NCBI RefSeq assembly: GCF_001562255.1
Contig: NZ_CP014301.1
Span: forward strand, 1,302,001 to 1,366,000
Direction: 5' to 3'
From: Bosea sp. PAMC 26642
GTDB lineage: Bacteria > Pseudomonadota > Alphaproteobacteria > Rhizobiales > Beijerinckiaceae
Length of the DNA: 64,000 nucleotides
Below are positions 1-64,000 of this stretch, piece after piece. Positions within the stretch are counted from its first letter, which is position 1. Every line of letters starts with the position of its first letter. Below the pieces are notes generated by a model, which did no database searches, was not told the DNA's origin, and worked only from the letters and a program-made list of their open reading frames with translations. Position numbers and translations under genes: made by a program.

Positions 1-1
1 C

Positions 2-850
2 GGTGCCGGCCAGTTCATCCCCGGCTTCGAGGAGCAGCTCGAAGGCGCCAAGGCCGGCGATACGCGCACCGTCAACGTCACCTTCCCCGAGAACTACACC
101 GCGACCCATCTCGCCGGGAAGCCGGCTGAGTTCGAGGTCACCGTGACCGAGGTCCAGGCCCCCGAGGCGGTCAAGATCGACGAGGAACTGGCCAAGGCCT
201 TCGGCATGGAATCGCTCGATGCGCTGAAAAGCGCGATCCGCGAGCAGATCGGCCGCGATTTCGGCGCCCAGTCGCGCCGCAAGCTCAAGAAGAGCCTGCT
301 CGACGCGCTCGACGCGAAATACACCTTCGAACTGCCGCCGACCCTGGTCGAGCAGGAGTTCGCCAGCGTCTGGAGCCATGTCGAGGTCGACATGAAGGAA
401 GCGAAGAAAAGCTTCGAGGACGAAGGCACGACCGAGGAGGCCGCCAAGGCCGACTATCGCAAGATCGCCGAGCGCCGCGTCCGTCTGGGCCTCGTGCTGG
501 CCGAGATCGGCGAGCAGGCCAAGATCCAGATCGCAGACGACGAGGTGACGCAGGCGCTGGTCGAGCGCGCCCGCCAGTTCCCCGGCCAGGAGAAGGAAGT
601 CTGGGAGTTCTATCGCAAGAACCCGCAGGCGCTCGCCGAGATTCGGGCCCCGATCTTCGAGGAAAAGGTCGTCGACCACCTGCTGGAGCAGGTGAAGGTC
701 GAAGACCAGAGCGTTTCGCGCGAAGTCCTTTACGCCGACGAGGATGGCGACGAGACTGCCACCGAGGCCAAGCCGAAGAAGGCTGCCAAAAAGACCGCGA
801 AGAAGGCCGAGACCAAGCCGGACGAGGTTGTCGACGACGCCTCTGCCTGA
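2..850 (+). CDS. tig: Trigger factor, 5' end outside the window
   Basis: Ribosome-associated chaperone and peptidyl-prolyl isomerase that meets nascent chains at the tunnel exit. The frame is open from base 2, so the N-terminal ribosome-binding domain and the start lie upstream. The first residues ([13 protein letters not shown], then [10 protein letters not shown]) are the end of the FKBP-type isomerase domain. The helical C-terminal chaperone domain follows. The last 35 residues are a Lys/Ala/Glu-rich tail ([14 protein letters not shown]), common in alphaproteobacterial versions. Its position just before clpP is the usual bacterial arrangement. A strong terminator follows, so clpP probably has its own promoter. 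Confidence 0.95.
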
Positions 851-878
851 TTGCTGGCAACCTTAATCACAAACATTC

Positions 879-916
879 GCGCCGCCCGGCACCGTGCCGG
901 GCGGCGCTTCTCTTTT
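879..916 (+). terminator. Intrinsic terminator after tig
   Basis: A perfect 12-bp GC stem (879-890 with 896-907) closes a 5-nt loop and is followed by a T-rich run (908-916). It lies 28 bases after the tig stop codon. Confidence 0.85.
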
Positions 917-1011
917 CAGCCGCCTTTGCCATGCTTATGTGGTTGTCCTCCCGGACATCCGCTGATTCTCTTTTTTGTCGAACCGGCGCACGCCACCCCA
1001 AGGACATCTTC

Positions 1012-1638
1012 ATGCTTCGCGATCCGATCGAGACCTACAACAATCTCGTACCGATGGTGGTCGAGCAGTCGAGCCGCGGCGAGCGTGCCTTCGACATCTA
1101 TTCCCGCCTGCTGCGTGAGCGAATCATCTTCCTGACCGGCCCGGTCGAAGATTATTCCGCCTCGCTGATCGTGGCGCAGCTGCTGTTCCTCGAGGCAGAG
1201 AACCCGAAGAAGGAAATCTCCTTCTATATCAACTCGCCCGGCGGCGTGGTGACCTCGGGCATGTCGATCTACGACACGATGCAGTTCATCCGCTGCCCGG
1301 TCACAACCTTGTGCGTCGGCCAGGCCGCGTCGATGGGCTCGCTTCTGCTCACCGCCGGCGCCAAGGACATGCGATTCGCGCTGCCCAACGCCCGCATCAT
1401 GGTCCACCAGCCGTCCGGCGGCTTCCAGGGCCAGGTCACCGACATCCTGATCCACGCCCGCGAGGTCGAGAGCCTGAAGCGCCGGCTGAACGAGATCTAC
1501 GTCAAGCACACCGGCCGGTCCTACGAGGACATCGAGGCCGCGCTCGAGCGCGACAACTTCATGACGGCCGAGGCGGCGCGCGATTTCGGCCTGATCGACA
1601 AGGTCATCGACAAGCGTCCTGAAGACGCGACAGTCTAA
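1012..1638 (+). CDS. clpP: ATP-dependent Clp protease proteolytic subunit
   Basis: Serine peptidase of the ClpXP and ClpAP proteases; it forms a double heptamer in the cytoplasm. The 208-aa protein has family length. The nucleophile Ser sits in GQAASMGS, the catalytic His in [10 protein letters not shown], and the catalytic Asp is expected further on near the HAREVES helix. The substrate-channel motif INSPGG is also present. The ATG at 1012 was chosen because AAGGA lies 7 bases upstream and the protein then begins [11 protein letters not shown], close to homologues; the frame is open further upstream without family similarity. clpX follows after 282 bases. Confidence 0.96.
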
Positions 1639-1645
1639 TGCCTCA

Positions 1646-1666
1646 GGGGCTGCGACCAGCAGCCCC
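1646..1666 (+). terminator. Hairpin after clpP, weak terminator candidate
   Basis: An 8-bp perfect stem (GGGGCTGC with GCAGCCCC) with a 5-nt loop starts 7 bases after the clpP stop. There is no T tract after it, so it may only stabilise the clpP mRNA 3' end. A second short hairpin (CCCCATG with CATGGGG) is at 1721-1738, in the same clpP-clpX gap. Confidence 0.4.
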
Positions 1667-1920
1667 GCGCCCTGTGGGTTGGCGCAGCCGCCCGCAGGGT
1701 CCATATTGCGCGGTAACCGGCCCCATGTTTGCATGGGGAATCGGATAAGCGGGCCAGCGTTTCACCGGGTCCGATTTTGAGGCGGCTTTGTTTTTTCGGG
1801 TGTGCCGGACTGGGACGTTAACCCATTGCTGGTGATCTGGACGCCTATGATGACGGAGAGACGACGGTTGCATCGGCGCAGGCTGATGTGGTCGCCCGGC
1901 TCCGAGAATGGAGATGAACG

Positions 1921-3189
<1,269 letters not shown>

Positions 3190-3221
3190 TTCAGACTTCG
3201 GACGTCCTCTCCGGAACGACA

Positions 3222-3248
3222 AACGCGCGCCCGCTGGCGCGCGTTTTG
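3222..3248 (+). terminator. Intrinsic terminator after clpX
   Basis: A 10-bp stem (AACGCGCGCC with GGCGCGCGTT) closes a 4-nt loop and merges into a short T run. It lies 33 bases after the clpX stop. Confidence 0.8.
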
Positions 3249-3319
3249 CGTGATGGAGGGTTTAGGGCCGGTGCGGCGCGCGCTGCGACGATCCGGCCGG
3301 TGGACGGTTCGAGGGCTCG

Positions 3320-3350
3320 CTTGAAAGCCGGCGAGGAAGTCTCCACTTTA
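3320..3350 (+). promoter_or_regulatory. Candidate RpoH (sigma-32) promoter of lon
   Basis: CTTGAAA at 3320-3326 matches the heat-shock -35 consensus. After a 14-nt spacer, CTCCACTTTA at 3341-3350 resembles the CCCCATNT -10 box. This would start transcription about 130 bases before lon. Lon is a heat-shock gene in many proteobacteria, which fits. The match was found by eye and has not been tested. Confidence 0.5.
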
Positions 3351-3488
3351 GCTTCACTTGCGAGAGTCGCATGCCTGTCGAGGGTGCGATGCGCGAGGGC
3401 GGACGCGGTGAATAGTCGCCACGGCCGCATACGTCAGGTGTCTCCGCCCATTCGGGGGTAGGCTTGGCGCAACAACAAAGGATTCGTC

Positions 3489-5918
3489 ATGACTGGCTCG
3501 GCGCCCCGCGCTCCGTTCGTTCCCGGCGAGACCGGCCTCTATCCGGTTCTCCCCCTGCGCGACATCGTCGTTTTCCCCCATATGATCGTGCCGCTCTTTG
3601 TCGGCCGCGAGAAGTCGATCCGCGCGCTCGAGGAGGTCGTCAAGACCGACGGGCTGATCCTGCTCGCCACTCAGAAGAATGCCGGCGACGATGATCCGGA
3701 AACCAAGGATATCTACGAGATCGGCACGCTGGCACGCGTGCTGCAGCTGCTGAAGCTGCCTGACTCAACCGTCAAGGTGCTGGTCGAGGGTGTCGGCCGG
3801 GCCAGGGCGGTCGCCTATGTCGCCGACGACGCCTTCTATCAGGCCGAGGCCGTCGGCATGGCCGAGGAAGAGGGCAAGAAGGTCGAGGTCGAGGCGCTGG
3901 GCCGTTCGGTCATCAGCGAGTTCGAGAGCTATGTGAAGCTCAACAAGAAGATTTCGCCCGAGATCGTCGCTGCGGTCGCGCAGATCGACGAGCCGTCCAA
4001 GCTTGCCGATACCGTGGCGTCGCATCTCGCCGTCAAGATCGCAGACCGCCAGGCGGTCCTTGAGATCACCCATGTCGCGCATCGGCTGGAGAAGGTTCTC
4101 TCGCTGATGGAAAGCGAGATGTCGGTGCTCCAGGTCGAGAAGCGCATCCGCTCGCGCGTCAAGCGCCAGATGGAGAAGACCCAGCGCGAGTACTATCTCA
4201 ACGAGCAGATGAAGGCGATCCAGAAGGAGCTTGGCGACGGCGAGGAAGGCCGCGACGAGCTTGCCGAACTGGAAGAGCGTATCGCCAGCACGAAACTCTC
4301 CAAGGAGGCCCGCGACAAGGCCATCGCGGAGATGAAGAAGCTGCGCCAGATGTCGCCGATGTCGGCGGAAGCCACCGTCGTGCGCAACTATCTCGACTGG
4401 ATGCTCGGCATACCCTGGAACAAGAAGTCGAAGATCAAGAAGGATCTGACCATCGCGCAGGGCGTGCTGGACGACGATCATTTCGGTCTCGACAAGGTCA
4501 AGGACCGCATCGTCGAATATCTCGCCGTGCAGCAGCGCGCCAACAAGTTGGCGGGCCCGATCCTGTGCCTCGTCGGCCCTCCGGGCGTCGGCAAGACCTC
4601 GCTCGGCAAGTCGATCGCCAAGGCGACGGGGCGCGAATTCGTGCGCATGTCGCTCGGCGGCGTGCGTGACGAGGCTGAGATCCGTGGTCACCGTCGCACC
4701 TATATCGGCTCGATGCCCGGCAAGATCATCCAGTCGATGAAGAAGGCCAAGACCTCCAACCCGCTCATCCTGCTCGACGAGATCGACAAGATGGGACAGG
4801 ACTTCCGCGGCGATCCGTCGGCGGCCCTGCTGGAGGTTCTCGACCCGGAGCAGAACGGCACGTTCAACGACCACTATCTCGAGGTCGACTACGACCTGTC
4901 GAACGTGATGTTCGTGACCACGGCCAACACGCTGAACATCCCGCCGGCCCTGCTGGACCGGATGGAGGTCATCCGCATCGCCGGCTACACCGAGGACGAG
5001 AAGGTCGAGATCGCGCGCCGTCACCTGATCCCCAACACGATCAAGAAGCACGGCCTCGAATCGAAGGAATGGTCGATCGACGACGAGGCGCTGATGACGG
5101 TGGTCCGCCGCTATACGCGGGAGGCGGGCGTCCGCAATCTGGAGCGCGAGCTTTCCAACACCGTTCGCAAGGCGGTCAAGGACATCGTGCTCAAGAAGTC
5201 CAAGAAGGTTGCCGTCACCACCCCGGTGCTCGAGGAGTATCTCGGCCCGCCGCGCTACCGCTACGGCATGGCGGAGACGGAGGATCAGGTCGGTGTCGTC
5301 ACCGGGCTGGCCTGGACCGAGGTCGGCGGCGAGCTTCTGACGATCGAAGGCGTCATGATGCCCGGCAAGGGCAAGATGACCGTCACCGGCAACCTGAAGG
5401 ACGTGATGAAGGAATCGATTTCTGCGGCGGCGTCCTATGTCCGCTCCAGAGCCATGGATTTCGGCATCGAGCCGCCTCTGTTCGACAGGCGCGACATCCA
5501 CGTCCACGTTCCCGAGGGCGCGACCCCGAAGGATGGGCCATCGGCCGGCATCGCCATGGCGACGTCGATCGTCTCGGTGCTGACCGGCATCCCGACCCAG
5601 CGCGACGTCGCCATGACCGGCGAGGTGACGCTGCGGGGCAGGGTGCTGCCGATCGGCGGCCTCAAGGAGAAGCTCCTGGCGGCCCTGCGTGGCGGCATCA
5701 AGAAGGTGCTGATCCCGGAGGACAACGCCAAGGATCTGATCGACCTGCCCAAGTCGGTGAAGGAGGGCATGGAGATCATCCCGGTGTCGCGCATGGAACA
5801 GGTGCTGCAACATGCGTTGACGCGCCAGCCCGTGCCGATCGTCTGGGAAGAGGACCTCAGCGCCATCCGCCCCAAGGCCGCGGAGGACGACGCTGCGGGT
5901 GGTTTCGTCGCCCACTGA
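3489..5918 (+). CDS. lon: ATP-dependent protease La (Lon)
   Basis: Homohexameric AAA+ serine protease that degrades misfolded and regulatory proteins. The 809-aa protein is full length. The N-terminal LON substrate-binding domain starts at [13 protein letters not shown]. Walker A is GPPGVGKT and Walker B is ILLDEIDKM. The C-terminal peptidase has the catalytic Ser in PKDGPSAG and the catalytic Lys in [10 protein letters not shown]. The ATG at 3489 is preceded by AAGG at a normal distance. It is transcribed alone between two terminators, probably under heat-shock control. Confidence 0.97.
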
Positions 5919-5938
5919 GTCTGATCGCGTAAAAGACG

Positions 5939-5970
5939 AAGCCGCCGGCGCACGACGCCGGCGGCTTTTG
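5939..5970 (+). terminator. Intrinsic terminator after lon
   Basis: A 12-bp perfect stem (5939-5950 with 5956-5967) closes a 5-nt loop and ends in a short T run, 21 bases after the lon stop. In many related genomes hupB would follow here; it is absent. Confidence 0.85.
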
Positions 5971-6014
5971 TTGAGCAAAGCAGCAACGATAACCTGTCGA
6001 TTCGTCGAAACGTG

Positions 6015-6254
6015 CTACAGCCGCTTCTTTGAAAATGCCCGTCCGGATGCGGACTTCAAGTACCGTTCGAATGCGACAGCCTGTGTTTCGTCGGAAAACG
6101 CAACATATGTCTTAATCTCCCACGGCGCATATTTCGCTGTATGTGTGACTTCGCCACGGTTGTGCCGCTGCAGCCTGTCGCGAAGGTCTCCTGTCAATCC
6201 AACATAGAAGCGCCCGGAGGATGCAAGACTGTGAAGGATATAGACGTAGCGCAC
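6015..6254 (-). CDS. Small GIY-YIG nuclease family protein
   Basis: A 79-aa single-domain member of the GIY-YIG superfamily, the YhbQ/UPF0213-like group. The protein begins MRYVYILHS, with the GIY-like YVYIL strand, followed by YVGLTGDLRDRLQRHN, which holds the YIG-like strand and the conserved Arg and His. The conserved glutamate is in the FERYLKS helix near the C terminus. These proteins are predicted single-metal nucleases with no firmly known substrate. It is convergent with lon and stands alone beside the tRNA genes. Fold assignment is firm; cellular role is unknown. Confidence 0.85.
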   Translation of the reverse strand: MRYVYILHSLASSGRFYVGLTGDLRDRLQRHNRGEVTHTAKYAPWEIKTYVAFSDETQAVAFERYLKSASGRAFSKKRL

Positions 6255-6351
6255 GCCCGCCTCCGTTGCTGCGCACCTTCGGCGAGGCAGCCTTCGCCTT
6301 GCGGTCCAGTTCGCCTCTGGCTTGCCAAGCCGTAGCCCGCAGGGCGAAGGC

Positions 6352-6427
6352 TGGTGGGCGGTGACGGGCTCGAACCGCCGACCCTCTCCGTGTAAAGGAG
6401 ACGCTCTACCAACTGAGCTAACCGCCC
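6352..6427 (-). tRNA. tRNA-Val (anticodon UAC)
   Basis: Complete cloverleaf on the minus strand. The 7-bp acceptor stem is GGGCGGT with ACCGCCC, the anticodon stem is TCTCC/GGAGA with loop TTTACAC, and the T loop is TTCGAGC. A genomically encoded CCA is at 6352-6354. It is divergent from tRNA-Asp. Confidence 0.95.
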
Positions 6428-6437
6428 CTCGGGCGCG

Positions 6438-6466
6438 GGTTTACGGCGTCTGGGCCGTTCCATCAA
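6438..6466 (-). promoter_or_regulatory. Promoter of tRNA-Val
   Basis: On the minus strand, TTGATG (6461-6466) and TAAACC (6438-6443) are separated by exactly 17 bases. The predicted start is a few bases before the mature tRNA 5' end at 6427. Confidence 0.6.
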
Positions 6467-6569
6467 GCGCCGAAGCGAGTCGTGCGTGATGGGCGATGCC
6501 ATTGGGCGCCTTCCCTTCCTTTCATCCCGCCCAAATCCGCCGAACAATCGATTTGCCGGCGCTGCGCGC

Positions 6570-6598
6570 TTGACACTTCCCGCCCCGCGCCATAATCC
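6570..6598 (+). promoter_or_regulatory. Promoter of tRNA-Asp
   Basis: TTGACA at 6570-6575, a 17-nt spacer, and TAATCC at 6593-6598 form a good housekeeping promoter about 35 bases before the mature tRNA. It is followed by a GC-rich stretch. Confidence 0.7.
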
Positions 6599-6633
6599 GA
6601 ACGCCGCTGGGGGCGAGCCCCTCACTGCCCTGC

Positions 6634-6710
6634 GCGGGCGTAGCTCAGTTGGTTAGAGTGCCGGCCTGTCACGCCGGAGGTCGCGGGTTCGAGCCCCGTC
6701 GCCCGCGCCA
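6634..6710 (+). tRNA. tRNA-Asp (anticodon GUC); probable integration site
   Basis: Complete cloverleaf: acceptor GCGGGCG with CGCCCGC, anticodon stem CCGGC/GCCGG with loop CTGTCAC, T loop TTCGAGC, encoded CCA at 6708-6710. A tyrosine recombinase gene ends 62 bases downstream, pointing at this tRNA. That is the standard arrangement when an element has integrated into the tRNA 3' end and restored it. Confidence 0.95.
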
Positions 6711-6771
6711 TATATTTCAAGGGCTTAGCCCGATTGACCTGTGGGTCATTACACTTTCTCCAACGCCCTCA

Positions 6772-8016
6772 TTACACTTTTCGGCCCGGTTTGTTCTTTC
6801 TGAGCTTCGCGCGGCCCTCCCGCCGATGCGAATCGACGTCTCGGACCGTCACAACATTCACCGGGTTGTAGGTCTGCTGAAGCCTGGTCGACGTTGCCAA
6901 GGTATTTGCCATCTTCGTCGAGATGGCTTGGGCGCTTGCGCCTCCGGCCGTCGCTTCAACAGTTCCCGATCGGCGCATGTCGGCAAGCTGACGCGTCTCA
7001 ACGAGACCGAATTCGGCGGTGCGAACGACCCGGAAATCAAAACCAAGCTTGTTCTTCGTGTAGGGCGCGGGCTGTTGGGGTTTGCCGCCCTTTGTGGTTG
7101 TGGCGCTGCCACGCGTCCTGAAAATCGGTGCGTTGGGCATCAGTTCGAAGGGCAACGATGCGATGTAGCCGTCGAGAAGATGGGTAGCCCGCTTACCGAG
7201 CGACCCGGCAGCGGCCCGATTGGTTTTGGCGCGAGCGAGAGCAAAAATGGCCCCCTGCAGATCGTCGGTTCGCTGCCCCGTCGTCAGAGAACGCAGGTCG
7301 ATGGGCGAGAGCTGGCTATCCCATGCCGTAGCCATGCAGGCCGCTAGGCCCTTGTAGCCCATCCGCCATGCGCGCTTGCAGAGGCGAACGACCTCGCCCT
7401 CGGTCCAGACCGCTTGGCGGGGCGGCGCGGTCGAATTGGCGATTGCAAGCGATGGGTCTTTTTTACCGTGGGTGTATCCCATCGCCTCCATAAGAACCCA
7501 CAGGGCTCGCCAGACCTTGATGACGCGATGGCGTTCCGTCGTGGATACCGCTGTCTCGATCTTTGGAATCAGGCCCTTCGCCAAGCCGCTGACCGGTTCG
7601 AGGCGAAGAAAATGCTCCGTCTCGATCGTTGCCGGATCGACGTCGCCGAAGACCGGCTCCAGCCATTTCCAGGCGCGCAGCCAGTCATCACGACTTTCTT
7701 GGTCCTTCGTTTGCCGCTGGCCTTTGGTGACGCGAGTAGCGGCACGCAATCTCAGAGCCCGATCGTAGGCCTCACCAACACTGCCGGTGGGCCACCGAGG
7801 GCGTGAGGTCGTCTCGCCGCATCGGATCTGATCCCACTCGTTGTTCCACCCGATAGCGCGGGTCTTGTCCTGAGCGCTTGGATAGTTCTTGCCTGCGATC
7901 ACCACGCCTGCACTCAGCGTCGTGAACCTGAAGCCGTGCGGCTTCATGTCCTTCGACGGCTTGTAGCGCCAACGCCGTCCCATGAAGATCAGGTGTCGGA
8001 TTTTGTCTTTTCCCAT
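6772..8016 (-). CDS. Divergent tyrosine recombinase (integrase)
   Basis: 414-aa protein resembling phage/ICE-type integrases. The catalytic half begins with a region resembling the Arg-I box (AWDSQLSPIDLRSLT). Box II is MRRSGT, where the usual HxxR His is replaced, and the nucleophile candidate is Tyr in RLQQTYNPVN near the C terminus. The order Arg, Arg, Tyr and their spacing fit the family, but the protein is far from the well-studied types. The ATG at 8016 was chosen because it follows the stop of the upstream small gene by one base. The gene reads toward tRNA-Asp, so it probably catalyses integration there. Two direct copies of CATTACACTTT (6747 and 6770) lie at its 3' end. Confidence 0.8.
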   Translation of the reverse strand: MGKDKIRHLIFMGRRWRYKPSKDMKPHGFRFTTLSAGVVIAGKNYPSAQDKTRAIGWNNEWDQIRCGETTSRPRWPTGSVGEAYDRALRLRAATRVTKGQRQTKDQESRDDWLRAWKWLEPVFGDVDPATIETEHFLRLEPVSGLAKGLIPKIETAVSTTERHRVIKVWRALWVLMEAMGYTHGKKDPSLAIANSTAPPRQAVWTEGEVVRLCKRAWRMGYKGLAACMATAWDSQLSPIDLRSLTTGQRTDDLQGAIFALARAKTNRAAAGSLGKRATHLLDGYIASLPFELMPNAPIFRTRGSATTTKGGKPQQPAPYTKNKLGFDFRVVRTAEFGLVETRQLADMRRSGTVEATAGGASAQAISTKMANTLATSTRLQQTYNPVNVVTVRDVDSHRREGRAKLRKNKPGRKV

Positions 8017-8017
8017 G

Positions 8018-8296
8018 TCACATTCGCTCGATGCGGTCATTCACCACCTCCCGAGCGTCGAGCGCCTGATTCCTGGGGGTTTGGACGGACCTGTTGTCCA
8101 TCCACTCGTCGATCCTCTTCAGGTCATAGTTGCCGGTGTCTGCATCCGCGGTAGGGAAGCCCCGCTTCACCAGCTGCGGCAGCAGAGCCTCGAACTCATC
8201 GATGGTGAGATGGAGCCGCCGCGCCGCCTTGGCGGGTGGAACGTCTCGTGGGTCTACCGAAAATCTTACGCGGCAAGAGCGAGGAACGCTGGGCAT
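8018..8296 (-). CDS. Small integrase-associated protein, possible excisionase or DNA-binding protein
   Basis: 92-aa protein containing the segment CRVRFSVDPRDVPPAKAAR followed by a helix-rich stretch (LTIDEFEALLPQLVKRGFP). Small proteins of this type are often found directly upstream of integrases in rhizobial mobile DNA. The shape (short, basic, helix-turn-helix-like middle) suggests a DNA-binding or excisionase role, but no known motif proves it. The ATG at 8296 is preceded by GAGG; a GTG just before it is possible. It abuts the integrase gene, so both are probably co-transcribed. Confidence 0.7.
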   Translation of the reverse strand: MPSVPRSCRVRFSVDPRDVPPAKAARRLHLTIDEFEALLPQLVKRGFPTADADTGNYDLKRIDEWMDNRSVQTPRNQALDAREVVNDRIERM

Positions 8297-8670
8297 CACG
8301 CTGCCTCGCTAGCATGGCGCCTCGACGCCATCCTGCGCCCACCGGCAGGCCTTGAGCCCAACACGACCCTCCTGGCCGCCGAGCGCGTTCCCGTGCGTGT
8401 CTGCGTCTGTTGCTCGATCGCCGTCCTGCGGTCCACGCCGGTTGCTCCTGTCCAGGAGCAGAAGGCTGCCAGCGTCGCACTGCGACCGACATGAATCTAA
8501 TTGGTAAGGGCTTTTTTCAGTAGAATTAGAGACGGCGGCGCTGGTGGCGCCGCCGTTGTTCGCGACTTGCTCGGTCCCCGCCGATGCCTACGCCGTCGGG
8601 CGCGAGGAGGATCGCCAGACGGTCCGTCCGGGTTACGAGCAGGCTTGGTCACGCTGCGAGCGTGGACGCT
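8297..8670. other. 374 bases without a supported gene; hairpin inside
   Basis: No open frame here has a good start and protein-like composition. A perfect 9-bp hairpin (ACGGCGGCG, 8532-8540, with CGCCGCCGT, 8548-8556) could end transcription from the leftward gene that stops at 8671, though it lacks a T run in that direction. A T6 tract is at 8513-8520. Confidence 0.5.
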
Positions 8671-9705
8671 TCAGGCACCACAGGGAGCAACCCGAAATAT
8701 CTTGTGTGTGCCAGGCTGGCCACTGAGGACCAACTGCCCTGTGAATGTATGAATGTTGTAAGCGTGGTCCACGCGCGCCAATGTCCACTCGATCGCTTTA
8801 TGGACCCTGGCCGTGTTCGGGTAGAGAGCCCGCTTCCGCCGGTTGCGGATGTTCGGGGTGGCGCGATGCGCGATGTAGTAGCGCACGAGATCCCATCGGA
8901 GGATCGTTGGCTCGCCCCTCGCCAAGCAGCCGGCGAAGACAGCAAGATCGAAGACCCGCCGATAGTCGATCTTCGCGGGCTCGCCGTGGACGAACGGCCA
9001 AATGTCGGCCGCGTTGACGCCGCTAACAAAGGAAAATTCGGTCATCTCCATGATGCTCAGTTTTGGCAGACCATCGAGCACATGGCGCGCGATGGTCTCG
9101 TCAGCCGGCCTGTTGCCCTTCTGGGCCTGATTGAAGACCTTTCGCATCCCTGATGCGATGAGTTGCGCCGCATTCCGCGCCTTGCCAACAAGCGCGATCG
9201 CGCGCCTCTGGCTCTCGATCATCGCCTTTAAGCCAGCGACATTTCCAGTCGCCTGGAAGTGGACGGCTTTGGCCGTCGGCAGATGGCCGCGATACTGATC
9301 GTCCCACGTGTGATCGCGAGTGGCGGCCAAAACGTTTCCCTTACGCAGCAAGGTTTGGCTGTCCGAAGGACCAAGCCAAACGCCGTGAAGCACGGCATCC
9401 AAGTCGGGAACTTGAGTTGGCTTTGGCGCTTGCTTGTGTGAATTCCGTACGACTGCCGCCAGCGCGCGGACCATTGTGTTTAAGTCCGAGATCAACAGGG
9501 CTTGGATCGCGTCGAGCCGATTTTCAAGATCGGTTCGTGCCGGAGCGCCAGCTCCCCCGCCCGGGAAAGCGTTAGCGCCGCCCACCCGAGATGAGACGAA
9601 GCGTACGGGAATGGGATGGCTCACCTGCCCAGGTCGCCGCAGAAACTGCGCGATTAGTATGGGGATCGTCTTCCAGAACATGAGTACCGACACATGCAAC
9701 TCCAT
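8671..9705 (-). CDS. Unknown protein of the integrative element
   Basis: 344 aa, no family recognised. The first 20 residues are hydrophobic (SVLMFWKTIPILIAQFL), which may be a membrane anchor or may mean the real start is further in. A Gly/Ala-rich linker (GGGAGAPA) follows, then a helical body with many charged residues. It is divergent from the RepA-like gene, and the 150-base gap between them is AT-rich, unlike its surroundings, and probably holds both promoters. No ribosome-binding site of note precedes the ATG. Confidence 0.55.
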   Translation of the reverse strand: MELHVSVLMFWKTIPILIAQFLRRPGQVSHPIPVRFVSSRVGGANAFPGGGAGAPARTDLENRLDAIQALLISDLNTMVRALAAVVRNSHKQAPKPTQVPDLDAVLHGVWLGPSDSQTLLRKGNVLAATRDHTWDDQYRGHLPTAKAVHFQATGNVAGLKAMIESQRRAIALVGKARNAAQLIASGMRKVFNQAQKGNRPADETIARHVLDGLPKLSIMEMTEFSFVSGVNAADIWPFVHGEPAKIDYRRVFDLAVFAGCLARGEPTILRWDLVRYYIAHRATPNIRNRRKRALYPNTARVHKAIEWTLARVDHAYNIHTFTGQLVLSGQPGTHKIFRVAPCGA

Positions 9706-9856
9706 ACCCGAATCAACATTCTCTAATTTTAATTCAACGTGAGAGAATCACCGAATCTGCTGTCGATTGGACGATACGCTAAAATTTTATGGAAAACCTG
9801 GTCTCGGCTTTTACGGCTTTACGTCAAGCTCTCGGAGACAAAAGGATCCATCGCCG

Positions 9857-10999
9857 ATGACGATCTCGACTTCAGGCTCAGACGATGGGCCGATCAGCGC
9901 GAACCAGTTGAAAGCGCGCTCATTTGCTCCGCTGAAGTTCGTTGTCGAGGGTCTGGTTCCGACTGGCCTGACAGTGCTGGCTGGTGAACCGAAGGCGAAA
10001 AAAAGCTGGCTCGCGCTGGATATCGCGCTGTCGGTGGCGCGCGGCGAAGCCTGCCTCGATAAGCGGAAGAACCTATGCCCCAAGGGCGCTGTGCTTTACC
10101 TCGCGCTTGAGGATAGCCAGCGGCGGATCAAGGACCGTATCGCGCTGATGCTTGGCGGTAGCCAGGAGTGGCCCGCCAATCTCTTCTTCGAGACAGACTG
10201 GCCTCGAATGGATGCCGATGGCCTGCTGCGAATTCGCCGATGGATAGAAGGGACGCCCGAAGCGCGCCTGGTCATTATCGACGTCTTCCAGAAGGTCCGT
10301 TCGAGAGCTGGTGGACGAGGGGGCTATAACAAGGATTATGATGACATTACCGAGCTTCAGAAGCTTGCCATGGAGAAGGAGATCGGAATTCTCCTCATCC
10401 ATCACCTCAGGAAGTCCGGCGGCGATCCCTTCGACCGCATCACTGGATCAAGCGGCTTCCAGGGAGCCTCCGACACGCTGATTGTGCTGGACAGGGGGCG
10501 AGGAGGAACACGCCTGCTGGCACGAGGCCGAGATATCGAGGAAATCGCACAGGAGCTGGCCTTCGATGACTTGGCGAAGCACTGGCGTCTCGCTCAGCCG
10601 CGCGCCGTCGTCAGCACTCATCCCGAGCGCGACCGTATCGTTCAACTCTTGGCCGCCAGCCGGACCCCACTCTCGTCGCGAGATATCGAGAAGGCGACTG
10701 GGCAAACGAACGATGCGGTGCGTCAGCTTCTCAAGAAGATGGTTGATGCCGGCGAAATCGCCAGAGTTGCCCGAGGCCATTATGTCAGTCAGACCGCAAA
10801 TGCTGCGTGGCCGGCTACGGGCGATCACAGCAATCACAACGATCACAATGCTCACGTAGTGAATTTCGCTTACGACAAGGATTTGAAGGAACGGGAGCGG
10901 CGAGAATCTTGGGCCTCAGACGCTCCGGATTATCCGGAAGACGACAATGCGACCGATCGCATGGCAATTGTGTACGAAGCCCTCGATAAGTTAGCGTAA
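9857..10999 (+). CDS. RepA-like AAA ATPase with C-terminal winged helix
   Basis: 380-aa RecA-fold ATPase of the AAA_25/RepA helicase type, found in plasmids, phage satellites and integrative elements. Walker A is GEPKAKKSW (the usual Gly before KS is Lys), Walker B is LVIIDVF, and LLIHHLRK matches the following RecA-core strand. Residues after about 280 form a likely winged-helix DNA-binding domain (SSRDIEKATGQTNDAVRQLL). The ATG at 9857 was chosen because AAAGGA lies 10 bases upstream; an in-frame ATG at 9767 has no such site. Probable role: replication or DNA loading of the element. It is the only rightward gene in the element. Confidence 0.8.
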   Translation: MTISTSGSDDGPISANQLKARSFAPLKFVVEGLVPTGLTVLAGEPKAKKSWLALDIALSVARGEACLDKRKNLCPKGAVLYLALEDSQRRIKDRIALMLGGSQEWPANLFFETDWPRMDADGLLRIRRWIEGTPEARLVIIDVFQKVRSRAGGRGGYNKDYDDITELQKLAMEKEIGILLIHHLRKSGGDPFDRITGSSGFQGASDTLIVLDRGRGGTRLLARGRDIEEIAQELAFDDLAKHWRLAQPRAVVSTHPERDRIVQLLAASRTPLSSRDIEKATGQTNDAVRQLLKKMVDAGEIARVARGHYVSQTANAAWPATGDHSNHNDHNAHVVNFAYDKDLKERERRESWASDAPDYPEDDNATDRMAIVYEALDKLA

Positions 11000-11197
11000 C
11001 GGCTGCCCACGGCGCGTTGCCTCAACCCACCAGTCGTGGGCCTCGGTTGTGCCGAACCGGCTACGATCGCAGTCTGAACCCGAATGTGAAGATCGAGAAG
11101 TGCGCTGGTACCCTCTGGCGGCTTCTGAGCCGGCAGAGGGACTGAGTCTGATTTGGGCCAACTTGGGATTCCAACGCGCAGCAGCTCGAGAGCGGTT

Positions 11198-12139
11198 CTA
11201 AACGTTCCCGACCCACTGGCTGAGCTTGACCTCAACGAACAGCTGTGGCGAGCCGCGAGACACGGTTCCGGTGAAGGTGAATCCGTGCCGGATCGCCGCT
11301 TGGAGGTGCAGCGGATCGTCAGTCGTCGCGCGCCCGTTGACAAGTTCCTGCACCGCGAGCTTGGCGTCGCGATCGCCGGTCCCGCGCCGCGCTGGCCAGA
11401 CCGCGATTTGGGCACAGGACAGATAGGCGGCGATAAGCGCACCTTCGGCCGCGAGCCGTGTCCGATGCATCGCCGGGCTAGGACGAAGCGCTTCCGCGAA
11501 CAGACGATCGGCGGCAGCGAAATAGTCCCGCGCTTTCTCCAGCGCGGCCTTCATGTCGAGACCCTCCGCCGCGAAGGCAGCCAGCATGGGGAGCTGCTCG
11601 GGCGTATAGATCTCCCGCGTCGGCAAGCTCTCGATCTCCGCGTCGAGGTCGAACCCAGTGACGGGCCAGGGGTATAGGGCACTCTCCCGTTCCGAGACGT
11701 TGGGCTGCGGCGGCACCGCGAGCTGCCCCGGGCTGAAGGCAGCCTGTGCGATGCGCCCGCGGACGTAGTCGCCACTGCCTTGCCAATTGGCCAGCCACTC
11801 GCGGTTGGGCTGCATGGCGACCTTGGCGTCCACATCGTCCAGGTTACCGACAGGGAAGATCGCGACGATCATCGCATGCGCCCCGGCGATGGTGAGCAGG
11901 GCGATACGTTCGAGCGCGCCGATGCCGTCCTGGCTGACGCTCCAGCCGTAAGCATTGCGATGAGCCACGGCCTTGACGGCGGCATCGCGCAGATCCGGCC
12001 TCGACTGACGCAGCGCTACCATGTCAGCGATCGCGGGGTCGTCATGAAGCCGGGCGAGGAGTGCCATGATGGGATCGGCGTGCTCGTGGCTCTCGCGATC
12101 GTCCTGCGGGACCGCTTGGAACTCGAGTTTGTTGGTCAT
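11198..12139 (-). CDS. Unknown protein, last gene of the leftward block
   Basis: 313 aa, no recognised family. The sequence is protein-like, rich in Ala, Asp and Arg, with long predicted helices (DPAIADMVALRQSRPDLRDAA near the N terminus) and no clear catalytic motif or membrane segment. The ATG at 12139 was chosen over an upstream frame that lacks a ribosome-binding site. It is separated from the preceding gene by a terminator-like hairpin, so it may have its own promoter. It belongs to the block with the AAA+ ATPase and ExoI genes. Confidence 0.6.
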   Translation of the reverse strand: MTNKLEFQAVPQDDRESHEHADPIMALLARLHDDPAIADMVALRQSRPDLRDAAVKAVAHRNAYGWSVSQDGIGALERIALLTIAGAHAMIVAIFPVGNLDDVDAKVAMQPNREWLANWQGSGDYVRGRIAQAAFSPGQLAVPPQPNVSERESALYPWPVTGFDLDAEIESLPTREIYTPEQLPMLAAFAAEGLDMKAALEKARDYFAAADRLFAEALRPSPAMHRTRLAAEGALIAAYLSCAQIAVWPARRGTGDRDAKLAVQELVNGRATTDDPLHLQAAIRHGFTFTGTVSRGSPQLFVEVKLSQWVGNV

Positions 12140-12199
12140 GAGAAAAAGTCCTGTTTTAGGGGTGACAACCAGTCGGCTGCATCTCCTCCCTCTCAAGAC

Positions 12200-12228
12200 A
12201 AAGGGCGCCCCACAGCGGGACGCCCCTT
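12200..12228 (-). terminator. Terminator-like hairpin in the leftward block
   Basis: A 12-bp stem with two G-T wobbles and a 5-nt loop, read on the minus strand after the gene ending at 12252, with TTT at its foot. Confidence 0.55.
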
Positions 12229-12251
12229 GCTGTCGTGGCTATGACGGTCGT

Positions 12252-13160
12252 TCAGTCGAGCGGGTGCGCCGCGAGCATGTCGCGCAGGGACTCCCCCATC
12301 TTCGCGGCCAGCGTCAGCGTCGCGGCGAACTTCGGCGTCGGGTGCGGGATGACCTCGCCGGCGAGCCTCGACCAGCGCTCGATCTCGGTGTGGGCCGAAG
12401 CGACCGCAATGCGCAGGAGCGCGATCCGGGCCTGGAGCTCCGCGCCCTCGAGCGCCATGGCGATGTCGTCATGCTGCTGGCGCGCGAGGTCGCGCTCGAC
12501 GAGCATCGCCGCAAGCCGCGCGGCCGCCCGAGCGTGAACGTCGACGTCGCGGTAGAGCGCCTCGAAGTCCGGGACCTGCACGACGAAGGCGCGCAGCGCT
12601 GCCGCGTCCTCGACGCTATGGGAGGTCGCCGGGCTCTGGTCCGAGGCCCCCTCGCGATAGCGCGCCACGGCATGGGCGAGCGCGTTCGTGGCGACCGCGC
12701 CGGCGGTGGTCGCAGAGAGGGTTTCGATCCCGAACGCGGCGCGGGCGAGCGGTTCGAGCGCCGGGTCATCGAGCTCCTGGACTGCCCGGATGAGAGCGAA
12801 GCCATGCTCACGCTGGGCGTGGCGGTCAGCCGGAGCTCGCGCCGGCAGCAGCGCGAGCGCGAGGGTCGCTTCTTCGTTCAGGATGGCGAGGGCATGCGGC
12901 GTCGCGACGTGATTGCGCACGAAGTAGGGAGCGGACACTTGCGCGAGTTCGATGAAGCGCTCGAGTTCCGCGGTGCGCTGGGTGCAGCGCGCCGCGATGG
13001 CGACCAGCGAGGGGCCGTTGCGGATGAATGCGGCATAGTCGCGGTCGGTCGGGTTCGAGAGGCTCATGGCGGCGAGTTCGCCGATGACGGGACGGATCGT
13101 GTCGTCGAAGGCGAGGTGGTGCAGGGAGATCGGGCTGGAATGGCTGCTGGCGGTGGTCAT
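12252..13160 (-). CDS. Unknown protein, paralog A of a two-member family
   Basis: 302 aa, of unknown function. It is clearly homologous to the product of 16036-16932: about half of residues 13-72 are identical by hand alignment, with shared TIRPV/TLRPV, ELAA.SL, RDY and ERFI.L. A second shared block is PAR..ADRHA.RE.G.A, and a third near the C terminus is LQ.RIAL.R.A.A. It is all-alpha in appearance, with no signal peptide or membrane segment. The upstream gap has a hairpin (13186-13200). Two diverged copies kept intact in one element argue for a real, selected function, perhaps as interacting subunits. Confidence 0.75.
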   Translation of the reverse strand: MTTASSHSSPISLHHLAFDDTIRPVIGELAAMSLSNPTDRDYAAFIRNGPSLVAIAARCTQRTAELERFIELAQVSAPYFVRNHVATPHALAILNEEATLALALLPARAPADRHAQREHGFALIRAVQELDDPALEPLARAAFGIETLSATTAGAVATNALAHAVARYREGASDQSPATSHSVEDAAALRAFVVQVPDFEALYRDVDVHARAAARLAAMLVERDLARQQHDDIAMALEGAELQARIALLRIAVASAHTEIERWSRLAGEVIPHPTPKFAATLTLAAKMGESLRDMLAAHPLD

Positions 13161-13185
13161 GTCTGTCTCTGGATCGATTGGGTGA

Positions 13186-13200
13186 TCGCCCCTGGGGCGA
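13186..13200 (-). other. 5' leader hairpin before paralog A
   Basis: A perfect 7-bp stem (TCGCCCC with GGGGCGA) around one base, about 30 bases upstream of the start at 13160. It could be part of the leader RNA or an operator; similar GC palindromes sit before other genes of the block. Confidence 0.4.
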
Positions 13201-13254
13201 CGGATCAGGATGGGGACGAAGTGCCGGACGCGGCGAGCGCGCCCGGCGTGGCGA

Positions 13255-14115
13255 TTAGGCCGCGACCGGCTGCGGGCCTGCGGATTGGTTGTGACGCCGC
13301 AGCGCGTGCTGGCTCGGGCTCGCCCAGCTCTGGCAGGCGACTGGGGCGATGCCGGTGACGTGCTGGAAGAGGATCTGTTCGATGATGGCGAGCAGGCGAT
13401 CGGCGTCCTCGCCGCGCGGCCGGAAGAGATAGAGCTCGTCGGCGGGCGAGATCCGCGTCGCGCGCCCGAAGCGATAGACCGTCGCGCGCTGCAGATCCTG
13501 CGGCGCGAGGCCGAGCAGCGAGCAGTGCGCCGTTCCCGCTGGCGAGACGAGCCACCCGTTGAGGGAGGCGTTCTGCATGGCGGCGTGGAGCCGCTTGTCG
13601 AACGCGCGGGCCGAGAGGTCGTGCGGGAGAACGACCGAGATCGCGCGCGGCTGCAGCTCGACCGGCGCGCCGGCCTTGGGTGCCCGGGTTGGAAGGATCT
13701 GCTGCAGCATCCAGGCGTCGAAGCCGAGGTCGTTGACCGGCCCCGAGGACGTCTCGCGGTACGACCCGTAGCGGTCGGCGTTCATTGCCCTGAGACGATC
13801 GCGGGGATCGGCGCACTGGGTCGAGGACACTTTGTAGATCGGCAGCTGGAGATCTCGGGCGACGCCGAGGAGACCGGTGCGGACGCTCGGGTTCGCGTAG
13901 CTCTCGCCGCACGCTCCGACGTAGACGTTGACGACGTAGCCCGCCTGATAGGTTTCGGTGAAGCGGGGACGGGTGAACGCGTCCGCCGGCAGCGCGGCGA
14001 TGCCATTGCCGCCGATGTGCTCCCAATCGGTCGGGTACCACTTCGTGACGGCGGCGGCGGAATGGGCGGGCTGGATCGGGCGGCCGATCCGGCCCGAGGT
14101 CTTCTTGTTCGACAT
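13255..14115 (-). CDS. Unknown protein, faint GIY-YIG/T5orf172-like region
   Basis: 286 aa. The N terminus is basic (SNKKTSGRIGRP). Residues about 55-120 contain YVVNVYVG, then LPIYKVSST, RDRLRAMN and DRYGSY. This order faintly recalls the Y-V-G / Y-K-V / R-L-N pattern of T5orf172 nuclease-like domains, but key residues cannot be confirmed. The C-terminal half has no recognisable motif. The ATG at 14115 is preferred to one 33 bases upstream. It sits between the AAA+ ATPase gene and paralog A. Confidence 0.6.
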   Translation of the reverse strand: MSNKKTSGRIGRPIQPAHSAAAVTKWYPTDWEHIGGNGIAALPADAFTRPRFTETYQAGYVVNVYVGACGESYANPSVRTGLLGVARDLQLPIYKVSSTQCADPRDRLRAMNADRYGSYRETSSGPVNDLGFDAWMLQQILPTRAPKAGAPVELQPRAISVVLPHDLSARAFDKRLHAAMQNASLNGWLVSPAGTAHCSLLGLAPQDLQRATVYRFGRATRISPADELYLFRPRGEDADRLLAIIEQILFQHVTGIAPVACQSWASPSQHALRRHNQSAGPQPVAA

Positions 14116-14247
14116 GGTCTTGAGCTTTCTTTGCTTCTGGTCGTGCACAGGTCCCTGGGGGTTCTTTTCCCAGAGCTTGCGTCCTTTCGATTTCCCCTGG
14201 CTCGTCGACCTTGGGTCTCTTCAACGGGACCGGCTGATGTCGCTGGC

Positions 14248-15450
14248 CTAGGGACCCGCCCCGTCCCGTTCACCCCTCGCGGCGAGGAAGCCGATCGGCC
14301 GCGCCCGCACCGCTCCAGCGACAAGCGTCTCGGCCGCGACGATGTCGGCGATCGTCAGCCCGTCGCGCCCCTCAGCGGCCGCAAAGCCGAAGGCCAGGCG
14401 CAACAGCTTGCCGAGGCGGCGCGGATTGTGCCGTGCGGCCCGGCGCAGGACGTCCTCGGTGGGCATGGCGACGCCGCCGCGCAGTTCGGCGACGATGTTG
14501 GCGGCGATCAGCCCGGTGATGGCCAGAAGCGCCTCGTCACGCGGCTGGGCGATGGTGAACACCGTCAGGCGGTCGATGATGAAGTCCGGGAGTGCATCGA
14601 CGTCATTGGCAGTGGCGATGAAGATCGCCGCCGACAGGTCGAAAGGCACGCGCACGAACTCGTCCAGGAGCGCGCGGCTGTTCTCGCCTTCGAGGACGGT
14701 CAGGAGCGTGTGGTATGGCTTCTCCGAGGAGTGGGTCGAGAGCTTATCGACTTCGTCGAGCAGGATGACGGGCTGCGCCGTCGATCCCATGGCCATGGCC
14801 TCGGTCAGCTGCCCCATGCGCGCTGCCTTCCACGACGTCGGGTGGCCGACGACCAGCGCCTGGGCGTCGCTGTTGGTGGCGCAACTGATCGCGTGGATCT
14901 CGGTCCCGAGCGCGCGGGCGATCTGCTGGCTTGCATGCGTCTTACCGGTGCCGGGAGGTCCGAGCAGCAGGATGGGCGGGACGAAGAGCGGCGTGCCCGT
15001 GCGCCGGGACAGGATCGTGGCGCGGATGACGAGGTCGATGACCGCCTCGAAGCCGGGGCAGAGGCGACGCGTCCGCGTCAGCGCGCTGACCATCGCGTCG
15101 GTACCGAACAGCAGGGGCCGGCGACCTTCTTGGGCATCGTTGTAGAGCGCGACCAGTCGGTCGAAACGGAGCTGGTCGGGCTCGCTGAAGCTCGGCAGGG
15201 GTGAGCCGAGATATTCCTCCCGATCGCCGTGCCAGCGGCGACCGATCATCAGCTCGATCTGCCGTAGGGCGACACCGTGGTCGTAGACGGGGACCGACGG
15301 GGCCGCGTCGACAACCGCCTCGGGGATCGGTGGCTCAGCCGGCAGCACCGGCGCCGCGGGCGGATCCTGCGCCGCGACTGTGAGGACCTCCTCGTCGGCC
15401 ATCTCGGTGATGTAGCGTTCAGGCGAGCCCCTGCGGCGGCGAATGGTCAT
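14248..15450 (-). CDS. AAA+ ATPase (ClpX/Lon-like core)
   Basis: 400-aa AAA+ protein. A Pro/Ala-rich N-terminal region of about 50 residues is followed by a helical segment, then Walker A GPPGTGKT (about residue 173), Walker B ILLDEVDKL, sensor-1 IFIATAND, and an arginine-finger region near FIIDRLTVF. The C-terminal small domain has PRRLGKLLRLAF. It lacks a protease domain, so it is more likely a remodelling motor than a Lon protease. The 585 bases upstream carry four palindromes, a hairpin and a triple repeat, the richest regulatory region in the window. An ATG at 15402 is an alternative start. Confidence 0.8.
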   Translation of the reverse strand: MTIRRRRGSPERYITEMADEEVLTVAAQDPPAAPVLPAEPPIPEAVVDAAPSVPVYDHGVALRQIELMIGRRWHGDREEYLGSPLPSFSEPDQLRFDRLVALYNDAQEGRRPLLFGTDAMVSALTRTRRLCPGFEAVIDLVIRATILSRRTGTPLFVPPILLLGPPGTGKTHASQQIARALGTEIHAISCATNSDAQALVVGHPTSWKAARMGQLTEAMAMGSTAQPVILLDEVDKLSTHSSEKPYHTLLTVLEGENSRALLDEFVRVPFDLSAAIFIATANDVDALPDFIIDRLTVFTIAQPRDEALLAITGLIAANIVAELRGGVAMPTEDVLRRAARHNPRRLGKLLRLAFGFAAAEGRDGLTIADIVAAETLVAGAVRARPIGFLAARGERDGAGP

Positions 15451-15535
15451 GTCTGGTCACGTCCCAAGTCCGCGGCGGGAACGTCCTGTCGCGGGGTGGC
15501 CGGTCCGGCCCTCCACGCGCGCGGCTCGAACGGAA

Positions 15536-15563
15536 ACAGGCGACGCCTCGCGGCGCCGCCTGT
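15536..15563 (-). promoter_or_regulatory. Leader hairpin of the AAA+ gene, possible attenuator
   Basis: ACAGGCG and CGCCTGT arms extend to a 10-bp stem with one G-T wobble, followed on the minus strand by TTTCC. It lies between the four palindromes and the AAA+ start, so it would be in the leader RNA. Confidence 0.4.
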
Positions 15564-15572
15564 CGCGTTTTC

Positions 15573-15668
15573 GAACGATGTTCGTTTTTCGAGCGGACTC
15601 CCGCCGAACGTTGTTCGCTGACCCTAGAACATTGTTCGGAGAGCAGATTTCGGTTTCGAACACCGTTC
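15573..15668. promoter_or_regulatory. Four phased GAAC-N3-GTTC operators
   Basis: Perfect 11-bp palindromes at 15573-15583 (spacer GAT), 15606-15616 (GTT), 15627-15637 (ATT) and 15658-15668 (ACC). Three are extended to CGAAC-N3-GTTCG. Centre-to-centre distances are 33, 21 and 31 bases, close to 3, 2 and 3 helix turns. This suits cooperative binding of one dimeric repressor to one face of DNA, 120-220 bases upstream of the AAA+ gene. The half-site is LexA-like, but the spacing differs from the GTTC-N7-GTTC alphaproteobacterial and the N4 Gram-positive LexA boxes. Confidence 0.8.
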
Positions 15669-15758
15669 GGGCAGTCTGGATATGACCAGCCTAGCTCCAT
15701 ACGCAGAAGGCAGGATCCAGGGGCATGAATGTCCTAGCGCGACGCCATCGCGCTTCCA

Positions 15759-16007
15759 CGGGCAAGCCCTCGTCTTCCCACGGGCCTGTGGACCAGACGC
15801 CGTAGGGACAGGCCAGGGAGACCGGCCTCGTTTGGCTTCCTCGGGCAAGCCCCGGCCTTCCCACGGGTTTTGTGGTGGGACGCCGCGGGGAGAGGCCAGG
15901 GAGTCCGTCCCTGTTTGGCTCCCACGGGCAAGCCCCGGCCTGCCCTGGCTTTTTGTGCTGGGACGCCGCTGGGGGAGGCCAGGGTCACGGTTGGTGTCTT
16001 CGAGGCC
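15759..16007. repeat. Three-copy 83-bp tandem repeat
   Basis: Units start at 15759, 15842 and 15925, an exact 83-base period. Each begins CGGGCAAGCCC and includes a GACGCCG segment and GGCCAGGG. Units are diverged in the middle but keep length. The array lies between the AAA+ promoter region and the 3' end of paralog B. I see no open frame in it that resembles a protein. Confidence 0.85.
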
Positions 16008-16035
16008 TCCCTGTTCGCGATGGCCAGCCATAGCG

Positions 16036-16932
16036 CTAGACGCGCGGCGGGTGGGCTGCGGCCATAACTCGGAGCCGATCGCCAACGGAGAGCGCCAGGA
16101 TCAAGGTTGCCGCCACCTGCGGCGGCGCATCGTTGATCGCCGCGTAGACGTGATCGAGGGCGGCATCGCGGTCGGACAGGTGCGCGGCGAGAGCCAGTCT
16201 CGCAAGCGCAATGCGCTGCTGAAGGGTTGCCCCCTCAGCCGCCGCACCCGTCAGCCCCCTATCCTCCGGCGAGAGGTCGCGGCGACGCAGGCTCTTCCTG
16301 AAGCGGTCGGCCATCTCGCCATGATGCTGCGCCTCGCGAACCAGCGCGTCGATATCCGGCTGGGCCTCGAGATAGGCCAGCAGGGTGCCGTGCTCCTCCA
16401 GCCGGTGAATGGTGGCCGGGCTCTCGGCGCCCGTCCCCAGCAGACGGGCGATGTAGGAGAGAATGTCCGAAGTGACTTCTTCGGCGTCGATGTCGCCGAG
16501 CTCGAAGGCGATCTCGATCACCTCCCGAAGATCGTTGGTTTCCGGCTCCTCGAGCCGGTGCAACATGGCGTGGCCCTGCTCGCGGCGGGCATGCCGGTCT
16601 GCACCGCTCCGGGCCGGGATCAGCGCCACCGCGATGCTGGCAACAGAGTTGAGCCGAACGACAGCGTGGAGCTGGCCGACATGCCGGAAGAAGATGTCGG
16701 GATCGCTGCCGTCGGTCAGCGCGATGAAGCGCTCGTGCTCTTGGGCGTGCTGGAAAGCCCGCGTGGTCATCGCGACGATGGCCGGCGGATGGGAGAAGAA
16801 TCCGGAATAGTCGCGCAGCGTCGGCGCGTTGAGCGACACGGCAGCGAGCTCGTCGATGACGGGACGCAGGGTCCTGTCGATCCTGAGGTCGCGCAGGGTC
16901 GCTGGCGCCCGCTCGCGATGGGATTTGGTCAT
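16036..16932 (-). CDS. Unknown protein, paralog B of a two-member family
   Basis: 298 aa, homologous over its whole length to paralog A (12252-13160). Shared features are TLRPVIDELAAVSL, LRDY, ERFIAL, the PAR..ADRHARRE block, and a C-terminal LQQRIALARLALA segment. It is helical and soluble with no known motif. The ATG at 16932 has AGGA ten bases upstream; an earlier in-frame start lacks a site. The terminator at 17041-17073 separates it from the ExoI gene, so it is probably transcribed from its own promoter. Confidence 0.75.
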   Translation of the reverse strand: MTKSHRERAPATLRDLRIDRTLRPVIDELAAVSLNAPTLRDYSGFFSHPPAIVAMTTRAFQHAQEHERFIALTDGSDPDIFFRHVGQLHAVVRLNSVASIAVALIPARSGADRHARREQGHAMLHRLEEPETNDLREVIEIAFELGDIDAEEVTSDILSYIARLLGTGAESPATIHRLEEHGTLLAYLEAQPDIDALVREAQHHGEMADRFRKSLRRRDLSPEDRGLTGAAAEGATLQQRIALARLALAAHLSDRDAALDHVYAAINDAPPQVAATLILALSVGDRLRVMAAAHPPRV

Positions 16933-17040
16933 GATGTGATCGTCCTGGAATGTCGGCCTGAGTTCCCCGGGGTGTGGTCCCCTTCGCCTCGCCACTTCCT
17001 CGTCTCGCCCCGCTCAGGCCGTTCCCGTGCCGCGTCATGA

Positions 17041-17073
17041 GAAAAGGACGCGGACCTCGCGGCCGCGCCCTTC
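17041..17073 (-). terminator. Terminator after the ExoI gene
   Basis: Stem of 11 bp or more with one G-T wobble, read on the minus strand, followed by CCTTTTCTC. It lies 27 bases after the stop at 17100. Confidence 0.65.
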
Positions 17074-17099
17074 CTGTCGTCATCATCTACGGAAGACCC

Positions 17100-18521
17100 T
17101 CAGGAGGCGGCCAAGACGGGTACTTCCTCCACCCCTTGCGGCAGCGCGTCGCGGCGCTGCAGGAGCCAGGCCCTGATCTCATCGAGCGCGGCCAGCAAGC
17201 CAGGTTCGATCGTCGCGGCCAGTTCGTCGCAGCGCGCCAACGCCTTGGGAAAAGTCAGCCATGGCACCTCGTCCTCGGTCGTGAGGCGGTGCTGCAGCCA
17301 GTCCCGGCCCCTGCGCCGAGCCTCGGGCGAGAGCGCCTCCGGCGCGTTCAGGAAGATCTGCCGAAGCGCCAGGCTGCGCAGCCGAGGGTCTCTGATGTGC
17401 CAGGCGGTGAAGTTCTCGCGGAACTTCCACTCGATCTCGTGGAAGCGCTGGCAAGCGGCGACATCGGCGTCCGAGACGAAGCCGCCCGAATAAAGCTGCG
17501 CTTCGGGCCAGGGCGATACCTCGCGATCGACGTACTGGTCCTTGAGCGCGAGGGCGAGCTGACGAAGGAATGTCGGGTGCGCCCACAGCGCCCGGGCCCG
17601 ATCGCGATAGACATGATCGGGTTCGGGATCGACCAGGGCATGGGCGGCCTGGTGCCATGCGAACAGGATGGGCATGGCGTTCGTCTTCACCTGTCGCACC
17701 GGTGACCGGCTCGACCGGATCCGGACGAGCAGGTCCGGGGCGGCCAGGTCGATGAACCCGGCGGGGTCCTGGCTGAGGTCGATGCAGACCCGGGCGTTGG
17801 GATTGGTTGGCGAACCGATCGTGGGCAGCACCGGCGTCAGGCGCGAAGTTCCACCAAGGATCAGCGGCTCTCCCGGTTCCATCAGGGCGATCGGGCCTGA
17901 TTTCTTGGCGTGACCCAGCATCGTCGCCATTGTCATCGGCGCCTGGTCGAGCAACAGCATGAACAGCTCGCGGGTCGCCCTGACGTCGGCGAGCGCGTCA
18001 TGGGCGTCGTCCTCGCTGAGCGCTATTCCATTCGCCCTGCACACCGCGCCGAGCTTGAGCACGGCCTTGCCGGCGGCGTCGCGCGGGATCATGACGGCCT
18101 CCGGTTCGACCATCACGATCGCGCGCAGGCTCGTCAGCACGTCTAATCGGCCGTGACCGGTCATCGAGGCTGCGTAGGGCGGCAGCAGTGTCTGGAAGAA
18201 CGACTGCCGAACCATCTCGTCGTCGAACCGAATATTATTGTAGCCGACTAACATAGTTGGCTTACAGTCGGCGAGGATCCGGGCGATCTGCGCCATCATC
18301 TCGAGATGGCTTAGCGGCTGGTTTTCCAGCATCGCCGGCGTGACACCGGTGATTAGCAGCGCATCCGGCGACGGCACGACATGCACGGGCAAGCGGCAGC
18401 GCAGCGTCAGCTCGCGTTGGACGCGGTGATCTGCGTCGGCTTGTACGAACGCCGCCTGCAGCGGCATATCGACGCAGGGACCGAGTCCGGACGCCTCCAG
18501 ATCAAAGTAGAGAAATGCCAT
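17100..18521 (-). CDS. sbcB: Exodeoxyribonuclease I (DEDDh 3'-5' exonuclease)
   Basis: 473 aa, the usual length of ExoI, which degrades single-stranded DNA 3' to 5'. All catalytic residues of the DEDDh class are visible: Asp and Glu in YFDLEASG, Asp in GYNNIRFDDEMV, His and Asp in AHDALADVRAT. The C-terminal SH3-like and helical extensions of ExoI follow (WKFRENFTAWHIRDPRLR). The ATG at 18521 was chosen; a GTG at 18530 that overlaps the upstream stop (GTGA) is possible and would couple translation. ExoI sits here inside a mobile element rather than among repair genes. Confidence 0.85.
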   Translation of the reverse strand: MAFLYFDLEASGLGPCVDMPLQAAFVQADADHRVQRELTLRCRLPVHVVPSPDALLITGVTPAMLENQPLSHLEMMAQIARILADCKPTMLVGYNNIRFDDEMVRQSFFQTLLPPYAASMTGHGRLDVLTSLRAIVMVEPEAVMIPRDAAGKAVLKLGAVCRANGIALSEDDAHDALADVRATRELFMLLLDQAPMTMATMLGHAKKSGPIALMEPGEPLILGGTSRLTPVLPTIGSPTNPNARVCIDLSQDPAGFIDLAAPDLLVRIRSSRSPVRQVKTNAMPILFAWHQAAHALVDPEPDHVYRDRARALWAHPTFLRQLALALKDQYVDREVSPWPEAQLYSGGFVSDADVAACQRFHEIEWKFRENFTAWHIRDPRLRSLALRQIFLNAPEALSPEARRRGRDWLQHRLTTEDEVPWLTFPKALARCDELAATIEPGLLAALDEIRAWLLQRRDALPQGVEEVPVLAAS

Positions 18522-18526
18522 GGCGA

Positions 18527-18964
18527 TCACTGCGTCCGGCCGAAGGGCTGGTCGAGCGGCATGAGCACCATGTTCAGGCGCTCCGCATCGGCCTTCATCG
18601 CCGCCTCGATCATGATGACGGCGTGCGAGCGTGCGACCTCGCCCTTGAGCTGGCCCATGGCCTCATAGGCGTGCACCTTGAGGGCCAGCACGTCGCGCAG
18701 CGTCGTGGGCGCCTCAGCCATCAGCAGCGCCATCCGGCGCGCCGCGATCCTCGCGCCCTCGGCCAGCTGCTGGCCGTTGAGGCCATGGTCGCTGAAGACG
18801 CGCTCGGGCGCCTCGCCCAACAGCATCGCATGCGCATGGGCGGTTTCCCATTTGAGGAAGAGGGCATCGGCACTCTGCGGGGACGCATAGGCCCTCGCGT
18901 ACAACCTCATCTCGCTATCCTCCGGCAGCGCTTCGTCGCCGCCGGCAAAATTCTTGGTCGTCAT
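18527..18964 (-). CDS. Unknown small helical protein upstream of ExoI
   Basis: 145 aa, acidic at the N terminus, then helices rich in Ala, Met and Arg (WETAHAHAMLL; ARIAARRMALLM; APTTLRDVLALKVHAYEAM). This A-x-T-x-x-D-V-x-A-K type of pattern occurs in many short unknown proteins of phages and integrative elements. It ends 5 bases before the ExoI start, or overlaps it if GTG is used, so the two form an operon. It may be a partner of the nuclease, but nothing in the sequence proves that. The leader has a strong hairpin at 18979-19004. Confidence 0.65.
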   Translation of the reverse strand: MTTKNFAGGDEALPEDSEMRLYARAYASPQSADALFLKWETAHAHAMLLGEAPERVFSDHGLNGQQLAEGARIAARRMALLMAEAPTTLRDVLALKVHAYEAMGQLKGEVARSHAVIMIEAAMKADAERLNMVLMPLDQPFGRTQ

Positions 18965-19405
18965 GTTGTTCGTCCATAGGAGCGCGGGCCCGGGGGCCCG
19001 CTCCATGGGCACTTTTCTCCGGGGGTCACCCCTAATGGGTTCCGTTTCCCGACTTGTTCGCTCTCTTCTGCGGAGCGCCGGCAGGGTTGTATCTCTGCAC
19101 GGCCATCGAAGCGGTCTGATCCTAAAGTGATCCAACGGGCAATTGTGGCCCATAGCAGGCGCTCGAAATGTCTGCTTTTTGGTAGGATGACTCGTGGAAT
19201 CAGGTCATTGCGAATCCTGACTGGCTTCGACGATCCCCATCCGCTCCCGAGGCGTCTCTTGATCTTGGGGGCGTCAACAGACCTTTTGACCGGCTTCGAG
19301 CCGACCGGTTGATCCCTGTAGTTCCGCCGGGGTTTGGCAGCATCCATGTGTTGTTATAAACGGAGGGGGCATGGTGCCGGTAGAAGCGAAAGGCTCAAAG
19401 TGATG
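18965..19405. other. 441 bases without a supported gene
   Basis: Contains a very GC-rich imperfect palindrome (18979-19004, GGAGCG-GGGCCC arms) just upstream of the gene starting at 18964. After that the DNA has mixed composition and no convincing open frame. The right limit of the integrative element may lie here, but no att repeat was seen. Confidence 0.5.
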
Positions 19406-19775
19406 CTAGTGGACGATGCGCCATTTGCCGTCGACGCCTCGGAACCCCAGCGTCGTCCGAACCATATTTCGACATCAACGCCATCCTTGCGCTTGCCGGT
19501 GAATGGCCGAGCGAATGGGTAAAGGCGACGGCGCCAGAGGCGGCGACAGTCACGTCGCGATCCTCCCAACGCGGCGGCGCTTCGTAGAGGACGAGCCAGC
19601 CCGTGGTCCCCTCGCGCACCGAGGCTTTGCCGCCGCTGTGCAGCAGACCGAACATGTCAAACACGGTGATGTCCTCAGCGATCGACGAGACGATTGTTTC
19701 GACATCACCCATCGCGACTGCGTCTCCGCGCGCCGCGATTAAGGCGCGTATCGCACCTTTTTCCGTAGCGCTTAC
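19406..19775 (-). pseudogene. Decayed SnoaL-like (DUF4440-type) protein
   Basis: The first half reads as a ketosteroid-isomerase-fold protein (ALIAARGDAVAMGDVE, then ITVFDMFGLLHSGG). The rest is spread over two other frames: GKRKDGVDVEIWF after about 19500, then RTTLGFRGVDGKWRIVH after about 19457, ending at 19406. The second break is explained by loss of one C in an original TTCCGG. The expected start overlaps the stop of the DUF899 gene as GTAA, where an ATGA or GTGA would be normal, so the start is also lost. The two genes were probably one operon. Confidence 0.8.
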
Positions 19776-20482
19776 GATCCATACTCCAACTTGGGATACC
19801 AGTCGGTTCCGCGACCCCCGGGCGTCAAATCGAGAATCGACCATAGCGACGCGATGTCCGGCGCGTCGCGCGGGTCCTGACCAGGGTCCGCAAGCTCCAT
19901 CGACATTTCGCTGGCCCAGAACAGCCGCACCTTGCCGCCATCGCGCCTGAACACGACTAGCGCGGGGTTTTCGGTGCCATCGTCGTTGAGCAGTTTTAGG
20001 TCGCTGGCATAGTCATCGCCGATCGTTTGGACAAAATCGAGGTGCTCCCAGCCGCGCTCGAAGGCGAAACGAAGCTGCCGCTCGACCGGACTACGGCCAA
20101 GGATCTTTAGTGCTACTCGCTGCTTGATGTCGGCGGCGTTGCCGTTCACCGCGCCCAGCCAGTTCGTGCACATCGGGCAAGGCCGCTCTCGCTTGGGGCC
20201 ATACATCCAGAAATAGGTCACGAGCGCATCATGATCGCCGAACAGGTCGATCAGACCGATGTCATTGCCGTTCCCGTCCTTGAAGCGATAGTCTTTTTCG
20301 ATAACAGGGCCTGGAGGAAGCGCACGGCGCTGCTCGCTCAAGCGGGTCATGTCACGGCGGAATTTGATTTCGTCGGCAAGCAACGCCTGGCGCGCGTTGC
20401 GATACGCATCGCTTTCGCCGGGGAAAGGCGTACGGCCCTTTTTCGCCAGGTCTTTCGGGTTGGCAGCTGCCTCGGTGGCCAT
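19772..20482 (-). CDS. DUF899 family thioredoxin-like protein
   Basis: 236 aa. It matches the DUF899 family by its AARQALLADEIKFR-like N terminus (NARQALLADEIKFRRD), LPPGPVIEKDYRF, FGDHDALVTYFWMYG and the CPMC pair in RPCPMCTNWL. The fold is thioredoxin-like, but the biochemical role is not established. The ATG at 20482 was chosen because GAAGGAA lies 7 bases upstream; a start at 20527 would add 15 residues. The SnoaL-like remnant follows with an overlap. Confidence 0.85.
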   Translation of the reverse strand: MATEAAANPKDLAKKGRTPFPGESDAYRNARQALLADEIKFRRDMTRLSEQRRALPPGPVIEKDYRFKDGNGNDIGLIDLFGDHDALVTYFWMYGPKRERPCPMCTNWLGAVNGNAADIKQRVALKILGRSPVERQLRFAFERGWEHLDFVQTIGDDYASDLKLLNDDGTENPALVVFRRDGGKVRLFWASEMSMELADPGQDPRDAPDIASLWSILDLTPGGRGTDWYPKLEYGS

Positions 20483-20676
20483 GGCGTGTTCCTTCAGTGT
20501 TCGGTCGAGCGCTTCGTAGAACCCCATTAGAAACGCCGACTGGGTTTTTCAAAGAACGCGAGGTTACGTAATGCTATCCGTTCGTTCGGGCCGACTGTAT
20601 CTATTCACGACAATTCCACAGTCATATCTCTGCGTACCATCTTCTTTGCGCGTTTGAGTTCGGGTGACGGCAACCT

Positions 20677-22518
20677 TTAGGACGTGACGCGCACCGCGCC
20701 CCTGGCCGCGCTCGTCGCGAAAGCGGCATAGGCCTTCAGCGCGGTGGTTACCTTGCGCTTGCGCGCAACCGCCGGCTTCCAGCCGTACTTGCCCGTTGCG
20801 TCCATGGCGGCCCGACGGCGTGCGAGTTCCTCGTCTCCGACATAGAGCACGATGCTGCGGCCGGGGATGTCGATCGCAATCATGTCGCCGGGCTCGACGA
20901 GGCCGATCGCGCCGCCCTCAGCCGCTTCCGGCGAGACATGGCCGATCGAGAGTCCCGACGAGCCGCCAGAAAAGCGCCCGTCGGTGATCAGCGCGCAGGC
21001 CTTGCCGAGCCCTTTCGACTTCAGATAGCTCGTCGGATAGAGCATCTCCTGCATGCCCGGCCCGCCTCGCGGCCCCTCATAGCGGATCACCACGACGTCG
21101 CCGACCTTGACCTTGCCGTTGAGGATGCCGTCTACCGCCGCGTCCTGGCTCTCGAAGATCACAGCGGGGCCGGAGAAGGTCAGGATAGACGAATCGACGC
21201 CCGCCGTTTTCACGATGCAGCCGTCGAGCGCGAGATTACCGTAGAGCACGGCGAGCCCGCCATCCTGCGAATGGGCATGGGCCCTGTCGCGGATCACGCC
21301 ACCGCTGCGGTCGAGGTCGAGCTCCTCGTAGCGCCGCTCCTGGCTGAAGGCGACCTGCGTCGGCACGCCGCCGGGCGCGGCGCTATAGAAGGAGCGCACG
21401 CTCTCGCTCGTCGTCTGCGCCACGTCCCAGCGCTCCAGCGCCTCGGCTATGCTCGTCGCATGCACGGTCGGCAGCGAGCTGTCGATCAGGCCGGCGCGGT
21501 CGAGTTCGCCCAGGATCGCCATGATGCCGCCAGCGCGATGGATGTCCTCCATATGGACGTTGGCGACCGAGGGCGCGACCTTGCACAAAACCGGCACCTG
21601 CCGCGACAGCCGGTCGATGTCGGCCATGCTGAACGCGCATTCGGCTTCGTGCGCCGCCGCCAGCAGATGCAGCACCGTATTGGTTGAGCCGCCCATGGCG
21701 ATGTCGAGCGTCATCGCGTTCTCGAAGGCCTTGAAGCTCGCGACATTGCGCGGCAGCACGCTGGCATCGTCCTGCTCGTAATGGCGCCGGGTGATGTCGA
21801 CGATCAGATGCCCGGCCTCGACGAAGAGGCGCTTGCGGTCGGCATGGGTCGCCAGCACCGAGCCGTTGCCCGGCAGCGCCAGGCCCAGCGCCTCGGTCAG
21901 GCAATTCATCGAATTGGCGGTGAACATGCCCGAGCAGGAGCCGCAGGTCGGGCAGGCCGAGCGCTCGATCGCCTCGACCTCGGCGTCGGAGTACGTGCTG
22001 TCCGCGGCGGCGACCATGGCGTCGACGAGGTCGACTTTTTTGAGCACGCCCTCGGCGATGTACTTTCCGGCCTCCATAGGCCCGCCGGAGACGAAGACGG
22101 TGGGAATGTTGAGGCGCATCGAGGCCATCAGCATGCCGGGCGTGATCTTGTCGCAGTTCGAGATGCAGACCATCGCATCGGCGCAATGGGCGTTGACCAT
22201 GTATTCGACGCTGTCGGCGATCAGTTCGCGCGAGGGCAGGCTGTAGAGCATCCCGTCATGGCCCATGGCGATGCCGTCATCGACCGCGATGGTGTTGAAC
22301 TCCTTGGCGACGCCGCCGGCCTTTTCGATCTCGCGCGCCACCAGCTGGCCGAGGTCCTTGAGATGGACATGGCCGGGCACGAACTGCGTGAAGGAGTTCA
22401 CGACTGCTATGATCGGCTTGCCGAAGTCCGAATCCTTCATGCCGGTGGCGCGCCAGAGGCCGCGCGCGCCGGCCATATTGCGGCCATGGGTGGTGGTGCG
22501 GGAGCGATAGGCGGGCAT
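20677..22518 (-). CDS. ilvD: Dihydroxy-acid dehydratase
   Basis: Dehydrates 2,3-dihydroxy-acids in branched-chain amino acid synthesis, using an Fe-S cluster. The 613-aa protein is full length. Cluster and active-site regions are visible: [27 protein letters not shown], and [17 protein letters not shown] near the C terminus. It starts [17 protein letters not shown], the normal family N terminus. It is divergent from a LysR-type gene, with a palindromic site between. Because sugar-acid dehydratases share this family, a catabolic role cannot be excluded, but length and N terminus fit IlvD. Confidence 0.92.
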
Positions 22519-22614
22519 GATGATCTCGGCGGAGCGGTTGAGGTGCAGACTCTCGACAAGCTAAGCTCCAAGGTCTGCCGGCCATAATGCGATTTTCCGT
22601 TCGGCCGCATCGAC

Positions 22615-22640
22615 GAATTTCATCTTAGATGTCGAAATTC
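22615..22640. promoter_or_regulatory. Dyad between ilvD and the LysR-type gene
   Basis: GAATTTC and GAAATTC arms are separated by 12 bases, with a nested CATCT-T-AGATG palindrome inside, almost concentric. It lies 55 bases before the LysR start and 97 before ilvD, where a LysR-type activator of a divergent gene would bind. Confidence 0.55.
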
Positions 22641-22695
22641 TGGAAGTTGGCCGGTCTATAGAGCAACAGGCTGCAACTGCGCGGAGAGACCGTCC

Positions 22696-23616
22696 ATGCT
22701 GCGCAACATCGACATCGATCTACTGCGTTGCTTCGTCACCATCGCAGACCTGCGCAGCTTCACCCGTGCCGCCACCGCCCTGTTTCGCAGCCAGTCCACG
22801 ATCAGCACCCAGGTCCGGCGGCTTGAGGAACTAGCAGGTCAAAGCCTCCTGCAGCGATCGCCACATGAAGTTGCGTTGACCCGCGCCGGCGAAGATTTCC
22901 TTGGATATGCGCGCCGGATCGTTTCGCTTCATGATGAAGCTTTGGACGTGATCAACGCCCAAAGCGTCAGCGGATCGGTTCGGCTGGCCGTCATGGACGA
23001 CTATGCGACGATTGTGCTTCCGCAAACGCTGGCACGTTTCGTTCGCTCGCATCCCGGCGTCGAACTCGAAGTCACCACCGGGTTCACGCGCGACCTGCTG
23101 AACGATCTCGGCGGAGCGTTCGACGTCGTTCTGGCGACGCAAAAGGCGGGTGACGGCCGTGGTCAGGTTCTGCGCACTGAACAGACGTCCTGGGCCTGCT
23201 CCGACGGTCGGGAGTCTTTCGAGATGGATCGCGTCCCGCTCGCTTTGCTCAAAGCCCCCAACATGTACCGTGAATGGGCCCTTGAGGCGCTGACGGCTGC
23301 CGGGCGATCCTGGCGCGTTCTGTTCAGCAGTTCGAGCATCAGCGCGGTCGAAGCCATGGCGGTGTCTGGCGCGGCGGTGACTGTCGTCAAGGCGGGGACC
23401 GCACGTCCCGGCTTGCGGCTGATCGGCGCCGACATGGGCCTCCCGCCGTTACCACCCTCCGAGATCGCGCTCCATCTTGCGCCGGGCAGGCCAAGTCCTG
23501 CAATCCGCGCCTTCCATGATCATTTGTGCGCCGCGCTGGCATTGCCCTATGGCAACGATGTCGCCATCGACGAGTCCGATCTTCAGCATCGGCCGAATTC
23601 ATTTCCTGGACCCTGA
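22696..23616 (+). CDS. LysR-family transcriptional regulator
   Basis: 306 aa with the N-terminal winged helix (LRCFVTIADLRSFTRAAT, SQSTISTQVRRLEE) and a periplasmic-binding-type effector domain (RLAVMDDYATIVLPQTLARF). The effector domain matches the short-spaced subfamily that often controls adjacent transport genes. The start has GGAGAG at a normal distance. It is divergent from ilvD and followed by a TRAP receptor and an EamA exporter in the same direction, either of which could be its target. Confidence 0.9.
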   Translation: MLRNIDIDLLRCFVTIADLRSFTRAATALFRSQSTISTQVRRLEELAGQSLLQRSPHEVALTRAGEDFLGYARRIVSLHDEALDVINAQSVSGSVRLAVMDDYATIVLPQTLARFVRSHPGVELEVTTGFTRDLLNDLGGAFDVVLATQKAGDGRGQVLRTEQTSWACSDGRESFEMDRVPLALLKAPNMYREWALEALTAAGRSWRVLFSSSSISAVEAMAVSGAAVTVVKAGTARPGLRLIGADMGLPPLPPSEIALHLAPGRPSPAIRAFHDHLCAALALPYGNDVAIDESDLQHRPNSFPGP

Positions 23617-23676
23617 GAGGCTTCCTAACCTCCCCGCACGCGGCCGGTACAAGGCCGACTATAGGGGAGAATCTGC

Positions 23677-24765
23677 ATGGACCGTCGTGCGCTCATCTCG
23701 ACTGCTGGGCTGGCCGCCGCCGCGGCAACCGCCATGGCGTCGCCCGCCATAGCGCAGTCGCAGCCTACGATCCGCTGGCGCCTGCAATCGAGCTTTCCGA
23801 AATCGCTCGATGCGATCTACGGCGCCGGCGAGGTGTTTGCGAGAGCGGTCGCCGAACTGACCGATGGTCGCTTCCAGATCCAGGTCTTTGCCGCGGGAGA
23901 GATCATCCCGCCGCTTCAAGTTCTTGATAGCGTTTCGATCAGTACGGTCGAGGCCTGCCATACGAGCTCGTTCTTTTTTGTCGGGAAGAACGAGGCCTTC
24001 ACCTTCGGCACCGCCGTTCCTTACGGACTGAACACCCGGCAGCAAAACGCCTGGATGTACCAGGGCGGCGGCATAGAGCTGATGAACAACCTCTATCGCA
24101 AGAGTAACGTCTACGGATTGCCATGCGGCAACACCGGCGCCCAGATGGGCGGCTGGTTTCGCAAGGAAATCAACACCCCCGACGACCTCAAGGGGCTGAA
24201 ATTCCGCATCGCCGGACTGGCCGGTCAGGTCATGTTGAAGCTCGGTGTGGTGCCGCAGCAAATTGCAGGCGGCGACATCTATCCGGCCTTGGAACGAGGA
24301 ACGATCGACGGCGCCGAATGGATCGGCCCCTATGACGACGAGAAGCTCGGCTTTGCGAAGGTCGCGCCATATTATTACTACCCGGCCTTCTGGGAAGGCG
24401 GGGCCATGATCCACCTGTTCGTCAATCTCGATCGCTGGAACGAACTGCCCCCGTCCTACAAGGCAGCTATTCGTGCGGCCAGCGCCGAGGCAAACCACTA
24501 TATGGTCGCTCGCTACGACGCGCAAAATCCGGCCGCCCTGAAACGGCTCGTCGCCGGAGGCGCTCAGTTAAAGGCCTTCTCCCGCGAAATCCTCGATGCC
24601 GGTCATACCGCGACACAACAAGTCCTCGACGAGATCGCGTCGCGAAACCCTGATTTCAATGCGATCTACGAACCGTGGAAAGCGTTTCGAGACGATGCTC
24701 GTCTCTGGTTCAGGGTCGCGGAATACGGGTTCGACTATTATACGCTGAGCCGCACCGGGCGATGA
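23677..24765 (+). CDS. TRAP transporter solute-binding protein (DctP family), orphan
   Basis: 362-aa periplasmic receptor. The N terminus has a signal that looks Tat-like (MDRRALISTAGLAAAAA, ending ASPAIAQ). Family features are the IRWRLQSSFPKSLD start, GKLGFRIAG-like LKGLKFRIAG with the ligand-binding Arg, and GTIDGAEW. This is the DctP subgroup that binds mannitol- or keto-acid-type ligands. The membrane subunits DctQ and DctM are not nearby, so it depends on a transporter elsewhere or is a relic. RBS AGGGGAGA precedes the ATG. Confidence 0.88.
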   Translation: MDRRALISTAGLAAAAATAMASPAIAQSQPTIRWRLQSSFPKSLDAIYGAGEVFARAVAELTDGRFQIQVFAAGEIIPPLQVLDSVSISTVEACHTSSFFFVGKNEAFTFGTAVPYGLNTRQQNAWMYQGGGIELMNNLYRKSNVYGLPCGNTGAQMGGWFRKEINTPDDLKGLKFRIAGLAGQVMLKLGVVPQQIAGGDIYPALERGTIDGAEWIGPYDDEKLGFAKVAPYYYYPAFWEGGAMIHLFVNLDRWNELPPSYKAAIRAASAEANHYMVARYDAQNPAALKRLVAGGAQLKAFSREILDAGHTATQQVLDEIASRNPDFNAIYEPWKAFRDDARLWFRVAEYGFDYYTLSRTGR

Positions 24766-24821
24766 GATCCGAGCCGATGTCCGTAAACGATCCCCTCTTC
24801 TCCAAATCTGTGAACTAGGCG

Positions 24822-25727
24822 ATGGAGCTGCTCGGCCTGTTGTCGGCCGTACTATCGAGCGCGCTGGGGGGGACGGCCGTCGTCACAACCCGGTTTCTGG
24901 CGCCGGTACTCGACCCGATCACGATGGGTGCGGTTCGGTTTGCCGGAGGGTTTGTGGTCCTGGCAATCGTCGCGTGGGCACTGCGAGAGCGGCTGCCGTC
25001 ACGATCGGAGTGGCCGGGCGTCATCGCGTTGGGAGGGCTGTTCTTCGCGCTTTTTCCCGTGCTGTTCAATGCTTCGCTGATCTACACGACGTCCGCGCGG
25101 GGAGCGCTCGCATTGTCGACCCTCCCACTTCTGACGATGGCCGCAGGGGCAATTTTTGGGATCGAGCGAGCCACGCGACGCAAGATTGCCGGCGTTCTCA
25201 TCGCTATGATCGGGCTGTCGGCCGCACTGGCATCAAACCTTGCCAACGCCCCGGAAGGAGCATGGCGCGGTGACATGCTGATGATAGCCGCCGCTGTCTG
25301 CATGGCGCTCTATAATGTCTGGTCGCGACCCTTCATCGCGCGATGTGGCGCCCTGTCATTCGCAGCCTGCGGCATGATGGTGGGAGCAATCGTCCTTAGC
25401 ACGATTTCCATCGTTTCTGGCCGCGCGGGAGATGTGTTTCTGCTCGATCGACAAGCGATGATCGCGGCTGGCTACCTCGCTCTGGTCTGCGGGGCCTTGA
25501 TATTCTTTCTGTGGGCATTTGCTCTCGGAAAGACGTCGCCAACTCTTGTCGCCATTTCTGTTGCCGTTAATCCAGTCACAGCCGCGATCTTTGGCGTGAT
25601 CGTTCTCGGTGAAAAGGTCGAGAGCAGTCTAATATTCGGCCTTTCGCTTATAATCCTAGGCATATCGATTGCGTCGTACCGTCAGAATTCCGAATTTCCA
25701 ACACCAGCTTCCAGTGTACAAAAATAG
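24822..25727 (+). CDS. EamA/DMT-family membrane transporter
   Basis: 301 aa, about ten membrane helices in two EamA repeats. The first repeat starts LLSAVLSSALGGTAVVTTRF and includes PITMGAVRFAGGF. The second contains GALIFFLWAFALGKTSP and VNPVTAAIFGVIVLGE, both typical. Family members export amino acids, metabolites or drugs. It lies 56 bases after the TRAP receptor and 19 bases before the PPC-domain genes, so the run is probably one transcript. Confidence 0.88.
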   Translation: MELLGLLSAVLSSALGGTAVVTTRFLAPVLDPITMGAVRFAGGFVVLAIVAWALRERLPSRSEWPGVIALGGLFFALFPVLFNASLIYTTSARGALALSTLPLLTMAAGAIFGIERATRRKIAGVLIAMIGLSAALASNLANAPEGAWRGDMLMIAAAVCMALYNVWSRPFIARCGALSFAACGMMVGAIVLSTISIVSGRAGDVFLLDRQAMIAAGYLALVCGALIFFLWAFALGKTSPTLVAISVAVNPVTAAIFGVIVLGEKVESSLIFGLSLIILGISIASYRQNSEFPTPASSVQK

Positions 25728-25746
25728 TGTCTGAGAGGGAATCGTT

Positions 25747-26304
25747 GTGATTTCAGCTATTCGAAGCTTGTACCCACGACCTCGCACGCTGGTCCATCCA
25801 GGGCGCTACGATCCCGTCCGCATCCACAGCATGAGCGCGCCTGTAGCCCGGCACTACCGGCTCGCGCTGCAGCCTGGGCTGAGCTTGTTTGAAGCGTTGG
25901 TCATGCCGCTGAAATTGGCCGGCGTTCGCAGTGCGTTCATGACAATCCTGGCTGGATCATTCAAACGCCTGAAGTACTGCGTTGCGCCGCCTGACCCCGA
26001 GCGCCGCTCCATCGTCGCCTATTCGCAACCGCGCGAGGCGGGCGAATCCTACCTCCTGTTCGGTAACGCTACGCTGGGCCTCGGCATGGATGGCAAGCCT
26101 TTAATCCACTGCCACGGCGCCATTCAGACTGAGTCAGGGGCGGTTTGCGGCGGTCACATCATTCCGGAAAGCGCGGTCGTTGGCGCATTCCCCATACCCG
26201 CGCTGGCGACCGCGTTCGACACCTTCGTACTGCAGCAAGCCTTGGATACCGAGACGAACATGCTCCTTCTACGGCCAACAACGGAGAAGACTCATGATCA
26301 GTGA
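25747..26304 (+). CDS. PPC/DUF296-domain protein, first of two
   Basis: 185 aa. The PPC (DUF296) fold is suggested by RHYRLALQPGLSLFEAL, then LAGVRSAFMTILAGSF, and LIHCHGAI...GGHIIPES, which holds the metal-binding His residues typical of the family. The GTG start follows GAGAGGGA. The gene overlaps the next one by 11 bases. Two PPC genes in a row behind an exporter suggest a heteromeric or divided function; bacterial PPC proteins have no firmly known role. Confidence 0.8.
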   Translation: MISAIRSLYPRPRTLVHPGRYDPVRIHSMSAPVARHYRLALQPGLSLFEALVMPLKLAGVRSAFMTILAGSFKRLKYCVAPPDPERRSIVAYSQPREAGESYLLFGNATLGLGMDGKPLIHCHGAIQTESGAVCGGHIIPESAVVGAFPIPALATAFDTFVLQQALDTETNMLLLRPTTEKTHDQ

Positions 26305-26704
26305 TACCGTTATCGAAGCTGGCACAATGGGCCGCGTGGCGTACGCCCGGGTCGCGCCAAACGAAGACCTCATGTTGGGCATCCAAAAGCTGTGCCTGGA
26401 GGTGGGATTTCGCAACGCGTTCGTTCGAGGTGCTCTTGGCAGCCTCGTCGATGCATCACTATGTGCGCAAAATGGTATGAATATGCATGTCAGCGGACCG
26501 GCAGTTGAAGTGGTCAGCTTCGCGGGTGAAGTACGCTCTCGACCCAATGGTACGCTCGCAGCGGAGCTGTCGGGCGTCGTGGCCGACCCTGATGGCAGGG
26601 TATACGGCGGCGCATTCGTTGCCGGAGGAAATCCTGTTTGCGTTACATTTGAGGTGATATTGGAGGAGTGGCTGCCACATGCTCCTCGAAAAGTATCAAA
26701 ATAG
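26294..26704 (+). CDS. PPC/DUF296-domain protein, second of two
   Basis: 136 aa, one PPC domain. AYARVAPNEDLMLGIQKL matches the first strand and helix, VGFRNAFVRGALGSL the second, and DPDGRVYGGAFVAGG the loop where other members carry His residues. The His cluster is weaker than in the preceding gene (Tyr-Gly-Gly in place of His-Gly-Gly), so the metal site may be lost. It starts within the preceding gene, so translation is coupled. Confidence 0.78.
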   Translation: MISDTVIEAGTMGRVAYARVAPNEDLMLGIQKLCLEVGFRNAFVRGALGSLVDASLCAQNGMNMHVSGPAVEVVSFAGEVRSRPNGTLAAELSGVVADPDGRVYGGAFVAGGNPVCVTFEVILEEWLPHAPRKVSK

Positions 26705-26838
26705 TAGTCTCAGGACAGGGCTCGGCTCCTCGCGGCCACGACGAGGATCTGATGGCTCTGGATCTACGCGGCACATGCCTGATCGGAATCGATCGTGCAA
26801 AATCAGACAAGTCGAAGAGTAGCGGTGCATGCTCACCT

Positions 26839-27543
26839 TCAGACATCATACGCACAGCGAAAACCGACGTAGAGTGCGAAGAAGGAGGCGCTCTTCCATT
26901 GTGCACCCTCGGCGCGAGTATTCTCTGCGCCGTACCACCATGAGCCCCCGGCGGTCAGCGCTTCATCGCCGCGCCGGTCAGCAAGCCATTCCCAGACATT
27001 CGCCCCCATCTCGTGAAGGCCGTTGACGCCGCGTTTGGTGGTTCCGATTGCGACATGCCGTTGACGAGAATTGTTCATCCCCGCGGGGCTGTCGCCTACC
27101 GGATAGGCGTAAGTTCTCCCGGTTATGAAATCGTCGGTCGGGCTCGTGCGGGTCTCAGTGTAAGCTGCAAGCCGCCATTCCGCGAATGTGGGCAGACGGC
27201 CGCCGGCGTGTTCGCAATAGGCGCGAGCCTCCGTCCAGGAGATGTGCACTGCCGGTTCATGGTCCGAACCCGGCTGACCCGAGGGCGCGGCGTAGGTCCA
27301 GCCCTTGCGCCTCGTCCAGCCCGCTGCGAACTCATATCCGCCGCCCTCACGCTCGGCCGCTGTCTGCAAAGCACGCCCAGCAGCGAAGGCCCGGAACTGG
27401 CCGATGCTAACTTCGAACCTGTCGATGGCAAAATTGCCGATGGAAATGCGATCGCTGCCCTGAGACCCTTCAGCTTCGACCGACATTGTAAGGAGCAGTA
27501 AGGATGCGACCGACGCCAGGCCTGCTTTGGAGTATGAGAGCAT
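26839..27543 (-). CDS. Exported SUMF1/FGE-like protein
   Basis: 234 aa with an N-terminal signal peptide (MLSYSKAGLASVASLLLLT, cleavage near VEAEG), so it is outside the cytoplasm. The rest is a formylglycine-generating-enzyme fold: FEVSIGQFRAF, AVHISWTEARAYCEHAGGRLPTFAEWRLAA, GVNGLHEMGANVWEW, and GGSWWYG, FALYVGFRCA. The enzyme's copper-binding Cys pair is not evident near the C terminus, so it may be a non-catalytic or differently active member. Start at 27543 has GGAG 7 bases before it; a longer frame to 27585 is possible. No sulfatase gene is near. Confidence 0.82.
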   Translation of the reverse strand: MLSYSKAGLASVASLLLLTMSVEAEGSQGSDRISIGNFAIDRFEVSIGQFRAFAAGRALQTAAEREGGGYEFAAGWTRRKGWTYAAPSGQPGSDHEPAVHISWTEARAYCEHAGGRLPTFAEWRLAAYTETRTSPTDDFITGRTYAYPVGDSPAGMNNSRQRHVAIGTTKRGVNGLHEMGANVWEWLADRRGDEALTAGGSWWYGAENTRAEGAQWKSASFFALYVGFRCAYDV

Positions 27544-27609
27544 CGGTCGCCTCCGATTGTTCGCCAAGGAGACAGGCACCATCACCGGACGGAGCCTGGA
27601 GGGTAGCGT

Positions 27610-28707
27610 TTAGCTCAAGCGCTGGCGCAATTGTGCCTGAGAACGTCGAATTACGCCTTGATACTGGCTCTGCTTGTCCGGGTACCATGGCAGCGAGGCG
27701 ACGGAGTTGAAGCCGGACATTCCTTCCATATGTCGCACCATGCGCTGGCGCATCGCCTGGTCGGGCAACGGTCCGCGCAAGGTCGCAACGTTCTCGATGG
27801 CGTGAGCCGGATTGGACGTTCCGGTCAGCACCGTCGTTACGGCGGGATTCGACATGACCCATTTGATGAAGAACTGCGCCCATGTGGCAGCGCCGAATTC
27901 CTTGGCAAAATCCGGCAACGGCTGGTTGCCGACGATCTTGTGCAGACGACCCTTTTCAAGCGCCATGTTGATGAAGACGCCCGATCCCTTGTCGGCCGCC
28001 GCCTTCAGCAGGCGCTCCTCCGCGCCTCGATTGAAAATCGAATAGTTGACCTGCACGAAATCGAGCTGGTTGCGTTCGAGAAGGTCGGTCAGGATCGGAT
28101 GATAGGTATTTTCGTGATGCGACGCGCCGACGAAGCGGATGCGACCCTCTTTCTTCCAAGCCCTCATAATGGGCAACGCCACATCGACGTTGACTAGGCT
28201 GTGGCAGAACATCAGGTCCAGCTTGGCCCGCCAGAGGCGCAAAAGCGATTGATCGAGGCTCCTTTGCGCATGGCTCTCGTCAGCCAGGAAATCGCCGGTT
28301 GACCAGATTTTGTTGCTGATGAAGAGTCGGTCCGTCACCCCCATCGCGCTCAAAAAGCCTCCGACCGAGACTTCGCCGGTCCCATAAAGCGGCGAAGTGT
28401 CAACGACGCCAACCCCGGCGGCGATGTAGGTCTTCGTGATATCGCGCAGGTGGTCCCGGATCGCGCCTGGCAGAAGGTCGAAGGTCAGGAACGTGCCGAG
28501 ACCGAGGGCACTCAATGTCTCGCTCGTGCGCCCGATGGTCCGTGTGACCATAGGGCGACCGTCGGACGGCGCATTGACCTGCGCCTGCGCTGTCTGCACT
28601 CCGCTCAGCGCCGCGCCCGTCGCCGCAGCAGCGCCAGCTAAACCAACCGCGCCAAGAAGCGTTCTACGGTCGGTTCCGAGGGCAATGATTCGGGGTTTAT
28701 CGCTCAC
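27610..28707 (-). CDS. Tat-exported aldo/keto reductase family protein
   Basis: 365 aa. The N terminus holds a twin-arginine signal (TDRRTLLGAVGLAGAAAA, cleavage near AQA). The AKR barrel follows: GLGTFLTFDL, then VVDTSPLYGTGEVSVGGFL with the Asp and Tyr of the active site, ISNKIW with Lys, and DLMFCHSL with His. The GTG at 28707 was preferred because GGAGAAG lies just upstream; an in-frame GTG lies 12 bases earlier. A periplasmic AKR without NADPH supply is unusual. Divergent from an AraC-type gene that may control it. Confidence 0.85.
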   Translation of the reverse strand: MSDKPRIIALGTDRRTLLGAVGLAGAAAATGAALSGVQTAQAQVNAPSDGRPMVTRTIGRTSETLSALGLGTFLTFDLLPGAIRDHLRDITKTYIAAGVGVVDTSPLYGTGEVSVGGFLSAMGVTDRLFISNKIWSTGDFLADESHAQRSLDQSLLRLWRAKLDLMFCHSLVNVDVALPIMRAWKKEGRIRFVGASHHENTYHPILTDLLERNQLDFVQVNYSIFNRGAEERLLKAAADKGSGVFINMALEKGRLHKIVGNQPLPDFAKEFGAATWAQFFIKWVMSNPAVTTVLTGTSNPAHAIENVATLRGPLPDQAMRQRMVRHMEGMSGFNSVASLPWYPDKQSQYQGVIRRSQAQLRQRLS

Positions 28708-28882
28708 TGTCTTCTCCACCGTCTGTCGTTGAACTTCCGGGTAGAGAAGTGAAGCTCAATCTGTCTTCTGTCGCCTCAAATCCTGCCACGAACAATCGAA
28801 TCCGGACAAAACGCATGGGCTCTTGAAAATTCTGGGCCTTCCACCATTCTGATGTGCGTTTACGCGGGAGCCTCCTCTTTAC

Positions 28883-29755
28883 ATGACGTGCGCTCAGACC
28901 GATCCACCGTCGCTTGGCAAGCTGTCGTCCCGACCGGACGGCTGGCGGCGGTCGTCTTGGCGCGCCGGGTCATTCGAGACGGCCTATCGGCCCCGCACGG
29001 CGCACGTCATTGGTGAAATCGCATCCAGCCGCCACCTGATCATGGCGACGCTCAGGGGCGGCGCGCGACGGCACACGTTCACCAATGCCGACGGCCAGCG
29101 TCATGACGGTCCGGATCTCACCGGATCGGTGTCATTCCTGCCGGCAGGTTGTACCCGCCAGCTTGAGTTGCACGACGTCGAGTGGCGTTGGGCGGCCATC
29201 GCCCTCGATGCGACCCGCGAAGGTCCTATGGATGCGATCGGCCGCGTGCCATCGCTCGCCGTGAACGAAGAGCACTTCATCTTTAGTCTGCTTCAAGAGA
29301 TGGATCGGATCGACGCCATGTCTGGCGGCTTGGAGCCCATTTACTCTGAGACCATGGCCGGCGCCTTGACGTTGTATATCGCAAACCGGTTCGATCGGCT
29401 TCGGGCGGAAGATCGCAGCTACGCTTTGCCGCCTTTCAAACTCCGGCGCATTAAGGATTTCGTTGATGCCAACCTCGGCTCGAAGTTGTCTATGTCGGAA
29501 CTGGCGACCCTGTGCGGTCTGTCGGAACGCCACTTTCAAAGGTCGTTCAAGGTGACCACCGGCGTCACGCCGCTGAGCTACGTGGTCAAACAGCGAATAG
29601 AACGCGCACGGCTCCTTTTGGCGTCCACGGACGTTTCGATTGTGTCGATCGGTGCGACTGTCGGTTTTGCCAATCCTGGGCATTTTGCGCGTGCTTTCGG
29701 CGATGCTACCGGAATGACACCATCGATTTATCGCAAGATGTCGAGCGCGCAATAG
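28883..29755 (+). CDS. AraC-family transcriptional regulator
   Basis: 290 aa. The C-terminal AraC DNA-binding domain has two helix-turn-helix motifs: LSMSELATLCGLSERHFQRSF and VSIVSIGATVGFANPGHFAR, ending FGDATGMTPSIYRK, all standard. The N-terminal 170 residues are an effector or dimer domain of unclear type. It is divergent from the Tat-exported AKR with a 175-base gap, a common regulator/target arrangement. Confidence 0.9.
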   Translation: MTCAQTDPPSLGKLSSRPDGWRRSSWRAGSFETAYRPRTAHVIGEIASSRHLIMATLRGGARRHTFTNADGQRHDGPDLTGSVSFLPAGCTRQLELHDVEWRWAAIALDATREGPMDAIGRVPSLAVNEEHFIFSLLQEMDRIDAMSGGLEPIYSETMAGALTLYIANRFDRLRAEDRSYALPPFKLRRIKDFVDANLGSKLSMSELATLCGLSERHFQRSFKVTTGVTPLSYVVKQRIERARLLLASTDVSIVSIGATVGFANPGHFARAFGDATGMTPSIYRKMSSAQ

Positions 29756-30110
29756 CCGTCAATGCGTTGCCATACTCTACTTTGCGCGGCGCAGTTTGGG
29801 CGGTTCTGGCCCCTTGCGGACGCCGGGAAGGTCCGCTTGTCGGCAATCCGTCTGGCCCAGCAGCGCCACCTGCAAAGCTGGTCGATGGGAGCTGAAGGAA
29901 CGTCCAAGTAAGGTCTTTAGCGGCCGGCCGAACTGACCCATTTGGGTGTTGGCGATCGCGATTTCCCCGCGGCTGACAGGCGAAACACCTCATACGACCC
30001 GGGTCGTCCCTTCCATAACCATGCGGAATAATCCTCCTCCGATTTCGACTTGGACAGCTTGGGATGGCTGCGGTCAGATTGGGTCAACGGCTGAAAGTCG
30101 AGGGGATCGC
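29756..30110. other. 355-base intergenic region upstream of the family 5 receptor
   Basis: No supported gene. It contains the perfect palindrome ACGACCCGGGTCGT (29994-30007), placed about 105 bases before the receptor start, and a GGCCGGCC site near 29925. It probably holds the promoter of the next operon. Confidence 0.5.
29994..30007. promoter_or_regulatory. Perfect 14-bp palindrome, candidate operator
   Basis: ACGACCCGGGTCGT, fully self-complementary, upstream of the transport and oxidation operon. The likely binder is unknown. Confidence 0.45.
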
Positions 30111-31661
30111 ATGAACAGATATTCTTCCATAGGGCTCGTCACTGCGGTTCTTGCCGCCGCTCAGCCGGTCTCGGGCTCGGCCCAAGAGGTGGTTTTGCGC
30201 GTCGCGGGCGATGGCGGCGTTTCGACGTTGGATGCGCATCGCGCTAGCTCAACCGCCGACAAGACCGTGGTCGGATGGATCTACAATGGCCTGGTCCGGT
30301 TCAAGCCGGGCAGTGCTGATCCCAAGGATATTGAGCCGGATCTGGCCGAGCGTTGGGAGCAGTCGCCCGATGGCAAGACCTGGACCTTTTACCTGCGCAA
30401 AGGCGTCGCCTTCCAGGGGAAATGGGGGACGCTGAGTGCCGACGACGTGGTCTATTCGCTGCAGCGTTCCGCCGACCCGAAACGCTCGACATTCTCGTCG
30501 GATTTCGCGGCGATCGACAAGGTCGAGAAGCTCGACGACATGACCGTGCGGGTCGCACTGAAATATTCCGATGTCAATTTTCTCGGCCGCGTTTCGGCCT
30601 ATCATGGCGGCAACATCGTCAGCCGCAAGGCAGCCGAGGAACTGGGCGAGAAGTTCGCGATGCAGCCGGTCGGCACCGGCCCATTCGTCTTCATCGAGCA
30701 GGTTACCCAGCAATACGTCAAGCTCAGCGCAAACCCGACGTATTTCCGGGGCAAGCCGAAGATTGATACCATCATGCTGCGCGCGATTCCCTCCGACAGT
30801 GCTCGTGAGCTCGCCTTCGCGTCCGGCGAAATCGACCTGATGTACGCCAAACGAGAGCAGCGCTGGGTCGATGCCGCGCGGCGGCGTCCCGGTCTCAACG
30901 TCGAGATCTTCCGGCCGGGCGAATATCGCCTGCTCCACATCAATCAGAGCGTGCCGCCGCTCGACGATATCCGGGTGCGGCGCGCCATCGGCGCCGCGAT
31001 CAACGTCGACGATCTCGTGCGGTATGTCGGCAAGGATGTCGGGCCCAAGGGGTGCTCGGTGGTGCCGCCTGGCTATCTCGGCGAAGATTGCACCGTCCGC
31101 TACGGCTTCGATCTGGCCAAGTCAAAAGCCCTGCTGGCCGAGGCGGGCCACAAGGAAGGAATCACGATAAAGGCGATCGTCTCGAACATCTCGGCCCAAC
31201 AGCCGATCATGGAGATCATTCAGGCGCAACTCGCCAAGGCGGGGATCAAGCTCGACATGCAGGTCGTCGACCATGCGACCTACCAAAGCCAGACGCGCAA
31301 GGATCTCAGCGGCCTCGTCTTCTACGGCGCGGCGCGCTTCCCGATCGCCGATACCTATCTCAGCGAGTTCTTCCATTCTCGCGCCACGGTGGGCACGCCG
31401 ACTGCCGCGACGAATTTCTCGCACTGCAAGGTGGCCGATTCCGAGATCGAGCGGGCGCGCACCGCGCCGGACGCAGAGGGCCAGAAGGCGCTCTGGAAGG
31501 AAGCGCAGCGCAAGATCATGGACGATGTTTGCGCAATTCCGCTGTTCGAATTGCGCCAGGTCTGGGCGCGCAGCGACAGGCTGGACCTCGGCTACGACCT
31601 GCAGGGGTCGATGAACCTCGCCCCGCCGATCACTGAGGCGGCAACGCTGAAGGCGCGCTGA
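30111..31661 (+). CDS. ABC transporter substrate-binding protein, family 5 (peptide/opine type)
   Basis: 516 aa with a signal peptide (MNRYSSIGLVTAVLAAAQP, ending SGSAQE). Typical segments of the DppA/OppA family are LDAHRASSTADKTVVGWIYN, DLAERWEQSPDGKTWTFYLR, GVAFQGKWGTLSADDVVYS, and VGTGPFVF. The ATG at 30111 was chosen because GAGGGGA precedes it and the signal peptide then lies at the N terminus. The two permeases for it are at 37541-39351, after the dehydrogenase genes. No ATPase subunits are encoded. Confidence 0.9.
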   Translation: MNRYSSIGLVTAVLAAAQPVSGSAQEVVLRVAGDGGVSTLDAHRASSTADKTVVGWIYNGLVRFKPGSADPKDIEPDLAERWEQSPDGKTWTFYLRKGVAFQGKWGTLSADDVVYSLQRSADPKRSTFSSDFAAIDKVEKLDDMTVRVALKYSDVNFLGRVSAYHGGNIVSRKAAEELGEKFAMQPVGTGPFVFIEQVTQQYVKLSANPTYFRGKPKIDTIMLRAIPSDSARELAFASGEIDLMYAKREQRWVDAARRRPGLNVEIFRPGEYRLLHINQSVPPLDDIRVRRAIGAAINVDDLVRYVGKDVGPKGCSVVPPGYLGEDCTVRYGFDLAKSKALLAEAGHKEGITIKAIVSNISAQQPIMEIIQAQLAKAGIKLDMQVVDHATYQSQTRKDLSGLVFYGAARFPIADTYLSEFFHSRATVGTPTAATNFSHCKVADSEIERARTAPDAEGQKALWKEAQRKIMDDVCAIPLFELRQVWARSDRLDLGYDLQGSMNLAPPITEAATLKAR

Positions 31662-31689
31662 CGGCCACGGACGCCGGAGAGGCTCGTCG

Positions 31690-32625
31690 ATGGAGATCGT
31701 GCGTCACCTGGCGCATTATGTCGCCGCCCCCCAGCCGTTGACAGACGACCTGCGGGAGGCGGCCTGCCGCGCCACGATCGACCTCGTCGCGGCCGCTGCA
31801 GGCGGCATCGACGCACCGGGGCCGATTGCGGTCCGGCAGGCCGTTCCCGTCACGATGGCTGCCGGCTCCTTGCCGATCTGGTTCACGGGACAGAGGTCGG
31901 GTCTTACTGGGGCGATCTGGGCCAATGCCACGGCGGCGGCTGCGCTCGATCTCGACGACGGGCACCGGATCGCGCGCGGCCATCCCGGCGCCGCGATCAT
32001 CCCGGCTGTCTTTGCTTCGGCGCAGGAGGCTGGCGCAAACACCGAGGAACTTCTGCAGGCGATAGTCATCGGCTACGAGGTCGGCGTCGCTGTCGGCGCT
32101 GCGCGGCGATTCTATGCCAATACAGGGATGTGGTCGGGCTATGGGGTCGTCGCAGCGATCGGTTTTCTGAGGCGCACATCCGCCGAGCATCTGGCGCAAG
32201 CCTTCGCCATTGCCGGCATCAGCGCGCCGAACCAGCTTCATGCAGGGGCCGGTCCCGCCTTCCGCGCCCAGGAAGGCAGCGATGTCAAGGAGGGCATCCC
32301 GTGGTCGAGCGTGACGGCGGCGCAGTCGGTGCGGCTGGCTGAAGCCGGGCATTCGGGGCCGTTGGGACTTCTGGACAACCACGAGCATTTCGTTCTGGAC
32401 GGCCTCGTCGACGGCCTCGGCCGGCAGCGTTACATCACACGCAACTACATGAAATTTCACGCCTGCTGCCGGCATGTCCACGCACCGGCCGAGGCGCTGC
32501 TCGGCCTCATCGCAGACAACCGCATTGACCCGCATCGCATCGAGGCCGCGCTGCGCCGCCTGCGCGAAGGCGAGCACGTGCCCTTGCTGCAGGCCTTCGC
32601 CACGCTGCGGCTCAATCAGGCATGA
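31690..32625 (+). CDS. MmgE/PrpD family protein, shortened at the C terminus
   Basis: 311 aa, where family members usually have about 450. The helical N-terminal domain is intact: ANATAAAALDLDDGHRIARGHPGAAIIPA, then IVIGYEVGVAVG, and the Arg/His-containing KFHACCRHVHAPAEA. The C-terminal alpha/beta domain is mostly missing; the last 30 residues (IEAALRRLREGEHVPLLQ) do not match the family. The stop overlaps the 3' end of the convergent LysR-type gene by 14 bases. It is probably truncated; family members act as dehydratases or epimerases on small acids. Confidence 0.75.
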   Translation: MEIVRHLAHYVAAPQPLTDDLREAACRATIDLVAAAAGGIDAPGPIAVRQAVPVTMAAGSLPIWFTGQRSGLTGAIWANATAAAALDLDDGHRIARGHPGAAIIPAVFASAQEAGANTEELLQAIVIGYEVGVAVGAARRFYANTGMWSGYGVVAAIGFLRRTSAEHLAQAFAIAGISAPNQLHAGAGPAFRAQEGSDVKEGIPWSSVTAAQSVRLAEAGHSGPLGLLDNHEHFVLDGLVDGLGRQRYITRNYMKFHACCRHVHAPAEALLGLIADNRIDPHRIEAALRRLREGEHVPLLQAFATLRLNQA

Positions 32626-33529
32626 GGATCGTCCGGGAGACCTCGGCTGCCGCATGCCGAGCTCCCTCGAGAAAGGCATCGACGAGGCGGGCATTGCGGC
32701 TGTCGCGGATCCGGCACAGTTGATAGTCGAGCTGCACTGCAGGCTCGAAGCTGCGGATCGCCACTCTGCCACGCAGGCCGCCCACGGCTGAGGGATGAAC
32801 CAGCGAGACGCCCGCACCGGCGGCGACGAACTCGCACAGCGTTGGCGAGATGCTCACCACCATGACGATGTCGGGCGCGACGCCCTCGGCGGCGAAGACA
32901 TGGCCGATGCGCCGGCTGGTGAAGCTCTCGGGATCGAACGAGACGAAGGCGACGCCGTCGAGATCGCGCGGCGTGATGACGCCCTTCCCCGTCAGCGGGT
33001 GACCGAGCGGCAGGATGCAGACGAGCGGATGGGCCATCAGCGGCTCGGAGACGACATATGGATTGTCGACCGGCGCGACGGTGAAGCCGACATCGAGCTT
33101 CCGCGAGACCAGGCCATCGGCGATCCATTGCGAGCTGCGCGACTGCACCGAGCAGAAAACGCCCGGCTGGCTCGCCTGGAAACGCGAGGTCGCCTGCTGA
33201 ATGAACGAGCCCGACAGCGCCGGCATGACGCCGATCAGCAACCGACTCTGCTCGTCGCGGCGGATCGCGTCGACGGCGTTCTCGATCTGGCGGACGCCGG
33301 CGAAAATCCGGTCGATCTCCTCATAGAGCCGCATGCCGCGCCGCGTCGCCACGAGACGGCCCTTGATGCGGTCGAAGAGGCGCAAACCCGTATCGTCCTC
33401 GAGATGAGCAATCAGCTTGCTCATGGCCGGCTGCGAAATGTTGATCATTTCGGCAGCGCGGCTGACCGTTCCGTATTCGATCACGGCCTTGAAGGCTTCG
33501 ATCTGACGCAGATTCAGCCGGCGGACCAT
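32612..33529 (-). CDS. LysR-family transcriptional regulator
   Basis: 305 aa: winged helix (LRQIEAFKAVIEYGTVSRAAE, SQPAMSKLIAHLEDD) and a standard effector domain. The N-terminal sequence is of the type seen in regulators of opine and amino-acid catabolism (OccR/NocR-like), which fits the neighbours. Start at 33529 gives MVRRLNLRQIEAF. It is divergent from the dehydrogenase operon with a 92-base gap, where it probably acts. Confidence 0.9.
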   Translation of the reverse strand: MVRRLNLRQIEAFKAVIEYGTVSRAAEMINISQPAMSKLIAHLEDDTGLRLFDRIKGRLVATRRGMRLYEEIDRIFAGVRQIENAVDAIRRDEQSRLLIGVMPALSGSFIQQATSRFQASQPGVFCSVQSRSSQWIADGLVSRKLDVGFTVAPVDNPYVVSEPLMAHPLVCILPLGHPLTGKGVITPRDLDGVAFVSFDPESFTSRRIGHVFAAEGVAPDIVMVVSISPTLCEFVAAGAGVSLVHPSAVGGLRGRVAIRSFEPAVQLDYQLCRIRDSRNARLVDAFLEGARHAAAEVSRTILMPD

Positions 33530-33621
33530 GTCATAACCCTGGAGAATAGGAGCGTGAAAAATACGACTTGGACGAAATACACTATCGGCCGCTAGCCTCC
33601 CGATCGACAAGGGGTTTTCGC

Positions 33622-34740
33622 ATGCGGCCTGACATCGTCGTCATCGGGGGAGGAACGGTCGGCGCCGCGATCGCCTACGGGCTCGCCAAGCGCCGCCAGC
33701 ACGTGCTGCTGCTCGATGGCGAGGACGGCGATTTTCGCGCTGCGCAGGCGAATTTCGGACTGGTCTGGCTGCAGGGCAAGGGCGTCGGCATGCCGGGCTA
33801 TCAGGCGCTGACGAGGCAAAGCATCGCTTTATGGCGCGGCTTTTCAGACGAACTCGAATCCGAGACGCAATCCAACCTGAGCTATGAGCAGAATGGTGGG
33901 CTCGCCTTCTGTCTCGGGGAGAAGGATTTCGAGAAGCGCAGCGTCGATCTGCTGCGCCTGCACAATCAGCGCGGCGGGGGGGAGCCGGACTGGGAGATGC
34001 TTGACCGGCCGGCCCTGGAGCGCCTGCTGCCCAAAATCACATTCGGCAAGCAGGCTACCGGCGCGAGCTTCGGCCGGCGCGACGGCCACGCCAATCCACT
34101 GCGGCTGCTGGCTGCGCTCCATGGGGCGCTGATCCGACACGGCGGTACGATCCGGCATCGGGCACGCGTCCAGCGGATCGAAACCGCTGGCACCGATTTC
34201 GCCATGGTTCTCGAGGGTGACACGGTCGTCGCGCCGCGCATCGTCATCGCGGCCGGCCTTGGCTCGCCCGCGCTGGCTCGCCAGGTCGGGCTCGACGTGC
34301 CGCTGCGCCCCGAGCGCGGCCAGGTGCTGGTGACCGAGCGCCTCGCACCGTTTCTGCCGCTGCCGGCGAGCGGGCTGCGGCAGACGAGCGAGGGCACGGT
34401 GATGATCGGCGCGACGAAGGACGACAATGGCTTCGATGTCTCGGCGACCGCCGAGGCTGCCGCCCAACTCAGCCGCAAGACGGTCGGCATCGTGCCGGCA
34501 CTCGCGCAGGCCCGACTGGTGCGCCAATGGGCGGGGCTGCGCATCATGACGCCGGACGGCTACCCGATCTATGCGCAGTCGACGAGCCATCCCGGTGCTT
34601 TCGTGGCGCTGTGCCATTCCGGCGTGACGTTGGCCGCGGTCCATGCGGATAACCTCGCCGACGCAATCGCCGCCGGCTCCCTGCCGGCTTCCCTCTCGCC
34701 ATTTCACCAGAAGCGCTTTGATGTTCCGCAAGCTGCATGA
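33622..34740 (+). CDS. FAD-dependent oxidoreductase (DAO/glycine oxidase type), first copy
   Basis: 372 aa. The N-terminal FAD-binding motif is IVVIGGGTVGAAIAYGL. The DAO fold continues with GHANPLRLLAAL and ends with RQWAGLRIMTPDGYPIY and GVTLAAVHADNLAD, typical of subunits of heteromeric opine, D-hydroxyproline or cyanide-forming dehydrogenases (OoxB, LhpB, HcnC). The ATG at 33622 was chosen because AAGGGG precedes it. It overlaps the 2Fe-2S gene by 20 bases, so the operon is tightly coupled. Confidence 0.88.
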   Translation: MRPDIVVIGGGTVGAAIAYGLAKRRQHVLLLDGEDGDFRAAQANFGLVWLQGKGVGMPGYQALTRQSIALWRGFSDELESETQSNLSYEQNGGLAFCLGEKDFEKRSVDLLRLHNQRGGGEPDWEMLDRPALERLLPKITFGKQATGASFGRRDGHANPLRLLAALHGALIRHGGTIRHRARVQRIETAGTDFAMVLEGDTVVAPRIVIAAGLGSPALARQVGLDVPLRPERGQVLVTERLAPFLPLPASGLRQTSEGTVMIGATKDDNGFDVSATAEAAAQLSRKTVGIVPALAQARLVRQWAGLRIMTPDGYPIYAQSTSHPGAFVALCHSGVTLAAVHADNLADAIAAGSLPASLSPFHQKRFDVPQAA

Positions 34741-35017
34741 TCCCGGGCGCGACGCCGTCACGGTCCATATCGACGGCAGCCCCGTCATCGCCGAGACCGG
34801 CGAGAGCGTCGCCGCCGTGCTGCTGCGCCAACCCGAACTCTGGAACCGGACCACGCCGGTCTCCGAGAGCCCGCGCGCGCCATACTGCATGATGGGCGTC
34901 TGCTTCGAATGCCTGGTCGAGATCGACGGGCAGGGCTCCGTGCAGGCCTGCCTGACGCCGGTGCGCGACGGCATGCAGGTCATCCGCCAGCACGGCCGCA
35001 GGAGGCTCATAGCATGA
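34721..35017 (+). CDS. (2Fe-2S)-binding small subunit of the dehydrogenase
   Basis: 98 aa. A beta-grasp ferredoxin domain with cluster Cys residues in YCMMGVCFECLVEIDG and a further Cys in VQACLTPV. This is the HcnA/LhpE/OoxA-N-terminal type of subunit that passes electrons between FAD subunits. It starts within the first FAD gene and ends with ATGA, overlapping the start of the next gene. Confidence 0.88.
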   Translation: MFRKLHDPGRDAVTVHIDGSPVIAETGESVAAVLLRQPELWNRTTPVSESPRAPYCMMGVCFECLVEIDGQGSVQACLTPVRDGMQVIRQHGRRRLIA

Positions 35018-36417
35018 GCGATACGCACACCGATCTGCTGATCGTCGGCGCGGGACCTGCCGGAATGGTCGCCGCGGTGACAGCCCGCCGCCATGGTCTC
35101 ACGGTGCGGGTCGTCGACGACCAGCCGGCGCCTGGCGGCCAGATCTGGCGCGCGATCGAGACGGTTGCGGCGACGCCCCGACTGGGTCGCCTCGGCGAGG
35201 CGTACCGTGCTGGCCTCGACCGGACCGCCGCATTCCGGGCCTGCGGAGGGATCTATGAAGCGCAGAGCCAGCTCTGGCAGATCGAGCCCGGCTTCAGGGC
35301 CTTTGTCACGCGCGACGGCCGCGCGCGCAGCTTCACCGCGTCGCAGGTCATTCTGGCGACAGGCGCGCAGGAGCGACCTGTGCCGTTTCCCGGCTGGACG
35401 CTGCCGGGCGTGCTGACGGTCGGCGCAGCGCAGATCCTGCTCAAGACGGCGGATTCGATCCCGGAAAAACCGGCCTGGATCGCCGGCTGCGGACCGCTGC
35501 CGCTGCTCTACATGACGCAATTGCTGGCAGCAGGCGGCAAGATCGCCGGCTTCCTGGACACGACCCCGCCCGGGCGCCTAGGCAGCGCGCTGCGCCATCT
35601 GCCGCAGGCCGTCGCGCGGTTGGGCGATCTCGCCAAGGGCCTGTCCTGGTCATGGGCGCTGAGAAGGGCCGGATTTCCGATTATCCGCCATGTGACGGAG
35701 CTGCGCGCCGAGGGCAAGGACAAGCTCCAGCGCCTGCGCTACCGCACCAGCGCAGGAAGCGAAGGCGAGGTCGCAGCCGAGTTGCTCCTCGTCCATGAAG
35801 GCATCGTGCCGAACATCCATCCTGCGCTTGCTCTGGGCTGCGCGGTGACGTGGAACGCCTCGCAGCAATGCCCGGTGCCGGTGCTCGATGGCTGGGGCGA
35901 GACCACGCTTGCCGGCGTCTTCGTCGCCGGGGACAGCGCAGGTATCGCCGGGGCGGAGGCCGCCGAGCCGCGCGGGCGGCTGGCGGCATTGCGGGTTGCA
36001 GTTAAGCTCGGGAAGCTCGACGACCACGCCGCAGAGACATCCGCCGGGGCCGAGCGTGGTCTGCTGGCCCGGGCGCTGGCGCTGCGGCCATTCCTCGACG
36101 CGCTCTACGCGCCGCGTGCACAGGTCTTCGCTCCGGCCGACGAGACGCTGGTCTGCCGCTGCGAAGAGGTCACGGCCGGCGAACTGCGCGCCCGCGCCCA
36201 GCAGGGACGGCCGGGGGCGAACCAGCTCAAGGCCTTCACCCGCGCCGGAATGGGACCCTGCCAAGGCCGGCAATGCGCGGCGACGCTGATGCAGATCATC
36301 GCAGCCACGCAAAAGAGGCCGATCGAGGAGGTCGAAGGCTATCGCGTCCGCCCGCCGCTCAAGCCCGTCACGCTGGGAGAACTCGCCAGCCTCGACATGC
36401 AGGAGCCGGCGGCGTGA
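35014..36417 (+). CDS. FAD/NAD(P)-binding large subunit with BFD-like [2Fe-2S] domain
   Basis: 467 aa, the alpha-type subunit (HcnB/LhpF/OoxA). Rossmann motif LLIVGAGPAGMVAAV at the N terminus, redox motif GAQERPVPFPGW, second nucleotide-binding site around IAGCGPLPLLYM, and a GVFVAGDSAG FAD site. The C-terminal BFD-like domain has CRCEEV and CQGRQC, ligands for a [2Fe-2S] cluster. It is coupled by ATGA to the small subunit and by GTGA to the next FAD gene. Confidence 0.9.
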   Translation: MSDTHTDLLIVGAGPAGMVAAVTARRHGLTVRVVDDQPAPGGQIWRAIETVAATPRLGRLGEAYRAGLDRTAAFRACGGIYEAQSQLWQIEPGFRAFVTRDGRARSFTASQVILATGAQERPVPFPGWTLPGVLTVGAAQILLKTADSIPEKPAWIAGCGPLPLLYMTQLLAAGGKIAGFLDTTPPGRLGSALRHLPQAVARLGDLAKGLSWSWALRRAGFPIIRHVTELRAEGKDKLQRLRYRTSAGSEGEVAAELLLVHEGIVPNIHPALALGCAVTWNASQQCPVPVLDGWGETTLAGVFVAGDSAGIAGAEAAEPRGRLAALRVAVKLGKLDDHAAETSAGAERGLLARALALRPFLDALYAPRAQVFAPADETLVCRCEEVTAGELRARAQQGRPGANQLKAFTRAGMGPCQGRQCAATLMQIIAATQKRPIEEVEGYRVRPPLKPVTLGELASLDMQEPAA

Positions 36418-37544
36418 CCGCCGATCGTTTCGACGCAGTCGTGGTCGGCGGCGGGCTGCATGGCCTGTCGGCGGCGCTGCATCTCGCGCGCGTCGGCCGG
36501 AGCGTCGCTGTCGTCGAGCGGCGCTGGACCGGCAGGCACGCCTCGGGCGCGACGGCGGCCGGCGTGCGAACACTGGGTCGCGACATCGCCGAGATCCCGA
36601 TTTCGCTCGAAGCCATGGAGATGTGGCACCGGATCGAGGCGATCGTCGGCGATGATTGCGGCTTCCACGCCCATGGCCAGATGCGCATCGCCGAGCGAGA
36701 GGAGCACATGCCGGCGCTGAGGCAGCGCGAAGCCCAGATTCGGGCGCTCGGATATGGTCACGAGGAGATCATCGGCGCCAATGAACTGCGCCGGCTCGTG
36801 CCGGCCCTGAGCCCGCACTGCGTCGGTGCGCTCATCGCCCGTCACGACGGTGCCGCCGATCCGCACCGCACCGTCCTCGCCTTCCGCCGCGCCTGCGAGG
36901 CGGATGGCGTCGTCATCAAGGAGGATTGCGGCGTCGAGGCGATCAACAGGCAAGGGGCCGACTGGCTCGTGGTCTGCGGCGGGCTTCGACTGCGCTCGCC
37001 TGTGGTCGTCAATGCCGCGGGCGCCTGGGGCGCGCAGCTCGCTGCGTTGTTCGGCGACGAGATCGCGCTTGGCGTGCGCGCCTCGATGATGATGGTGACG
37101 GAACGGCTTGCGCCGCTGCTTGCCCCGGTGGTCAGCGTGGTTGGCCGCGCACTGTCCTTCAAGCAGTCGGACCAGGGTACGCTAGTGATCGGCGGCGGCC
37201 TGCAGGGCTCGGCCGATATCGAGCATGAGGGAAGCACGGTCAATTTCGTCGAACTCGCCAAGGGTGCGCGCGCCGCAAGTGATCTGTTCCCGGCGGTCAA
37301 GGGCGTGCGCATCGCGCGCTGCTGGACGGGCATCGAAGCACAGACGCGCGACCATCTCCCGGTGATTGGCGCTTCGCCGCAGGCTCCCGGACTGTTCCAC
37401 GCCTTCGGCTTCTCCGGCCACGGCTTTCAGCTCGTGCCGGTCGTCGGCGCCATCCTGGCCGATCTCGTCACCCAGGGCGCAACCCGACGCGACATCGCGG
37501 CCTTCGCGCCGCAGCGCCTGATGCAGGAAAGGGCCGCAGCATGA
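36414..37544 (+). CDS. FAD-dependent oxidoreductase (DAO type), second copy
   Basis: 376 aa. FAD motif AVVVGGGLHGLSAALHLARVG, followed by VVERRWTGRHASGATAAGV and a C-terminal ARCWTGIEAQTRDHLPVIG and GFSGHGFQLVP, the standard DAO ending. Two different DAO subunits with one small and one large subunit make an unusual four-gene set; known enzymes of this kind have one DAO subunit. The GTG start overlaps the preceding stop. It may be an alternate beta subunit with another substrate. Confidence 0.88.
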   Translation: MTADRFDAVVVGGGLHGLSAALHLARVGRSVAVVERRWTGRHASGATAAGVRTLGRDIAEIPISLEAMEMWHRIEAIVGDDCGFHAHGQMRIAEREEHMPALRQREAQIRALGYGHEEIIGANELRRLVPALSPHCVGALIARHDGAADPHRTVLAFRRACEADGVVIKEDCGVEAINRQGADWLVVCGGLRLRSPVVVNAAGAWGAQLAALFGDEIALGVRASMMMVTERLAPLLAPVVSVVGRALSFKQSDQGTLVIGGGLQGSADIEHEGSTVNFVELAKGARAASDLFPAVKGVRIARCWTGIEAQTRDHLPVIGASPQAPGLFHAFGFSGHGFQLVPVVGAILADLVTQGATRRDIAAFAPQRLMQERAAA

Positions 37545-38485
37545 TGGGCTATGTCGTCAGGCGCGTCCTGCTCGCCATTCCAACGCTGCTGGTGATGCTG
37601 ACCGCGATCTTCGTTCTGGTGCGCCTCGTTCCGGGCGATGCGGCATCCGTGATCCTGGGCGATCAGGCCAGCGCGGTGTCGCTTGCCGCTCTGCGCAGCA
37701 AGCTCGGGCTCGATGAGCCGGTGCACGTGCAATATCTCACCTTCCTCGGCAAGGTTTTGACGGGTGATCTCGGCCAGTCGCTGAGCAGCGGTCGCAGCGT
37801 CATCCAGGAGGTGCTGCTCGTCCTGCCCTCGACGATCGAACTGACCATAGCGGCCGTCGCCATCGGCTTGGTCTTCGGCTTGCCACTGGGCGTCGCCGCC
37901 GCGCTCAGCCGCAACGGCTGGGTCGACTACGTTTCTCGCGTCGTCTCGTTGGTCGGGCTGTCGTTCCCGGCCTTCGTTTCGGGCATCCTGATGCTGATCG
38001 TATTCTCGATACAGCTCGGCTGGTTCCCGGTTCTCGGCAACACCAGCGGCTCCGCCAGCCCCGCGGCGCGGCTGCATGCGCTTGCGCTGCCCGCGCTGAA
38101 CCTCGGCATCATCATGACGGCCTATGTGATGCGGGTGACGCGCGCGGCGATGCTGGGCGTGCTGACCGAGGACTATATCCGCACCGCCCGCGCCAAGGGC
38201 GTCGGTCCCGGCCAACTCGTCGCGACGCATGCACTGCGCAACAGCCTGATCCCGATCATCACGGTGGTGGGGCTCTATTTTGGCACGCTGATCGGCAATT
38301 CTGTGCTGACCGAGATCATCTTTAACCGGCCCGGTCTGGGCAAGCTGATCATCGGCGCCCTCAACGCCCGCGACTACACGCTGCTTCAGGGGCTGATGAT
38401 CATCTTCGCGATCTGCGTGATCGTCGTGAACACGTTGACGGACCTCGCTTACGGCCTCGTCGATCCAAGGGTGAAGTTCACATGA
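37541..38485 (+). CDS. ABC transporter permease, DppB type
   Basis: 314 aa, six membrane helices. N terminus MMGYVVRRVLLAIPTLLVML and LVPGDAA are typical of the DppB/OppB family. The cytoplasmic loop has EDYIRTARAKGVGPGQLVATHALRN (EAA motif) for docking of an ATPase, although none is encoded here. The ATG overlaps the stop of the FAD gene. Confidence 0.9.
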   Translation: MMGYVVRRVLLAIPTLLVMLTAIFVLVRLVPGDAASVILGDQASAVSLAALRSKLGLDEPVHVQYLTFLGKVLTGDLGQSLSSGRSVIQEVLLVLPSTIELTIAAVAIGLVFGLPLGVAAALSRNGWVDYVSRVVSLVGLSFPAFVSGILMLIVFSIQLGWFPVLGNTSGSASPAARLHALALPALNLGIIMTAYVMRVTRAAMLGVLTEDYIRTARAKGVGPGQLVATHALRNSLIPIITVVGLYFGTLIGNSVLTEIIFNRPGLGKLIIGALNARDYTLLQGLMIIFAICVIVVNTLTDLAYGLVDPRVKFT

Positions 38486-39351
38486 GCGATGTCGGCACCA
38501 CGGCCGTCGCACAACGGCCAGGCGGGCTCTGGCTCGCATTCTCACAGAACCGGTTGGCCTGGATCGGTCTGGTTCTGCTCGCGCTGATCGTGCTGGTCGC
38601 GATCCTCGCACCTTGGTTGGCACCTTATGATCCGCTTGAGCAGAATATCGTTGCCCGGCTCGAGCCACCCTCGGCCGAGTTCTGGCTCGGTACTGATTCT
38701 TATGGTCGCGACGTCCTCTCACGCCTGATCTACGGCGCGCGCATCTCGCTTATCGTCGGCTTCGTGGCCATCCTGATCGCGATGCTCGTCGGCACCACCA
38801 TCGGCGTTCTTGCCGGCTATATCGGCGGGCTGTTCGACCAAATCGTGATGGGCGTACTCGACGTGCTGCTGGCGTTTCCGACCCTGCTGCTCGGTCTGAT
38901 GATTGCGGCCATGCTCGGCGCCAGCCTCGAGAACCTGATCATCGCGATCGCGGTGACCGAGGTCGCGCCCTTCGCCCGCGTCGCTCGCGCGCCGACCATC
39001 TCACTGCGCCAGCGCGATTTCGTCGAGGCCAGCCGCTCTTATGGCTGCGGGCCAGTCAGGATCATGACGCGGCATATCCTGCCCAACATGATCTCTGACG
39101 TTGTCGTGATGAGTTCGCTCTGGCTGGCTTCGGCCATCCGCACAGAAGCATCGCTAAGCTTTATCGGCCTCGGCGTGCCGCCGCCGACTGCGACCTGGGG
39201 TGGCATGATCCGAGAGGGTTTCGAGAACATTCTCGACGCTTGGTGGCTCGCTGTGTTTCCCAGCCTTGCAATCCTGGCGACCGTGCTAGCGCTGAACCTA
39301 CTCGGCGACGCGCTACGCGACGCCTCGGATCCAAAGTCCCGCGCGCGCTGA
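38482..39351 (+). CDS. ABC transporter permease, DppC type
   Basis: 289 aa with the long N-terminal segment of DppC/OppC (LAPWLAPYDPLEQN, LGTDSYGRDVLSRLIYGARISL) and an EAA loop (RDFVEASRSYGCGPVRIMTRHILPN). It overlaps the DppB-type gene by ATGA. No DppD or DppF ATPase gene follows; the next 222 bases hold no gene and then a gene of opposite strand. Confidence 0.9.
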   Translation: MSDVGTTAVAQRPGGLWLAFSQNRLAWIGLVLLALIVLVAILAPWLAPYDPLEQNIVARLEPPSAEFWLGTDSYGRDVLSRLIYGARISLIVGFVAILIAMLVGTTIGVLAGYIGGLFDQIVMGVLDVLLAFPTLLLGLMIAAMLGASLENLIIAIAVTEVAPFARVARAPTISLRQRDFVEASRSYGCGPVRIMTRHILPNMISDVVVMSSLWLASAIRTEASLSFIGLGVPPPTATWGGMIREGFENILDAWWLAVFPSLAILATVLALNLLGDALRDASDPKSRAR

Positions 39352-39573
39352 CAGCGAGCCCTCGCAGTAGATGGGATGAACCGCCACATAGAGAGCCTGC
39401 TGGACTGGCCGTGGCCCCTAGCTGACGTCTGGGACGTCGGCTTCAGGGCAATCTGCTGAGAGCCAGGTGTGCCAGGAATATCTCTATGGCGTGGCCGCGC
39501 TGGGCATCGGCGCCGAAGGCATACCGAACTTCCCACGCATGAGGCGGACTGGCGTCATCAACGTCGGTGTCGG
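39352..39573. other. 222 bases after the permeases, possible gene remnant
   Basis: Short open stretches look protein-like (for example ESLLDWPWPLADVWD at about 39390 and EYLYGVAALGIGAEGIPNF at about 39470), in two different frames with stops between. They may be debris of a lost gene, possibly where the ABC ATPase genes once stood, but no family could be assigned. Confidence 0.3.
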
Positions 39574-40179
39574 TTAGACGCTGACGACCTCACGCGCGGT
39601 TAGCTCCGCCTCCATCTCCTTCATATCCTCGAAGCGGTCGGCGATGCGCGGATGGGCGCGGCCGCCATCGGACGCGCCGATCGCGACCACGATCTCGTCG
39701 GGGCCGGGAGCATCCGCGATCTGGAAGGTCGCGGTGATGAAATGCGAGCGTTTGCCGGTCTCGCTCTTGTGGATCATCGGCAGCGAGATCAGCGCGCCCG
39801 GCGCGGTGCGGGTGTTTGTGAAGCTCAGAAAGGCGGTTCCCGAGACTGCCTCGCGAAAAGTGTTGCCGAAGCGCAGGGTATGGATCAGCGCCGAGGCGTG
39901 CTCGATCTCGCCGTTGACGCCGACGATGGCAGCCTTGCCATAGGCTTCGACGCGCTCATCCGGCAGCACGGCGATCAGCCGGCGGGTCATCTCCAGTCCT
40001 AGTGGGCGCGCGATGCGCAGGATCTCCGGGCGCAGGTTCTCGACGAAGCCCTGGCCGGCCCAGGGGTTCTTCACCACCGCGGCGACGACGGTCATGGTGA
40101 TCGGTCGAGGCGCCGTCCTGCCGCCCTCGATGATCGTCTCCTCGACGAAGGTCGCGATCTTGCGCACCCCGATATCCAT
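39574..40179 (-). CDS. Amino acid synthesis family protein (DUF1185)
   Basis: 201 aa matching the DUF1185 family: MDIGVRKIATFVEETIIEGG at the start, then TVVAAVVKNPWAGQGFVE, GLEMTRRLIAVL and EIVVAIGASDGGRAHPRI near the end. The RBS GGGAGAAGG lies before the ATG. The biochemical role is unproven. In related genomes it often sits beside flavin-dependent monooxygenase gene sets, as here. It is divergent from the GAF/PucR-type regulator, with 134 bases between. Confidence 0.85.
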   Translation of the reverse strand: MDIGVRKIATFVEETIIEGGRTAPRPITMTVVAAVVKNPWAGQGFVENLRPEILRIARPLGLEMTRRLIAVLPDERVEAYGKAAIVGVNGEIEHASALIHTLRFGNTFREAVSGTAFLSFTNTRTAPGALISLPMIHKSETGKRSHFITATFQIADAPGPDEIVVAIGASDGGRAHPRIADRFEDMKEMEAELTAREVVSV

Positions 40180-40313
40180 GGCCTTCTCCCGGCAGTTCAG
40201 CGGCGATGATGGCGAAGGTTAGTCTCCGAAAGCCAGATGTCTTCCTACGGTTGTGAGGAAGTCCGGGCTCTGGAATGCTGCGAGGCTGCGCAGAGGCAAA
40301 TTGGACGAGGTGC

Positions 40314-42119
40314 ATGCTCACGCCTGTTTCGCAAATGCATTCACTCAGGGAGGTGGCCAGCCGGATCAACTCGGGCGTCGACCTGCCCGGCATTCTGTTC
40401 GATCTGGTCAAGGCCGCCTGCGAGCATGGCGGCTGGAGCATGGGTTCGATCATGTCCGTCGACGTGGCGCACGGCTTCACGCATGTCTCCGTCCGCCACG
40501 ATCCGACGCTGCTGCGCCGCCCGCTCGAGGATCGCTGGGAACTGGCGACGAGCCCCGCGCTCGTCGCGCTGCGAACCGGCGAGCCGGTCTATATCCCCGA
40601 TGCGCGAGCGTCGGAGCAGTTTCCGGGCTATCGGCGCGAGGCCTTCGAGCGCGATTATCGCTCGGTGCTGGTGATGCCCCTGACCAGCGTCGATGCCGAT
40701 GGGCGCCCCATGGTGCTGAGCCTGATCTCGCGGGAGAGCAAGCCGCTGCCGTCCGACGACCTCGCCTATATGGGGATGATCGCCCATCTCGGCGCCATCG
40801 CGGTCGAGCGCGAGCATCGCTTGCGGGCCGAGCGGCGTGCGGGCGAGGAGCAGCGCCGTGCGCTGCATGCGCAGGGCGCCCTCTTGCAGGAGGTCCTCTC
40901 GGGCGGATCGGCGGACTCGCTGGCGGCGCGGCTGAACGAACTCCTCCGCTGTGCCGTTCTGGTCGTCGATTTCGCCGAGAACGGCCTCGTCGCTGCGGGA
41001 TCGCCCGTCGCCGCCTCATATGACGATGCTGCATGGCGGGCCGTGCTGGCTTCGGGACAGGCCGATGCAATCGTCGCCACGGTCAAGGCTGCGGTCGGCC
41101 GCGGCGAGGCGAAGGAGACCGCAATCTCCGTCGAGGCCGGCGGCGGAACACTGGCGCTACCGGCCTTGATAGAGCCCTTGAGTGTCGATGCGGAGGTCGT
41201 CGGCGCGCTCGTCCTGTTCGATGCCGAGCCGGGCGACGATCTGCGACGGCTCATGCTGGACAGTGCGAAATTCGCCCTTAGCGTCCAGATGATGCGCAGC
41301 GTGATCCAGTTCCGCTTCGAGACGCGCACGCTGACCGAATTGTTTTTCGAGATCATCGAGCGGCGCTGGCGCGACCCGGACGATATTGCGCGCCGTGCGC
41401 GCCATCTCGGCCTGCCGCTGTCGCGCCCGCTGCGCATGCTCGTCGTCGATTTTCCCGGAACGGCCGGTGGGGAGCGTGACGGATCGCTGAACGCCCATCA
41501 AAGCGTGCAGCGGCTCGCCCGGCAGCAGGGGCTGACCTGCCACGTCATCGCGATCGGCACGGGCCTGGTCTGCCTTCTGCCCGCACAGTCGGCCGAGGAC
41601 CGCGAACGAATCGACCGTTTTGCGCAACGCCTGGTCGAAATGCTGCGCCATGCCCTGCCGAGTGAGCCGATCGCCGTTATCGGCGGGGTTTGTCATGGGC
41701 TGAACGACTATTCCGGCGAATGGGATCGCGCCTGGCGCATGCTGCGGATCGCGCGCAGCTTCCGGCGCAGCGGCGTGCTCTCGGCGCTCGACTTCGGGCC
41801 CTTGCCGATGCTGATCGGCGCCGCCGACTCCGCCGAGGTCCGCAGCTTCGTCGAGGGCAGCATCGGCAGGGTCGCGGCCCATGATCGCGAGCACGGCACG
41901 CCCTATCTCGAAACGCTCGCCGCCTATCTGCGCGCCGGCTGCCGCAGCCAGCCCTGCGCGGACGCGATGGGGCTGCATGTCACGACGCTGCGCTACCGGC
42001 TCGCGCGGATCGAGGAGTTGTTCCAGATCGATGCGGATACGCCGGAACGGCGCTTTGCCTTGGAACTGGCGCTCAAGATGCACGACGTCATCGAGAGCCG
42101 AACCGTCGCCCACCCCTGA
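40314..42119 (+). CDS. GAF and PucR-type helix-turn-helix regulator
   Basis: 601 aa. The first ~180 residues form a GAF-like sensor domain (SLREVASRINSGVDLPGILFDLV, YRSVLVMPLTSVDADG). A middle region resembles the CdaR/PucR GGDEF-like domain. The C terminus holds the PucR HTH (TLAAYLRAGCRSQPCADAMGL, then LHVTTLRYRLARIEEL). The ATG at 40314 has GAGG upstream; one at 40341 is possible. It probably activates the operon starting at 42226, and maybe the divergent DUF1185 gene. Confidence 0.88.
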   Translation: MLTPVSQMHSLREVASRINSGVDLPGILFDLVKAACEHGGWSMGSIMSVDVAHGFTHVSVRHDPTLLRRPLEDRWELATSPALVALRTGEPVYIPDARASEQFPGYRREAFERDYRSVLVMPLTSVDADGRPMVLSLISRESKPLPSDDLAYMGMIAHLGAIAVEREHRLRAERRAGEEQRRALHAQGALLQEVLSGGSADSLAARLNELLRCAVLVVDFAENGLVAAGSPVAASYDDAAWRAVLASGQADAIVATVKAAVGRGEAKETAISVEAGGGTLALPALIEPLSVDAEVVGALVLFDAEPGDDLRRLMLDSAKFALSVQMMRSVIQFRFETRTLTELFFEIIERRWRDPDDIARRARHLGLPLSRPLRMLVVDFPGTAGGERDGSLNAHQSVQRLARQQGLTCHVIAIGTGLVCLLPAQSAEDRERIDRFAQRLVEMLRHALPSEPIAVIGGVCHGLNDYSGEWDRAWRMLRIARSFRRSGVLSALDFGPLPMLIGAADSAEVRSFVEGSIGRVAAHDREHGTPYLETLAAYLRAGCRSQPCADAMGLHVTTLRYRLARIEELFQIDADTPERRFALELALKMHDVIESRTVAHP

Positions 42120-42225
42120 AGCGGCGAATCCTTTTGCGCGTCTGTCCTCCGTTTCGGAGGAAGAAAGCTGGCAGGCGCCTGCCTAGCCTCACCCTCATTG
42201 GTGACAAGCACCGAAGAGGATCGCC

Positions 42226-43227
42226 ATGCTGGCGACGGCGCCCCAACACTCTGCCATGATCGATCCCGTCGCGCTGCGGCGGGCTTTCGGCACCTTCCTG
42301 ACCGGCGTGACGATCATCACCACGCACGACGCGGAGGGCCGCCCGCGTGGCATGACCGCGAATTCCTTCACCTCGGTCTCGCTGGACCCGCCTCTGCTGC
42401 TGGTCTGCGTCGGCAAGGGGGCATCGAGCTTTCCGGCCTTCGACGCGGCTGACTGCTTCGCGGTCAACCTGCTGCAGGAGGACCAGAAGGACCTCTCCAA
42501 TCTCTTCGCCTCCAAATCGCCCGACAAATTCGCCGATGTCTCCTATGACAGCGTCCATACCGGCGCGCCTGTCCTCGGCGATTGCCTGACCTGGTTCGAC
42601 TGCAGCCTGCATCAGCGCGTCGATGCCGGCGACCATATCGTGCTGATCGGCCAGGTGCAGGCTTTCGGCACCAGCCCTTCTGCGCCGCTGGCCTTCTGCC
42701 GTGGTCGCTACGCGGCGGTGAAGGACCCGTTGCCGCCGGGTTGGCTCGCTTCCAGCAGCATGGTCGTGAACTACCTTGTCGAGTCGGACGGCAAGCTGCT
42801 GCTCTGCCGCGAGGGTGGTGGTGGCTGGGCCCTGCCGCAGGCGACGCGTCGCATTCTCGACGGAAGGCTGCCTCTCGCCAATGGCGAGAGCCTGCCGCTG
42901 CTGCCGGAAGACACCTTCCTCTATTCGATATTCGACGTCGCCGATGGCGATCCGGGCCATCTGGTCTACCGGGCCCGGCTCGCTGGCGATGCCGGCGGCA
43001 TCACCCTGCCGGAAGGCGTGCGCTTCTTCGGCTTCGACGAATTGCCCTACGAGGAGATCCTGACGCGCGAAACCCGCAGCGTGCTTCGCCGCTATGTCAG
43101 CGAGAGCAACGGGCGCCGCTTCGGCATCTACATCGATTCCCATGATGGCGGGCGCTTCGCGATGGTCGAGGACACCAAGCCCTGGGCTGGCATTCCGCAA
43201 CCCTGGCAGCGCGGCGGCGCATCATGA
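42226..43227 (+). CDS. Flavin reductase fused to a Nudix-like C-terminal region
   Basis: 333 aa, about double the usual flavin reductase. Residues 10-165 are a HpaC-like flavin reductase: RRAFGTFLTGVTIITT, GMTANSFTSVSLDPPLLLVC, and a final GRVQAF-like GQVQAFGTS. Residues 175-333 (SSSMVVNYLVESDGKLLLCREGG) look like a degenerate Nudix fold without a readable GX5EX7REUXEEXGU box. It would supply FMNH2 to the luciferase-like monooxygenase encoded at 44770. The start follows GAGGA. Confidence 0.82.
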   Translation: MLATAPQHSAMIDPVALRRAFGTFLTGVTIITTHDAEGRPRGMTANSFTSVSLDPPLLLVCVGKGASSFPAFDAADCFAVNLLQEDQKDLSNLFASKSPDKFADVSYDSVHTGAPVLGDCLTWFDCSLHQRVDAGDHIVLIGQVQAFGTSPSAPLAFCRGRYAAVKDPLPPGWLASSSMVVNYLVESDGKLLLCREGGGGWALPQATRRILDGRLPLANGESLPLLPEDTFLYSIFDVADGDPGHLVYRARLAGDAGGITLPEGVRFFGFDELPYEEILTRETRSVLRRYVSESNGRRFGIYIDSHDGGRFAMVEDTKPWAGIPQPWQRGGAS

Positions 43228-44735
43228 AGACGACGGTCGAAACCCTCCGGGGCTCGCGCATCGGGCATTTCATCGACGGGGCCTTCGTGGCGCCGCAGAG
43301 CGGCGTATATGCGCCCAGCTTCGATCCGACCACCGCCGAGCCCTGGTATGAGTTCGCCCAGGGCGACGCGCGCGACGTCGATGCCGCCGTCCGATCCGCC
43401 CGCGCGGCGCTGATCAATCCGGCTTGGCGGCGGATGACGCAGACCGATCGCGGCAAGCTGGTGCGCCGTCTCGGCGAACTCGTGCTCGCCAATGCCGAGG
43501 AACTCGCCCAGCTCGAATGCCGCGACAACGGCAAGCTGCTCAAGGAGATGCGCGCCCAGATGCGGGCGCTTCCCGACTCCTACGGCTATTTCGCCGGCAT
43601 GGCCGACAAGCTGCAGGGCGACACGATCCCGGTCAACAAACTCGACACGCTGAACTTCAACCTGCTCGAGCCGATCGGCGTGGTCGGGATGATCATTCCG
43701 TGGAACTCGCCGCTGATGATGCTGACCGGCACGCTGGCGCCGTGCCTCGCCATCGGCAACACCATCGTGGTCAAGCCCTCGGAACACGCCACCGCCTCGG
43801 CGCTGGCGCTGGCGGAGCTGGTGATCGAGGCCGGCATCCCGCCGGGCGTCGTCAATGTCGTGACCGGCGACGGCATGACGACGGGCGATGCACTGACCCG
43901 CCATCCCGGCATCGCGAAGTACGTTTTCACCGGCTCGACCGATACCGGCCGCAAGATCGCCGGAAACGCGGCGGGCAATCTCGTGCCCTGCCAGATGGAG
44001 CTCGGCGGCAAGTCACCCCATGTCGTGTTCTCGGATGTCGACATCGAGCGCGCGGTCAACGGCGTCGTCTCCGGCATTTTCGCCGCGGCGGGGCAGACCT
44101 GCGTCGCCGGCTCGCGCTGCTTCGTCGAGGCGCCGGTCTATGAGCGCTTCGTCGAGGCGCTGGTCGAACGCACCAGGCGCGTCAGGGTCGGCCACCCGAT
44201 GGCCGAGGACACCGATATCGGGCCGCTCGCGCTGGCGGCGCAGCTCGACAAGGTCGAGCATTTCGTCGGCTCCGGCGTGCGCGAGGGCGCGAAAGTCGCC
44301 GTCGGCGGTCGCAGGCCCCAGGACGAGGCGCTGGCGCGCGGCTGGTATTACGAGCCGACGGTGCTGACCGAAGCGCGCAACGACATGAGCTTCATGCGCA
44401 ACGAGATCTTCGGTCCGGTCGTCGGTGTCGTACCCTTTTCGAGCGAGGAGGAGATGATCTCGCTCGCCAATGACAGCGAATACGGGCTCGCTTCCGGCAT
44501 CTGGACCCGCGACATCGACCGCGCGATGCGCTTCGCCCGCAACGTCGAGGCTGGCACGGTCTGGATCAACACCTATCGCTCCGCCGCCTTCATGTCCGCC
44601 AATGGCGGCACGAAGAAGAGCGGCTACGGCCGCCGCGGCGGCTTCGAGGTCATGCGCGAGTTCTCGCGCCTGAAGAACGTCGTCATCGACTATTCGGGCG
44701 CCATGCAGGACCCGTTCGTCATCCGCCTGCGCTGA
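43224..44735 (+). CDS. NAD(P)-dependent aldehyde dehydrogenase
   Basis: 503 aa. The catalytic Glu is in CQMELGGKSP and the nucleophile Cys in AAGQTCVAGSR. The NAD-binding region includes IPWNSPLMMLTG and GSTDTGRKIA, and EIFGPVVGV is near the C terminus. It overlaps the flavin reductase gene (ATGA). Its likely job is to oxidise the aldehyde left after C-N or C-X cleavage by the monooxygenase. Substrate not readable. Confidence 0.92.
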   Translation: MKTTVETLRGSRIGHFIDGAFVAPQSGVYAPSFDPTTAEPWYEFAQGDARDVDAAVRSARAALINPAWRRMTQTDRGKLVRRLGELVLANAEELAQLECRDNGKLLKEMRAQMRALPDSYGYFAGMADKLQGDTIPVNKLDTLNFNLLEPIGVVGMIIPWNSPLMMLTGTLAPCLAIGNTIVVKPSEHATASALALAELVIEAGIPPGVVNVVTGDGMTTGDALTRHPGIAKYVFTGSTDTGRKIAGNAAGNLVPCQMELGGKSPHVVFSDVDIERAVNGVVSGIFAAAGQTCVAGSRCFVEAPVYERFVEALVERTRRVRVGHPMAEDTDIGPLALAAQLDKVEHFVGSGVREGAKVAVGGRRPQDEALARGWYYEPTVLTEARNDMSFMRNEIFGPVVGVVPFSSEEEMISLANDSEYGLASGIWTRDIDRAMRFARNVEAGTVWINTYRSAAFMSANGGTKKSGYGRRGGFEVMREFSRLKNVVIDYSGAMQDPFVIRLR

Positions 44736-44769
44736 TGCGCTGTCCCGCCCGTTTGTACGGAGGCTAGCC

Positions 44770-45855
44770 ATGAAATTCGCTCTCTCGATCAATATGGAGC
44801 GCTTTTCGCCCGACGAATCGATGCAGGACGCCATGTCCAACATGCTGGCGCTCGCCCGCATGGCCGATGAGGGCGGCTTCGAGACGCTGTGGACCGCCGA
44901 GCACCACACCATCGAATGCACGATCTCGCCGAACCCGTTCCAGACGCTGGGCTGGCTGGCGCAGCACACCAGCCGCATCAGGCTCGGCACCGCGACGCTG
45001 GTCGCGCCCTACTGGTCGCCGATCCGGCTCGCCGGGGAGGCTGCGCTCTGCGACCACCTGACCGGCGGACGGCTCGAATTCGGCATCGCGCGCGGCGCCT
45101 ACCAATATGAGTTCGACCGCATGGCCGGCGGCATGCCCCAGCAGGAGGGCGTCGCCTATATGAAGGAGCTCGTCCCGGCGGTTCAGAAGCTGTGGGCCGG
45201 CGACTACGCCCATGAGGGGCAGTATTGGCAATTCCCGCTCGCGACCTCGGTGCCGAAGCCATTGCAGAAGCCGCATCCGCGTATCTGGGTCGCGGCGCGC
45301 GATCCCGGCACCTTCGACTGGGCGGTCGGCGTCGGCGCCAGCATCCTGTCGACGCCGCTCTCGGCGCCGGTCGCGGAGATCGGCGTGCTCGCCGAGAAGT
45401 TCCGCAAGGCCTGCGCCGATCACCCCGAGCGCCCGCGCCCGAAATTCATGATGCAGCGCCGAAGCTGCGTCTACGACAGCCGGCAGGATTGGCAGGAGAT
45501 CGTTCGCTACAGCGTCGATTATGGGCGCTATTTCGAAAATCTGATGCAGAACATCGGCACGGTGAAGGACGGCTTCCCCGAGGCCGTGCCGTTCGAAACC
45601 GTCGCCAATCGCGGCAATTACGATCCGAAGGCGATCCGCGACAACCTTGTCTTCGGCACGCCCGAAGAGGTCATTCCCAAGCTCGAGGTCTATGAGGCCG
45701 CCGGGGTCGACCAGTTCTGCCTCGGCCTCTCCTACAATCTGCCCTTCGAACTGCAGGTCAGGACGCTCAGGCTCTTCATCAACGAGGTGATGCCGCATTT
45801 CGCCAATCGAGAGCGCGAAGCCGCCCGGCCCCGTCTCGCAGCGGTCGGAGCCTGA
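44770..45855 (+). CDS. LLM-class flavin-dependent monooxygenase
   Basis: 361 aa of the bacterial luciferase-like family: MKFALSINMERFSPDES, then ARMADEGGFETLWTAEHH, RLGTATLVAPYWSPIRLAGEAALCDHLTGGRLEFGIARG, all typical. It uses reduced flavin from the reductase encoded two genes upstream and oxygen to cleave its substrate. RBS GGAGG precedes the ATG. Substrate unknown; context suggests a small organic cation or amine. Confidence 0.9.
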   Translation: MKFALSINMERFSPDESMQDAMSNMLALARMADEGGFETLWTAEHHTIECTISPNPFQTLGWLAQHTSRIRLGTATLVAPYWSPIRLAGEAALCDHLTGGRLEFGIARGAYQYEFDRMAGGMPQQEGVAYMKELVPAVQKLWAGDYAHEGQYWQFPLATSVPKPLQKPHPRIWVAARDPGTFDWAVGVGASILSTPLSAPVAEIGVLAEKFRKACADHPERPRPKFMMQRRSCVYDSRQDWQEIVRYSVDYGRYFENLMQNIGTVKDGFPEAVPFETVANRGNYDPKAIRDNLVFGTPEEVIPKLEVYEAAGVDQFCLGLSYNLPFELQVRTLRLFINEVMPHFANREREAARPRLAAVGA

Positions 45856-45859
45856 GCGG

Positions 45860-46705
45860 ATGGCCGAAGCTGATGCCTTGATGCGGACGCCTGACGTGAA
45901 CGGCACGCTCGTTCGCGACGGCGTCGAGCTGAACTACCGGCTGAGCGGCTCGGGCGATCTGCCGCTCGTGCTGGTGCACGGCGTCGGTTCGTACTGCGTA
46001 GCCTGGGACGGCGTTATCGCGCGCCTGTCCGACGGCTTCCGCATCCTGAGCTTCGATCTGCGCGGCCATGGTCGCTCGGCCCGGGTCAAGGGCCGCTACG
46101 AGATCGACGATTTCACCGGGGACGTGCTGGCGCTAGCCGATCATACCGGCTTTGGCCGCTTCGATCTCGCAGGTTTCTCGCTCGGCGGCCTGATCGCGCA
46201 GCGTCTCGCGCTGACCCACCCCGAGCGGTTGCGACGGCTCGTGCTGCTGTCGACGGTCTCAGGGAGGACCGACGAGGAGCGGGAGCGCGTGCTGGCGCGC
46301 CTCGCGGCGCTCAAGGCCGGCGATCGCGGCTCGCATTACAACGCCTCGCTGTCGCGCTGGCTGACCGAGGATTTCCAGGCGCGCAATCCCGAGCTGATCG
46401 CGGAGCTGCGCCGCCGCAATGCGGAAAACGATCCGGATTGCTACGCCTCGGCCTACCGCGTGCTGGCCGAGACCGATTTCGGCGGGCTGATCGACCAGAT
46501 CCGCCTGCCGACGCTGATCGCCACCGGCGAGCACGACCAGGGCTCGAACCCGCGCATGTCGCACTACATGCACGAGCGCATCGCCGGCTCGCATCTGCAC
46601 ATCCTGCCGGGGCTGCGCCATTCCCTGCTCAACGAGGCGCCCGACCAGGTCGCGGCCCTGATGCGGGACTTTCTAATGGAATCGGGCGCGGAGAACCGCA
46701 AGTGA
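45860..46705 (+). CDS. Alpha/beta hydrolase
   Basis: 281 aa. Oxyanion region VLVHGVGSYC, nucleophile elbow GFSLGG with Ser, and the C-terminal His in GLRHSLLNEAP; an Asp lies in ATGEHDQGSNP. The cap-like region is helical. It follows the monooxygenase by 4 bases and overlaps the NIPSNAP gene by GTGA. Probably opens a lactone or ester in the pathway. Confidence 0.88.
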   Translation: MAEADALMRTPDVNGTLVRDGVELNYRLSGSGDLPLVLVHGVGSYCVAWDGVIARLSDGFRILSFDLRGHGRSARVKGRYEIDDFTGDVLALADHTGFGRFDLAGFSLGGLIAQRLALTHPERLRRLVLLSTVSGRTDEERERVLARLAALKAGDRGSHYNASLSRWLTEDFQARNPELIAELRRRNAENDPDCYASAYRVLAETDFGGLIDQIRLPTLIATGEHDQGSNPRMSHYMHERIAGSHLHILPGLRHSLLNEAPDQVAALMRDFLMESGAENRK

Positions 46706-47016
46706 TCGTCGAGGAACGCATCTATCGCATCCGCACGGGCAGGATGGGGACCTATCTCAAGCTTGTCCGCGAGGAGGGGCTAGCGATCCAGCAGCCCATT
46801 CTCGGCCATCTCGTCGGCTACTTCACGACCGAGATCGGGGCGTTGAGCCAGGTCACACATCTCTGGGCCTATGCCGATCTGGAAGATCGCCGCCAGCGCC
46901 GCCAGCAGCTTGCCGACGATCCGCGCTGGCAAGCCTTCCTGCCCAAGCTCTCGGAGAACATCGAGCAGGCCGAGAACAAGATCCTGCTGCCGACCGATTT
47001 TTCGCCGCTGCGCTGA
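46702..47016 (+). CDS. NIPSNAP-family small protein
   Basis: 104 aa, a dimeric alpha+beta barrel-type fold. The N terminus MIVEERIYRIRTGRMGTYLKL and HLVGYFTTEIGALSQVTHLWAYADLEDR are the NIPSNAP signature. GTG start overlaps the stop of the hydrolase. Such proteins often accompany catabolic oxygenases, with unclear function. Confidence 0.85.
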   Translation: MIVEERIYRIRTGRMGTYLKLVREEGLAIQQPILGHLVGYFTTEIGALSQVTHLWAYADLEDRRQRRQQLADDPRWQAFLPKLSENIEQAENKILLPTDFSPLR

Positions 47017-47081
47017 CGGCGCGACACCCTTGGAGGCAGGTCGGAGACCTGCCGAGCAACATGACCGGAAGGGGATTAGCG

Positions 47082-48251
47082 GTGAGCGAGAGGCTGCGGA
47101 TCGAGAACCTCTACAAGGTCTTCGCCAAGGACCCGGCGGAAGCCTTGCGGATGCTGCGCGAGGGCGCAACGAAGGACGGCGTCTCCGAGACGCTCGGCCA
47201 GGTGGTCGGGCTGGACGACGTCTCGCTCAGCGTCCCGTCCGGCTCGATGTACATGATCATGGGCCTGTCCGGCTCCGGCAAGTCGACGCTCGCGCGCTGC
47301 GTCAACCGGCTGAACGAGCCCAGCGCCGGACGCATCCTGCTCGATGGGCAGGATATCGTGCCGCTTTCCGAGAAGGCCCTGCGCGAGGTCAGGCGCACGC
47401 GCATGTCGATGGTGTTCCAGCATTTCGCGCTGCTGCCCAACAAGCGCGTCATCGAGAATGTCGAGTTCGGGCTGAAGCTGCGCGGCGTCGCGCCGGCCCA
47501 GCGCCGCAAACGCGCCGAGGAGGTGCTTTCGGTCGTTGGGCTTGCGCGTTGGGGCTATCACCTTCCGCATGAACTGTCGGGCGGCATGCGCCAGCGCGTC
47601 GGGCTTGCCCGGGCGCTCGCGACCGACGCCGACATCCTGATCATGGACGAGGCCTTCAGCGCGCTCGACCCGCTGATCCGAACGGAGATGCAGGACGAGC
47701 TGTTGCGCCTGCAGCGCACGTTCAACAAGACCGTCCTGTTCATCACCCATGATTTCCAGGAGGCGCTGAAACTCGGCACCCGCATCGCGATCATGTCGGA
47801 AGGCCGCCTCGTGCGCGAAGGCACCCCCCAATCGATCGTACTCGAACCGGGCAGCGATTATGTCGCCGCCTTCACCCGCGAGGTCGATCGGGCGCGATTG
47901 TTCGACGCGCGCTCTGTGATGAAGCCGCCGGCCGAGCTCTGGCGGGGCCCGGACGGCATCGTCGTCGGCGGCGCAGAGGGCGGGTTCCTGCTCGACCGGC
48001 AGGAGCAGATCGTCGCCGGCTTGAACGAGGCAGAGATCGCCACACTGCGACTGACCGGCGAACTGCCGGCCGGGCGCGGCCCGCATCTTTGCGTTCCCGA
48101 AGACGCCAAGCTCGTCGATGTCGCGCGCAGCTATCGCGAAGGGCGCGCCATGGGCGTCGTCGACGATAGCGGCAGGCTGGTCGGGCTGCTCGGCGCCGAG
48201 CAGATCCTCGCCCGCATCGCCAATCTGCCGAGCCCGGGAGAAGCCCCATGA
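47082..48251 (+). CDS. proV: ABC transporter ATP-binding subunit, ProV/quaternary amine type
   Basis: 389 aa. Walker A GLSGSGKST, signature LSGGMRQRVGLARAL, Walker B DILIMDEAFSALD. The C-terminal region contains CBS-domain-like segments (AMGVVDDSGRLVGLLGAEQIL) found in ProV/OpuAA. The GTG at 47082 is preferred because GGAAGGGG lies 7 bases upstream; an ATG at 47061 adds seven residues. Overlaps the permease gene by ATGA. It starts the transport part of the operon. Confidence 0.9.
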   Translation: MSERLRIENLYKVFAKDPAEALRMLREGATKDGVSETLGQVVGLDDVSLSVPSGSMYMIMGLSGSGKSTLARCVNRLNEPSAGRILLDGQDIVPLSEKALREVRRTRMSMVFQHFALLPNKRVIENVEFGLKLRGVAPAQRRKRAEEVLSVVGLARWGYHLPHELSGGMRQRVGLARALATDADILIMDEAFSALDPLIRTEMQDELLRLQRTFNKTVLFITHDFQEALKLGTRIAIMSEGRLVREGTPQSIVLEPGSDYVAAFTREVDRARLFDARSVMKPPAELWRGPDGIVVGGAEGGFLLDRQEQIVAGLNEAEIATLRLTGELPAGRGPHLCVPEDAKLVDVARSYREGRAMGVVDDSGRLVGLLGAEQILARIANLPSPGEAP

Positions 48252-49195
48252 TCAAGGCTAACGATCTCGCGATCTTCCCGATCGACCAGTGGATTCAGGA
48301 CGGGGTGCGCTGGCTGGCGCTGAACCTGCGGCCGCTGTTCCAGGCGATCAAATGGCCGGTCGAAAGCCTGCTCGGCTTCAACGACTGGGTGCTGCACGCG
48401 ATTCCCTTTCCGGCCATGCTCGTCCTGATCGGCCTGATAGCCTGGCGCAGCGCCGGCCGTGGCGTCGCGGCCTTCAGCGTCGTCTCGCTGATCGTGATCG
48501 CCATGCTCGGCGTCTGGGCCGAGGCGATGACGACGCTGTCGCTGATCGCCACCGCGATCGTGTTCTGCGCGGTGATCGGCATTCCGATCGGCATTCTCTG
48601 CGCCCGCAGCGACCGGGTCTGGAACGTGGTCCGCCCGATCCTCGACATCATGCAGACCACGCCGACCTTCGTTTACCTGGTGCCGGTGGTGATGCTGTTC
48701 GGCGTCGGCACGGTGCCGGGCGAGGTCGCTGTCGTCACCGCCGCCGCGCCGCCGCTGATCCGCTTCACCAATCTCGGCATCCGTATGGTCGAGCACGAGA
48801 TCGTCGAGGCGGGCCTGGCCTTCGGCGCCGACAGCCGCCAACTCCTCTGGGAGATTCAGCTTCCGCTCGCGATTCCGACCATCCTCGGCGGGCTCAACCA
48901 GACGGTCCTGACCGCAATGGTGATGTCGGTCGTCGTCGCGATGATCGGCGCCGAGGGCCTTGGGCTGGTCGTCCTGCAGGGACTCGGGCGGCTCGATGTC
49001 GGCCGCGCCGCCGTCGGCGGCATCGCCATCGTCCTGCTGGCGATGATGCTCGACCGCATCACCCAGAAGCTCGCCGAGCCGAAGCGTGGCCAGCGCACCT
49101 CGCTGCTGCAGGTGCTGACGCGCTTCCCGCGGGGCGAGCGCCGCGAGGAGATCGTCGCGCCGTCGCCGCCGGAGACCAGTCGCCAAGCGGCCTGA
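48248..49195 (+). CDS. proW: ABC transporter permease, ProW type
   Basis: 315 aa with several membrane helices and the ProW features NDWVLHAIPFPAMLVLIGLIAW, DIMQTTPTFVYLVPVVMLFG, and the EAA loop AGLAFGADSRQLLWEIQLPLA. The polar C terminus extends beyond the membrane part. Works with the ATPase encoded before it and the binding protein encoded after it. Confidence 0.9.
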   Translation: MIKANDLAIFPIDQWIQDGVRWLALNLRPLFQAIKWPVESLLGFNDWVLHAIPFPAMLVLIGLIAWRSAGRGVAAFSVVSLIVIAMLGVWAEAMTTLSLIATAIVFCAVIGIPIGILCARSDRVWNVVRPILDIMQTTPTFVYLVPVVMLFGVGTVPGEVAVVTAAAPPLIRFTNLGIRMVEHEIVEAGLAFGADSRQLLWEIQLPLAIPTILGGLNQTVLTAMVMSVVVAMIGAEGLGLVVLQGLGRLDVGRAAVGGIAIVLLAMMLDRITQKLAEPKRGQRTSLLQVLTRFPRGERREEIVAPSPPETSRQAA

Positions 49196-49276
49196 AACGA
49201 TCAGTTTTGAAAGAAGAACCCGCCCGCCAAGGGCGGGCCGGGGACCAGACCAGTCACAACCGAAGAGGAGAACGCA

Positions 49277-50317
49277 ATGCTCAGCCTTTCAGCCGGACTA
49301 TTCGTCAGGACCGTTGCCGCCGCGGCGCTCGCCGCCGTCACCTTGCAGGGAGCGGCCTTCGCCCAGGCCATGCCGGGCAAGGGCAAGACCGTGCGCTACG
49401 CCCAGAGCGACAGCCTCGGCGCCAACTACGTCACCGCCCAGATCATCAGCCGGGCGATGAAGGAACTGGGCTACGAGGTGAAACTCTCGACCCTCAACAC
49501 GACATTGTTCTTCCAGGCTGCCGGGCAGGGCGATCTCGACCTCGCCACCGACGTCAACATGCCCCAGCGCGAGCCCGCCTTCCGGGCGGTCGAGAAGCAG
49601 GCCGAGTTGATCGGCACCGGCATGATCGTCGGAGGCGGCATCAACGGCTACCTCATCGACAAGAAGACCGCGACCGCCCACAACATCACCAGCCTCGCGC
49701 AGATAAAGGATCCCAAGCTCGCCGCCCTGTTCGGCAAGGACGGGCGCGCCGACCTGATCAACTGCGATCCGGGCTGGAGCTGCGGCGACGTCGTCGATTT
49801 CCAGCTCGACAAGTTCGGCCTCAAGGACACCGTCCGCTCCCTGCGCGGCAAATACGAGACGCTGATGGTCGAGGCGGTGGCGCGCGTGAAGCGCGGAGAG
49901 CCCGCCTTTTTCTATGCCTGGAGCCCGTCCTGGGTGAACAATGCGCTGATCCCCGGCGAGGAGGTCGTCTGGTTGCCGACACCGGAGGATGCGCTGCCGC
50001 CGAACGTGCCGAACCGCGGCTCGGCGCTGGTGCCCGGCGTCAAGGGCTGCGCCGGCGGCGCCGACCCCTGCCGCATGGCGATGTCGTCCTGGAACTGGGC
50101 CTCTGTCGCGAACAAGCAGTTCGTCGCGGCCAACCCGGCGATCAAGACGCTGATCGAGCAGATCAAGTTCCCGCTCGCCAGCTGGTCGGCCTGGGAGTTC
50201 AGCATCAACAAGAACGGGGCCAGCAGCGCCAACATCAACCGCATGGCCGACGAATGGATCGCCCAGAACAAAGCTGCGTTTGACGGATGGGTCAGCAAGG
50301 CCCGAGGCGCCGTCTGA
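49277..50317 (+). CDS. proX: Glycine betaine/quaternary amine-binding protein, ProX type
   Basis: 346-aa periplasmic receptor with a signal peptide (SAGLFVRTVAAAALAAVTLQG, cleaved near AFAQA). Family segments: VRYAQSDSLGANYVTAQIISRAMKELGYEV, DLDLATDVNMPQREP, GPSWVNNALIPGEEV-like WSPSWVNNALIPGEE, and ASWSAWEFSINKNG. Aromatic residues for binding a cationic ligand are plausible. RBS GAAGAGGAG. It ends the operon; no terminator was found in the 177 bases after it. Confidence 0.88.
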   Translation: MLSLSAGLFVRTVAAAALAAVTLQGAAFAQAMPGKGKTVRYAQSDSLGANYVTAQIISRAMKELGYEVKLSTLNTTLFFQAAGQGDLDLATDVNMPQREPAFRAVEKQAELIGTGMIVGGGINGYLIDKKTATAHNITSLAQIKDPKLAALFGKDGRADLINCDPGWSCGDVVDFQLDKFGLKDTVRSLRGKYETLMVEAVARVKRGEPAFFYAWSPSWVNNALIPGEEVVWLPTPEDALPPNVPNRGSALVPGVKGCAGGADPCRMAMSSWNWASVANKQFVAANPAIKTLIEQIKFPLASWSAWEFSINKNGASSANINRMADEWIAQNKAAFDGWVSKARGAV

Positions 50318-50494
50318 TCTCAATCTGCAGGGAGGCGTCACACGTTCGGAATCCTCTGCTCGGCTTGAGATGTCTCCAGGGAAGGCTGCTGGAGGCATCT
50401 CGGGGCCAGGGACCACCCCCGTCCGCTTGCCCACGAGCGTCAGCTTTCTGGCAGTGGGGCAATGTCAGCTGTTGGCGCATTGGGCACGGGGATA

Positions 50495-51424
50495 TCAGCC
50501 CATTCGAGCGCGTTCATCGGGTTCGAAACGCTCCCAATATGGTGGTTGGCCAAAAGCTTGACGAAGGCAATCGGCGAAGGCGCGCAGCTTGGCTGACGGC
50601 CGGCGGCCTTCGGGATGGGCGAGATAGATGAGCTCCGGCCCCGGCTGCACACCGATGTCGACAATGCAGAGCCGGCCGCTGCGGATCTCGGCGCCGGCGA
50701 TGAACAAAGGCAGCAGCGCGATGCCGAGGCCGGCCAGAGCCGCATCCCGCATCATGTCGCCGTTGTTGACCCGCAGGCTGGGACGCCCACGCACGCTGAC
50801 CATCCCTTCCGGTCCATGGAACGACCAGTCACCGCTGCCCCGATTGGTGTAGAAGATTCCGGCATGTCCATTGAGCGCGCTCATCGAATCCGGGCTACCG
50901 TGCCGCTCCAGATAATCTGGCGATGCGACGAGCACCCTCCGGCTCGGGGCCAGAGTCCAGGCAACGAGGCGGGAATCCGCGATCGGCCCATGACGCAGTA
51001 CTGCGTCATAGCTGTCGGCGCCGGCCTCGACCCGACGGTCATCGAGGTCGAGCGTCAGCGCGATCTCGGGATGCCGGGCAAGAAACGGATAGATGGCGGG
51101 GCCGAGATGCATGCGGCCGAAGGTGACGGGCGCCGAGATCTGGAGCGGCCCGGCCAGCGTGCCGCGCCGTTCGGCCATGTCGGCCGCAGCCTCTTCGATC
51201 TCGCGGGTGATGCGTGTGGCGCGCTCGAGAAACGCCGTGCCGTCCTCGGTCAATGTCAGCCGGCGCGCGCTGCGGTGCAGCAGTGTCGCACCGAGGCTGC
51301 GTTCCAGTTCGGCCAAGCGATCGCTGACCACGGATTTCGACAGGCGTAGTCGGCGTGCGGCCTCGCTCAGCGAACCGGCTTCCGCGATGGCGACGAAGGT
51401 CGCGATGCCGTCGAGCTTCACCAT
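50495..51424 (-). CDS. LysR-family transcriptional regulator
   Basis: 309 aa: winged helix (GIATFVAIAEAGSLSEAARRL, LSKSVVSDRLAELE) and the CrgA/PecT-type effector domain (GPLQISAPVTFGRMHLGPAIYPFLARHP). Start at 51424 gives MVKLDGIATF. Its target is unclear: it is convergent with the ProX gene and faces the truncated transposase on the other side. Confidence 0.9.
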   Translation of the reverse strand: MVKLDGIATFVAIAEAGSLSEAARRLRLSKSVVSDRLAELERSLGATLLHRSARRLTLTEDGTAFLERATRITREIEEAAADMAERRGTLAGPLQISAPVTFGRMHLGPAIYPFLARHPEIALTLDLDDRRVEAGADSYDAVLRHGPIADSRLVAWTLAPSRRVLVASPDYLERHGSPDSMSALNGHAGIFYTNRGSGDWSFHGPEGMVSVRGRPSLRVNNGDMMRDAALAGLGIALLPLFIAGAEIRSGRLCIVDIGVQPGPELIYLAHPEGRRPSAKLRAFADCLRQAFGQPPYWERFEPDERARMG

Positions 51425-51572
51425 GGTTCGGTTTTCCCGGAGCTCAATTTCGCCGAACAAAGGCTAATCCGAACGAATGCGGAATGCTACGTTGCGTCAT
51501 GCCAACGGGGTTGACAGCGACGGTCATTGGACCGCCCTCCCGGCCGGCGGGAACACCCGAGGCCAGCCCTTC

Positions 51573-52055
51573 ATTAAAAAGGGCAAGGGCGGCCCGTCTG
51601 GTAAGCGCGCGGTCGTCGCGCTGGTTGAGCGCGGCGGTCGTGTCCGTTCCTTCCATGTCGATAAGGCCAACGCCGAGAACGTCCGCGAGATCGTCGTCAC
51701 CAACATCCGCCGCGAGAGCCGCCTACACACCGACGAAAGCCGCCTCTACACAAAGACCCGCGAAGAGTTCGCCCGCCATGAGACGGTGCGCCATTCAGCC
51801 AAGGAATATGCGCGCGGCGACGTGAATACCAACACGGTCGAGGGCATGTTCTCTATCTTCAAGCGCGGCATGAAGGGCATCTATCAGCACTGCGCTGAGA
51901 AGCACCTTCATCGCTACCTTGCCGAGTTCGACTTCCGCTACAACAACCGCACCAAGCTTGGCGTCAACGACGTCATGCGCCGCGACAATGCCTTGAAGGG
52001 CATCGACGGCAAGCGCCTCACCTATCGGCGGATTGGTGGCGCCGCGCTCGCTTAA
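51573..52055 (+). pseudogene. Truncated IS1595/ISXO2-type transposase
   Basis: About 160 residues of the DDE domain. The second catalytic Asp is in HTDESRLY and the Glu in NTNTVEGMFSIFKRG; KHLHRYLAEFDFRYNNR is the family C-terminal block. The zinc-ribbon N terminus and the first catalytic Asp are missing: the frame runs upstream into unrelated sequence from about 51570. A dead IS fragment that marks rearranged DNA. Confidence 0.85.
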
Positions 52056-52145
52056 GCAGAAGGCAAAGAAGCTTTTACGTAAACGCCGCGCGAAGGCTGT
52101 GCACCACGGCGGTTGACGCTGGAGCGAGTCGCCGCGAATCAGGTA

Positions 52146-52373
52146 TTACTTTACGAAGGCGTTCCTCAACCAAACCGCCGCTTTGGCCAAAGGGCCAGCG
52201 GCGGCGGGAACGACTGCGACGAGCTGGCCTTGATACCGTGCCCAAGTCAAAGCCTTCAGCCGTTCACGAGCATCGGCTGCATCCTTGGCTTGAATGGTGA
52301 AAGCCCACTCATCGCCGTCGTGCCGGTATTCGAAGAGGAACGTCGCAAACGGCTGATGAGAGGATGATGACAT
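52146..52373 (-). CDS. Unknown 75-aa protein of a mobile-DNA family
   Basis: Short protein with FATFLFEYRHDGDEWAFTIQA, RERLKALTWARYQG, and a helical C terminus. Proteins of this shape recur in alphaproteobacterial phages and integrated elements; function unknown. Its start codon overlaps the start of the DUF1508 gene on the other strand (shared CATG). Confidence 0.65.
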   Translation of the reverse strand: MSSSSHQPFATFLFEYRHDGDEWAFTIQAKDAADARERLKALTWARYQGQLVAVVPAAAGPLAKAAVWLRNAFVK

Positions 52374-52539
52374 GTGGTTCCATCTCTACCGAGACGCCAA
52401 TAATCAATGGCGTTGGACGCTCTTCGGAGCCAACAACCGGAAGATCGCAAATTCCGGGGAAGGCTATATCAACAAGGCCGACTGCGTGCATGCGATCAAT
52501 CTTGTCGCAGCATCAGACGGCTGCCCGATTAGAGAATGA
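52372..52539 (+). CDS. DUF1508/YegP-like small protein
   Basis: 55 aa, one DUF1508 unit: MWFHLYRDANNQWRWTLFG, then NRKIANSGEGYINKADCVH and AINLVAAS. RBS AGAGGA lies 8 bases before the ATG, inside the divergent gene. The family is a small beta-alpha fold often duplicated in YegP; role unknown. Followed by a strong terminator. Confidence 0.8.
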   Translation: MWFHLYRDANNQWRWTLFGANNRKIANSGEGYINKADCVHAINLVAASDGCPIRE

Positions 52540-52555
52540 TACGGTTAACGAGACC

Positions 52556-52711
52556 TTAAGAGCCCGGTTTAACGACCGGGCTCTTTTTCTTTTTGACGTT
52601 CTTGCCCTCGTCTTTCGGCGCTTTCGCATCATGCGGCTTCGGCGGCGTCGCCAGCATCCGCTTCAACACCTCGTCGCGGCGTTTCTCGTCTTCGTCAGGA
52701 CGCTGCGGCAT
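52556..52711 (-). CDS. 51-aa charged protein ending inside the terminator hairpin
   Basis: MPQRPDEDEKRRDEVLKRML, then TPPKPHDAKAPKDEG and KNVKKKKSPVVKPGS. Small, very polar, with the pattern of a known type of rhizobial small protein that is common beside mobile DNA. The final codons and the TAA are the arm of the terminator (52558-52585), so coding and termination share sequence. Overlaps the end of the next gene by 17 bases. Confidence 0.65.
   Translation of the reverse strand: MPQRPDEDEKRRDEVLKRMLATPPKPHDAKAPKDEGKNVKKKKSPVVKPGS
52558..52591. terminator. Bidirectional terminator
   Basis: 11-bp stem (AAGAGCCCGGT with ACCGGGCTCTT), 6-nt loop, then TTTCTTTTT on the plus strand and the reverse side preceded by A-rich TTAAG. 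Serves the DUF1508 gene and, from the other side, the 51-aa gene. Confidence 0.85.
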
Positions 52712-53567
52712 TGCTCACCGCCAGCGCCAGAACCGGCGATCCGGCCAGCCGCTTCTTGTTGATTTCTGCTGCCATAGCCGTGATTGTGACCTTGGAATAA
52801 GCAAAAAGCATGTCCGCGTCAGTGGCATCCAATACCGCGCGAACGTGCGCAAGCGGGTTCCGATCAAAGTCTTTGACGTGGCGAATGTGGCTAAGCGTTT
52901 TAGGCTCAGGGACTAGGGCGCCTGAACACTTCTCCAAGCCCCCGATCAAATCGCCCCATTGCTCTTTGCCGTTGTCAGCCTTGCCCGTGAAAAGTCGGTA
53001 ATACTCGCGGAAGACAGCCTCGATCGCTCGGCAGCTATGGTAGCCGGAAGCCGTATACAACCCGAAAGCGTAGCAACGACCGGCGCTGATATACTCGTCG
53101 TTTGCAAGCGGCCCCATGGTCACTCTTACTTCGGGCGGGAACGTCTCGTTAGCGCGGTCCACAAGGTCTCCCAAATCGTACGTCCCGCGCTTCGGGACAA
53201 GATACGTGGCAGACCTCTGCATATCGGTACGGAAAACCGCCTCAAACGCGGCCATGGCGTTCTTGGCCCCGTACATTCGCCAGGCTTCGATCTTCAGGTT
53301 CCCGTCAGGCGGGAAGGTCCAATTCCCTTCCCCATCGCGGAAGTAGGTGTTCTGCAAATTGCCCAGTTCACGACGCAAAAGCGCCGCGTCGGGGCGGCAG
53401 AAATCCAGACGCGCCGGCGCATCGGGGCCAAGCAGGCGTTCGATAGCAGCGCTCGCGTTCATAAGGGGCATGAACAGACGCCCTACCGTCGTGTCGTCCG
53501 ATACGACCACCGCGATTGGGTGCAGCTCACTGCCAATCGAGTAGAGCTGAAAAAGGTCAATTCTTTC
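52695..53567 (-). CDS. Unknown protein of 290 aa
   Basis: No known family. Segments such as YTASGYHSCRAIEAVFREYYR and HIRHVKDFDRNPLAHVRAVLDATDADMLF suggest a helical protein with HEPN/Abi-like or DUF4145-like features (the RNPLAH pattern), which is only an impression. GTG at 53567 is chosen because GGGAG precedes it; a frame reaching 53660 has no ribosome-binding site. Sits among small mobile-DNA genes. Confidence 0.6.
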   Translation of the reverse strand, partial: ERIDLFQLYSIGSELHPIAVVVSDDTTVGRLFMPLMNASAAIERLLGPDAPARLDFCRPDAALLRRELGNLQNTYFRDGEGNWTFPPDGNLKIEAWRMYGAKNAMAAFEAVFRTDMQRSATYLVPKRGTYDLGDLVDRANETFPPEVRVTMGPLANDEYISAGRCYAFGLYTASGYHSCRAIEAVFREYYRLFTGKADNGKEQWGDLIGGLEKCSGALVPEPKTLSHIRHVKDFDRNPLAHVRAVLDATDADMLFAYSKVTITAMAAEINKKRLAGSPVLALAVSNAAAS

Positions 53568-53977
53568 CACGCGTAAGGCTCCCCAGCGGTTGCAAGGGAG
53601 CCTTACCACGTTTCCGCACCCTAGTTCAGCACCGGCCTGTCGCTGAGAATCATGCATCACGAAAACTGCTTTGTCACGTATATAATTAAGAATTAAATCC
53701 TAGCGGCAGTCACGAAGGCGCGAAACTACGGATCCCCCGTGTAAGTGACGGCATGAGCACGCTTGAGTTTGTGCATAAGACGAGGTTGCTGCGGAAAATT
53801 CGGGCGATCAAGGCGCCCGACCGCAAGGATCCCTGGCACCGCTGATGCCGGCGCCCTTCAAGCCTTGGTGCCTCTCCTGGAATCGCCCCAATAGTGTGAC
53901 GGATCGCGCCGAAGGCCGTAGCCCGCCGCTTGCAAACCCGGCAGTCGGTTCGCCGACGTCTTTGCCGCGATGAAGGC
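53568..53977. other. 410 bases without a supported gene
   Basis: Includes an AT-rich stretch (about 53675-53700) that is unlike its surroundings and a 30-codon frame at 53754 with no family. Nothing else is recognisable. Confidence 0.5.
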
Positions 53978-54232
53978 TCACAGCGCGCGGATCTCTTCCT
54001 CGAATGCCTCCGGGATTTCGCCGTGGCGAGCGAGGACTGCAAGCGCGCTAACCTCGCCGGTCTCGTCGTCCGCAGTCACATGGATCACGGCCAGACCCTC
54101 CGCCGTGCGGCCGAGCCGCTCGCCATCGCGCAGCGCATGATGCTTCGTCTTCGCCAGCACGCGCTGCCCCGGCACCAGGCGCTTGCGGTGCGTCTTGAAC
54201 GGCTGGAGGAAGAAGGTCTCGACGCTTGCCAT
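53978..54232 (-). CDS. 84-aa protein divergent from the umuD-like gene
   Basis: MASVETFFLQPFKTHRKRLV, then GQRVLAKTKHHALRDGERL and VIHVTADDETGEVSALAVLARHG. No known family; small proteins like it accompany umuD-type genes in rhizobial mobile DNA. Its start is 24 bases from the SOS box, so it may share LexA control. Confidence 0.65.
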   Translation of the reverse strand: MASVETFFLQPFKTHRKRLVPGQRVLAKTKHHALRDGERLGRTAEGLAVIHVTADDETGEVSALAVLARHGEIPEAFEEEIRAL

Positions 54233-54256
54233 GGCTTGACTCCGGGAGGCGGGTTC

Positions 54257-54271
54257 GTTCTCATTACGTTC
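54257..54271 (+). promoter_or_regulatory. SOS box upstream of the umuD-like gene
   Basis: GTTCTCATTACGTTC: an exact GTTC-N7-GTTC LexA site of the alphaproteobacterial type, 22 bases before the start at 54293. It confirms the umuD-like identity of the following frame. Confidence 0.8.
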
Positions 54272-54292
54272 TCATTTTGAGGAACGCAATCG

Positions 54293-54630
54293 ATGCACGT
54301 CTCGCCCGCCGTCCTTGGACCGCCGATCTTCCTGCCGGTCTATCTGAAGGCAGTGCGCGCGGGCTTCCCGTCGCCGGCTGACGACTACCTGGACCAGCCG
54401 ATCGACCTGTCGCGGGTGCTCATCCAGAACGCCCCGGCGACCTTCATCATGACGGTGGCCGGCGACAGCGCCATCGACGTCGGCATCTTCGACGGCAGTC
54501 TGATTACGGTCGACCGTAGCCTGGTGCCCAAGGACGGCGACGCCGTCGTTGTCGACGTCAACGGCGAGCGTAGCATCAAAATTTTCAGGATCGCCGGCGG
54601 TCGATCAAGTCTCGCGTTCGGCAACCGGCA
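54293..54630 (+). pseudogene. umuD-like LexA/S24-family peptidase fragment
   Basis: About 110 residues of a UmuD-type protein: VLGPPIFLPVYLKAVRAGFPSPADDYLDQ, abridged here, then the nucleophile Ser in TVAGDSAIDVGIFDG and the catalytic Lys in ERSIKIFRIA. GAGGA precedes the ATG. After about 54630 the homology stops and, one frame over, a diguanylate cyclase begins. umuC is not present. The gene was cut by a deletion or recombination. Confidence 0.8.
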
Positions 54631-55955
54631 CCGTCGAGGATGTGCACGACGCCAAGCTGCTCGACGGCCTGCTGCGCCGCGACCCCGACGCCGCGCCGTT
54701 CCGCTTCGTCGATGTCGCCATGCCCGTCTATGGCGCCAACGGCGCGCTTGCAGGCGTTCTCGGCGCGCATTTGAGCTGGAACTGGGCCAGCGAGGTCCGC
54801 TCTCATCTCCTACGGAAATACGATCGCCAGCTCGAATCCGACATCTGGGTGCTGGGCCGAGATGGCAATATCCTGCTGGGACCGCAGCGCGCTGGTGCAG
54901 TGCCGGCCGCCTGGTTGCATGCAGCGAGATCCGGCAAGCCGGCGACGTTCCAGGATACGAGCGGTGGGCGCCGGATGCTGACGACGCTCGTTGCGACACA
55001 GGGCGAGGGCGAGTATCCCGGGCTGGGCTGGATCGTCGCCTCGCGGCGCCCGGTCGATGTTGCGCTGGCGCCGGCCAATCGCCTGGCGCTCACGATCGGC
55101 CTGCTCGGCATGCTGATCGCGGCATTGGGCTCAGCCCTCGCCTGGTTTCTCGCGGGCACGGTGACAAGACCGCTGACGCGGTTGTGTCGCGCGATCGACC
55201 TGATCGGCCGCCATCCCGGTGCCGACAGCGTCCAACGCCAGCATGGCTCGCGCGATCTGCTTCAGCTTTCCGGAACCGTGCGCTCACTGTTGCGCCGCGT
55301 CGGCACTGCCGAAAGGGGCGCGCAGGAAGCCAGGGAGGCCGCGCGCGAGGTCGAGCTTAGGGCGGAAGAACAGGCCCGCGCCTCCGACGAAAAGACCCGC
55401 CGCCTCGGGGCGGACATCCACACGCTGCGCGCTCTCGCCGACACCGATCCACTGACCAGCCTCTTCAATCGCCGCGCCTTCCTGCCCTTCGCAGAAGACG
55501 CGATGAACTATTTCAAGCGCTACAAGCGTGATGTCGGCGTGCTGATGTTCGACATCGATCATTTCAAGCGCGTCAACGACACCTTCGGCCACGCCGCCGG
55601 CGACGAAGTCATTCGCGCGGTCGGCAAGATCATCGCTGGGCAGGTTCGCACCACGGACAAGGTCGCCCGCTTCGGCGGCGAGGAGTTCGTCGTGCTGCTG
55701 CGCGAGACCGACGATGCCGGGGCGATGCTGCTGGCGAACCGCATCCGCGAGGCCGTCGAGAATACGATCGTGACGCAGGGGCTGGCCCATCTCTCGATCA
55801 CGATCAGCGTCGGCGCGGCTATGGCCGGTCCGCGGGATCGGGATATCGAGGATGTCATCGCCCGCGCCGATGAGGGGCTATACCAGGCGAAATCCGCCGG
55901 CCGGAATCGAGTCGTGATGGGCCAGCACAATCTCGCGTTGACAGAGGCCGCTTGA
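54621..55955 (+). pseudogene. Diguanylate cyclase lacking its 5' end (Cache remnant, HAMP-like, GGDEF)
   Basis: The frame enters in the middle of a Cache-type sensor (VEDVHDAKLLDGLL, RFVDVAMPVYGANGALAGVLGAHLSW). A membrane helix follows (LALTIGLLGMLIAALGSALAWF), then a HAMP-like region, a coiled coil rich in Glu and Ala, and a GGDEF domain: DTDPLTSLFNRRAF, FDIDHFKRVNDTFGHAAGDEVI, and the active site RFGGEEF. The first membrane helix and part of the sensor are missing. Catalysis could survive only if an internal start or fusion is used. Confidence 0.8.
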
Positions 55956-56204
55956 CGACTGGCCAGGTCCGGGGCTCGTTGGAGGCGCATTGCCCAGCGC
56001 TGGGTGGCGCTTGAACACGAGCCGTAAGGTACTCTTCAGACCGCGACGCCGCTGCCCACATCTCGTACCTCAGTTCCGGCCGGCTACGGGATCTTCCGCC
56101 CAGCTTGATCCGCCTCTTCTTGATCGAGGGCCGCAAGGCAGACATTCTCTCGGCCAAGCCGGCGCAGATGGGCGAAGGCGGCATGTTGGTGGTGAGGATG
56201 AGTG

Positions 56205-56396
56205 ATGTCGGTGGTGCCGCTGATCCCGCTTCGACGGGTCGATGATTTGATCGAAAGGCTGGAGGCAGTCAAAGCCGACGCTGATGCGCGAGGCTTCGGC
56301 ACGATGGCCTACTTCATCGAGACGACGCTAATCGAGGCACGGATTCAGCAGCGTCGGCTGACGATGACGTCGCCATGTACCACTGGCTCAGGGTGA
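56205..56396 (+). CDS. Possible small unknown protein
   Basis: 63 aa: MSVVPLIPLRRVDDLIERLE, then VKADADARGFGTMAYFIETTLIEA. It reads like a real helical small protein and has GAGG nearby, but no family is known to me. The C-terminal residues (TSPCTTGSG) may reflect a frame change. Low certainty. Confidence 0.4.
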   Translation: MSVVPLIPLRRVDDLIERLEAVKADADARGFGTMAYFIETTLIEARIQQRRLTMTSPCTTGSG

Positions 56397-56464
56397 CAAG
56401 GGAGGTCGTTCGCAGGCTTATCGCGCAGCGGGAGGAGCTCGGGGGCTGAGAATCGATTGTGTCA

Positions 56465-57271
56465 TCAGGCTTTCAGCGGCGGTCCTGAGGTGCGTCCGAT
56501 CGCCTCGTCCTCAAAAGCCCTGATTGCCTTCCATGTCTGCGCTACGCGACGCCTAATGAGCGTCAGGGCCTCGTTGTTGACCTCGATGCCCGCCCGGCAT
56601 TCTTGCTGGATTGTAGTCATCGAGTGCAACGCGGGCCCATCCCCACCGGTGAGCATATCGCTGCCCCTCAATATCCTGATTTGACCTGCGCCGACGATCA
56701 CACTTGTGAGCCTCATCCGCAGACGCTCCGTAAGCTGAAATATCTCGTCGTCCCCGCTCTGAAGCTGGACCGTCTCGAGAGGCGAGAGCACCTCGATGAC
56801 GCTGGAAAGAATTGCGTCGACGCGTCGATGGAACATCAAAAGGCCAGTCGCGCCGCTTCCGTCAAATTCTACACCGAGATCGGCGGCGCGTGCCCATTTT
56901 CCGATTCCTGAACCGCATAGCTCAAGATCGGCTCGTATCTTGTTGAGGTCAGCAGCCACTGCTCGCAAAGCTTCCGCGCCGGCCACAGCGGCTTGACGGT
57001 TAGCGGCCGCCACTTGCCTGTCAGCAGCTCCCAGCTGCTTGGCAGCCCAACGCAAGGTAAGGGCGGCGACCGCGGCGGTAATGATGTTTCCAGCCAGCGA
57101 CTGATAGCGATTGAACCAAAATTCGAAGCAATTCGCGGCCTTCTTCAATTCGATATCGTCAGAGCGAGCCGTGCAGACGTCGCCTCCCGCGATCCAGAGG
57201 ACGCCGAGAATAAAAAGCAGAGCTAGAAGCCCAAGCGGGACCCAAACTCGGAAGTGAAGGGATCGGCTCAT
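56465..57271 (-). CDS. Unknown membrane-anchored protein
   Basis: 268 aa. Two hydrophobic segments: FRVWVPLGLLALLFILGVLWIA (abridged) and NIITAAVAALTLRWAA, then a coiled-coil-like stretch rich in Ala and Gln (QVAAANRQAAVAG) and a soluble helical domain. Fits an inner-membrane protein with a cytoplasmic domain. No family recognised. Start at 57271 was preferred because it puts the first membrane helix at the N terminus. Confidence 0.65.
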   Translation of the reverse strand: MSRSLHFRVWVPLGLLALLFILGVLWIAGGDVCTARSDDIELKKAANCFEFWFNRYQSLAGNIITAAVAALTLRWAAKQLGAADRQVAAANRQAAVAGAEALRAVAADLNKIRADLELCGSGIGKWARAADLGVEFDGSGATGLLMFHRRVDAILSSVIEVLSPLETVQLQSGDDEIFQLTERLRMRLTSVIVGAGQIRILRGSDMLTGGDGPALHSMTTIQQECRAGIEVNNEALTLIRRRVAQTWKAIRAFEDEAIGRTSGPPLKA

Positions 57272-57392
57272 ACCCGCACGCTGGGCAATGAAGCGCCGTC
57301 GAGCAACCGCCCGACTGTGGCTGTCCACAGCCTCGCAAGAGGCCGCCGATCCAATCCGGCCGGCTGATCGCTGCGGCCGCGTGTATCTGAGG

Positions 57393-57635
57393 TCAGGGCA
57401 GCTTCACGAGGTCTGCATAGAGAGCGTTGCATCGCGGGCATTTGTAAACGCCCGCCAGTTGATGCGCCGGTCGAATTTGCGCACCATCTTTTTCAAGGCA
57501 TGCAGAGCAAAACGGAATTCCCGTTGCCTTTCCGGCCTCGTTCTTGGCGTAGAAAAAGCCAACGTGCTCGACGAGCTCGCGTCTGGCGGAAACCCTTTTT
57601 GTGAGCTCCGCGATCTCGGTGTCCTTCTGGCGCAT
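57393..57635 (-). CDS. Small zinc-ribbon protein
   Basis: 80 aa with two CxxC pairs: FCSACLEKDG and YKCPRCNALY, so it probably binds one zinc. The N terminus (MRQKDTEIAELTKRV) is a short coiled coil. A perfect 9-bp hairpin sits 5 bases upstream of the ATG, and there is no ribosome-binding site, so the true start or 5' end may be missing. Similar zinc-ribbon proteins occur in phages and islands. Confidence 0.6.
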   Translation of the reverse strand: MRQKDTEIAELTKRVSARRELVEHVGFFYAKNEAGKATGIPFCSACLEKDGAQIRPAHQLAGVYKCPRCNALYADLVKLP

Positions 57636-57639
57636 GTTG

Positions 57640-57661
57640 CGCCCGCGCCATAGCGCGGGCG
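57640..57661 (-). terminator. Hairpin between the methyltransferase and zinc-ribbon genes
   Basis: CGCCCGCGC and GCGCGGGCG, perfect 9-bp stem with a 4-nt loop, 26 bases after the methyltransferase stop. No clear T run on the minus strand. Confidence 0.5.
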
Positions 57662-57687
57662 TCTTCTGTCGGCTGCAACGCCCTTTA

Positions 57688-58530
57688 TCAACGCCGCGTG
57701 ATGATAACTTCCAGATAGGCGCTCGGCACTACCATGGTACCGTCTCCCGAGCGGTTGAACCGGGCGATGAGCGCCATCAGATCTTGCTCCAGTGCTGCCT
57801 GTGCCGGTGGCGCCAGCGATGCGAACGCCTTGAGCACGGGGCCGTAATAGCCCTTGAAGACTTCGAGCCAATGCTCCGGCGAGCGATAGCGGAAGTCGAA
57901 GTGACGATCCGTCGCCTCGATCGTGGCGAGACGGGGGTCGAAAAGCTCGGCAAGCCGCGCCTGCGTTCCCCACAGAGCCGGCGAACGCGCGCCTTGCGGC
58001 GGCGGGACATGCTTGCCGATTGTCTTGAAGAGCTGGCCGATGAAACCTTCTGGCGTCCAGTTCGCCATGCCTATCTTGCCGCCATGCCGGCAGACACGCA
58101 CGAGTTCGGCGGCCGCCTGCTCCTGGTCAGGCGTGAACATCACGCCAAAGGTCGAGAGGACGGCGTCGAAGCTGGCGTCCGCGAACGGCAGCGCCTCGGC
58201 ATCCGCTTCACGAAACGACATCTCCAGCCGCTCGGCACCGGCCCTCTCGCGAGCACGATCGAGCAACGCGCCGACATAGTCTGTGCTCGTCACCTTGCAC
58301 CAGCGCCGGGCTGCCGCCAGGCTGGCGTTGCCGTTGCCGGCAGCTACGTCGAGCACCGTCTGGCCCGAGCGTAGATCGAGGGCCTCGCACAGGTTCTCTC
58401 CGACGATTTGCAGCGTTGTGCCGACGACGGCATAGTCGCCCGAGGACCAGGCCGCCTGTTGGCGTGCCTTGATTGCCGGGAAGTCTACGGTCTGCGGGGC
58501 CTGGCCCTGGATTGCTGCTGTGGCTGACAT
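57688..58530 (-). CDS. Class I SAM-dependent methyltransferase
   Basis: 280 aa with the SAM-binding motif VLDVAAGNGNASLAAA, acidic loop TSTDYVGALLDRARERA, and motif AEALPFADASFDAVLSTFGVMF, as in UbiE/SmtA-like enzymes. A post-core helical region follows. Start at 58530 has GGGAGAG before it. It is divergent from the SARP/TPR regulator with 142 bases between, so that protein may control it. Substrate unknown. Confidence 0.88.
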   Translation of the reverse strand: MSATAAIQGQAPQTVDFPAIKARQQAAWSSGDYAVVGTTLQIVGENLCEALDLRSGQTVLDVAAGNGNASLAAARRWCKVTSTDYVGALLDRARERAGAERLEMSFREADAEALPFADASFDAVLSTFGVMFTPDQEQAAAELVRVCRHGGKIGMANWTPEGFIGQLFKTIGKHVPPPQGARSPALWGTQARLAELFDPRLATIEATDRHFDFRYRSPEHWLEVFKGYYGPVLKAFASLAPPAQAALEQDLMALIARFNRSGDGTMVVPSAYLEVIITRR

Positions 58531-58672
58531 CGATCGCTCTCCCATGTGCAGTGTCGTGCTGTCGCAATTCGACTCGCTGCGGCTGTCCATTGGCCTGCCG
58601 TTGCGAGACGAGAGACGACACTGCAGACGGTAAGTGCCACTCGTGGAACCGAGCGTGGGAGCCGACGTGGAT

Positions 58673-60691
58673 ATGGCCGTGGAATCCGACATAAGCCGCG
58701 AGTCCGGTGCAGCATCGGTCCTGCAGCTGCGGCTCCTGGGACCGCTCGCGATCCGGCGCAACGGCTCGCTCCTCGCGCTCCCTGCGTCGCGCAAGGTTCT
58801 CGCGTTGTTGGGCTATCTCGTGCTCGCTCCGCAACCGGTCGCGCGGACCAAGCTCTGTGAACTGCTCTGGGATGGTCCCAACGACCCGCGCGGTGAGTTG
58901 CGCTGGTGCCTCAGCAAGATCAGGCACCTCGTCGACGAGCCGGGCCGGTCAAGGGTCGTCACGCAGTCCGACACGGTTCGGCTCGATCTGTCGGATTGCA
59001 GCGTCGATGCGCGCGACATCGTCCGCGCGAGTCAGAGCGACATCGCGGCGCTTTCCCCAGCCCGATTGAGAGCGCTCGCAGATCTGTTCGAAGGCGACAT
59101 CCTTGATGGTCTGGAGATCGAACGCTGTCCGGCCTATGGCAACTGGCTCGTCGCGCAACGGCGGCGTTTTCATCACAGCCATATCGCGCTGCTCGAAAGG
59201 CTCGTCGCCAGCGGCGAAGACCATGGCGCCGGTTGCCTCGATCGCTGGTTGGAGCTCGCCCCGTTTGATCTAAACGCCCACGGCGTTCTGTTCGAGCGGC
59301 TCGCACGCAATGGCCAGATTCGGGATGGCGACGAGCATCTGGCGGCAGCAATGCGTCTGTTCGAGGCCGACGGGTTTGATAGCAGCCCCCTTCGCAAGGC
59401 ATGGCATGCAGCCAGGACGCGCGACGGGGATCGTGCGCCAACACGTGCCGTCCTCGCTGCAGCCAACGCCATCGCAGACGAGAGCGAGCCGGTCATCGTC
59501 GCGGCGCACCGGGCCTCCATCGCGGTGATGCCATTCATCGATCAGTCCGTGACGGCCGGCGAAAATGGCGGGGCTGCGGCAGCGCTTGCCCATGACGTCA
59601 TCACGCGGCTCGCGAAGCTGCGCAGCCTCTTCGTCATCGCCCAGGGTTCCGTCTTCAGGCTGCATGACCGGCATATCGGCCCACAGCAGGCAGGCCGAAT
59701 GCTGAAGGTCGAATACGTCGTCAGCGGTTCGGTGCGGCATCACGGCAGCCGCCTGACGGTCACGGTCGAACTGAGCGAGAGCCACAGCGGCAGGATCCTG
59801 TGGGCCGAGATCTTCAACCGCGCCCTGGACGAAACGTTCATCGTGCTCGACGAGATCGGCAATCGGATCGTCGCCAGCGTCGCCAGCGAGATCGAAACCA
59901 CCGAGCGCAACCGCGCGATCCTCAAGCCGCCGAGCAGCCTGAACGCATGGGAGGCGCATCACCGCGGCCTCTGGCATATGTACCGGTTCAACAAGGCCGA
60001 CAACGAACAGGCCGGGCATTTCTTCGAGAAGGCGGTAAAGCTCGATCCGACCTTCGCGCGTGCCTATGCTGGGCTGTCCTTCACCCATTTCCAGAATGCC
60101 TTTCAGGGCTGGACCGCCCGAGCGCCCCAAATCGACCGGGCTTTTGAGGCGGCCGGGCAAAGCCTTATGGTCGATGACAGGGATCCGGCGGCGCATTGGG
60201 CCATGGGCAGGGCGCTCTGGCTGCGCGGCCGGCACGACCAGGCGGTCACGGAGCTGGAGCAGGCGATCGATCTCAGCCCCAACTTCGCTCAGGGGCATTA
60301 TGCCCTGGCCTTCATCCACTCGCAGGCCGGCGATGCTGAAGCGGCCATTGTATCCTCGGATCATTCGCGCCAGCTCAGCCCGTTCGACCCGATGCTGTTC
60401 GGCATGCTCGGCGCCCGCGCCATGGCGCTGGTTCGCCTTGGGCTGTTCGACGAGGCGGCTGATTGGGCGGTCAAGGCCGCCGCTCGCCCGAATGCTCATG
60501 CCCAGATCCTAGCGATCGCCGCCCTGGCGCTTGGGCTCGCCGGCCGGCGCGACAAGGCGCAGGCTCATCTCGAAGCCATCCGTACGGAACTGCCGCAATA
60601 CGGCGTCGATGATTTCCTCACCGCGATGCATTTCAACACTGATGACGAGACGCTGTTTCGCGATGGCGCGCGCCTGATCGGTATGACGTAG
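58673..60691 (+). CDS. SARP-like winged-helix regulator with TolB-like and TPR regions
   Basis: 672 aa. The N-terminal 100 residues are an OmpR/AfsR-type winged helix (LLGPLAIRRNGSLLALPASRKVLALLGYLVL, abridged; LRWCLSKIRHLVDEP), followed by a bacterial transcriptional activation domain-like region. A middle section matches the adenylate cyclase/TolB-like segment (SIAVMPFIDQS, VEYVVSGSVRHHGSRLTVTVEL). TPR repeats follow (FFEKAVKLDPTFARAYAGLS, ELEQAIDLSPNFAQGHYAL). The ATG at 58673 was chosen over a GTG at 58634 because GGGAG lies upstream. Confidence 0.85.
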   Translation: MAVESDISRESGAASVLQLRLLGPLAIRRNGSLLALPASRKVLALLGYLVLAPQPVARTKLCELLWDGPNDPRGELRWCLSKIRHLVDEPGRSRVVTQSDTVRLDLSDCSVDARDIVRASQSDIAALSPARLRALADLFEGDILDGLEIERCPAYGNWLVAQRRRFHHSHIALLERLVASGEDHGAGCLDRWLELAPFDLNAHGVLFERLARNGQIRDGDEHLAAAMRLFEADGFDSSPLRKAWHAARTRDGDRAPTRAVLAAANAIADESEPVIVAAHRASIAVMPFIDQSVTAGENGGAAAALAHDVITRLAKLRSLFVIAQGSVFRLHDRHIGPQQAGRMLKVEYVVSGSVRHHGSRLTVTVELSESHSGRILWAEIFNRALDETFIVLDEIGNRIVASVASEIETTERNRAILKPPSSLNAWEAHHRGLWHMYRFNKADNEQAGHFFEKAVKLDPTFARAYAGLSFTHFQNAFQGWTARAPQIDRAFEAAGQSLMVDDRDPAAHWAMGRALWLRGRHDQAVTELEQAIDLSPNFAQGHYALAFIHSQAGDAEAAIVSSDHSRQLSPFDPMLFGMLGARAMALVRLGLFDEAADWAVKAAARPNAHAQILAIAALALGLAGRRDKAQAHLEAIRTELPQYGVDDFLTAMHFNTDDETLFRDGARLIGMT

Positions 60692-60963
60692 CATCGCGTC
60701 TTAAAGTCTGTCTGACGAGCGAGGTGCAATCTAGAGGGCTTGTAATTCGACACTGTTCGAAACCTCAAAGTCCGTTCCTGGGTGGCACTCCAGCGTCAGC
60801 TGTTGGCGCATTCCACCCGGGTGCAGAGCAGGGCGCGTGTAGCGCAAATGCATGGCGAACGCATCAGCGAACCATTCGTTCGCCCGCGTTTTACGCAGGC
60901 CTCGCCCTGCGAGACGAGGAGGTGATTATCTCGACTGCGTGTGGTTGGGCTGACGTGAGGACG
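60692..60963. other. 272 bases between the SARP-like and relaxase genes
   Basis: No supported gene. Contains GTCAGCTGTTGGCGCATT at 60795-60812, an exact 18-base copy of 50464-50481. This may be a boundary of the mobile DNA that carries the relaxase. Confidence 0.4.
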
Positions 60964-63117
60964 CTAAATTTCCGGCAGTTTAGTGGCGCTTTTGGGTGCG
61001 GTGGCGTTTTCGGATTTTGCGAAGGGCTTCGTCGGATGTTGATGGATCACTTGGACGCTGGCGACGATTTGAGAAACGAGTCGACCCTCCCGACCAAATT
61101 TAGACAGGGCCTCGGTTAGATCTCCCCAGCTGCGCGGAGCAGATCCCCGGTCTGCCCACCGCTGTGCGGCCTTAGCAAGGTCGTTTGCGTTTATGCTAGC
61201 TGCCGCTGACATCGCGACCATTCGAGGCCCTGTCAGCTTGTTATGGATATGCATTCGATACGCGGTCTCTCCAAGGACCTCTTCGAATTCCGATCGCCTC
61301 GAAGCCGCAGGCGCGCTGGTGGGCCCGGCGTTACGAGTGGGCGCGGCGTTATCAACTACCGAAACCGGATAAAGGAAATGAGCGTCGGGCTGGATCGCGG
61401 GCACGGACCGGCTGACCTGCGCCCAAGTCGGGAGCTCACCTAGTTGATTGATGGTCTGAACCATCAAATTTTTAGCTTCGTCGTCATGGCGGAGATCCAG
61501 AGCGAGGCGCCGCCCCTCCAATGTGCGGAAGATCCTAAATGCCTCCAATGTCGCCCTGCGGCCGCGCTTTCCTAGATGCGCTAGGACTCCAGCAGCTCGA
61601 TGCAGATCCACAATGAGGCGCTGCCGTTCACGTTCGGCCTGGCGAAACAAATCGATGATCCTTGTGTCGTTCCCTAAAGATCCCTTGGCGTCTTCGATCT
61701 GGGCCTCGATTGCGTGTTGCATAGCCGTCCTCAGACGGCTTGGTTCAAGGTCGCCAGCTCGCCTACCATCCTTGCTGATTTTTGCTAAAAGGATCGCTCT
61801 ACCCCGCTTCTTCAGCGCTTTGATGCAATCGTCCCGAAACTGTCTTGTTCGCTTATCGGGCGCAGCGACGGCGACCATCGCTGCAGCATTTTGCAGCCGA
61901 AGACGTGCGCGCCTGGCGCTTGTCTGATCCGAAACAAGACGATCGCTGCGGTTTCGCTGGGGAGGCAAAACCAGCAGCGGCGCGTCATCCAACCTAGCGG
62001 TAAGCCGCTCAATACCGCTTTGCCTCATGCGTGCCCGACGGCGCTTAGCATTACGGGAGCGCGTCGATAATGAAGCGTTTGGGACTGAGGCGGAGGAGGC
62101 GGTGACGATTGACAGATCGACATCCGAGCTCGCGCCCAGCAAAACATCGTGCTGATGGGTCGTGCTCGCCGCAACGACCTCGCCTTGCATCGGCGTGAGT
62201 TCATCGCGATGCAGTTGACGTAGCCGGTTCCTCCGCGACCGCGATCGGTCGGACGCGCTCAGGTTCGATGTCGACGCGAGTAACGGCGAACCCCAGGATG
62301 TTACTTCTCGCGCCTCCAACTCGACAGACCTTGTCTGGCGCCATGATATGTGAGGGATGCCGCGACGTTCGAGCCTTTTCTGATATTCGATCTCGCCACG
62401 TCGGAGGATGGTGACCGGTTCATCCGGAATGCCTTGGCGTGCGAAGGACCGATGGTCGACACGCTCGAGGGTGAACTGGGAAATAAGATCAGCCCAGGTC
62501 GAGCGCATCCACTCCATCTCTCCGGAGATTTGTCGTGTGCCATTGCGGGTCTCGACGATGAGCGGATTGCCCTCGGCAAGTTCCTTCTTCCGGGCCGCGA
62601 TGCCGTCTAGCGCACGAACTTTGCGCCCGAAATCGGTTTCCGCAAATCGTCGGGTCGACATAAGGATGTGCATATGGTCGTTAGCGCTGCCTTCCTTGTG
62701 ATGCACCGCCCACTGCGCGAACACACCGAACCGACCGACCAGCGCGGCCGCGAAAGTTTCGGTTGCTGCTTGAGCCTGCTGCGTTGTCAGCCCGTATGGA
62801 AGGGCTGCGTCAATATGAACGGCAACGCGTGGCGCCTTGCCCGCCCGGCGCTGATACTCGCCGTCCTTCCGGCGCTCCATCTGGTCAGCGGCCTGCCAAA
62901 GCTGCACTTTGTCGCGCGTAACACCAGCAGGAACGCTAATGCCGACGCATGCGATCTCGCTTGGATGGTGAGGACGCGACAAAGCTCGTCCGAGCCAATG
63001 CGTTTCGCCGGCAATATAAGCGGATTTTGAGCCCGCCGAGAAAGAGCCTTTCGCAGGATCAGCTCGAACCCATCGGGCACCGAAGTGGAACACGCATTCC
63101 TCCATCAAGATCTTCAC
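60964..63117 (-). CDS. MobA/MobL-family relaxase
   Basis: 717 aa. The N-terminal relaxase domain has GSKSAYIAG (counterpart of the usual AAAYRAG), AVHIDAALPYGLT, and the metal-binding motif HHKEGSANDHMHILMSTRR, with WAVH before it. Residues after about 260 are an Arg-rich, mostly helical region with no known domain. Relaxases of this MOBQ type nick at oriT for transfer. GTG at 63117 is the first start; ATG 63105 and GTG 63093 (with GGAGGA upstream) are alternatives. No type IV secretion genes are in view, so it may be mobilised in trans. Confidence 0.82.
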   Translation of the reverse strand: MKILMEECVFHFGARWVRADPAKGSFSAGSKSAYIAGETHWLGRALSRPHHPSEIACVGISVPAGVTRDKVQLWQAADQMERRKDGEYQRRAGKAPRVAVHIDAALPYGLTTQQAQAATETFAAALVGRFGVFAQWAVHHKEGSANDHMHILMSTRRFAETDFGRKVRALDGIAARKKELAEGNPLIVETRNGTRQISGEMEWMRSTWADLISQFTLERVDHRSFARQGIPDEPVTILRRGEIEYQKRLERRGIPHISWRQTRSVELEAREVTSWGSPLLASTSNLSASDRSRSRRNRLRQLHRDELTPMQGEVVAASTTHQHDVLLGASSDVDLSIVTASSASVPNASLSTRSRNAKRRRARMRQSGIERLTARLDDAPLLVLPPQRNRSDRLVSDQTSARRARLRLQNAAAMVAVAAPDKRTRQFRDDCIKALKKRGRAILLAKISKDGRRAGDLEPSRLRTAMQHAIEAQIEDAKGSLGNDTRIIDLFRQAERERQRLIVDLHRAAGVLAHLGKRGRRATLEAFRIFRTLEGRRLALDLRHDDEAKNLMVQTINQLGELPTWAQVSRSVPAIQPDAHFLYPVSVVDNAAPTRNAGPTSAPAASRRSEFEEVLGETAYRMHIHNKLTGPRMVAMSAAASINANDLAKAAQRWADRGSAPRSWGDLTEALSKFGREGRLVSQIVASVQVIHQHPTKPFAKSENATAPKSATKLPEI

Positions 63118-63186
63118 AGGCCCCTGCCAGGCACGCGCAATTTGGAACGGCGACCTTGGAGCTGTTCGGATTGCCTAGGCGGGCCG

Positions 63187-63205
63187 GGAGGACGTGCCGT
63201 CCTCC
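63187..63205. other. Hairpin in the relaxase upstream region, possible oriT part
   Basis: GGAGGAC and GTCCTCC, perfect 7-bp stem with 5-nt loop, 70 bases upstream of the relaxase start. It is followed by an AT-rich segment (63230-63260) with TATATA. Inverted repeats next to a relaxase gene often mark oriT; the nick site was not identified. Confidence 0.4.
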
Positions 63206-63327
63206 ACTGGACCCTCCTGGCACCCTACACGGTATTTGCTGATTTACTATATACATTGTAATCCGTGTGCGAATCATTCATATGCAGGGTGCTGTCGCCA
63301 TGGCAGCGGCTGTGAAAGGATCTTCAG

Positions 63328-63759
63328 ATGGCTAATAGTGTGATGGGAGTGCGGTTCGACGACGTCGCCGCCGAGGGGAAGCTGATGAATGGTGTCGGGC
63401 AGACGTGGGCCGCCGCCGGGAAGCCGGTCGCCCTCATCGAGGAGATTGCCGAACGCGCCACCCGCGCCGGCAAGAATGAGGTTGTCGCAAAGCTCGTGCG
63501 GACCGCCTACGACGCCGGCTTGATCTTCGATGAGCGGACGCCGCTGCTGCAGCAGGAACAGAGCCGCTATCTCGCCGAGCGGAAGCGCAAGTCCGACGAG
63601 GCGAAGATCAAGGCGAAGATGCGGAAGGAGCAGCTGCTGCGCGATGAGGTCAACAAGGTGATCCAGCAGCGCGATGCCGAAACGCGCGCTCGCGCTGCGG
63701 CGCAGTCGGCGGGTCAGCCCGTTCAGTCCGGCTCGCAGAAGCCGGGCACGCAGGCCTAG
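63328..63759 (+). CDS. Unknown 143-aa protein, divergent from the relaxase
   Basis: Begins MANSVMGVRFDDVAAEGKLM, then a helical region (LIEEIAERATRAGKNEVVAKLV), a Lys/Glu coiled coil (KRKSDEAKIKAKMRKEQLL), and an Ala/Gln/Ser tail. AAGGA precedes the ATG. Its position opposite the relaxase fits an accessory mobilisation protein, which is inference only. RBS and composition support a real gene. Confidence 0.65.
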   Translation: MANSVMGVRFDDVAAEGKLMNGVGQTWAAAGKPVALIEEIAERATRAGKNEVVAKLVRTAYDAGLIFDERTPLLQQEQSRYLAERKRKSDEAKIKAKMRKEQLLRDEVNKVIQQRDAETRARAAAQSAGQPVQSGSQKPGTQA

Positions 63760-63772
63760 TGGGAGCGACCGC

Positions 63773-64000
63773 ATGAACGAGAACGCATCGAAGTCGTTCG
63801 CTATGGGGACGGGCCAGGCTGCGCCCGTTGAATTCGAGCCCTACAGCGCGACCCGGGACTCGAACTTGATCTTCAACGCCGCGATGGCGTTGATCAACGC
63901 GACGGCCGTCAACGGCAAGCTGAACCTGAAGCCGGCAGTCGCTGTTAAGTGGGCCGCCATGTCTCTCGGCATGGCACGAGCGGCCCCGTCCAAAACTGCC
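63773..64000 (+). CDS. Unknown protein, runs off the window
   Basis: Starts MNENASKSFAMGTGQAAPVE, with GGGAG upstream, 13 bases after the preceding gene, so in one operon. The visible 76 residues (LIFNAAMALINATAVNGKLN) show no known motif. The 3' end is outside the window. Confidence 0.6.
   Translation, partial: MNENASKSFAMGTGQAAPVEFEPYSATRDSNLIFNAAMALINATAVNGKLNLKPAVAVKWAAMSLGMARAAPSKTA

Follow-up and report, generated by a model that had tools for sequence, protein, structure and literature searches.

Seven leftward genes of Bosea sp. PAMC 26642, located at one end of an integrative element, constitute one recurring operon that is inherited as a set within its genus. The genes lie in a stretch of 64,000 nucleotides, which we refer to as the window, and in the direction of transcription they read g7, ExoI, parB, AAA+, g3, parA and g1 (Table 1); the members of the operon are presumably co-regulated. 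Consistent with the earlier description of seven intact genes, made from the sequence alone, all of the open reading frames (11198-18964) are free of internal stops. For three of them the raw frame is longer than the likely gene, and the starts of g1, parB and g7 were placed at 12139, 16932 and 18964, respectively. The choice for g1 follows from an RNA leader that stops at its ATG and from the resulting length of 313 aa, which matches the open reading frames of two other loci (L038 and L039).

Table 1 Features of the operon and of the adjoining end of the island (positions in the window)
Feature	Position	Strand	Remarks
tRNA-Asp	6634..6710	+	Island insertion site; its 3' end is repeated at a distance of 131 kb (genome 1439938-1439957)
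Probable tyrosine recombinase	6772..8040	-	422 aa; identified by location and eye only; no match in Pfam
RepA-like AAA_25 ATPase	9767..10999	+	Weak C-terminal HTH matches; accessory; 67% relative beside the operon in L048
g1	11198..12139	-	Helical paralog by sequence reading; 313 aa, counted from the ATG where the leader ends
Two-hairpin RNA leader before g1	12137..12235	-	E 4.3e-20; copy among the 22 model sequences
parA	12252..13160	-	Helical paralog by sequence reading; 302 aa
g3	13255..14148	-	297 aa; conserved family without known match; possible GIY-YIG-like fold
AAA+ ATPase	14248..15450	-	Kin of the Lon AAA part; protease domain absent
Cluster of three CGAAC-N3-GTTCG palindromes	15572..15669	.	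Expected number in the whole window 0.13
83-bp tandem repeat	15752..15984	.	2.8 copies; parB-AAA gap
parB	16036..16932	-	Helical paralog by sequence reading; 298 aa
Exonuclease I (DEDDh)	17100..18530	-	476 aa; Pfam and structure-sequence alignment
g7	18527..18964	-	145 aa; small conserved protein without known family

Recurrence of the gene set within Bosea

A search of 61 genomes with g3 returned 35 places, all of them in 17 genomes of the genus, and none in the 24 genomes from other families of the order. We analysed 28 neighbourhoods, including the window, which also take in two further places; the remaining five were dropped (contig edges and weak fragments). Rather than being scattered, or conserved in ExoI alone, all five gene families of the operon (g7, ExoI, par/g1, AAA+ and g3) are present together in 21 of the 28 neighbourhoods, which bears out the proposal of a real multi-gene system. 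Among the seven incomplete neighbourhoods, two (L048 and L056) are cut off on the relevant side by the end of the stretch fetched or of the contig, and five (L036, L042, L046, L057 and L060) have no ExoI and g7 nearby. The g7-ExoI pair leads the operon in 21 of 21 cases, with AAA+ and g3 placed later and, in the sub-type of the window, parA and g1 following g3. The genome of the window holds four copies (the window itself, L004, L005 and L036, the last being the one that lacks ExoI and g7).

The same association is seen at the level of whole genomes. Operon-type ExoI, defined by an E value of 6e-153 or better (29 genes in 16 genomes), occurs in 16 of the 17 genus genomes with g3 and in none of the 20 without it (Fisher p 1.3e-9 over the 37 genomes, relatedness ignored). 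In the single g3-bearing genome that lacks it (G021), the operon is cut short by the end of the g3 contig, and there is no ExoI elsewhere. G012 has its ExoI-g7 pairs at a large distance from the g3-AAA loci, and one of the 20 g3-free genomes (G029) has a divergent ExoI that is not of the operon type.

In protein searches, which scored the 8000 best candidates, we found 85 relatives of g3, 35 of par/g1 and 240 of g7 (120 of the latter listed), in collections one of which may leave out near kin of the window. The named relatives among the matches listed are mostly Bosea, with a few assigned to Hyphomicrobiales only and a few bins labelled Leifsonia, Hyphomicrobium, Methylobacterium and Stutzerimonas. 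A plasmid search with g3 gave one match (38% identity), on a Bosea replicon, and a search of a genome-contig collection, from which near kin of the window may be absent, gave none. Judged by title, none of the papers listed for Bosea and genomic islands concerned this operon.

Components of the operon

The prediction of a complete DEDDh exonuclease I is confirmed by Pfam (PF08411, E 1.3e-21; RNase_T, E 9.6e-9), by an alignment with E. coli ExoI covering residues 5-416 (1fxx, E 3.5e-35; the protein also aligns to 4jrp) and by the invariance of D10, E12, D103, H177 and D182, which we take to be the DEDDh catalytic set, in 13 aligned copies picked from the 21 loci with ExoI. The protein resembles exonuclease I (SbcB/XonA) in having a DEDDh nuclease and C-terminal domains, but differs from it in that the genome of the window encodes it in island operons alone. 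Since all three ExoI copies of the 5.5-Mb genome sit within these operons, ExoI is not a housekeeping gene here; the idea of a borrowed housekeeping enzyme is thus abandoned, all the more as ExoI is present in just 12 of 248 other sampled genomes of the order (E 1e-40 or better). PADLOC models for the SbcB of DRT systems (RTasSbcB, E 6.7e-70) and for DEDDh proteins also matched, although, unlike in those systems, a reverse transcriptase was matched in none of the seven operon proteins.

Outside the genus the enzyme keeps other company. In 80 ExoI loci of other organisms (L180-L259), where the ExoI identity is 26-34%, none has g3, par/g1 or g7 beside it, and the same holds for five further neighbourhoods of the order outside the genus (L109-L113); some AAA match is found in six of the 80 (best E 4e-26, L234). 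A search of viral contigs with ExoI gave no match. In two other families (L111:8565-10873 and L112:8630-10957) ExoI follows, by eye, an HTH gene and an ImmA-like gene, another recurring ExoI context. Within the genus, g7 stands directly upstream of 28 of the 29 operon-type ExoI genes, the exception (G035) being an incomplete match to ExoI; the g7 match at G009:1197409, which is among the 28, is interrupted by a stop. Neither of the two divergent ExoI genes (G029 and G009:C1) has g7 beside it. Additional g7 matches comprise one in G007 and stop-bearing pieces in G010, where stop-interrupted relatives (G010:C1:3257348-3257800 and 3183292-3183639) are likely decayed operon remnants.

The AAA+ protein matches PF00004 (E 6.3e-17), and its best NCBIfam model is Lon, over the AAA part only (E 6e-30). 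It differs from the Lon protease in its length of 400 aa, its own N-terminal region and the absence of a serine-lysine protease domain, in agreement with the motor without protease that had been read from the sequence; in PADLOC it matched generic AAA models only. When 289 genomes of the class were searched, operon copies scored 1e-140 or better and, among the matches listed, those outside the genus 2e-40 or weaker; the latter are mostly frames of about 800 aa, and because of this length we take them for Lon.

Searches of Pfam, NCBIfam, PADLOC and PHROGs gave nothing significant for the remaining five proteins (parA, parB, g1, g3 and g7); g7 yielded a single weak NCBIfam match (E 8e-4), far under the cut-off. 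parA and parB are 39% identical (E 1e-50), so the sequence-only reading was right about their kinship. Its count of just two paralogs does not stand: operons carry between one and five par/g1 genes (none in L057), and g1, which gives only weak local matches to the par genes and was aligned together with them, is probably a third, more distant member of the same superfamily. To judge by their sequences, the par/g1 proteins are helical. A weak fold match of g3, with a low Z, to the GIY-YIG type (Slx1) hints that g3 may be a distant GIY-YIG nuclease, a group that includes the T5orf172/MUG113 type beside Slx1. It differs from these nucleases in its Pfam profile, as a scan of 56 members matched seven families, none of them GIY-YIG and none in more than three members; PDB sequences gave no usable match, and Foldseek against the PDB returned nothing with an E value under 1.

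Many of the paralog genes share an RNA leader, which lies between genes, forms two hairpins and ends at the start codon. A model built from 22 copies gave 70 matches in 28 sources; assigned by the nearest downstream stop, 64 of them belong to par/g1 genes and two each to g3 and AAA+, while the last two lack a gene. Of the 82 par/g1 genes, 63 follow a leader, parA and parB of the window being without one. On the fitted alignment 96.8% of the cells are paired and 11 of the 13 pairs change on both sides somewhere, levels that none of 500 shuffles reached on any measure and that compare with 23-56% for slid versions. In a comparison of nine genomes, all 42 matches fell in operon-bearing ones (six of six) and none in the three that are operon-free. 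In G000 there are seven, all at the four operons and six of them outside the training set; other genomes contain several weak matches and one strong match (G012:3245865) outside the fetched loci. An Rfam scan of 9500-20600 gave only two matches, both under the gathering scores. Hairpin 1 is followed by T and thus terminator-like, and hairpin 2 stands shortly before the start codon; we infer that the leader regulates the downstream gene.

In the window, the gap between parB and AAA+ contains both the 83-bp tandem repeat and the three palindromes (Table 1). Both elements are matched in the corresponding gaps of L038 and L039; L040 carries an 83-bp repeat of its own ahead of AAA+, with about ten palindrome-like sites by eye, and palindrome clusters are additionally present in L054, L057 and L060. 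L037, a close relative that belongs to the sub-type of the window, has a gap of 151 bp with neither element, so the operon can persist without the array. Several other sub-types have no exact palindrome but do have one long gap, which in some of them contains, by eye, a small HTH-like frame. In one sub-type, a small frame resembling an XRE-type HTH protein by eye occupies an operon gap (L044:13696-14220, L046:4577-5021 and L051:6873-7339).

Islands, tRNA genes and recombinases

The operon of the window lies at one end of a 131-kb island. This island extends from tRNA-Asp to a second, identical copy of 20 bp of the tRNA 3' end (genome position 1439938), a site without a whole-tRNA call; this repeat substantiates the integrative element proposed earlier. 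Recurrence of the set beside integrases and in unrelated genomes had been proposed as a check. The first part holds in 21 of the 28 Bosea neighbourhoods, in which a recognisable recombinase adjoins the operon on its g3/g1 side, and the second does not, as all belong to one genus. The recombinases comprise a DUF6538-type tyrosine cluster (15 by BLAST, two of them Pfam-checked), four other tyrosine enzymes (that of L058 under the Pfam cut-off) and two serine enzymes, and in many loci tRNA genes of several kinds lie beside them. Other frames recur in this region: the operon of L049 is accompanied by a 37% relative of a 344-aa frame of the window (8671-9705), and two proteins without known function, encoded between operon and recombinase, share a region of 29% identity (L041:11177-13060 and L062:74-1459; E 3e-10). 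In L060 (7004-9447), two consecutive frames that look recombinase-like by eye, with no Pfam match, adjoin the operon that lacks ExoI and g7.

In G010, three copies of the tRNA-Leu end (878387, 975014 and 1126469) delimit two tandem islands that each open with an integrase and the operon, and G009 has five tRNA-end sites, two of them with one mismatch; ARAGORN called a whole tRNA at none of seven far copies of tRNA ends. The five islands bounded in this way by tRNA 3'-end repeats measure 131, 97, 151, 69 and 54 kb. At the thresholds used, the operon families alone have relatives in all five, a result that is partly due to selection because the islands were chosen for holding g3 (the gene picking for this comparison missed g3 and AAA+ of the window island, both of which are present there). 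Four of the island integrases are related, and that of the window island is not. The tandem islands I2, I3, I4 and I5, which form two pairs, have an operon copy each. Two tandem segments of G009 (I6 and I7) are without the operon, and since I7 has an integrase, the operon is not needed for integration.

VirB4 (PF03135) was matched in none of five genomes, and the coupling protein (PF02534) in none of G000, G009 and G010 and somewhere in the genome in G012 and G024; of 14 control genomes, the VirB4 model matched one and the coupling-protein model five. Going by these two Pfam models, ordinary conjugation appears not to be at hand in G000, G009 and G010. A MobA/VirD2-like relaxase lies beyond g7 in L049. 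The Bosea islands therefore share with ICEs and other tRNA islands a tRNA-side integrase, direct repeats of the tRNA 3' end and tandem copies, but differ from ICEs in their core operon of unmatched families and, in three genomes, in the absence of matches to the two conjugation models.

Possible roles of the operon

The explanation that we tentatively prefer, while giving it slightly less than an even chance, is that the operon is the constant core of large tRNA-integrated Bosea islands and processes the island's own DNA in excision, copying, repair or transfer. The helical paralogs would assemble on DNA, perhaps at the palindromes and the 83-bp array where present, and would be remodelled by the AAA+ ring; g3 would cut or nick, ExoI with its close partner g7 would trim 3' single strands, and the leaders would set paralog levels. 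We prefer this reading because the operon keeps its position whereas its integrase, tRNA and cargo differ from island to island, because the tandem islands I2-I5 each keep a copy, and because the operon is bound to one genus. Against it stand the operon-free segment with an integrase, defence genes in the slot beside the operon, the dispensable array, the split arrangement of G012, the coupling protein in G012 and G024, the relaxase in L049 and the weak fold match of g3. It is possible, but in our view rather doubtful, that these elements constitute a non-conjugative type of mobile island characterized by ExoI, a protease-less Lon-type AAA+ protein, a GIY-YIG-like nuclease and leader-controlled paralogs, with exchangeable integrases and an undescribed route that moves or maintains 50-150 kb of cargo.

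An unlikely though serious alternative is anti-phage or anti-plasmid defence, in which the varying paralogs would sense, AAA+ would activate or assemble a complex, and g3 and ExoI would destroy DNA. Nuclease, ATPase and varying paralogs are a usual composition of defence systems, the operon is patchily present (17 of 37 genus genomes), and the slot between integrase and operon is occupied by known defence genes in two loci, L037 (12635-15584, a PDC-M68A/B pair) and L040 (13343-15766, TRIP13 and a CBASS cyclase); of eight neighbour proteins scanned with PADLOC, five matched. Just past g7, L054 (11710-14226) encodes a large P-loop-like protein resembling LmuB/PtuA-type ATPases, and L004 (9315-13634) another with no Pfam or PADLOC match. 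However, the gene set matches no system described in PADLOC 2023, and among the operon proteins themselves five of seven have no match there, hits being confined to the models for DRT SbcB and DEDDh in the case of ExoI and to generic ones in that of AAA+. Defence systems usually spread wider than one genus, to which this operon is confined; in addition, a genome can contain as many as four copies (one of these partial), placed at the integrase end, and we recognised no toxin-like effector. On balance, processing of island DNA appears the better account.

We consider improbable a further reading of the operon as a cassette for gene shuffling or regulation, in which leader-bearing paralogs would swap between islands by way of leaders and arrays while ExoI and AAA+ would serve recombination. 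The variable number and order of paralogs between operons, the frequency of the leader before paralog genes (63 of 82) and the recombination effect of ExoI in E. coli are in line with such a scheme, but gene order looks stable within sub-types. That the genes are unrelated cargo, neighbours by chance, is highly implausible, as the part-sets at seven of 28 loci, two of them cut off by the end of the stretch or contig, are outweighed by the co-occurrence of 16 of 17 versus 0 of 20, the common leader RNA and the fixed g7-ExoI head.

If the defence reading were true, the operon would represent a system absent from the defence library that was searched. In either case it unites several unmatched protein families with an RNA leader lacking an Rfam match in the window, and provides a defined gene set for deletion and assay. 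As a compact, co-occurring operon at the integrase end, it bears on how large islands without conjugation genes move.
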